Source: a virus. Taken from it: DNA of 27,465 bases. The position numbers were made by a program, and so were the translations under genes. The DNA lies in IMG/VR virus record IMGVR_UViG_3300012005_000028, positions 7,784 to 35,248 of that record; one strand, written 5' to 3'. This document shows, piece after piece, positions 1 to 27,465 of this stretch (the first letter of the stretch is position 1; each line of letters starts with the position of its first letter). Under the pieces are notes generated by a model. It had not been told where the DNA came from, searched no databases, and saw nothing but the letters and a program-made list of their open reading frames with translations.

Positions 1-808
1 TAAATGCGACGGTGGTGTAATCAGATTTTGTGAAGCCATTCTGTACTGTAGTGGCGTCTCCACCAGTTTCAGCATAGATGTTTGTTCCGTCACAATACAA
101 TGACATCGCCGCGCCTTGCGGAACGATAATCCCTGTTCCCGCTGCGGTTTTAACTGTCCGTGTAAATGCTCCGCTAGTATTATTTACGAATGTATGCTGA
201 CCTGCAATCGATGGAACTATTACGTTCTGGTTCGTCGTTACAGCGCCGGTCATATTGATTAACGCCGCGCTGTATTGGGTATTCGTGAGTACTGTGTCTG
301 AAGTTGAAGACACAGCAACGCTTAGGACTGCCACTTGGCTACTCACCCCGGATGTGTAATACCCAGTCACCGCTGTATTTATTTTAAACGAAGCACTACC
401 GCCGGCCGGAATTGTCGTCGTGTCATTGACTGTGCCGTCCAGCGTATTCGTCGCCGTATTCAGCGCAATAGTCACTACCCCCGTACCCGTGTTTTTGTAA
501 GATATGGTACACCCCGCGCCGGTCGCGACGGCATCGGGTAATGTGGCAGTGAGTGTGGTCGTGCATTCGACGGTGCGCATGTGATCGGCGGCGGTCGCTG
601 TGTCGTTACCAGCGATTTGGCGGCCAGAGAAGTCTAACGCGGCCACAAGGGCGACGTTCATTGCTTGGGCGAGGACGAGAGTGGGATCACCAAGTTTGTT
701 CTTCACATCGGCCCATTTTGGCACGTTTGCCGCAACGAGCGAACCGTCATCTGGCGGAGGCGAGACGTTGTAGCCGGATTGATTCTGCGTTGAGTATTTA
801 GTGCCCAT
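1..808 (-). CDS. Tail-fibre-like structural protein, C-terminus beyond window edge
   Basis: Open from an ATG at 808 to the left edge without a stop, giving 269 visible residues; the true C-terminus is missing. The protein is rich in Thr, Ala, Val, Gly and Asn. After a short N-terminal segment it shows two similar beta-rich stretches (roughly residues 75-160 and 190-255) of the kind seen in phage fibre and tail appendage proteins: alternating hydrophobic strands, a Gly-rich turn and a final aromatic (GYY, NIY). The ATG overlaps the end of the HELIE-motif gene by 11 bp, so it is the next gene of the late operon. A distal fibre or spike component is the best guess from composition and position. 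No receptor-binding or enzymatic motif is visible in the part present. Confidence 0.6.
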   Translation of the reverse strand, partial: MGTKYSTQNQSGYNVSPPPDDGSLVAANVPKWADVKNKLGDPTLVLAQAMNVALVAALDFSGRQIAGNDTATAADHMRTVECTTTLTATLPDAVATGAGCTISYKNTGTGVVTIALNTATNTLDGTVNDTTTIPAGGSASFKINTAVTGYYTSGVSSQVAVLSVAVSSTSDTVLTNTQYSAALINMTGAVTTNQNVIVPSIAGQHTFVNNTSGAFTRTVKTAAGTGIIVPQGAAMSLYCDGTNIYAETGGDATTVQNGFTKSDYTTVAF

Positions 809-1208
809 TTTCCATCAACCTCTCACATTCAGCGTTGCATTCTTTCCAGTTGGCGCCGAGCAGCCAGATGACGACGCGCTCAAAGCGACTCCCCCATTTA
901 TGACCAACTCGGTAGGGGCACCGGGGGTCAAACCCGGCTTCAACGCTACGAGGCCAGATGCCCACATCGTACTCCGCTTCAAATAGCGCGTCAAACGCAT
1001 CACATTCTTCAGTCGTAATGCCAGCGGATAGGCACATACCGACCTCGATCAACTCATGGAACAGAACTGCAAACTTATTCTGCCAGCTTATCTCTTCAGA
1101 AATGAAGATCGTAATCGCATCCCCATCAACTCGCCAGTGCCCAATTGTCGTGAACTCGTGGGTCTCATGGGGAATGAATTTGAGGTCAATTCTCTTTATC
1201 GTCGTCAT
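798..1208 (-). CDS. Conserved phage protein with HELIE motif (possible metallopeptidase-like fold)
   Basis: A 136-residue protein. I chose the ATG at 1208 because it follows a very strong Shine-Dalgarno sequence (AGGAGGTTGAAG) lying inside the end of the upstream ATP-grasp gene; a TTG two codons earlier is less likely. Near residue 51 it has FHELIE, followed by a conserved-looking GI...ECDAFDALFE segment and, later, a DPRCPYRVGH segment. This order resembles a phage family I know from other genomes (HELxE, then GI..E.vD.FD, then DP..PY...H). HExxH zinc peptidases have a second His where this protein has Glu, so catalysis is not established. The role is unknown. It sits between the ATP-grasp ligase and the fibre gene, overlapping both. 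Confidence 0.65.
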   Translation of the reverse strand: MTTIKRIDLKFIPHETHEFTTIGHWRVDGDAITIFISEEISWQNKFAVLFHELIEVGMCLSAGITTEECDAFDALFEAEYDVGIWPRSVEAGFDPRCPYRVGHKWGSRFERVVIWLLGANWKECNAECERLMENGH

Positions 1209-2613
1209 CTTCAACCTCCTTCAGAAAAGGCTTTATAGCGGCCAGGCGATTCAGGATAGACGATTCGTACTCCATCGAGAGGAAGTCAAACATCGGGCGA
1301 TAATAAATTTTCTCGAATATCACACGTTCAGCGGCATAGTACGCGCGCCCCACGGCGGTATCGAGGCTATCGGATGCCCCTGTGGCTACGCCGAGCAGGT
1401 CGTATCCGCCGACCGATACTACATCACCCTCTTCAACGCCTTCGCCTGGAGGGGCTTTTTTGATCAGATAGAAAAATGTGTTGTCGGCCACATCCTCTTC
1501 CCATTCAACCGGGATATCGTCTTTGGACGAGGCTGTTTCTTCGCCGTTGCCCTCCAAGTTAAACAGGCGTACAGCCGCGCCATATTTGTTCTTCAGCGGG
1601 TTCACGCCGTTGCAGATGTCCTCGAAAAATTTCGCTACGAATGGCTCGCCTTCGTCGCGCATGACCATCTCGGAGAACATGCCGTCCCAGCCGAATCGAG
1701 CGCTGCAAAATTCGGTGAAGTAAAAATCCTCACCGTTGTATAACAATCCTGCGTCATAAATCGCAATGCCAGGCTTCTTCTTTGCGAGGTCGTAAATTAC
1801 CTTCGGAAACGCGATTTCGTTCATTCGGCAGTGCTGCTCGGTACGAACATTCAGGCCGATTGCACCGCCCTTTTGCACGCCAATGTCACCCGCGCCCAGA
1901 GACTTACACTCCATTTCTACCAACGAATAGACGTACTCGCCGTTGTAGAAAACCATAACAGGCGTAACTTCGAGACAATTTGCGATTTTCTCTTCCAGCA
2001 GGAAGCCGCCCGTCTCGTAATTCGCACGATCCTTGAGCAGAGCTGATGTGACGATACGCTTACCTACCTCGACCTCGCTGGTTCGCGGTACGATAGCCTT
2101 CCCGGCGTTCCCGTTGCTCTTGAGCACGTAGATGCTGTCCGACTTCTCGATGTGCGCTATGCCTTCCTTAACGGTCTTGAAATTGAACGAGTCGGCTACC
2201 CGAACATCGGGGTAGTTCTTCTTCACGAAGTCTTTGGCAAGTTCACGTTCTTTCTCCATACGCCAGTCCCACTTCGTCGGGAACAGGCCACGTTTGAAGC
2301 CCATCTTACTGACGGTTTCTGCGATGTTAAAAAGATTAGAATGGTCAAAAAACACGAAATATTCGTCCTGTTTATTCTTCGGCACTTTTGCCAGCATGGA
2401 CAACACTTGACCGAAGGGCTGTTTTTTCAGTAGGCCGTCATAACAGGAGAGGCGTTGTTTCTTGAATTGAGGCGTTTCGTCATCTTTGGAATCGGGGATG
2501 CCGAGCTCAGTGACGGATTTAACCACACCGACGACGACTTTATGGCCTTCATCGATCAGATGCTTCGCGATGGGTAGCGGATACGGCTCAAGGCTGAAGA
2601 ACACGTAGATCAT
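1186..2613 (-). CDS. ATP-grasp ligase, related to phage PurD/GARS-like proteins
   Basis: A 475-residue protein. The N-terminal 100 residues look like a pre-ATP-grasp alpha/beta domain (MIYVFFSLEPYPLPIAKHL). Then come TKWDWRMEKER (about residue 113), a lysine-glycine ATP-loop segment YVLKSNGNAGKAIVP (about 163-177), the strand-Glu segment LLEEKI, and ECKSLGAGDIGVQKGG, which resembles the substrate loop of glycinamide-ribonucleotide-synthetase-like ATP-grasp proteins in phages. The family couples ATP hydrolysis to joining a carboxylate with an amine via an acyl phosphate. The C-terminus is highly acidic (EDDDDKEN). It overlaps the racemase gene by an ATGA junction, so the two are probably made together. 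The substrate cannot be read from the sequence: purine synthesis, peptide ligation or protein tailing are all possible. Confidence 0.7.
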   Translation of the reverse strand: MIYVFFSLEPYPLPIAKHLIDEGHKVVVGVVKSVTELGIPDSKDDETPQFKKQRLSCYDGLLKKQPFGQVLSMLAKVPKNKQDEYFVFFDHSNLFNIAETVSKMGFKRGLFPTKWDWRMEKERELAKDFVKKNYPDVRVADSFNFKTVKEGIAHIEKSDSIYVLKSNGNAGKAIVPRTSEVEVGKRIVTSALLKDRANYETGGFLLEEKIANCLEVTPVMVFYNGEYVYSLVEMECKSLGAGDIGVQKGGAIGLNVRTEQHCRMNEIAFPKVIYDLAKKKPGIAIYDAGLLYNGEDFYFTEFCSARFGWDGMFSEMVMRDEGEPFVAKFFEDICNGVNPLKNKYGAAVRLFNLEGNGEETASSKDDIPVEWEEDVADNTFFYLIKKAPPGEGVEEGDVVSVGGYDLLGVATGASDSLDTAVGRAYYAAERVIFEKIYYRPMFDFLSMEYESSILNRLAAIKPFLKEVEDDDDKEN

Positions 2614-3278
2614 GATTTCCCTACCACCTTCGCTATCATCACCGCGCCGGCATCGACGCAGATTGAGGGTAACTCGCCGACGAGCGGGAGTTCAGTGCAT
2701 CCGAGTATAACGCGTTCCGCGCCGTTGCGCACCATCATTTGAACGATACCGAGAATGGCGCATTGTTCACTAAACCCGGCCTTTCCCGCGATGACCTTCG
2801 CAATCACATCATCCACCAGGTCTTGCTGTTTGTGCGTCGTGCGGATTACCTCAATACCGTGTGAATGTAACGCGTGGTCGTAGAGACGTGTCTTCCGCGT
2901 ACAGGCCGACGATATGACGCCAACCTTGGTGTGTGGCTGACATACTTTGGCCGCCAGATGAATCATGTTCTTGATCTTCGCGGTAGAATCCTTCTGTAGT
3001 GTATCGAGGTAGATGTGCGCCGTATTACAGGCAATCAGAATCGTCTCGCAGCCATAGTTGTTCAGCATCGCAACGGAGGCTTGTAGCGCGTGAAGCGTCT
3101 GCTCTCCGTCTGTCACGCCAGTAGCGTTCATGCCCGTCTCGGAGATGTTGTGGAGGACAATCTCGGGGAAGTCGCTGTCATTGACAGCCCCCTTACGTTG
3201 ATACGCGCGGATGAGGGAATCGTAAAACCGAACTCCCGCCGCCGCTCCCATGCCTGAGATGATGCCTAGTTTTTTCAT
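2610..3278 (-). CDS. Aspartate/glutamate racemase family protein
   Basis: A 222-residue protein, close to the usual 225-235 of cofactor-independent aspartate racemases. It starts MKKLGIISGMGAAAG, the typical Gly-rich first loop. Both catalytic cysteines are present in canonical contexts: Cys84 in ACNTAH and Cys194 in LGCTELP. Enzymes of this family invert L/D amino acids (Asp or Glu, sometimes others) with two thiols and no PLP; the activity here is therefore plausible but the substrate is not defined. The start overlaps the lytic transglycosylase stop (ATGA) and its own stop overlaps the ATP-grasp start, placing it firmly in the virion operon. A racemase here is unusual for a phage. Confidence 0.88.
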   Translation of the reverse strand: MKKLGIISGMGAAAGVRFYDSLIRAYQRKGAVNDSDFPEIVLHNISETGMNATGVTDGEQTLHALQASVAMLNNYGCETILIACNTAHIYLDTLQKDSTAKIKNMIHLAAKVCQPHTKVGVISSACTRKTRLYDHALHSHGIEVIRTTHKQQDLVDDVIAKVIAGKAGFSEQCAILGIVQMMVRNGAERVILGCTELPLVGELPSICVDAGAVMIAKVVGKS

Positions 3279-5776
3279 TTTCTCGCGCCCTCGTGCGCCT
3301 CATCCAATACTTCTTTCGCTGTGGTCGTTTCTTTGTGGGCGGCGGCGACAGCATTATTCAATTTCTTCATCTCTGCGAGTTTTTCACTCTCTGGAATCAG
3401 TAACGCCTTGAGTCGTTTCTTACCTGATTCAGCCGCCGCAACCGCGTCCTTGAGGGCCGTTTTTGCAAGGCCATAGTCACCTCGGAGGGTATTCACAGTA
3501 TCAACCCATTTCTTGTGCTCGGATTCTTTATTCTTCTGGACAGCATCCGCCGCTGCGATGGCCGCGCCCCGTCGCTCATTTTTGGCCTTTTCCATCGCGG
3601 TATCAGCACGTGCGGCTCTCGCCCGACCATTTTTAATGTCAGCCGCCATCTTCGCTTTAGACGCCACCGCTTCATCGGCATGGAGTTGTTTGGCTCTTGC
3701 TCTATCGGCTTCAGTCCGAGCGGTACGCGCCACATCCGCCGCAGTCGGAGGCTCAACAGGGGGTTTTGCTTGTGACGCGGCCCTCTCCGCAATAACCTGT
3801 TCAGCGGTTTTCTTCACGTCGGACGGCTTCCATTCCTTGTCGGGGGTGTACCCATTCTCCGGGAGCGACTCGGCTTGCGCCGTTTTCGATAGAGGCCGTT
3901 TCGCCAATGTTTTTATGATCGGAAATGAACTGAGCGCACGCCCCGCTGCGTAGTGCGTGTTACCGATAGCCGCATGACCAGCGATTGCGGCCATCTGTGG
4001 AATGCCATTCTCACCTTTCGCTGCACGAGGATTAAAGCCGCGCATCGCTTCAGGGAAGGCGTCTGCAATTTTACCCACAGTGGCTACTCCGCCATCAAAT
4101 TTATCAGGGGCCTTACTCCACTCTTTGCCTAGGGCGATAAAATCGGGTCGACCTGTCGACGGACTCGTGATGTCTTCAATCGTCTGCGCTTTTGCAAAAA
4201 TCTTCCGAGAATCTGCAATTACGCCGACGTGTTTAATATTATCCGGATTAGCGGCGACAGAATCCGCAACCGATTCTTCAACGTGTTTGTCCAGCGCATC
4301 AGCCGCATCCAGCAAGGCCTGTCCTTCGACCTTTTGTTGTCTTGACCTGGCTTTGCCGTACTCCACAGACATTTTGTGCTTCGCTTCTTCGCGAAGGGCG
4401 CTGGCCGCTTTGAACACATCTACCGTAGGAATCGACAACGGCCTCGCGCCTCCCATACTAGCTGGCGAGTTAGCCACAACCTCAAAGCTCTTTGGCATCA
4501 CTGGAACATTGAGATTTTGGATGGTTTTGATTACATCTTCCGGTACGGATACGGTCGGGACGTCCTTCGCAACTTCTTCGCGTCGTGCGCCCTGCGCATC
4601 GCGGACATCTTGCAAGTCCTTCGTCGAGATAAATGAACTTCCGGGGTCAAGTCCGATGTCGGTTCGTAGATGGCCAATAGCGGGTTGCGCGTTCTGGTCA
4701 GAGGCAGCGTCGTGCGTCTCTTTCATTTCAAGCATCGGGCGTTTCCCAAATAAACCTTCGGGTATCACCATGCCTGCGTCATGCGCTTCCCTGACAGTTT
4801 GCTGTATCGGCGTGTAGGGAACTGGGCGAGGTGCCGGGGGTTCTTTTACTCCAGACACACTTCGAACTCCTTTCATCACATCGGAGGGAAGCGTTTTTGC
4901 GCCACTCCAGACCGCGCCCGGTGTAGCTTTTTTCACTCCGCGCACTACGCCTTTAGCCGTATCCGTCGCAATAAGTCCTGCTTGCGCAGCAACACCCGGT
5001 ATGTGTGGGATACTCGGGCCGAAACCGGGGATAGGCGGCAATTTACTTGCCTCAAACGCGGTTCCCAACGCTTCAGCTTCAGATTTACCTGCTTCAGTCC
5101 TTGGGGTATAGGTGTAACGATCTGCGAAAGACCGCATACGCGATTCTTTATTCGCGGCGGTATCGCCCGTCAGACCCCCATAAATCGCTCCCCCAAGTGT
5201 GGCCACACCGCCCGATATCGCGGCTAACCCAGCTTCCCCGGCGCCTACTATGGACTCACCGACGGTGGGCGCTGGTGTGGGTGCAGGGAGTGCCGCTGTA
5301 CCGGGTATATCGCTGGCGGTGTAAGTATGCGGGGATGACTCCGCGATGATATCTGCAAATGGGTTTGAGGGATGAACCCCGTTAGGTAGCGTCAATACCG
5401 GGTTACTAGCCGTAGGGGGGACACCTAACTTCTTATTGGCGTAGTCAACGCTTTCTTTTGGGGCTTTATTCACGCCATACTTATCTACGTTTCCTTCGCC
5501 CCAATTGTAAGCAATCAACGCTGTTCTTGCATCACCATCGTATTTATCGACTAGCCGCGTGAGATGCTTTTTTCCACCGACTACACTCTGAATGGGATCA
5601 GTCCTGTCTGTAACCCCCAAGTCTTTTGCGGTATCAGGCATGAGTTGAACCAGGCCGACGGCGCGCTCTCCTTTTCGAGTCTTTGGGCCAACAGCATTTG
5701 CGTCTCCGCTGCTCTCGTCCCTTATAACTTGGGGCATCAAACCGTCGGCAATAATTTCTGAAAAGGCGTTTGCCAT
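3275..5776 (-). CDS. Large internal virion protein with N-terminal lytic transglycosylase domain
   Basis: An 833-residue protein. Residues 10-105 form an SLT-type lysozyme-like domain: the probable catalytic Glu21 in VIRDESSGDANAVG, then AVGLVQLMPDTA and later TALIAYNWGEGNVDKYG. Such domains cleave the glycan strand of peptidoglycan. The middle is Pro/Ala/Gly-rich and probably flexible. Roughly residues 640-833 are an Ala/Lys/Glu-rich, probably long coiled-coil region. This architecture (small muralytic head on a very long body) matches DNA-ejection proteins of short-tailed phages, which enter the cell with the DNA and locally open the wall. The start follows GAGGGAATGTAAA, and the gene lies just after two other ejection-type genes. 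Confidence 0.85.
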   Translation of the reverse strand: MANAFSEIIADGLMPQVIRDESSGDANAVGPKTRKGERAVGLVQLMPDTAKDLGVTDRTDPIQSVVGGKKHLTRLVDKYDGDARTALIAYNWGEGNVDKYGVNKAPKESVDYANKKLGVPPTASNPVLTLPNGVHPSNPFADIIAESSPHTYTASDIPGTAALPAPTPAPTVGESIVGAGEAGLAAISGGVATLGGAIYGGLTGDTAANKESRMRSFADRYTYTPRTEAGKSEAEALGTAFEASKLPPIPGFGPSIPHIPGVAAQAGLIATDTAKGVVRGVKKATPGAVWSGAKTLPSDVMKGVRSVSGVKEPPAPRPVPYTPIQQTVREAHDAGMVIPEGLFGKRPMLEMKETHDAASDQNAQPAIGHLRTDIGLDPGSSFISTKDLQDVRDAQGARREEVAKDVPTVSVPEDVIKTIQNLNVPVMPKSFEVVANSPASMGGARPLSIPTVDVFKAASALREEAKHKMSVEYGKARSRQQKVEGQALLDAADALDKHVEESVADSVAANPDNIKHVGVIADSRKIFAKAQTIEDITSPSTGRPDFIALGKEWSKAPDKFDGGVATVGKIADAFPEAMRGFNPRAAKGENGIPQMAAIAGHAAIGNTHYAAGRALSSFPIIKTLAKRPLSKTAQAESLPENGYTPDKEWKPSDVKKTAEQVIAERAASQAKPPVEPPTAADVARTARTEADRARAKQLHADEAVASKAKMAADIKNGRARAARADTAMEKAKNERRGAAIAAADAVQKNKESEHKKWVDTVNTLRGDYGLAKTALKDAVAAAESGKKRLKALLIPESEKLAEMKKLNNAVAAAHKETTTAKEVLDEAHEGARK

Positions 5777-5777
5777 T

Positions 5778-7196
5778 TTACATTCCCTCTGGTAGAGCTC
5801 CGAAAGTAGATATGAACACGGGTTTTAACCCGGGGTTTGCTTTTAATTTAGCGATCGCCTTAGCTTTTGCCGCGTCATTGATCGCCCCCCAAGTGGCGTT
5901 CATACCTCCCGATCCCGTAGACGCACTCGCCCCACCAAAACTCGCGTCAATCAGTTCTTTACGCTGGTCTTTGTAAGACTGCATACGGTACGCCATTTCT
6001 TTCTTTAGCGTTGCGATCGCCCCAGCGTACTGTTCCTTCGTCATCGCCGCATTTATCAAGTCGGCGGCATGAGCTCTTGCAGAATCCGATACGGCGGTGT
6101 TGCCCATCGAACCCGACATAATTTTTGCATACTCCGTGACCAACGAGTTATTTGCAACCGCCAAGTTAGTCACATCGGCGTTACCCGCAAGACTCTTTCT
6201 TCCAGCTTGTAGCCATTTATCAAATACTGGACTGCCCAACCTATCGACCTTATCGGATAAAGACAGGGATAAATCGGCAGATTTAGTCGCAGTTTTCTCA
6301 AACGCACCGACCATCGCCTCTTGTTTGGTCAACTGCCCAAGGGCTTGTCCGCCCGCTTTAGAAATCTGTTGCTGCACCACGGCTTCCTCGGCTGTCTTAC
6401 CACTATCCCTGAGAAGTTTAGATGCCTCCGATAGAATCGCGATCTTTCCTTTGGCCCCGCCCATCCCAAGTGGAGGAAGTTGGTGCGTGATGTTATAGTT
6501 TACCGCTGCATCATGAATCGCCTCGGGTGTCATCTCTGCGCCCGCTGCGAGTTCGGATGCACTTGGTTTGCCTATGACGCCGGATTTAAATGCGGATACG
6601 GTGTCATTCGGATTCAATCGAAGGGCCGTCCATTCCCCGTCCTGCCCTTGATGCCAAGCAACGTGATCTGACTTATTCCCAGCCGTAGCCGCTTGTTGCT
6701 GCGCGGCGGCTTTCTGTGCGTCAGAGCCATATGCTTGAAGATTTGAGTCTCGGGCCGTTTGTGTCGCGGCATCGAGTTGATCTTGGGTGAAGGGTTGCCC
6801 GGTCGTAGGGTCAGTCTGGCCGCGCATGGCATCTGCTGGAGCACCAGTCGCTTGTTCCCCAGCGACGTAGTTTGCCTTACGAGCGTCCTCCGCCTGTTTG
6901 TCTTGTAAGGACAGTGTGGCCAGTTGGGCTGTTTCGGTCTTACCCACCGGCGGCCCGTCATACCCCATCTGTTGCAATGCATGATTGCCTGCCACAGGGT
7001 CAACCGCGCCAGCACTGATACCCGCGATAACCTTCTGTATCCGGGCATCCCGGTCACTCGCTATCTGCACATTCTGCGCCATTGCAAGCCGTTTCGCATC
7101 TTCGTCCTGCCGGTTCTGAGCGTCAAATGCCTGCGGCGACATTGTGCCAGCCGCCGTCCGCAATCCTGAATATAGTGCGCCTAAGAAATCAACCAT
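5778..7196 (-). CDS. Probable internal/ejection protein
   Basis: A 472-residue Ala/Gln-rich protein with long predicted helices and no visible enzyme motif. A central segment (PEAIHDAAVNYNITHQLPPL, then GMGGAKGKIAIL) resembles a region I associate with phage virion proteins of lambdoid and podovirus genomes. The C-terminus ends in an FISTFGALPEGM tail. It is preceded by GGTGGCACGAA and followed immediately by the transglycosylase gene. Its position between the Gly/Ala-rich protein and the transglycosylase suggests one of a set of three ejected proteins, like those of T7 and P22. This role is inferred from context and composition only. Confidence 0.6.
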   Translation of the reverse strand: MVDFLGALYSGLRTAAGTMSPQAFDAQNRQDEDAKRLAMAQNVQIASDRDARIQKVIAGISAGAVDPVAGNHALQQMGYDGPPVGKTETAQLATLSLQDKQAEDARKANYVAGEQATGAPADAMRGQTDPTTGQPFTQDQLDAATQTARDSNLQAYGSDAQKAAAQQQAATAGNKSDHVAWHQGQDGEWTALRLNPNDTVSAFKSGVIGKPSASELAAGAEMTPEAIHDAAVNYNITHQLPPLGMGGAKGKIAILSEASKLLRDSGKTAEEAVVQQQISKAGGQALGQLTKQEAMVGAFEKTATKSADLSLSLSDKVDRLGSPVFDKWLQAGRKSLAGNADVTNLAVANNSLVTEYAKIMSGSMGNTAVSDSARAHAADLINAAMTKEQYAGAIATLKKEMAYRMQSYKDQRKELIDASFGGASASTGSGGMNATWGAINDAAKAKAIAKLKANPGLKPVFISTFGALPEGM

Positions 7197-7209
7197 TTCG
7201 TGCCACCTT

Positions 7210-8487
7210 TCACTGCCATTGACCTGTTGAGGAATTATACTGCCATTGACCGCCGTTGGGGTTCGGGTATGAAGGCATCGGTGGCGTACTCAACCCATTC
7301 GGCCCCCCGAGCGCATTGCTCACACCAGTAATCATGTTCCCTGTGGCGGTGTTCAACTGAGTTGCATTCGCCGCACCAGCCTGTTGAGCAACCTGGCCTT
7401 TATTCATCGCAGCGAGGTTCTGATCAGCAATCGTCGTCCCCAATCCGGCCTGTTGTACGGCGGTAGTCGCCTGATTCGAGGATATCCCAGACTGAAGTCC
7501 AAGCGACTGCTGCGTGGCCGCTGCTGTTGTGTCGGCAATGGCTCGCCCGGAGTCGGTCAGGTAGTTAGTCACAGATTGATCGCCCAGTGATGAACCCGCC
7601 AGTCCGCGTTGTGCATTACTTTGCAGGAGTGCCCCATAGCCTGCCGATTGTTGCTGTCTGAGAGGGTCTACAACCGATTGGACGTATTGCCCTTGATTCG
7701 CCCCTGCCGCGCTGAACAGGCCCGCTTGCTGATTGGCTACCGTGCTCAAGCCGGTCGTTGCCGCCGTGTTCAGCGCCGGAGTAGCTGTTCCAAGGCTCGT
7801 CGTCGCTCCGTTTGCCCCAACCACGGAGGATGCCACAACTCGCCCGGTTGTTGGATCAACGACGTACTGCGAGGGGTTTACCTGATTTGCTTTTACCTGG
7901 CTCAGTGCCGCCGCGCCAGTAAGTGCTGATGTCCCCGTGCGCAGTAATGCAGCCCCGGTCGGAGCGTTGAGGAAATTCATTGCACTTTGAGGAATATTAC
8001 TCCAATCGAACGGTGTTCCTGCCGGGGCTGCGGCTTGCGCCGTAATCGCGTTTTGAACAGCCGTCGCATCCGCCTGACTGATAGCGCCTGCCGCAACCTG
8101 CCCTTGGACAGCATCCACCGCCGCTGCCGTGTTGATCTGCGCAACTGTGTACCCGGCGGAAGAATAGGCTTCTGCTGCGGCAGTCGCATCTGCTGCCGAA
8201 AGACCTGGACTGGCTGTTTGAAGGGCACTAGCCATGTCTGACACAGAAGATGCACCCGCTGAAGCAGCTGGCGCCATAGAAGACATCGCCGCACCAATTC
8301 CAGAAGCGACCCCGCCAGTCAGTCCGCCGTAGAGCATCCCTTGCCCGACACTTCCCCCAGTGACCGCCGCAATACCCCCGCCGACCAGAGCGCCTGCCGC
8401 CACGCCGCCTATGATTCCTGCCGCAGTCGCACCCACTCCTGCTGCGATAAGACCTCCACCTACATATGCTGAGACGAATGAAGACAT
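7210..8487 (-). CDS. Gly/Ala-rich probable DNA-ejection protein
   Basis: A 425-residue protein. The ATG at 8487 is preferred because AAGGAG sits five bases upstream; a GTG at 8493 would overlap that site. The first 75 residues are strongly hydrophobic and Gly/Ala-rich with repeated GG/AxxG spacing (for example GGGLIAAGVGATAAGIIGGV), a glycine-zipper pattern that could insert in or cross a membrane. The rest is Ala/Gln/Ser/Thr-rich and probably helical; the tail is Pro/Asn/Gly-rich. This looks like the small ejection proteins of short-tailed phages that form part of the channel across the envelope. Its first 28 bp overlap the end of the cupin-SET gene. Confidence 0.6.
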   Translation of the reverse strand: MSSFVSAYVGGGLIAAGVGATAAGIIGGVAAGALVGGGIAAVTGGSVGQGMLYGGLTGGVASGIGAAMSSMAPAASAGASSVSDMASALQTASPGLSAADATAAAEAYSSAGYTVAQINTAAAVDAVQGQVAAGAISQADATAVQNAITAQAAAPAGTPFDWSNIPQSAMNFLNAPTGAALLRTGTSALTGAAALSQVKANQVNPSQYVVDPTTGRVVASSVVGANGATTSLGTATPALNTAATTGLSTVANQQAGLFSAAGANQGQYVQSVVDPLRQQQSAGYGALLQSNAQRGLAGSSLGDQSVTNYLTDSGRAIADTTAAATQQSLGLQSGISSNQATTAVQQAGLGTTIADQNLAAMNKGQVAQQAGAANATQLNTATGNMITGVSNALGGPNGLSTPPMPSYPNPNGGQWQYNSSTGQWQ

Positions 8488-9338
8488 TGCCACTCCTTAT
8501 CTAATTTTACGGATTCGACTTGGGATTGCCGGTAATCCACTGTGATTTCTTCACCATCAAGCCCCCCGCGTGACCCGGCTATTGGTCGTTGCGCTACGAG
8601 GTCAATTCCTCCCGCGCCGTTCGCTCTAGGAAATGCGTTTGGTATTTTTGAATGATTTGTGTACCGGCCAATCGGCGTTCTACACAACCCGATTCGTGCG
8701 GGAGCAATCACTTCACCTTCCGCTATGTCACTTACGGCGAATACACCGCGCCCTTGGATGTGAGAATCTGCAATCGTGAATTTGTACATCCCGTAGGGCA
8801 GTGGTATCAAGTCGGCGTGATTCTCCACAACTGCCCGCACCTGTTCTTCGGTCAATCCCCGTTCTTCCAGCAACAGAGTGTAGTCAGCCACATCTTCAGA
8901 TCGATCAACGGTTGATTTAACCTGTTTGTTCATCAGGATCAAGGGGTCGTTCATGTCGAGAAACATCGCTTCGAGCTTTGCGATATCGGTTTCGTCTGTG
9001 GCGTAAATGTTCTGCCACACCATGTCCTCTTTGATGTACCCCACGTTACGGCCAGGTGGCGATACAAAAGTCATCGGCGCTACAAGCTCTTTAATCTCGG
9101 CCTCATCTGTCAGGACAAGCACTCGACCTTTCGTGAAATTGTTGGTACACGCAGTTTTATGGATCTGGCCGATAGCAAATACGCCGGCAGACACGTGTGC
9201 CTCGCGAATATAGATGCCGGGGCCGAAGAAATGTTGAATATCAATCCGAGCCTGCGGCTGCTGAAGTGAGTGCGTAATCGCGTCATCTACCCGCTGCGAG
9301 GTGAGGAATCCGGTTATTTCTGCGAGTTCATCTTTCAT
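8460..9338 (-). CDS. Cupin-like plus SET-domain fusion protein
   Basis: A 292-residue protein starting at the ATG of a TGATG junction with the upstream gene. Residues about 33-118 resemble a cupin-type domain found in phage virion loci: HFFGPGIYIREAHVSAG, IGQIHKTACTNNFTKG, APMTFVSPPGRNVGY and EDMVWQNIYATDETD. Residues about 189-270 carry the SET-domain signatures in order: a GRGVF start, NHSKIPNA and GEEITVDYR. SET domains transfer methyl groups from S-adenosylmethionine to lysines; the NHS and Glu-Asp-Tyr elements form the cofactor pocket and active site. The gene lies among ejection-protein genes, so a virion-associated or virion-modifying methyltransferase is possible. The cupin metal ligands are not clearly conserved, so that half may be structural. 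Confidence 0.75.
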   Translation of the reverse strand: MKDELAEITGFLTSQRVDDAITHSLQQPQARIDIQHFFGPGIYIREAHVSAGVFAIGQIHKTACTNNFTKGRVLVLTDEAEIKELVAPMTFVSPPGRNVGYIKEDMVWQNIYATDETDIAKLEAMFLDMNDPLILMNKQVKSTVDRSEDVADYTLLLEERGLTEEQVRAVVENHADLIPLPYGMYKFTIADSHIQGRGVFAVSDIAEGEVIAPARIGLCRTPIGRYTNHSKIPNAFPRANGAGGIDLVAQRPIAGSRGGLDGEEITVDYRQSQVESVKLDKEWQCLHSSQHM

Positions 9339-9841
9339 CACTGCGGCCTTTGAAGCGGCGAGGGTGTGCCGAGGGGTGCGGGTGCTGCCGGTGGGCTCGG
9401 CACACCAGGGGCGGCTGGGGGCTGACCGGCTGGGGCGGTGGGTTTAACGATGCCCTTCTTGGTTAGGTCAGCAATCTGTTCTGGCGTAACGTGGTTGAAC
9501 TTGCCGTTCGCGTCCACACTGCCCAAGACCTTCCCGGTATTGTCCCATACGACCTTGCCGTCCGCCGAGACGAATACTTTCTTGCCGGGTTCATCAACGC
9601 TGCCATCCACAACGCCCGCCGTGACCTTGACCTTTTTGCCGTTAATATCAATTTCGCCGTTGTACTCCTTGCCCGTAGGCTTACCTTGTACTGGCTGACC
9701 AGGTGTGGCCGCGGGCGGCGCTGGTTGAGGCGCGGCAGCGGGAGGCTGACCAGTAGCGGCGGAAGGGGGCTGGCCGGGGACGGGCGTGGCAGGCGCTCTC
9801 AGCCCCATCATCCCCGAACTATCGTCTGTTGTTAAACTCAT
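9338..9841 (-). CDS. Proline/alanine-rich virion-operon protein of unknown function
   Basis: A 167-residue protein with Pro/Ala/Gly/Gln-rich, probably disordered arms (residues 10-55 and 130-167) around a small beta-rich core of about 70 residues. The core reads as alternating hydrophobic strands and Gly turns (GEIDINGKKVKVTAG, KKVFVSADGKVVWDNTGKVL). It ends with a helix-like TPEQIADLTKKGI. A strong Shine-Dalgarno (AGGAGAAATC) precedes the ATG, which overlaps the previous stop as ATGA. I do not recognise the family. A linker or small virion-associated protein is plausible from its location between the nozzle region and the ejection genes. Confidence 0.6.
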   Translation of the reverse strand: MSLTTDDSSGMMGLRAPATPVPGQPPSAATGQPPAAAPQPAPPAATPGQPVQGKPTGKEYNGEIDINGKKVKVTAGVVDGSVDEPGKKVFVSADGKVVWDNTGKVLGSVDANGKFNHVTPEQIADLTKKGIVKPTAPAGQPPAAPGVPSPPAAPAPLGTPSPLQRPQ

Positions 9842-10383
9842 GATTTCTCCTGTCCGAACTTCCCGCGTGTACTGAAAATAAACTCATCACCCCGTCCTTG
9901 GGGATCACCGCCAACAATCTTTCCCACATAATAGATGACGCCGTAATTCTTTACGTGGTGGAATAGGTTCGCGGTGCCCCGCAGGCATCTCACCACGCAC
10001 ACACCTACCTGTTTACTGTAACGGACCCAATTGAAGAATCTCACATTGGCTCGCAAAATATTTGATTTCGTCGCCCATTTGAAAAACTGAACTTGCGGTT
10101 CAATCCGGGTGCCCGCTGAGTCAATGGAAATGACACAAATAACGCCGCGTTTACCCTTGAACCGCCGGTTGTAATCTTCCACTACAAGCGTTGATGAATA
10201 CTTCGACAGATCATTGAGCATCCGGTCGTAAAACGCATCTTTCTCCATATCTGCGGGAATGTCAAATGAGCCTTCTTTATACGCCGCCCAAAAAACCCAC
10301 AGGTCATCCATTGAAAACGGACGAATGAAGGGTTTCGATTTACGGAATAGGCGTTTCTTTTTATGATCAAAAGAGTTCAACAT
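9838..10383 (-). CDS. Unknown virion-operon protein, possibly GNAT-like
   Basis: A 181-residue protein with a basic N-terminus (KKKRLFRKSK), then a helix-rich start (IRPFSMDDLWVFWAAYKEGS) followed by alternating strands and helices to the end. Proteins with a fold related to GNAT acetyltransferases occur at this position (after the tail nozzle, before internal proteins) in other podovirus genomes, and the opening IRPFSMDDL is compatible with that. However, I see no clear acetyl-CoA loop (R/QxxGxG/A), so an enzymatic role is doubtful. It overlaps the nozzle gene by 17 bp. Confidence 0.45.
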   Translation of the reverse strand: MLNSFDHKKKRLFRKSKPFIRPFSMDDLWVFWAAYKEGSFDIPADMEKDAFYDRMLNDLSKYSSTLVVEDYNRRFKGKRGVICVISIDSAGTRIEPQVQFFKWATKSNILRANVRFFNWVRYSKQVGVCVVRCLRGTANLFHHVKNYGVIYYVGKIVGGDPQGRGDEFIFSTRGKFGQEKS

Positions 10384-12211
10384 TATCGACTTTCCAAGGG
10401 CTGACTGTTACGTTTTGTAATGTGAGATAGAAGCCGTCACCCTTACCTGTCGGGCTAAAGGCCTGGTGACTGACCGATCCGGCCAGTTGCGCGCCAGAAT
10501 TCCAGTATGCCACGCCGCCCCAGCCAAGACCAACCTTATTCCAAAGAAATGGGTTTAGGCCCGTCGTAGCGCCCTTCAGTTTTACAGTTGAATTGCTTAT
10601 ATTAAACTCATCTGCCCAGTTAAAGGCGAGGCTCAATACTGAGTCTGTGCCAACGCGCCGATACTGCACTTTCCCCATCAAGATTGTTTCGTTGTAGGGG
10701 AACGGCCTGAGCACAGTACCGTCGATCAATCGTGTCGTGCGTTTGCAGTCGATAGTGTACGCGCCTGCGTCACCGCTGGCTCCAGACCCATCCATGTCAA
10801 AGATGTTACCGTAGGCATCTCCCCAATAGACGGTGTACCTAGCCTTATCGGGATCCTGCATATACTTCGCTGCTTGCGCATTGAAGGAATTTGGGTGTTG
10901 CGTTGTGTACACACTCCAAGGACTCAAGCTCGTGTTTACTGCCGTGTCGGTTTGCCCACTGTACAAAATGTCCTTAAACAGCACAAGAACTTTGTTTGCG
11001 ATAAAGAAATACACCTTTTGAAGCGTTTCATCGTAGATGCTCATCGCACCAGGAAGACCGGATGCTGTTGTCGGTATCCATCTGGAGACATCATTGACCT
11101 TTACATCACCATAATTTTGGGTGGAGCTCATCATGCTGATATTCCCGCCTTTTCGGACATACACTGCATCATTGCCTATGTCCACCAGCGACTCATTGCC
11201 TATCGAGCAAGACCCGACGTAAAAATCAACGAAAGTAAAAGTGGACGCACTCGTGCCCACCAATTTAAACATCTTTCCGTCAACCGTGGAAATGACGAGG
11301 ATATTCTGCCACATACACACCCCGTTAATAGCCTTCAGGTCGGGGGAGAGTAAGTAGAACGGCTCAAGTCCTGTCGAGAATGTGGCACCACCCGTATTCG
11401 TAGGGCCGCCCCGATTCGTCAAGTTCAATGCTTGAGGGTTCTCAAACGTCGAAGCCAGGATCATGTGCGGAGTGGCCAATCCACAGGTGATATTGAAAAA
11501 CCATACCCGGTTCAGGTAGACAATAGAGTATTTTGCGTAGAATGCGCTGGCCAATCCAGTGGTCAGAGCACCAAAGGTCGTACCGTCCCACTTCTGGACA
11601 ACATTGTTCAGGTTCACGTCGGTTATGACCAGATACTCTCCCAGTGACCAGTAGGTGTCTCGCAACAAGGCATCCACGACTACCGTACCTACGCTGGTGA
11701 AACTGGTGAAAGTAATCGCCACCGTTGCGGAGGCGGTGCTGTTGACCGATACTGTGATTTGTGTGGTTGAGTCGATGGAAAGTATTTTATTAGGTGCTGC
11801 GCCAATCCCGATCCCCGTCACAAGTTGACCTACCCCCAACCCCGCTGTTGAGGATAGCCCAGTAATAACCCCGCTTCCCGAAGTCGTCGTGCCGTTCAGT
11901 ACGGAGTTCGATTTTCCGTACCACTGATACACCGTGTTGCCGGCACAGATGAGAATGGTCTTGACAATCGCGCGGGTGATCATCTGCATGATCCCCGTGA
12001 TCTTTCCCGTATTCGGTGCCGTTGCTTCGAGGTCAAACGGGGGGCGCGGAGATAATTCAGTCTGCCTGGCGCTCAACTCGAAGTTGTATCCAGCAGATGC
12101 CTCGTTTATATCGGGAGTCTGATTCTCATTTAACCCCGCTGCGAAAGTCAGTGTAAGTTTGGGGTCTTCGGTATCCCGACTGGCTATGTTATATGCGGAA
12201 GGAACGGCCAT
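10367..12211 (-). CDS. Probable tail nozzle / tail hub protein
   Basis: A 614-residue protein rich in beta strands, aromatic residues, Thr, Gly and Asn, without enzyme motifs. It contains repeating short segments with Trp/Tyr and Asp/Gly turns (QKWDGTTFGALTTG, YIVYLNRVWFFN-like, FLWNKVGLGWGG), consistent with a beta-propeller nozzle such as those of T7 gp12 or P22 gp10. Segments of the type ASTFENPQALN are common in such phage proteins. It overlaps the adaptor candidate by 23 bp and precedes the ejection genes, which is the standard location for the nozzle. Assignment rests on order, length and composition rather than a specific signature. Confidence 0.6.
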   Translation of the reverse strand: MAVPSAYNIASRDTEDPKLTLTFAAGLNENQTPDINEASAGYNFELSARQTELSPRPPFDLEATAPNTGKITGIMQMITRAIVKTILICAGNTVYQWYGKSNSVLNGTTTSGSGVITGLSSTAGLGVGQLVTGIGIGAAPNKILSIDSTTQITVSVNSTASATVAITFTSFTSVGTVVVDALLRDTYWSLGEYLVITDVNLNNVVQKWDGTTFGALTTGLASAFYAKYSIVYLNRVWFFNITCGLATPHMILASTFENPQALNLTNRGGPTNTGGATFSTGLEPFYLLSPDLKAINGVCMWQNILVISTVDGKMFKLVGTSASTFTFVDFYVGSCSIGNESLVDIGNDAVYVRKGGNISMMSSTQNYGDVKVNDVSRWIPTTASGLPGAMSIYDETLQKVYFFIANKVLVLFKDILYSGQTDTAVNTSLSPWSVYTTQHPNSFNAQAAKYMQDPDKARYTVYWGDAYGNIFDMDGSGASGDAGAYTIDCKRTTRLIDGTVLRPFPYNETILMGKVQYRRVGTDSVLSLAFNWADEFNISNSTVKLKGATTGLNPFLWNKVGLGWGGVAYWNSGAQLAGSVSHQAFSPTGKGDGFYLTLQNVTVSPWKVDNVELF

Positions 12212-12902
12212 ATCGTTTTCCTGGTTTAGTTGGAACTATCAGACGCAACAGGGTTGAGCGGCATTCAATGTACACAGGGTCTTTTTCAATGGTTGTGCCG
12301 GGCAGTCGCGGCTGTTGCGAGAATAGTGAGTTGAATTTGATTGCCGCGAGTTCGCAGAATTTGAATACCTCGATGTCTCGGATGAACGGCATGTTGTCGG
12401 TTTCAATCAGGGGTATCACGTCTTTTTCATAGTCGTAAGTGAGCACACGACCATTTACGCTGGCGTCGGGCACTTGATAGAACCCGACTTCTTTGGTCGG
12501 GCCATCGACGTAGTAGAAAAAGTTTGGATAGCCGATTTGTGTCCGGTAGTTGTATATTTCACGGGCCAGGTGTTGCTCGCCGCCCTTCCACTCAGGTATC
12601 TCATAATTTTGTGTTGCGTCGTAGAAATAGGCAGTTGAATTCCAGAAACCAACAAAGTCAGTCGATAACTGGTAAATTCGTGTGCCGGTGCCGCCGGATA
12701 GTGTGATTGTTCCAGATGCTCGTTCTTGCGGGAAGGTATAAAACGCGGTCAGGTCGGTCAGCACACTTTGAATAGCAATCATTGCGAGGTTCAGCGTTGC
12801 ACCATGCTGGAGGTCAGCGAAGGATACAACAGGGTCGGTATCCCCTCGTATTACCCCAGACAGGCGCAATACTCTGTTTACTGATTGGACAAATGTTTGC
12901 AT
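12189..12902 (-). CDS. Probable head-to-tail adaptor protein
   Basis: A 237-residue protein. It begins MQTFVQSVNRVLRLSGVI, an amphipathic helix like the N-terminus of T7 gp11-type adaptors, and ends in a basic tail (PTKPGKRYGRSFRI). The central part alternates strands and aromatic-rich turns (YPNFFYYVDG). It is the first gene after the capsid terminator and is followed by the nozzle candidate, which is where podovirus adaptor genes lie. AGGAGG precedes the ATG by about ten bases. No diagnostic motif is visible, so the role is inferred from context. Confidence 0.55.
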   Translation of the reverse strand: MQTFVQSVNRVLRLSGVIRGDTDPVVSFADLQHGATLNLAMIAIQSVLTDLTAFYTFPQERASGTITLSGGTGTRIYQLSTDFVGFWNSTAYFYDATQNYEIPEWKGGEQHLAREIYNYRTQIGYPNFFYYVDGPTKEVGFYQVPDASVNGRVLTYDYEKDVIPLIETDNMPFIRDIEVFKFCELAAIKFNSLFSQQPRLPGTTIEKDPVYIECRSTLLRLIVPTKPGKRYGRSFRI

Positions 12903-12942
12903 GGCATAGCGCCTCCTGATTAGACCGCATCATAGCACAAAT

Positions 12943-12980
12943 AGAAAAAGGGCATCCCCGGTAGAGAACGCCCTTTTTCT
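12943..12980 (-). terminator. Intrinsic terminator after the major capsid gene
   Basis: A perfect 11-bp inverted repeat, AGAAAAAGGGC and GCCCTTTTTCT, is separated by 16 bases and lies about 20 bp past the capsid stop codon. Read leftward, the GC stem is followed by a run of five T, the form of a rho-independent terminator; because of the A run on the other side it could work both ways. It is the only clear intrinsic terminator in the late unit. It probably acts as a partial stop that raises capsid mRNA relative to downstream tail genes. Confidence 0.85.
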
Positions 12981-13001
12981 GGGTTTAGCCGTTAGGCTAG
13001 A

Positions 13002-14087
13002 TTACAGCTTGGACGACCCGCTACGGATCTTGTAAAGCCACGCTTGATTGAGGACCTGACCCACATGGAATGCCTTCCAAGCTAGCGAACCGACTTCGTT
13101 GTACGGATCGAGCGCACCACCGGAACCCACCGCTTTGTAGATCAACTCTACGGCAGGAGGAGTCTTGGGGTTATACATCTCGTAGCTGTTCGTGGCGTGC
13201 ATGTTGCCCAGACCGACGGTTCCGATGGCTTCCTGACCATAGATGAACGAGTCATACACATCATGCGCCTTGGTAGAGGCACCGCGCAGACCTACGGAAG
13301 AGGTCTTACCCGCGCCGGAAGCGATGGTGGAAACCTGTGTGGATGACCAGCGAACGCCGTTGACCGCGCCGAATTCAAACGGCATGGTTTCGGTGTAACC
13401 AGCGTATTGCTCAACCGCAACGAAGCCGGTCAAAGCGCGAATATCTTCCTCAACGTCCACGTGACAGATACCGTAGTAGCTGGAGCGGATAGGTTGTGTG
13501 CCGATATTCGTGGACCCCATACCAATCGGGGTGAAGGTACGCCCCGCACCGCCGTTGATGAAGTTCACACCGGACTTGATGTCGCCCACCGATATAGCCG
13601 CCGAGATGGTAGACACACCTGCTGCCCCACCTGCCGCGCCATTCGAGTAACGGACATTGGTTGCCGCCTGATAGGCAGAGAACATCAGCGCATTCAGCGA
13701 TTCACCCGCGTTCGCGCCCAGGGTGTCGAGCAGTTTGGCCGCTTTGGTGTTTACGTTGAACAGGTCGATTTCTTCCGTCAGGACGATTGCGTTACCTTTT
13801 TTCAAGATCGTCGCGGTCACAACGGACAGGGTTGGCGTTACGAAGTTGCGACCAAAGAACGCAGCGGCAGTGCCGGAGAGTTCAGAGAGAGTCGCTGTGT
13901 TTGCAGCCAGGTTGTTGATGCGTTCCCACTTAACCGAGGCGCTACCGCCGCTCTTTTGCAAATTACCAGCCAGTGTACCATTGAAGTACGGCAGCTTTTT
14001 GCGTGCGGCGGACAGCAAGCCTTTCATCAACACGTAGTTGACGGGGGTGGGTAGGAAGGTACTCGTGTTCGTGATAATTTGTGACAT
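13002..14087 (-). CDS. Major capsid protein, N4 gp56 family
   Basis: A 361-residue protein. The ATG at 14087 has GGAG eight bases upstream; an in-frame TTG two codons earlier is less likely. The N-terminal half matches the pattern of N4 gp56-family capsid proteins: an early KLPYFNG segment, a WERINNLAANTATLSE segment, then the strand-rich TATILKKGNAIVLTEEIDLF and LLDTLGANAGESLNALM. These form the HK97-fold shell subunit. The gene follows the scaffold gene and is followed by a strong terminator, as expected for the most abundant virion protein. Confidence 0.88.
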   Translation of the reverse strand: MSQIITNTSTFLPTPVNYVLMKGLLSAARKKLPYFNGTLAGNLQKSGGSASVKWERINNLAANTATLSELSGTAAAFFGRNFVTPTLSVVTATILKKGNAIVLTEEIDLFNVNTKAAKLLDTLGANAGESLNALMFSAYQAATNVRYSNGAAGGAAGVSTISAAISVGDIKSGVNFINGGAGRTFTPIGMGSTNIGTQPIRSSYYGICHVDVEEDIRALTGFVAVEQYAGYTETMPFEFGAVNGVRWSSTQVSTIASGAGKTSSVGLRGASTKAHDVYDSFIYGQEAIGTVGLGNMHATNSYEMYNPKTPPAVELIYKAVGSGGALDPYNEVGSLAWKAFHVGQVLNQAWLYKIRSGSSKL

Positions 14088-14105
14088 GATCAAATCTCCA
14101 TAAGT

Positions 14106-14777
14106 TTAGTTGTTGGTTCTGACCATATTCGCCCAAGCTCTTTCAAACTCTGCGCCTACCAATCCGCCCATCGGATCGTCGTCAGAACCCTCAGTTTCAG
14201 TCGTTGCCGAGGATTGTTGTGCAGCTTTCAAAGCCTTCCGACTCGCGGCAGCTTGTGGATCTACTTTGACCTCAAACTTTTTACTGATTTCCTTGGAGAT
14301 AATACCCATCGCCTTAGTCAACGCCGCCTTCGCGGTTGGTGAGTTGTTTCGGGCATCCCAAAGAGCTTTAAATTTCACGTCTGTACGAGCACGTTCATTC
14401 AGTTCAAAATTTGCCAAGGCCGTTTTGGTCTTGTCGTCATACGGTAAATCGTTCAAACCTGCATTTTCCTTCACGAAGTCAGTTGCCTCGCGTATATCTT
14501 CCTCTAGCTTCGCCTGAGCGGTAGCTTGCTCTCTTTGAGCACGCTCCTGCCTAAACTCTTGCTGATTCGCTTCCAAGGCAGATTGCTTTTCCACCAGGCC
14601 TTGCAAAAACGCTTTGTGGCCGTCATCGTATGCGTCTGGGATGTCAGCCGGAGTGGGTTTCTCTGCCGGTGTTGCAACTACTACTTGTGGTTGAGGCTGT
14701 GCCTCTGTTATACCAGCCTCTTTATAAACATCTTCGAGAGACGGTTCTTGTACCAGTTCTACATTTTCCGTAGTCAT
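14106..14777 (-). CDS. Capsid scaffolding protein
   Basis: A 223-residue, charged, mostly helical protein. The first 50 residues are acidic and Pro/Gln-rich; residues about 60-110 (KQSALEANQQEFRQERAQRE onward) are a Gln/Glu/Arg-rich likely coiled coil; the C-terminus is again mixed charge. No enzyme motif is present. Location directly before the major capsid gene, plus this composition, is typical of scaffolding proteins that guide procapsid assembly and then leave. AGGAG precedes the ATG. Confidence 0.75.
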   Translation of the reverse strand: MTTENVELVQEPSLEDVYKEAGITEAQPQPQVVVATPAEKPTPADIPDAYDDGHKAFLQGLVEKQSALEANQQEFRQERAQREQATAQAKLEEDIREATDFVKENAGLNDLPYDDKTKTALANFELNERARTDVKFKALWDARNNSPTAKAALTKAMGIISKEISKKFEVKVDPQAAASRKALKAAQQSSATTETEGSDDDPMGGLVGAEFERAWANMVRTNN

Positions 14778-14789
14778 TTTAATCTACTC

Positions 14790-14993
14790 CTAGTTTATTG
14801 GTTTGTCAAACGGATTTATCACGGACATTATCGTGTCAAACATTTGCTGCCTGGTTGAGTGAAAAGCCATATCCCGCGTATTGTCCGTCTTGGGGTCATA
14901 CGACGGGACGATGGGCCTGAACCCATTTAATTCCTTCACCAACATCTGAAACTCGGGATACTGGTGAAGATTTATCAGGAGTTGTTTGTTCAT
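14790..14993 (-). CDS. Small protein between portal and scaffold, unknown
   Basis: A 67-residue protein (MNKQLLINLHQYPEFQMLVK at the start). The ATG overlaps the portal stop. The first 25 residues look helical; the rest is mixed with no motif. I do not recognise it. Small genes between portal and scaffold occur in many podoviruses and may be head completion or assembly factors, but there is nothing specific here. Confidence 0.65.
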   Translation of the reverse strand: MNKQLLINLHQYPEFQMLVKELNGFRPIVPSYDPKTDNTRDMAFHSTRQQMFDTIMSVINPFDKPIN

Positions 14994-17137
14994 AGCATCG
15001 CTCCATCTGTGGCAGGCACCGCGACTGGCTCGACAATTCCCATCGTGCCTTCTGTTGGTTCTTCCGGCATCCGGGCGTGCTTCGCCACGGTGAGTGCCAC
15101 GGTATGCTCGAACGCTTTGATCATCTGCTCCAGTTTAGTCGATTTCAGTTCATGCGCTTGATTACCCATCGCGACCTGATGATCTGCGGCCTGCTTCTGT
15201 GCCTTCAGGTTCAAGTCCGCCACAATGGCTTCATGCTGGGAGTTGGTCTTTGTCATCTTCGCTTCGTAGTTAAGCTCCATCCCTTTCTCTTTGACCGCGA
15301 GCGCTGCTTGCTCACTTTGAAGTTCAGCCTGCGCCTTCTGCAATTCTTGCTGAAGTTGCATGAGTTGCTGCTTAACTTGTGGCGGGATGGCGTCACCTTG
15401 CAGCATAAACCGCTCAGGTGCCTTCGTCCCGGCGTCCATGTACATTTGCTTGAGCACGGCTTCAATATCCATCTTCGCAGCCATCGCCGGATGCCCAAGG
15501 GCGAACGCCGTAGTCTGCGTAAACGCCATGTGTCGGCGCGCTTCGCCCAACATACCTTTGCTGCCCACAACTTCAAAGTGAACTGAGTCAGGCAGGTCTT
15601 TGTGCTCGACACGCAAAAAATCGGGTGAATCGAGGTCGGGATTGTAATACGAGAACTTGAAGCCCCTCTTCGCCAGGTTCATCGCGTGCTGCATGTACAG
15701 AAAAGTGCGCAGACCGTCATCCACCTTAATGGCAAACCCGAACGGCCCCGCCTCCGAGTCGGCCTGCTTCGTATCGACCTCTGCCTTCGTCGCGCGCGAA
15801 CCAACTTCAATACCAGGACGACCGAGGGCTTCCGTCATGCTTGTCTTGCAGAATTGCACACCATTCAGCGCAACAGCGGGATCGCCAACTTTAATCTCTT
15901 TGAAATTTGATGACCCCTTTGACGAACTCTTTGCACCAGGGAAGATCGTCGGGCCGCCGTTCACTACAAAATCAGGATCATTCCCATCATAGACGAGGGG
16001 TGGGCGGGTATGTAACTGTACTGAGTTCACAAATTCATTCGCAAGGATGCTGGTGATGCTCTGCATCGGGCTTTGTTTGATGATCGGAGAGAACGCGTAA
16101 GGGTCGCGCACGTCCATTCGTTCGTAGCATTTGTAAATTACAGGTGGGTATGGTGTTTTGTTCTCGTTCAGGTAGATCAGCTTACCGTTGGCGAGGATGG
16201 CCTTGTAATTCGGAAAATACAAATCGTCAACGGAGGTATTCACGCCGTCGCTAGACTTCGGTATGACCACATCGCCCCAGTACGTGACGAGTTCAATATC
16301 CTTCGTCTGATTGTCCTTAACGGTTTTTTCTTCCTTGGGAATTTTCTTCAGCGCACCCTTAATCCAGCCTTCGCCACTCTCGGCCATCTCGACTACTTTA
16401 TGCAGCGGCATGTAGGATGTAACAAACATTGACCCGGTATAGAACATCGCAGAGCCGACCAGCGAGGGTGACGGGTCCGGGTAACAGTTCCACATACTGT
16501 GAGGCACCCAGACAGGCGAGGTGATGTCCTTGGCGCTTGTGCCACTCAGGTACATCGTCAGGGTTTGCTCATCGACTTCCGCCACAAACGCGCCGTGGTG
16601 TAGGGCTTCCTTCAGGGATAGCTCAACTCGGTCGCGCAGACCAAAGGTGATGTGTTGCTGGGTAAGCAGCGCACGCAATCGGCCATCCATCTGCGATTGC
16701 ATTTTTTTGTCCATCGGGATTTTCTCTCCAGTGGCCGCATCCAGATCTAGCGGCGGCTCAACGTGCGCCTCGAACCAGTCACGGGCATCGGGGAAAATAA
16801 CGCGGAGCAGGTCGGCAGTCATAATCTCGGATGCCTGGGCGAGCACACCTAACTCGAAGGCATTGAGCCATTCTTCCTCGGCATCAACCTCTTCCTCTGG
16901 GGGGTCGAGCGTTACCTGGCGATCAACGACTTTCCACATTCGCTCGTGCTTCTGGCGAAACTGCGAATTCTTACGCTTGGCGAGTTCGGCCTTGAGAATG
17001 GTTTCCGCGCGCTTGAAGTCCTTCTCGGTGATCTTGAGTTCCTTCGTTTTCTTCTCGCGCTTCGCCGGTGCAGCGTCCGTGCCAGGCTCAGGCTTGGTCG
17101 GATCAGCGGGGTTATTTTCGTTCTGCTCGTTTGCCAT
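14990..17137 (-). CDS. Portal protein
   Basis: A 715-residue protein, longer than T7 portal and closer to the size of P22-type portals. The N-terminus is Pro/Lys/Glu-rich and disordered. The core has portal-like segments: FELGVLAQASEIMTADLLRV, the VPHSMWNCYPDPS stem/wing region, and PMQSITSILANEFVNSVQLH followed by RPPLVYDGND, a typical portal helix and loop. Residues about 590-690 form a long Gln/Glu/Lys-rich coiled coil, which may be a barrel or tail extending into the capsid. It lies after the terminase and a 45-residue gene, sharing one base with the latter (TAATG). Confidence 0.88.
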   Translation of the reverse strand: MANEQNENNPADPTKPEPGTDAAPAKREKKTKELKITEKDFKRAETILKAELAKRKNSQFRQKHERMWKVVDRQVTLDPPEEEVDAEEEWLNAFELGVLAQASEIMTADLLRVIFPDARDWFEAHVEPPLDLDAATGEKIPMDKKMQSQMDGRLRALLTQQHITFGLRDRVELSLKEALHHGAFVAEVDEQTLTMYLSGTSAKDITSPVWVPHSMWNCYPDPSPSLVGSAMFYTGSMFVTSYMPLHKVVEMAESGEGWIKGALKKIPKEEKTVKDNQTKDIELVTYWGDVVIPKSSDGVNTSVDDLYFPNYKAILANGKLIYLNENKTPYPPVIYKCYERMDVRDPYAFSPIIKQSPMQSITSILANEFVNSVQLHTRPPLVYDGNDPDFVVNGGPTIFPGAKSSSKGSSNFKEIKVGDPAVALNGVQFCKTSMTEALGRPGIEVGSRATKAEVDTKQADSEAGPFGFAIKVDDGLRTFLYMQHAMNLAKRGFKFSYYNPDLDSPDFLRVEHKDLPDSVHFEVVGSKGMLGEARRHMAFTQTTAFALGHPAMAAKMDIEAVLKQMYMDAGTKAPERFMLQGDAIPPQVKQQLMQLQQELQKAQAELQSEQAALAVKEKGMELNYEAKMTKTNSQHEAIVADLNLKAQKQAADHQVAMGNQAHELKSTKLEQMIKAFEHTVALTVAKHARMPEEPTEGTMGIVEPVAVPATDGAML

Positions 17138-17274
17138 TATGCTGCACTCCAGTCAGGCGTCGGTTCAACGGGCGGCTTCGCCGCCTCGCGCATTTCGTGC
17201 GCTTTAACTTCGGCGCGAATCAACGCGGCGTAGAGGGTACGTATGCGGCTTTCAAGTTCTTCAAGCGTTTCCAT
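17137..17274 (-). CDS. Small helical protein between terminase and portal
   Basis: A 45-residue protein. A strong AGGAGG precedes the ATG, which overlaps the terminase stop (TGATG), and its TAA overlaps the portal start (TAATG), so translation is coupled on both sides. The first 32 residues (METLEELESRIRTLYAALIR and on) are a charged heptad-like helix; the last 13 are Pro-rich (KPPVEPTPDW). It is very likely expressed. A coiled-coil assembly or packaging accessory is possible, but no family is recognised. Confidence 0.75.
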   Translation of the reverse strand: METLEELESRIRTLYAALIRAEVKAHEMREAAKPPVEPTPDWSAA

Positions 17275-18728
17275 CACCAGTTCCTCCTACCTTGTTTTAC
17301 CTTCACTGGCTTCGCAGCGACGGGGATTGTTTGGGCATGACGTAATGACATCACGGCATACCGGCATGATTGCAAAATGTCCTCCGACTGCTTGACTAAC
17401 TTTCCTTTTGTGTCGCGATGGAACATGCGTTTCTCTTCGAGGAACAGTTGACAAGTCCGAAAAACCTTAAATCGTCCCGACTCCATCCGCTCAACCATGT
17501 CAAGCAGCGAGGCTTCCACAGAATTACCACCTTCGCCTTCCTTCTGCCCCGCTTGGGGTGCGTTCGTCGCGCGTGCTGGGAGCAAGTTTAACCCAGCTTC
17601 AACATATTTGTCGCGTAATTGTTCACCCGTGCCTTTTTCCGTGTTCAATCCGTCATGCGGCCATGCCACTGGAACCCAGTCGCCCCACGCTGCAATAGCG
17701 AGGGCATGGACAGCAGGAACGGCCTTCGACTCACGGTACTCATTCGTCAGGTATATACAGTCGTTGTCCCGATCCCACGCAATTTGCACTGCACCAAATG
17801 GGTGATCCCATCCAAAGTCAATGCCATTAATGCGCGGCCAGTGGCGGGGGATAGGAAACGGGTCAACGGTGATGGAAGACTCTGACTGAGGAAACACCAA
17901 GCCGGCGCCCATCAGTGGGCTACCGTTACGCCGCATCTCCCGCTCATGCTCTGGAAAAGCAGATAACTTGCGTACCTTATCCTCCTCAGTAAAGTGGAGG
18001 GCATCATCCCACGTAAGGATTGTGACAGACTGGCCAATCGCTAAATCATTTATGAACTGTGTGACCAGTTTGGTCATACCTTCTTCTGGCGTAAGCGTCA
18101 GATACAGCATCGCATCCCTAGCCGCAAGCCCGGCTCGAAGAAACTGTGACCATACGTCCTGTGGCGGCTCCTCGTCTAGCCAGCCAACGCTTACGCCTGT
18201 GACGCCCATGAACGCTTTGAATCCCTGCTCGTAAGCACGCAGATAGACCGTGGACATTCCATCGTAAACGCCATTGGTAAAATGCTTGACTTGCACTGAA
18301 TCGTAGGCATTTGTCACCCCGGCTTTTCGGGTCGCTTTGCCAACACAGTCGATGGGGACTGAGCCTGTGCCGAGTTGTTTCTCATCTAGCGGGTCGCCAA
18401 ATAGGGCTTTCTGGATAATGTCACGACAAGACACGTTTGTTACCCCGCCGCACACCATCAGAATAGGGTATTTATATCGTACACCTTCATACCAGTCAGG
18501 GTAGCGACCGGTCAGGTGCATAGCCCCTTCCATTGAGCCACAATACGATTTTCCTCCTTGATTGCCACCTAACAAAAGCTTCTGTGAGGCAGGCAGGTTC
18601 GTCCCTTTACCTTTGGCGTTGTGGAATTCCATCTGGCGTGGATAGGGGGCGTAATACTCGAGGCGATAAATCTTTTTTCGCCGTTCGAGTTGGGCCAGTA
18701 GCCCTAATGCGTCACCTACTCCCGCCAT
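17274..18728 (-). CDS. terL: Terminase large subunit (packaging ATPase and nuclease)
   Basis: A 484-residue protein. The ATG at 18728 is preferred; the longest open frame would begin at 18821 but would overlap the upstream glycosyltransferase by more than 100 bp. Walker A is GGNQGGKS (residues 54-61). Walker B with the catalytic carboxylates is VGWLDEEPP (about 181-189). The nuclease domain begins with GIDFGWDHP, supplying the first metal-binding Asp (304). The motor translocates DNA through the portal into the procapsid and cuts it at the end. Order terminase, portal, scaffold, capsid is standard. Confidence 0.92.
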   Translation of the reverse strand: MAGVGDALGLLAQLERRKKIYRLEYYAPYPRQMEFHNAKGKGTNLPASQKLLLGGNQGGKSYCGSMEGAMHLTGRYPDWYEGVRYKYPILMVCGGVTNVSCRDIIQKALFGDPLDEKQLGTGSVPIDCVGKATRKAGVTNAYDSVQVKHFTNGVYDGMSTVYLRAYEQGFKAFMGVTGVSVGWLDEEPPQDVWSQFLRAGLAARDAMLYLTLTPEEGMTKLVTQFINDLAIGQSVTILTWDDALHFTEEDKVRKLSAFPEHEREMRRNGSPLMGAGLVFPQSESSITVDPFPIPRHWPRINGIDFGWDHPFGAVQIAWDRDNDCIYLTNEYRESKAVPAVHALAIAAWGDWVPVAWPHDGLNTEKGTGEQLRDKYVEAGLNLLPARATNAPQAGQKEGEGGNSVEASLLDMVERMESGRFKVFRTCQLFLEEKRMFHRDTKGKLVKQSEDILQSCRYAVMSLRHAQTIPVAAKPVKVKQGRRNW

Positions 18729-19312
18729 AATTTCTTCACCCAGGGTGTCATCAATTCGTGTGGGTTCGGCCGACCATGGAATACCACAATCTTCGAGTCT
18801 TTCGGTACGCCGAACCGGCAATGCGTTTTATACGACACGCAATCACGCGCACCGAACGTCTCGGCATCAGGCAAAAGATTTGTGATCACATCCTGATCGC
18901 CGTGGTATTTCTCCATCATGGCCGGCTCAAACTCGTCCCAGACGTGCGACACGTCGTCCGCTGGGTCAAATAGCATGACGCTGGAGTTATAGCCACCGAC
19001 GTTCCAGTCCGCGATGATGTGGAAGCCATCCAGTGCAACCAGTGAATCCAACGAGCCCGTTATGACCACATCCAGGTCAATATAGAGGGTGCGTTCCTTC
19101 AGAATGCCTGGCTTGAACAGATGCATCTTCGACCACCAGCCGGGGAGTGACTTATGCGCTGGGCGAGCTACGCACTTTAACCCTTTCGGGTCGTCAGTCA
19201 GGCAGACGAAGCGATGGGGAACAGTTAGATTGCGCGCAACCATCGCCTGAAGGATATTCACATATTTCTTCGGGTATTTTGATCCGACGTTGACGCACAC
19301 GACTTCTAACAT
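18716..19312 (-). CDS. GT-A type glycosyltransferase
   Basis: A 198-residue protein with the layout of a GT8-like or related GT-A glycosyltransferase: an N-terminal nucleotide-sugar fold (MLEVVCVNVGSKYPKKYVNI, HRFVCLTDD), then TLYIDLDVVITGSLD, where DLD (79-81) is the metal-binding DxD motif. The C-terminal segment IVVFHGRPNPHEL supplies the FHG motif often found after the acceptor site. Such enzymes transfer a sugar from UDP- or GDP-sugar. It overlaps the FkbM gene by 7 bp and the terminase by 13 bp. Target could be a virion protein or host surface glycan; this is unknown. Confidence 0.78.
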   Translation of the reverse strand: MLEVVCVNVGSKYPKKYVNILQAMVARNLTVPHRFVCLTDDPKGLKCVARPAHKSLPGWWSKMHLFKPGILKERTLYIDLDVVITGSLDSLVALDGFHIIADWNVGGYNSSVMLFDPADDVSHVWDEFEPAMMEKYHGDQDVITNLLPDAETFGARDCVSYKTHCRFGVPKDSKIVVFHGRPNPHELMTPWVKKLWRE

Positions 19313-19941
19313 GATAAAAGAATATCCCTTCCATACCGCGCGATGATCTTGTAGCCGAAGTTATCAATGAGCCAGCCTTCTGTCTCACCTTCCTTCGTGC
19401 CAAACTTGGCGTAGCAAGGCTCTTTATCTTCAATCGCAATGACCGGCTTGAACTTTGTGATTGTCACCTGTGCGCCCTTGAGCGCCGCCAGTTCAGATCC
19501 TTCTATGTCGAGCAGAATTAAGTCGCACGATTCAAGCCCGAGGTCATCAATTCTCAATGTTGGGACGAGTCCTTTACCGCGTACATATTTCGCTCCCGGA
19601 TTGCACTGCCCTTGGTTCTCGTCCACGATGCTGACGAGGCCGGGTTTATCGCCAAGTGCCGCTTGCAACTTAATGACGTTTGACTCTGGACAATTTATGC
19701 CCAAACAATAGAAATTCTCAGCGTCGGGTTCAAAGGTGTACACCGAATGAAACTTCGCAGCCAGGGTGCGGGGGAAAACGCCGAGGTTCCCCCCCGCTTG
19801 AACACAGGTATCCCACGCTTTAATATATGGCCACACCTTTTCGAGTTCGTGAACTTCATCCGTGGCTGCCGTGTAACATACTTCGTCATCGACCGGAACG
19901 ATGAACCCCCGACACTCTTTAGTTGTGGGGGCTTTCATCAT
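19306..19941 (-). CDS. FkbM-family methyltransferase
   Basis: A 211-residue protein. The SAM-binding glycine motif is CVQAGGNLGVFP (about 46-57), followed by VYTFEPDAENFYCLGIN, which is the typical FkbM FEP.......L..N segment. Later segments TLRIDDLGLESCDLILLDIEGSE match the FkbM DD......D.i.iDvEG.E signature. FkbM enzymes methylate hydroxyl groups of sugars or other small acceptors. Overlap with the glycosyltransferase next to it suggests that the two act on the same glycan. Start is at the first of two adjacent ATG codons. Confidence 0.87.
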   Translation of the reverse strand: MMKAPTTKECRGFIVPVDDEVCYTAATDEVHELEKVWPYIKAWDTCVQAGGNLGVFPRTLAAKFHSVYTFEPDAENFYCLGINCPESNVIKLQAALGDKPGLVSIVDENQGQCNPGAKYVRGKGLVPTLRIDDLGLESCDLILLDIEGSELAALKGAQVTITKFKPVIAIEDKEPCYAKFGTKEGETEGWLIDNFGYKIIARYGRDILLSC

Positions 19942-20063
19942 TTTTGCCCGCGAATGGCTGGTTTTTTCACGCCGGACGGTTGCTTGACGACCTTTTTGCT
20001 GGTCGTTTTCATCGCTTCATCACCGTCTTTGTCGGATTTCTTACGAGGAATAGGCTTTTTCAT
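19938..20063 (-). CDS. Small highly basic protein
   Basis: A 41-residue protein with about one-third Lys/Arg (MKKPIPRKKSDKDGDEAMKT start) and several prolines. Both ends overlap neighbours by an ATGA junction, which strongly supports translation. It is probably disordered and could bind nucleic acid or a partner protein. It may represent a small virion or packaging accessory; no family recognised. Confidence 0.6.
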   Translation of the reverse strand: MKKPIPRKKSDKDGDEAMKTTSKKVVKQPSGVKKPAIRGQK

Positions 20064-20257
20064 TTCTTTCTCCCCGTACCGTTCAGCGCCTTTGGACTCA
20101 GCTTACCGCCAGGGTTCGGGGTAGTCGAGCCGCCGTTACTGGCCGAGCCGCGATGGTTGTCCCCGATGTTGTGCTTGCCTCCAACCTTAACCGCACCTTT
20201 TTTGGCGATATCGTGTTGCAGGGTAGTCGTCTTGCTCAAACCATTCTTTGACGCCAT
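20060..20257 (-). CDS. Small basic Gly/Ser/Asn-rich protein
   Basis: A 65-residue protein starting MASKNGLSKTTTLQHD at the ATG with a strong AAGGAG upstream. It is basic, low in hydrophobics and rich in Gly, Asn, Ser and Lys (KHNIGDNHRGSASNGG), so probably disordered. The longer reading frame from 20308 is rejected because it lacks a good ribosome site and overlaps the zinc-ribbon gene. Unknown function. Confidence 0.65.
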   Translation of the reverse strand: MASKNGLSKTTTLQHDIAKKGAVKVGGKHNIGDNHRGSASNGGSTTPNPGGKLSPKALNGTGRKK

Positions 20258-20415
20258 TATGTTCTCCTTGGGTGTTGGATTGAAAATGTGTGACCACACA
20301 CGACACAAGTATACATTTTTTCAATGTGTCGCGTGTATTCTCCCGTGCGATGATGCAACGGCGAATATTTGCACTTCGGGCACTCAACTGCGAGTGTATA
20401 GGGTTTATTGTTCAC
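20257..20415 (-). CDS. 52-residue zinc-ribbon protein with GTG start
   Basis: A 52-residue reading frame from a GTG at 20415; a TGA lies four codons upstream in frame, so this is the only sensible start. It contains two Cys pairs, CPKC (12-15) and CVVC (37-40), spaced as in zinc-ribbon proteins, with CGHTF resembling the second knuckle of rubredoxin-like ribbons. Its TAA overlaps the ATG of the next gene (TAATG), the same coupling seen elsewhere in this operon. No strong Shine-Dalgarno precedes it. It probably binds zinc and nucleic acid or protein; function unknown. Confidence 0.6.
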   Translation of the reverse strand: MNNKPYTLAVECPKCKYSPLHHRTGEYTRHIEKMYTCVVCGHTFSIQHPRRT

Positions 20416-20446
20416 GGAATCGTTTCAACATATCCATCGCGGTGTT

Positions 20447-20704
20447 TCACACCCGGTCTGGATATTCCTTAATGGCAAACCCGGTCGCGGCCGATAACTG
20501 CCCTCGATCAACCAAGTGTTTGTCCTCGTGCTCGAAGTTATCCCACTCAATATCCAACTCCCGGCACAGCATGTCATACTCAAAGTCAAGAATGACCGAG
20601 CGATTCATGTTGTAATACAGGAAGGACGCAACCAGGTAGTTCGAGAATTTATACCAGAGGGATCCGTCCCAGCGGATAGAATAAATTGGTAGGCTATCGC
20701 TCAC
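20447..20704 (-). CDS. LigA-related small protein (DNA ligase Ia-like domain)
   Basis: An 85-residue protein from a GTG that overlaps the end of the GT9-like gene. The segment NYLVASFLYYNMNRSVILDF, followed by EYDMLCRELDIEW and EHEDKHLV, resembles the N-terminal Ia domain of NAD-dependent DNA ligase (YY......iSD.EYD.L..eL...E). Similar free-standing small proteins are widespread in phages and are commonly labelled ligase-related. Without the adenylation domain it cannot be a ligase on its own. It may bind NAD or nicotinamide-type ligands, or just share the fold. Confidence 0.6.
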   Translation of the reverse strand: MSDSLPIYSIRWDGSLWYKFSNYLVASFLYYNMNRSVILDFEYDMLCRELDIEWDNFEHEDKHLVDRGQLSAATGFAIKEYPDRV

Positions 20705-21665
20705 GCCAGTCTTTCACAGATTTGAATGTCACACTATCTCCATAGTAGGGGGACGAACCGATCTGGCAATGCCAATCAAGCTCGTCCACGACACCATCCG
20801 CTTCAGTTCCTTTATCTGCCAGTATCACCTCCGTAGGCGCACCCACCGCCGCTGCAAAATGCCAAACCGACGTCGGTACGGTGACAATTTTACTGAGTAC
20901 CGAGCAGAGAGCGATTACACCCTCAAGGTCATTTCGCAAATCCAGTTCAGGCGTTTCGATAGCTTCATGTGCTGAGTCGTACTGTAGGCTCAACGGCGCA
21001 TCAATGTCAAGCGAAAGTGGGTCAATACTTCCATGCCGTCCAGCCCAGGAAATACCCACCCGTCCGCGATACTGTTCAAACTCTTCAACGCGGGACGGAT
21101 CTGGCTTCAGAAATGGCCGGCGGGGGAAGTGTGAGGCCCTGAATCGGAACAGCGCCATCAGGTCGCCCGCCGGAATATACGCGTCATACCCTGCCGCCAG
21201 ATCATCCAGCGCATTCACTTGACGCGTCATGGTATGCAGCCCCGGTAGACTGCGTGCCAGCGGCATTACCAGTCGTGAGTCACAACAATACGTTACCTGC
21301 TTGCAGCGAGCCATCGCTTCGGGGAGAACGCTGGCAAACAGAACTTCATCACCCACCCCTTGCTCGGCTATTACGACCAGACGCTCGACGTTCTCGCCTT
21401 TCCAAAAGGGGATATTCTTGATGCCGTACCGCATCGCTGCCGACCAGTCATCCCGGTATTCCCATCCATCCCATGAACTGAAGTCACGTTGCAGGAGGCG
21501 AGAACAGCACAGGTTATATTTTACCCGGTCATCGAGCCCAGCATAGGTCGCTGCATCGCCGTTTGCCCGGATAGATTTCTTAAACTGGCGCAGGGCGATA
21601 TCGACCTTCAGCCTAGACTCGCTTCCGCGCCGAAGCATGAACTCAACGTCGGTGAGCAGACTCAT
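20694..21665 (-). CDS. GT9/TPR-associated glycosyltransferase-like protein
   Basis: A 323-residue protein. The segments WDGWEYRDDWSAAMRYG, then LVVIAEQGVGDEVLFASVLP (about residues 96-116) and VTYCCDSRLVMPLARSLPGL, match the C-terminal transferase part of TPR-linked glycosyltransferases related to GT9 (heptosyltransferase-like) enzymes (EQGlGDeilFasllP...rL.pL..rs.P). A later segment VGISWAGR also fits. It lacks obvious TPR repeats at the N-terminus. It is probably a GT-B sugar transferase and joins the FkbM and DxD transferase to form a glycan-modifying set. The ATG starts 3 bp after the upstream stop, with no strong Shine-Dalgarno site. Confidence 0.72.
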   Translation of the reverse strand: MSLLTDVEFMLRRGSESRLKVDIALRQFKKSIRANGDAATYAGLDDRVKYNLCCSRLLQRDFSSWDGWEYRDDWSAAMRYGIKNIPFWKGENVERLVVIAEQGVGDEVLFASVLPEAMARCKQVTYCCDSRLVMPLARSLPGLHTMTRQVNALDDLAAGYDAYIPAGDLMALFRFRASHFPRRPFLKPDPSRVEEFEQYRGRVGISWAGRHGSIDPLSLDIDAPLSLQYDSAHEAIETPELDLRNDLEGVIALCSVLSKIVTVPTSVWHFAAAVGAPTEVILADKGTEADGVVDELDWHCQIGSSPYYGDSVTFKSVKDWRER

Positions 21666-21668
21666 GGT

Positions 21669-22088
21669 TTACTGGCCGGGGATAGGAGGCGTTGGCTGTT
21701 TGTTGGACTTGCCCAGAGGTGGGGCGCTGTAGGTTGATCCATCCTGTACATCTTTGGGACTCAGAGCCGCAGCGAGTTGAGCCTTGAGCGAAGCAATCTC
21801 GCGGGCGGCCAGGGTGCGTTCGACTTCTTCCTCCAGCTTGGCAGCGCGCTCGGCTTCAGCAACAGCTTTCCGGCGTTTCAGTTCAGACGCACGTTCCTCT
21901 TCGGAAGGCTCGAACTCCGCCGGCACATTCGTCCATTCGCGGTTAGGTGCGTCCCCCCGGCAGTGAACCGAACGACCAAAATCAATACCTTCGCGCTCAA
22001 TCGCCGCACGGATCATTGTTTCGTTTACTTCGTGCTCAACACCTGCATTACGCATCGCCTTGAGGATATTCTGCTCTTTGATAACCAT
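21669..22088 (-). CDS. Coiled-coil protein of unknown function
   Basis: A 139-residue protein. ATG at 22088 is chosen over the frame start at 22181 because AAGGAGAATCAC immediately precedes it, identical to the site of the VIEP-repeat gene. After a short domain (MVIKEQNILKAMRNAGVEHE...), residues about 65-110 are a Glu/Ala/Arg-rich coiled coil (ERASELKRRKAVAEAERAAK). The C-terminus is Pro/Ser-rich. The family is not recognised. Confidence 0.65.
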   Translation of the reverse strand: MVIKEQNILKAMRNAGVEHEVNETMIRAAIEREGIDFGRSVHCRGDAPNREWTNVPAEFEPSEEERASELKRRKAVAEAERAAKLEEEVERTLAAREIASLKAQLAAALSPKDVQDGSTYSAPPLGKSNKQPTPPIPGQ

Positions 22089-22113
22089 GTGATTCTCCTT
22101 GGATTGTTCGTTG

Positions 22114-22398
22114 TTATTCGACGCGATAGGTGCAGGTAAATTCTGCATCGCTCGGCGCAATGATGTGGCCTTCACTGTCACTCACGAGGACAGAGCCGTC
22201 GTTGAGTGTGACTTCCACACCAGCCATCAGATTGCCTTGGGCGTTGTAAACGTGATGCACGCGAGGGAAACCAACCAGGACGACGACCGGTTCGACGGCT
22301 GGTTCGATGACTGGTTCGATGACTGGTTCGATGACTGGTTCGATGACTGGTTCGATGACTGGTTCGATGACTGGTTCGACTGGGGTGGGAGTAGCCAT
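22114..22398 (-). CDS. Protein with tandem VIEP repeats and a small beta domain
   Basis: A 94-residue protein. After MATPTP it contains a run of tetrapeptides: VEP, six VIEP, then AVEP. This gives a stiff, acidic, proline-rich stalk encoded by a 12-bp tandem repeat. Residues about 45-94 form a compact beta-rich domain (HHVYNAQGNLMAGVEVTLND, SEGHIIAPSDAEF) resembling carboxypeptidase regulatory-type or Ig-like folds. Thus it may be a small decoration or attachment protein. The start has AGGAGAATCAC, shared with the next gene. Confidence 0.68.
   Translation of the reverse strand: MATPTPVEPVIEPVIEPVIEPVIEPVIEPVIEPAVEPVVVLVGFPRVHHVYNAQGNLMAGVEVTLNDGSVLVSDSEGHIIAPSDAEFTCTYRVE
22288..22380 (-). 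repeat. 12-bp tandem repeat encoding VIEP
   Basis: Six identical 12-bp units (plus strand TGGTTCGATGAC) run from 22300 to 22371, flanked by a degenerate unit at 22288 and a partial one ending at 22380. The unit length keeps the reading frame, so copy number can change by slippage without disrupting the gene. The repeat is perfect at the DNA level, which suggests recent expansion or recombination. Confidence 0.95.
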
Positions 22399-22407
22399 GT
22401 GATTCTC

Positions 22408-22632
22408 CTAGATGGTTTCGGGGTTGTTTGGGCGGGTGTCGCGGAAATCGGTATTGTAGAATCCTGTGCCGACCAAGCACATGCCGGGTTTGTTGGCCAC
22501 GACTCTACGGGCAAAACTCTCACCTTCGGGACACTTACCACAGGGGATGCAGTCCGCCGCATCAGCGAATGAACGGGTGAACACATCCTCGGCGGCACCG
22601 CATGATGGGCATTTGTACTCGTAGATGGGCAT
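22408..22632 (-). CDS. FmdB-type zinc-ribbon protein
   Basis: A 74-residue protein beginning MPIYEYKCPSCG, the hallmark of the FmdB/Zn-ribbon_8 family, with a second knuckle CIPCGKC near residue 28. This family is thought to bind zinc; its cellular role is unclear, though it occurs in regulators and phages. AAGGTGGGATA precedes the ATG, which overlaps the upstream stop. The remaining 40 residues are not distinctive. Confidence 0.85.
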   Translation of the reverse strand: MPIYEYKCPSCGAAEDVFTRSFADAADCIPCGKCPEGESFARRVVANKPGMCLVGTGFYNTDFRDTRPNNPETI

Positions 22633-22856
22633 TATCCCACCTTCTTCAACTGGTGGCTGTGCAGAGGGGTTGAAACGGTTGTCTGGCCGGATTTACGAGC
22701 GATACGCGTCGCTTCAGTACGGTTGACGAACTGTTTGTCGGAAGTCATAAAACCCCGTCGTCCTTCGGCGTTCAGGTCATCATGATGCTTCCCAATGGGC
22801 GTAGTCTTGATGCTGCCAGAGGGGGTCTTGATGGCGATTCGGGTGATGTGTTTCAT
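22632..22856 (-). CDS. Small conserved-type phage protein
   Basis: A 74-residue basic protein. The central segment GRRGFMTSDKQFVNRTEATR, followed by IARKSGQ, resembles a motif in small phage proteins of many hosts (GF.TS...F..R..A...A...GQ). No catalytic residues are evident. GGAG lies before the ATG, which overlaps the previous gene. Role unknown. Confidence 0.65.
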   Translation of the reverse strand: MKHITRIAIKTPSGSIKTTPIGKHHDDLNAEGRRGFMTSDKQFVNRTEATRIARKSGQTTVSTPLHSHQLKKVG

Positions 22857-23122
22857 GGCGCGCTCTCCGCTAGTAATGCCGCGTAGGCGATTGCGTCCAG
22901 CAGGCTGTCCTCGTGCAACTTAGCCCCACTAAATGCCCTCACCTGCTTCAGACACAGTAGGAATTCCCATCCCTCGGATTCGGTCAGTTCGTTGCCGGTG
23001 ATAATGTTGAATACTCGCACTGTTTTCTTCATTGACCGTTCGCCGAGAGGCTGGTCATACGCTTTGCCACGTTCCGCCAGAGTATCCGCCACCTCAGTGA
23101 GCAGGTCGGGCGCCGTCTTCAT
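22853..23122 (-). CDS. DUF6378-like phage protein
   Basis: An 89-residue helical protein. The order AERGKAYDQP, FNIITGNELTESEGWEFLL, CLKQVRAF and HEDSLLDAIAYAALLAE matches the DUF6378 pattern (RG..YG.p, LT..Dv......K..R, DsliDiagYaaL..E), which is related to the MazG-like helical folds of phages. Whether it has nucleotide hydrolase activity is not known. Good Shine-Dalgarno (AAGGAGAAACAGGC) and an ATGA overlap with the first operon gene. Confidence 0.75.
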   Translation of the reverse strand: MKTAPDLLTEVADTLAERGKAYDQPLGERSMKKTVRVFNIITGNELTESEGWEFLLCLKQVRAFSGAKLHEDSLLDAIAYAALLAESAP

Positions 23123-23517
23123 GCCTGTTTCTCCTTGATAGGCGTAACGGCGGCTGCCGGAACTGCCGTGGGGGTCAGCATCTCGCGCAACTGGCGGGCA
23201 AGTTCGGGGCTGGCGCTGACCATCGCCTTCAACTGCTCGAATATCTGCGCTTCGGTCAGTGAGTCGCGGTCGTCTACCACAGTCTGCTCGACGGCGGACA
23301 AGTCAGGCACAAGTTTCTTCAGGATAATCTGGATCGCGTTGATCTGTGCCGGGGTACGCTGTGCCTTCAGGTACAACCGCATCTGCCGGTCATACGCGTC
23401 ATCACCGGGCATACAGCCAGGGCCTTCATCCGGAGGGGTCATCGTCGCAAAGTTGTCCAGCACATTCATCAGTGCAGCGGCTCTCAGATGTTCCTTGTGC
23501 TTGGGGTGCATAGCCAT
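23119..23517 (-). CDS. First late-operon gene; possible terminase small subunit
   Basis: A 132-residue protein. The middle (YLKAQRTPAQINAIQIILKK followed by LVPDLSAVEQ) resembles a segment common in small terminase or regulator-like phage proteins (k..rv.AakilL.k.lPdls..e). The remaining part is helical and ends in a Pro/Ala/Thr-rich tail. It is first behind the late promoter, and no other small terminase candidate is visible before the large subunit. The assignment is tentative; the DNA-binding helix-turn-helix is not clearly seen. Confidence 0.5.
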   Translation of the reverse strand: MAMHPKHKEHLRAAALMNVLDNFATMTPPDEGPGCMPGDDAYDRQMRLYLKAQRTPAQINAIQIILKKLVPDLSAVEQTVVDDRDSLTEAQIFEQLKAMVSASPELARQLREMLTPTAVPAAAVTPIKEKQA

Positions 23518-23519
23518 AA

Positions 23520-23543
23520 TTATTTCTCAGATTTCAAAGGCAT
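23520..23543 (-). CDS. Possible 7-residue leader peptide (MPLKSEK)
   Basis: Just inside the predicted late transcript, the sequence AGGAGCGAATC is followed by ATG and seven codons ending in TAA at 23520, two bases before the ATG of the 132-residue gene. The ribosome site is stronger than that of the downstream gene (which has only GAGAAATAATT), so the short frame could load ribosomes for it by reinitiation. It could also be a chance frame. Confidence 0.3.
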   Translation of the reverse strand: MPLKSEK

Positions 23544-23572
23544 GATTCGCTCCTCGCGAGTGGTTGAGCGGG

Positions 23573-23601
23573 AGTATTTCGCATCTTATGTGCCGTGTCA
23601 A
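23573..23601 (-). promoter_or_regulatory. Sigma70-like promoter of the leftward late operon
   Basis: On the minus strand, a perfect TTGACA (23596-23601) and AATACT (23573-23578) are separated by exactly 17 bases, with expected transcription start near 23566, about 50 bp before the first gene. It differs from the shared early promoter sequence except in the -35 box, so it may be weaker or need an activator. Confidence 0.6.
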
Positions 23602-23780
23602 GCCTTTATTTCATGTGCTACATTGTTAATGTTGACAAAGGTATTTGGCGTAAAATATGGAGAGGGCCCCGCCAACGCAGCCAGACATGCATGGGGGGGA
23701 CCCGCCCCCTCCCCCGGCCCAAATAGATTGCTTTTCCGATCATGGCCGTGCGCCTGGTGTGCAGCGCCTGGTGTAGGTGT

Positions 23781-23825
23781 GGTGTAGGTATAGCAGACGT
23801 GCGAAGCGGCCCGTAGAGGGCCGCC
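23781..23825. repeat. 45-bp direct repeat with perfect hairpin, copy 1
   Basis: Identical over 45 bp to copy 2 and 58 bp away. It contains the perfect stem GCGGCCC-GTAGA-GGGCCGC at 23806-23824. No T run follows on either strand, so it is not a classical intrinsic terminator. Confidence 0.95.
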
Positions 23826-23838
23826 CGGTACGTGGTGA

Positions 23839-23883
23839 GGTGTAGGTATAGCAGACGTGCGAAGCGGCCCGTAGAGGGCCGCC
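23839..23883. repeat. 45-bp direct repeat with perfect hairpin, copy 2
   Basis: Second copy, with the stem-loop at 23864-23882. The hairpins stand in tandem between the small leftward gene (ending at 23904) and the late operon promoter, a good place for a termination or RNA-processing element, or a protein-binding site. Confidence 0.95.
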
Positions 23884-23903
23884 TGATGGGTGTGGTGTGG
23901 GTG

Positions 23904-24113
23904 TTACGCCCCGCCGGGTTGACCGCGTGCGATGGATACCGCGCAGACGTCATAATCCGTAACGACGCCCCCCGCAAATGGATGCGTTGCGACGTATTTC
24001 GTTTTTACCAGTGCGCCGGCCGCGTTATACGTTTTATAAACATCAACAACAGTACATACGCGGGGAAACTTGTCGCGCGTGGTGTAGATCGTTCCGATTG
24101 TCCAATCATTCAT
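23904..24113 (-). CDS. Small leftward protein with its own promoter
   Basis: A 69-residue protein starting MNDWTIGTIYTTRDK. The ATG at 24113 is chosen since AGAGGGG lies upstream and the promoter -10 at 24148 would leave longer frames untranscribed. It appears beta-rich (RVCTVVDVYKTYN, ALVKTKYVATHP, VTDYDVCAVSIA). The TTRDxxxV opening resembles small phage proteins with a wGxxyxTRdG pattern. Function unknown; it is the only leftward gene in the control region and may be regulatory. Confidence 0.65.
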   Translation of the reverse strand: MNDWTIGTIYTTRDKFPRVCTVVDVYKTYNAAGALVKTKYVATHPFAGGVVTDYDVCAVSIARGQPGGA

Positions 24114-24147
24114 AATATAGACCCCTCTTTGTTTGATTCGAGCCGTA

Positions 24148-24175
24148 ATTATAGATGATATATTATTAATGTCAA
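24148..24175 (-). promoter_or_regulatory. Consensus sigma70 promoter for the small leftward gene
   Basis: Minus strand TTGACA (24170-24175), 16 bases, TATAAT (24148-24153): both boxes perfect. The 19 bases AGTTGACATTAATAATATA are identical to those in the rightward promoter at 25489. Expected start near 24141, about 28 bp before the ATG. Confidence 0.8.
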
Positions 24176-24265
24176 CTGTTGTTTTATAAATTATGGGTAA
24201 TTTGTAGCACAGGTAGCAGCCGGGGGAAATAATGCGGGGGGAGGCCCGCTTAAAATTGTCTGTAA

Positions 24266-24298
24266 ATGAGCCATAAATGAGCCATAACTGAGTCATAA
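24266..24298. repeat. Three 11-bp iteron-like repeats
   Basis: Two exact copies of ATGAGCCATAA (24266-24276 and 24277-24287) and one variant CTGAGTCATAA (24288-24298). The period equals about one helix turn, so binding sites would face the same side of DNA. Confidence 0.9.
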
Positions 24299-24319
24299 CA
24301 GCCAACCTAGCCGCCACGC

Positions 24320-24346
24320 ACCACTGTTCCAAAAATGAAACAATCC
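24320..24346. repeat. 27-bp direct repeat, copy 1
   Basis: Identical to 24359-24385. It contains the near-dyad TGTTCC-AAAAAT-GAAACA (half-site TGTTYC), an operator-like form. The spacing between copies is 12 bp and the period is 39 bp. Confidence 0.95.
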
Positions 24347-24358
24347 CGCCGAATATCA

Positions 24359-24385
24359 ACCACTGTTCCAAAAATGAAACAATCC
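24359..24385. repeat. 27-bp direct repeat, copy 2
   Basis: Second exact copy of the 27-bp element with the TGTTYC dyad. Likely to bind the same protein as copy 1, either a repressor or a replication initiator. Confidence 0.95.
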
Positions 24386-24534
24386 TAGCATTCTGAATGA
24401 TAAGCACAATACCCGCCTGCCCTCGTGCGCGCTCGCATGTGAGCCGTTGTGCCAGGTATTTAGCACAGTGACGGTCTATCGTCTATCGTCCATAGTCCGT
24501 TAAACCTGAAACAGTCCGATTCTTCCGCCTTCCT

Positions 24535-24645
24535 TATGTTATATAGCTTTATATGGCTTTTGGACTGTATAGACTATATATATAATTTATAAGAAAGGAT
24601 ATATAGGTATATAGATAGGTATAATATATATATATAAACCCATAG
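24535..24645. other. Highly AT-rich tract (candidate unwinding element)
   Basis: Nearly continuous A/T with many TATATA and TATATAG runs and few C or G. This would melt easily and is next to the iterons. It also creates many chance promoter-like matches, so promoter calls inside it are not made. Confidence 0.7.
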
Positions 24646-24723
24646 GTTAGTGAACGCAACATTTTGATCAAGTCCTGACGCCCTCTAAACCCTTATAAAA
24701 TATGCTGCCTGAAGGGGGAAACT

Positions 24724-24789
24724 ATGGTACGGACAATAGCAGACTTAGTCCTGATTTTTACACCAGTATATATAGTTGACTATATATAA
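24724..24789 (+). CDS. Possible 21-residue hydrophobic micropeptide
   Basis: ATG with GGGGGAAACT just upstream, encoding 21 residues with a hydrophobic centre (LVLIFTPVYIV). It ends inside the spacer of the promoter that drives the next genes, so it would need an upstream promoter; none is convincing. It could be a leader or membrane peptide, or chance. Confidence 0.25.
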   Translation: MVRTIADLVLIFTPVYIVDYI

Positions 24790-24804
24790 CCCCTGTGCTA
24801 GCCT
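24776..24804 (+). promoter_or_regulatory. Weak sigma70-like promoter for the rightward genes
   Basis: TTGACT (24776-24781), 17 bases, TAGCCT (24799-24804) preceded by TGC (extended -10 type). The spacer carries ATAACCCCTG, close to the ATAACCTG of the promoters at 25489 and 26792. It lies 36 bp before the ATG at 24840. Confidence 0.45.
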
Positions 24805-24839
24805 ACGCATCCCACTAGCTATATATGGAGTAATAAATT

Positions 24840-25112
24840 ATGAACGACGAGATTATAAATATGAATGACGAGTATGCGGACGAATCTTTTACCCCTTCGG
24901 CTGCTACATTCCCGCCTATACCTCACCAGGTAAAGGTCCATTGTGCTAACCCATTCATCCAGCAAACAACGGCGAACACGCAAACAGTCACAAGCGCGAT
25001 TAGTACAACGTGGGACATAAACGAGCAGGCGCAGACACTCGGTAGAGGTAATAAGAGCCGGGGTTATCGCTTGGCTGTTCAATACTGCTTCAAGATGGGA
25101 GTGGAATTGTGA
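24840..25112 (+). CDS. Unknown protein with GNKSRG C-terminal module (paralogue 1)
   Basis: A 90-residue protein. The first 50 residues are acidic and low in complexity (MNDEIINMNDEYADESF). The last 40 have ISTTWDINEQAQTLGRGNKS followed by RGYRLAVQYC, which is nearly repeated in the next gene. The module is a helix, a basic Gly-rich loop (GRGNKSRG) and a second helix, and could bind nucleic acid; I do not recognise the family. GGAG is nine bases before the ATG. Its TGA overlaps the GTG start of the next gene, so the two are coupled. Confidence 0.75.
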   Translation: MNDEIINMNDEYADESFTPSAATFPPIPHQVKVHCANPFIQQTTANTQTVTSAISTTWDINEQAQTLGRGNKSRGYRLAVQYCFKMGVEL

Positions 25113-25492
25113 GTAAATTTAGATATGAAGACTCCATGCGGGAGAAAGTCATAACTCCACTGCGGACGGAACAAATAGAGCGGGTAGGGATACCCCTCGT
25201 CAAGAAACAAATTAAGATATTCTTGAATACGCTGGAGAAGCGCGGCCCATCTAGAGCTCACGAAGTATTGGGAGAACTCACCTCCGAACCAGTTACACCC
25301 CTGCCGCTGCCGCTGCCGGTTGCACAAATAGGCCGGCCAATGCCTGAAAAAGAGATATCTGTTACGACTACGATCAGCACGACATATCAGACAGACGAAG
25401 CCGCAAAGATTCTAGGAAAAGGCAATAAAAGCCGGGGTTATAAATTCGCCGTTAAATACTGTTCCGAACATAATATTAAAAATAGTAGTTGA
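25109..25492 (+). CDS. Unknown protein with GNKSRG C-terminal module (paralogue 2)
   Basis: A 127-residue protein starting at a GTG with GGGAG upstream. The N-terminal 60 residues are charged and helical (MSKFRYEDSMREKVITPLRT, VKKQIKIFLNTLEKRG). A Pro-rich linker (TPLPLPLPV) follows, then the module ISTTYQTDEAAKILGKGNKS and RGYKFAVKYC, aligning with the C-terminus of the previous gene (ISTT, then GxGNKSRGYxxAVxYC). The extra N-terminal domain suggests one protein with a partner or DNA-binding part, and a shorter paralogue. The stop overlaps the -35 box of the next promoter. Confidence 0.78.
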   Translation: MSKFRYEDSMREKVITPLRTEQIERVGIPLVKKQIKIFLNTLEKRGPSRAHEVLGELTSEPVTPLPLPLPVAQIGRPMPEKEISVTTTISTTYQTDEAAKILGKGNKSRGYKFAVKYCSEHNIKNSS

Positions 25493-25516
25493 CATTAATA
25501 ATATAACCTGTATAAT
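25489..25516 (+). promoter_or_regulatory. Consensus sigma70 promoter before the structured leader
   Basis: TTGACA (25489-25494), 16 bases, TATAAT (25511-25516), both perfect. Shares AGTTGACATTAATAATATA with the leftward promoter at 24175. Start is expected near 25523, a few bases before the outer stem of the RNA element. Confidence 0.85.
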
Positions 25517-25528
25517 TTTAATCATCAA

Positions 25529-25602
25529 CAGCGGGCAAAGCTGACGAGTGCAGGGAATCCCGAACGATCCGCCGAGAGGCGACCAGAAGATACAGCCCGC
25601 TG
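25529..25602 (+). ncRNA. Structured 5' leader RNA element
   Basis: Outer 8-bp stem CAGCGGGC (25529-25536) with GCCCGCTG (25595-25602). Inside are two hairpins: GGG-AAT-CCC (25553-25561) and CGCC-GAGA-GGCG (25570-25581), the latter closed by a GNRA tetraloop. The first CAGC can alternatively pair with GCTG at 25540-25543, giving a competing fold. It lies at the start of a strong transcript and about 40 bases before the next ATG. A three-way-junction leader, riboswitch or small RNA is possible. No known class was recognised. Confidence 0.55.
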
Positions 25603-25639
25603 ACTGATACTACATATAACATAAATAGGAGTAAGGATC

Positions 25640-25861
25640 ATGAAACTATCTAGCATTGGCAGCAACCAAACAGAAGTAATACTGAGCAACGAAACGCGCA
25701 TTTTGTTTAGTTACTCAACCCCCGTGGCTGCATGGATTGACGGCGAATATTTTAAAACAGACACGCGCCACTCAAACACGACACAAAGGCATATTAACGC
25801 CTGGGCACATCTGCCCGTCGTCCGCCCTCAATCATTTTTTGATGAATTGAGCGGATCATGA
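25640..25861 (+). CDS. Small unknown early protein
   Basis: A 73-residue protein following the structured leader, with AGGAG eight bases before the ATG. It has a beta-rich start (MKLSSIGSNQTEVILSNETR, ILFSYSTPVAAWIDGEYFKT) and a helix at the C-terminus (INAWAHLPVV...). No motif recognised. Its stop overlaps the next ATG (ATGA). Position behind a strong promoter suggests early abundant expression, possibly host take-over. Confidence 0.7.
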   Translation: MKLSSIGSNQTEVILSNETRILFSYSTPVAAWIDGEYFKTDTRHSNTTQRHINAWAHLPVVRPQSFFDELSGS

Positions 25862-26001
25862 ACCTGGCTCAACTGAAAGAAGCATTTTATAAGGCCCTCA
25901 CTGATTGTCAGGTGAGCTATGACGAACTAGCCGAAGCCCGTGCCGCGTATATGCTGGCCTGCGCTCAGGCTGCATACGCCAGCGTCGGAGCTACGCCGTG
26001 A
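25858..26001 (+). CDS. 47-residue helical protein
   Basis: ATG overlapping the previous TGA. Encodes an Ala-rich amphipathic helical protein (MNLAQLKEAFYKALTDCQVS, then EARAAYMLACAQAAYAS). No strong Shine-Dalgarno, so likely translationally coupled. Family not recognised. Confidence 0.6.
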   Translation: MNLAQLKEAFYKALTDCQVSYDELAEARAAYMLACAQAAYASVGATP

Positions 26002-26090
26002 CGTTCTGGCAAGTGGCCGAAATCTGCTACACATTCGCTGCCGTGCTGGGTGGATGCGTCGTGGGACTATGTTTATATTTTAAGGAGTAA
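25998..26090 (+). CDS. 30-residue single-span membrane microprotein
   Basis: GTG start overlapping the previous TGA, with GGAG seven bases upstream. It encodes 30 residues with one likely membrane segment (FAAVLGGCVVGLCLYF) and a short charged end (KE). The tight overlap and ribosome site support expression. It could act on the host membrane; holin function is unlikely to be provable from 30 residues. Confidence 0.55.
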   Translation: MTFWQVAEICYTFAAVLGGCVVGLCLYFKE

Positions 26091-26095
26091 TTGAA

Positions 26096-26788
26096 ATGAA
26101 TCGCGTAATCGTGGACTTCGCAATTCAAGTACATCAATCTTACGTCATCGGCAAAGGCTATCAGATGTCGCATGGTTTGATATTGTCACACCGATTGAAC
26201 GCGGAGCATCGTTACACGACGGGCTGGGCGGTCTATGACCAATTCAGCGGAATGCGGCTCAATACCGCATCATATGCCGCTAAGAATTCACCCGCTGAAG
26301 ACTTGCGCCAGGCGAACAAAAGAATGCGCGGCGGATTGTTTCGTAAGCTGGCAATGGCGCGCGATAAAGTTACGGCTGCGCCTGTCGCGGAGGATTTTGC
26401 TGACTATTTGACGATCGCCGGTAAGTTGAAAAAATATCCATATGCCCCCGTTCGCGCCGAACGCATACCCACAAATATTGCCGGGTTGATTGGTGAGATC
26501 GATGTCGCGGTGTTGGGTGCTAACGATGTGGAATACTCGGCGTACATGCGTGCGCGCACGGCGAGGGAAAATGAAGTGATCCCAAAGAGCGCAACCCGTG
26601 AACAGGCACAAGCTATCCGTGGTGCGGGGGCCGCTAAAATTGCAGAATTATGTGCCGGTGTTGGATATGTGACGTTCAAATTGAATGGCGCCTCTTATAA
26701 AATTCTGAATTGCCGCGCCAATCTGTTGAAATTCCGCAAACAAGTAATGAGCAACAAAACGGCATTCGGTGCGCACATGGATAAATAG
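26096..26788 (+). CDS. Unknown early protein (230 residues)
   Basis: AAGGAG precedes the ATG well. The protein is basic with mixed alpha/beta content: start MNRVIVDFAIQVHQSYVIGK, a helix ANKRMRGGLFRKLAMARDKV, and a C-terminus NCRANLLKFRKQVMSNK. No catalytic motif found by eye. Ends 4 bp before the next promoter. It may be a DNA- or RNA-interacting protein by charge, but no family is recognised. Confidence 0.75.
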   Translation: MNRVIVDFAIQVHQSYVIGKGYQMSHGLILSHRLNAEHRYTTGWAVYDQFSGMRLNTASYAAKNSPAEDLRQANKRMRGGLFRKLAMARDKVTAAPVAEDFADYLTIAGKLKKYPYAPVRAERIPTNIAGLIGEIDVAVLGANDVEYSAYMRARTARENEVIPKSATREQAQAIRGAGAAKIAELCAGVGYVTFKLNGASYKILNCRANLLKFRKQVMSNKTAFGAHMDK

Positions 26789-26791
26789 TGG

Positions 26792-26820
26792 TTGACATTA
26801 TCAACATAACCTGAGATAAT
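26792..26820 (+). promoter_or_regulatory. Sigma70 promoter for the last rightward genes
   Basis: TTGACA (26792-26797), 17 bases, GATAAT (26815-26820). The spacer carries ATAACCTG as at 25489. The -35 is inside a dyad GTTGA-CATTA-TCAAC (26791-26805), which might be an operator. Confidence 0.8.
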
Positions 26821-26857
26821 GACTCACCGTAACAAAACGACCAAAGAGGAGAACACC

Positions 26858-27376
26858 ATGCTACACCTATCTGTAATAAACGACGGCGCCAGCTACAACG
26901 AACGCCAGAAGATATCCCGTCATCACCTGGGCGACTTCGGCCCGACCGAGCACATTAAAGAACTGCGCCCTATTGTGTCCAAACAGGCCCAACTTGAGCG
27001 CGAACAGTTTGGCTCAAAGTTTAGTCAGTCAGATATTACAGCGGCCTGCCGTGAGGTTGCCTCCCATGACCGGGCGAGTATCCTGGACGACATGCGCGGC
27101 AAGACCAGCGAGATTTTCGCACGCGGTAGAAAGTGGTTTGATAGTGTGTACGGTAACACGTACCACACGGTCATCATGACGGTGCGCGGCTATCCTGTTT
27201 ATATCCCGATGCAGTATGGTTACGGTGAACAATGGAAACAATCCGCCGTCGAATGGTTGGTTAACGCTGGGCTGTTTCCTGATGTGAAGTATGCAAACGG
27301 TAATAGCAACAGGTCAGAGGCTTATAACGCCGTTACATGGGCCGAAGCTGCCTACGGCCTGAAGCGTGATCTGTGA
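26858..27376 (+). CDS. Unknown early protein (172 residues)
   Basis: ATG at 26858 chosen: GAGGAG six bases before it. An ATG at 26819 would begin within the -10 box, so it cannot be the start. The protein begins MLHLSVINDGASYNERQKIS and has a helix-rich N-terminal half, then Gly/Tyr-rich strands (VIMTVRGYPVYIPMQYGYGE) and a C-terminal helix (AVEWLVNAGLFPDV). No family recognised. Its stop overlaps the next ATG (TGATG). Confidence 0.72.
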   Translation: MLHLSVINDGASYNERQKISRHHLGDFGPTEHIKELRPIVSKQAQLEREQFGSKFSQSDITAACREVASHDRASILDDMRGKTSEIFARGRKWFDSVYGNTYHTVIMTVRGYPVYIPMQYGYGEQWKQSAVEWLVNAGLFPDVKYANGNSNRSEAYNAVTWAEAAYGLKRDL

Positions 27377-27465
27377 TGCGCGCCCGTATAGCGTTCTATG
27401 CAATGGGCCAACGGGATAAACACTATGGACGAAAAGCCCCGCCGTTTATCCGAGGTATTCCTGTA
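27376..27465 (+). CDS. Start of a further early gene, cut by window edge
   Basis: ATG overlapping the previous stop and open for 30 codons to the right edge. Basic start (MRARIAFYAMGQRDKHYGRK). Another ATG at 27424 in a different frame (MDEKPRRLSEVFL) is also open. Too short to identify. Confidence 0.45.
   Translation, partial: MRARIAFYAMGQRDKHYGRKAPPFIRGIPV

Follow-up and report, generated by a model that had tools for sequence, protein, structure and literature searches.

A cassette of three genes, encoding a racemase of the Asp/Glu superfamily, a PurD-like ATP-grasp ligase and a small protein with an HExxE motif, is carried by several unrelated, mostly uncultured phages, in which it lies among late genes. 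Phage ATP-grasp ligases are known, mostly among early genes. The best explanation of the cassette, which we consider rather probable, is a late-expressed phage pathway that would ligate a D-amino acid; this reading is preferred because unrelated phages have kept the racemase-ligase pair and because the ligase pocket is not PurD-like. It builds on the linkage of the three genes, the clades that they have in common, an intact ATP core and the loss of the substrate residues of PurD.

Gene layout and recurrence of the cassette

The window, by which we mean the whole stretch of 27,465 nucleotides analysed here, sits in a virus record of 35,248 bases (IMG/VR record IMGVR_UViG_3300012005_000028, positions 7,784 to 35,248), and its minus strand carries four head-to-tail genes with an overlap at each junction. 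The preceding gene (3275-5776) encodes an internal or ejection-type virion protein with an SLT domain (Pfam SLT, 1e-18) and is regarded as context outside the cassette. It overlaps the start of the racemase gene (2610-3278; 222 aa) by an ATGA, and is followed by the ligase gene (1186-2613; 475 aa), assigned by family profile, predicted fold and residue comparison, and by the overlapping gene of the HExxE protein (798-1214), recognised by its conserved linkage and its model, which encodes 136 aa from a probable ATG at 1208. The racemase stop and the ligase start share another ATGA at 2610-2613 (TCAT on the plus strand), from which translational coupling of the two genes would be expected. An earlier note on this DNA had described this overlap and the position of the pair directly after a lytic transglycosylase gene, and both descriptions are accurate. 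Its view of a two-gene racemase-ligase system holds in that the pair is conserved, but it missed the third gene, and the wider unit consists of the ligase and the HExxE protein.

The first relative, the viral contig L001, carries the same three genes in the same order (46, 53 and 41% identity), and profile scans added more cassettes, including one in a prophage of Paraburkholderia silviterrae. After removal of duplicates the trio is present in 11 distinct phages (the window, L001, L004, L006, L010, L024, L042, L048, L088, L108 and L115), a count based on peptide patterns, which miss distant relatives, and on metagenomic viral contigs, possibly partial, or prophage DNA. The racemase gene adjoins the ligase gene in all 11 of these phages, which answers the earlier question of whether the two remain neighbours, and recurrence of the pair in 11 separate phages shows that the pairing is not due to chance. 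In seven of the phages the two genes share 4 nt and in two others 1 or 8 nt, so that nine of the 11 pairs overlap; the last two pairs have gaps of 79 and about 95 nt between the genes. The HExxE gene is present and linked in every racemase cassette (11/11), downstream in most of them; in L006 the opposite strand carries it, and in L115 it precedes the racemase gene, giving the order HExxE-racemase-ligase.

The surroundings of the cassette differ from phage to phage. It follows ejection proteins in the window, L001, L004 and L006, follows the portal gene in L024 and L108, and precedes the terminase gene in L042; furthermore, tblastn with other (virion) genes of the window against the first-found loci gave no match. 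The cassette is thus a unit that stays together while its surroundings change. Its neighbours, as classified by Pfam and PHROG, are heterogeneous and mostly virion genes, and therefore provide no hint of a pathway. A small acceptor peptide common to distant cassettes was sought beside them, and none was found beyond the close relatives L010, L048 and L088. In the open-access literature, no description of the cassette or of the wider ligase-HExxE pair was found.

Several other features of these loci may be recorded. The window encodes, at 22114-22398 on the minus strand, a protein with a perfect EPVI repeat (EPVIEPVIEPVI...), and at 18716-19941, also on the minus strand, an FkbM-type methyltransferase (Pfam, 4e-13) together with a glycosyltransferase-like gene, adjoining the terminase large subunit gene; comparable glycosyltransferase, methyltransferase and HAD-like genes lie downstream of the cassette in L006. 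The terminase genes of L042 (2792-5329) and L108 (5785-8448) appear by eye to contain intein-like insertions. L003 (in record G000, not part of the window) has two consecutive ORFs on the minus strand (1005-1364 and 1368-1730) that share an identical stretch of 25 first residues (MSGHFVGNLDVRLVKDQKEPLWMLL) and then diverge, either because the region was duplicated locally or because of a join made in assembly. The tail-fibre-like gene beside the cassette in the same locus (7584-8591, minus strand) contains X residues, from bases that cannot be read in the whole record. Products of L003 6784-7587 (minus strand) and L001 13232-14467 (plus strand) resemble, by eye only, receptor-binding proteins with a C-type-lectin fold, as in the targets of diversity-generating retroelements.

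The racemase

The window racemase matches the Pfam family PF01177 (Asp_Glu_race) with 90 bits against a gathering score of 31 (2e-25), and also scores over the cut-off of the NCBIfam model asp_race. The best-scoring NCBIfam model is CuyB (NF052483; 4e-38), at 131.5 bits below its equivalog cut-off of 190, and the solved structure nearest to the racemase family profile is the aspartate racemase 1jfl of the PDB (5e-33). The motifs ACNTAH and LGCTELP are confirmed in the window sequence; the catalytic cysteines that they contain, C84 and C194, are invariant in all 11 phage racemases, and the NT and TE motifs are kept as well, T86 being T or S. The identification of a racemase with both catalytic cysteines, proposed earlier, is well supported by these matches. 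Among cultured phages, a search with the racemase returned only matches of about 27% identity.

The enzyme is like the cysteate racemase CuyB and the aspartate racemase of Pyrococcus horikoshii (PhAspR) in its fold and its two catalytic cysteines, but it scores well under the CuyB cut-off (131 versus 190) and differs from the aspartate enzyme in two residues. R48 and K164 of PhAspR, which we take to be its carboxylate-binding residues, are replaced by N, D, T or G and by I, M or Q, respectively, in all 11 aligned phage racemases. Because these residues are not conserved, D-aspartate is a doubtful product, and the candidate function of an ordinary D-aspartate racemase is weakened.

A ligase with the PurD fold

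A single-sequence search with the window ligase gives a weak match to purD (5e-9), with 35.5 bits compared with the TIGR00877 equivalog cut-off of 288, and a profile of the 51-member ligase family matches PurD structures at 1e-46. The AlphaFold model of the ligase (pLDDT 92.9) has PurD 2yw2 as its closest fold (Foldseek 6e-23, TM 0.62/0.68), and comparison with viral models returned only generic ATP-grasp matches (4e-8). The family profile and the predicted fold firmly establish the ATP-grasp identity that the earlier note had proposed. Pfam reported only GARS_C at 0.03 for the window ligase and no match to the R2K models, the PHROG families yielded no match, and cultured phages yielded none either, whether queried with the window ligase or with two of the HExxE proteins. 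For the divergent ligase L011, the records of cultured phages contain a single match, nearly full-length, in the assembled genome MW202796.

Two family members deserve mention on their own account. The ligase-family gene in MW202796.1 (42146-43447; L104, 6001-7302) has no annotated feature; a GNAT gene and two late genes without names precede it. In L007 (9650-11485, plus strand), a ligase of the sister group is fused in one ORF to an N-terminal HAD-phosphatase-like stretch (GYDFHGTLN), at a locus with neither a racemase nor an HExxE gene.

Residues of the 51 family members were aligned to the PurD of the Paraburkholderia prophage host, with residue roles taken from PMC8880213. In PurD, K103, K143, E192 and K214 are ATP residues, E100 is a Mg residue, and glycine is bound by Asp212, Arg287 (carboxylate) and Glu292 (PMC8880213). 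The ATP positions are largely kept (K143 in 50/51, E192 in 45/51 and K214 in 51/51), with R in 49 members and K in two at the position of K103, and E100 is kept in all 51. The carboxylate Arg287 is likewise kept in 51/51 and Asp212 corresponds to Glu in 49/51. Glu292 is replaced in every member, by G in the racemase clade and by P, A, S and others elsewhere, and the Mg-ligand Asn is Thr or Cys in 51/51. Furthermore, the N-terminal GGREHA loop of PurD, presumably its phosphoribosylamine loop, was sought in the corresponding columns and is absent from all 51 members.

Judged by sequence and model, the ligase has the PurD fold and is not PurD (GAR synthetase). We infer that it would be an active enzyme that still binds an alpha-amino acid and no longer binds phosphoribosylamine. 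Such an amino acid may still bind because E100, K143, E192, K214 and Arg287 are kept and Asp212 is represented by Glu; activity is not assured, since the Mg-ligand Asn is Thr or Cys throughout the family. The likeness to PurD therefore comprises the fold, the ATP-binding residues, the carboxylate Arg and an acid at the Asp212 position, whereas the phosphoribosylamine loop, Glu292 and the Mg-ligand Asn are lost and the score falls far under the family cut-off.

These results bear on a plain role in purine supply, raised earlier as the alternative for the ligase, in which the ligase would be a phage PurD and the racemase an unrelated metabolic gene. PurD is indeed the nearest fold and profile match, and phosphoribosylamine-glycine ligase genes enriched in viruses are reported from ocean surveys (PMC11360552). 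Nevertheless, the window ligase reaches only 35 bits against the purD cut-off of 288, the GGREHA loop and the glycine-binding Glu of the DPE motif are absent from all 51 ligases, and a true PurD (572 bits) is encoded in the genome that contains the Paraburkholderia prophage. In addition, the cassette has no purine gene beside it, and the purine route has no step for a racemase. In view of the residues, the score and the true host PurD, this explanation is rejected as very improbable. The pocket comparison that the earlier note had called for accordingly gave no match to PurD, with the phosphoribosylamine loop and the glycine-binding Glu gone in all 51 ligases.

The HExxE protein and its association with the ligase

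The third protein has six invariant residues (H51, E52, E55, D73, H103 and E110), which suggest a metal site, and the motif is HExxE, not the HExxH of zincins, in 66/66 proteins. Its model is of high confidence (pLDDT 96.5), and a structure search with it found no significant fold match, the best being SPRTN 6mdw (probability 0.84, E 0.3), with further zincins (Ste24/ZMPSTE24, BlaR1 and PprI/IrrE) lower in the same weak list. The likeness to these zincins consists of a helix with an HE motif; the phage protein differs in having HExxE in place of HExxH, a length of only 136 aa and a best match at E 0.3. It is probably a small metalloenzyme in which HExxE replaces HExxH. Across 399 genomes of the family of the Paraburkholderia prophage host, it was found in one only, within that prophage, and the HExxE/ligase family looks phage-borne.

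An HExxE profile identified 229 viral stretches that were confirmed by tblastn, and the best 80 of the 229 were used. A ligase of the family is present in 69 of 82 non-duplicate HExxE loci (local profiles iterated), and 37 of the 51 non-redundant ligases lie within 150 nt of the HExxE gene on the same strand. Because the HExxE loci had been ranked by how closely their proteins resemble ligase-linked ones, a reciprocal, ligase-first test was run on 80 loci of the large racemase-less ligase clade. An HExxE gene lies within 300 nt in 44 of these, and none is present in the 3 kb flanks of the other 36; a reversed-sequence control returned no HExxE gene. Given these 36 loci, the HExxE partner is not obligatory for the ligase family, and the association is strong rather than universal. 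Ligase loci that lack the HExxE gene often sit between portal and scaffold genes.

SET-domain proteins were considered as further partners. In L172/L175 and L184-L186 the gene immediately upstream of a racemase-less ligase encodes a small SET protein, and the window encodes a SET-domain protein (8460-9341, minus strand; Pfam SET, 1e-6) within the virion operon, the N-terminal part of which resembles the short tail fibre families phrog_12032 and phrog_24280. With only about two lineages, and a location elsewhere in the window, this is not enough to regard them as ligase partners.

Acquisition of the racemase

In the ligase tree the 11 racemase-linked ligases form one clade (99/98) adjoining five racemase-less sisters, and the 11 HExxE proteins of the racemase cassettes form one clade in their own tree (100/99). 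The sister L120 has an HExxE protein of another kind, and four sister phage records scanned whole (28-44 kb, possibly fragments) contain no racemase. To judge from these trees and from the HExxE loci, the core conserved unit is the ATP-grasp and HExxE pair, to which one clade later added the racemase. The clades of the ligase and the HExxE protein would fit co-specialisation, although simple co-inheritance of the cassette would yield the same trees. Nine positions distinguish the racemase-linked ligases from the sister ligases, and three of them are near the known pocket, namely G311 (PurD Glu292), E233 (two residues ahead of PurD Asp212) and T300 (adjacent to the metal-binding Glu); taken alone, three of nine is weak and suggestive only.

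An alternative, which we regard as unlikely, is that a metabolic gene, the racemase, has hitch-hiked with a ligase-HExxE pair that works alone, and that the linkage reflects common descent of the gene block. The pair does mostly occur without a racemase, and the clade patterns agree with a racemase that was acquired once and then inherited vertically. However, the block has changed its genomic position and its order with the racemase kept beside the ligase each time, overlaps of 4 nt are retained at about 40-57% identity, and both catalytic cysteines are invariant.

A possible pathway and its acceptor

The D-amino-acid ligation system put forward earlier stands as the best reading, with the pair conserved and the pocket unlike that of PurD, but an ordinary D-aspartate racemase as its first enzyme is doubtful. 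In the first step of the proposed pathway, the racemase would turn an L-amino acid into the D form, as its family and both cysteines suggest. The PurD-derived ligase, on the evidence of its fold and residues, would then use ATP to form an acyl phosphate at the carboxylate of that amino acid and couple the activated amino acid to an amine other than phosphoribosylamine, yielding an amide. In the third and least certain step, the HExxE protein might be an amidase, a peptidase or a maturation partner, for instance, whose target is the same substrate or product. We infer the catalysis, the order of the steps and the D-amino acid as ligase substrate.

As the acceptor we favour a protein or peptide amine, at a little short of an even chance; a small soluble molecule is a doubtful candidate, and a peptidoglycan precursor is quite unlikely. 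A bolder reading, rather improbable at present, is a widespread late-gene system in which the PurD-derived ligase, as an aminoacyl ligase, and the HExxE metalloenzyme aminoacylate a virion or host component, with one clade having captured a racemase and thereby producing D-aminoacyl protein tags that would resist proteases or immunity.

Relation to known systems and significance

The closest parallel in logic is found in Lactococcus lactis and other lactic acid bacteria, in which AslA is a D-aspartate ligase and RacD an aspartate racemase (PMC4155827). In both cases genes for an Asp/Glu-type racemase and an ATP-grasp ligase are coupled (here in 11 phage loci), and the supply of a D-amino acid by RacD to AslA may have its counterpart in the phage pair, in outline only. 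AslA/RacD is a cellular system that acts on peptidoglycan side chains, whereas the cassette lies among late phage genes, its ligase is PurD-derived and has an HExxE partner, and its racemase lacks the Asp-binding R48 and K164. By analogy, the cassette could modify peptidoglycan precursors, with a D-amino acid added late in infection so as to affect lysis or superinfection. The single operon of the ATP-grasp ligase AslA and the racemase RacD (PMC4155827) and the frequent location of the cassette near ejection lysins or lysis genes would agree with this. Yet it is decidedly unlikely: the phage ligase is nearest to PurD, the sole identified host is Gram-negative (Paraburkholderia) and AslA acts on L-Lys stems, the two PhAspR residues are not conserved, and most members of the ligase family are found without a racemase, among the head genes and between portal and scaffold.

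R2K (CDC123-clade) ATP-grasp ligases are also phage-borne and have been proposed to be protein modifiers (PMC4431377), but the ligase described here belongs to another ATP-grasp clade, and no racemase or HExxE partner has been reported for R2K enzymes. The gene set of LUZ24-like phages likewise includes an ATP-grasp enzyme of unknown product (PMC3890496); it differs in its early region, its 291-aa ATP-grasp protein, its amidoligase, glutamine amidotransferase and GGCT-like partners and its absence of a racemase.

The cassette names three co-selected partners and shows that one of them, the racemase, was gained once, with suggestive changes at the ligase pocket, and its predicted and testable product is a D-aminoacyl amide. 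Among the viral genes that environmental surveys have taken for purine-synthesis PurD, some may belong to the ligase family described here. If the proposed reading is true, these phages would encode a D-amino-acid ligation route of their own.
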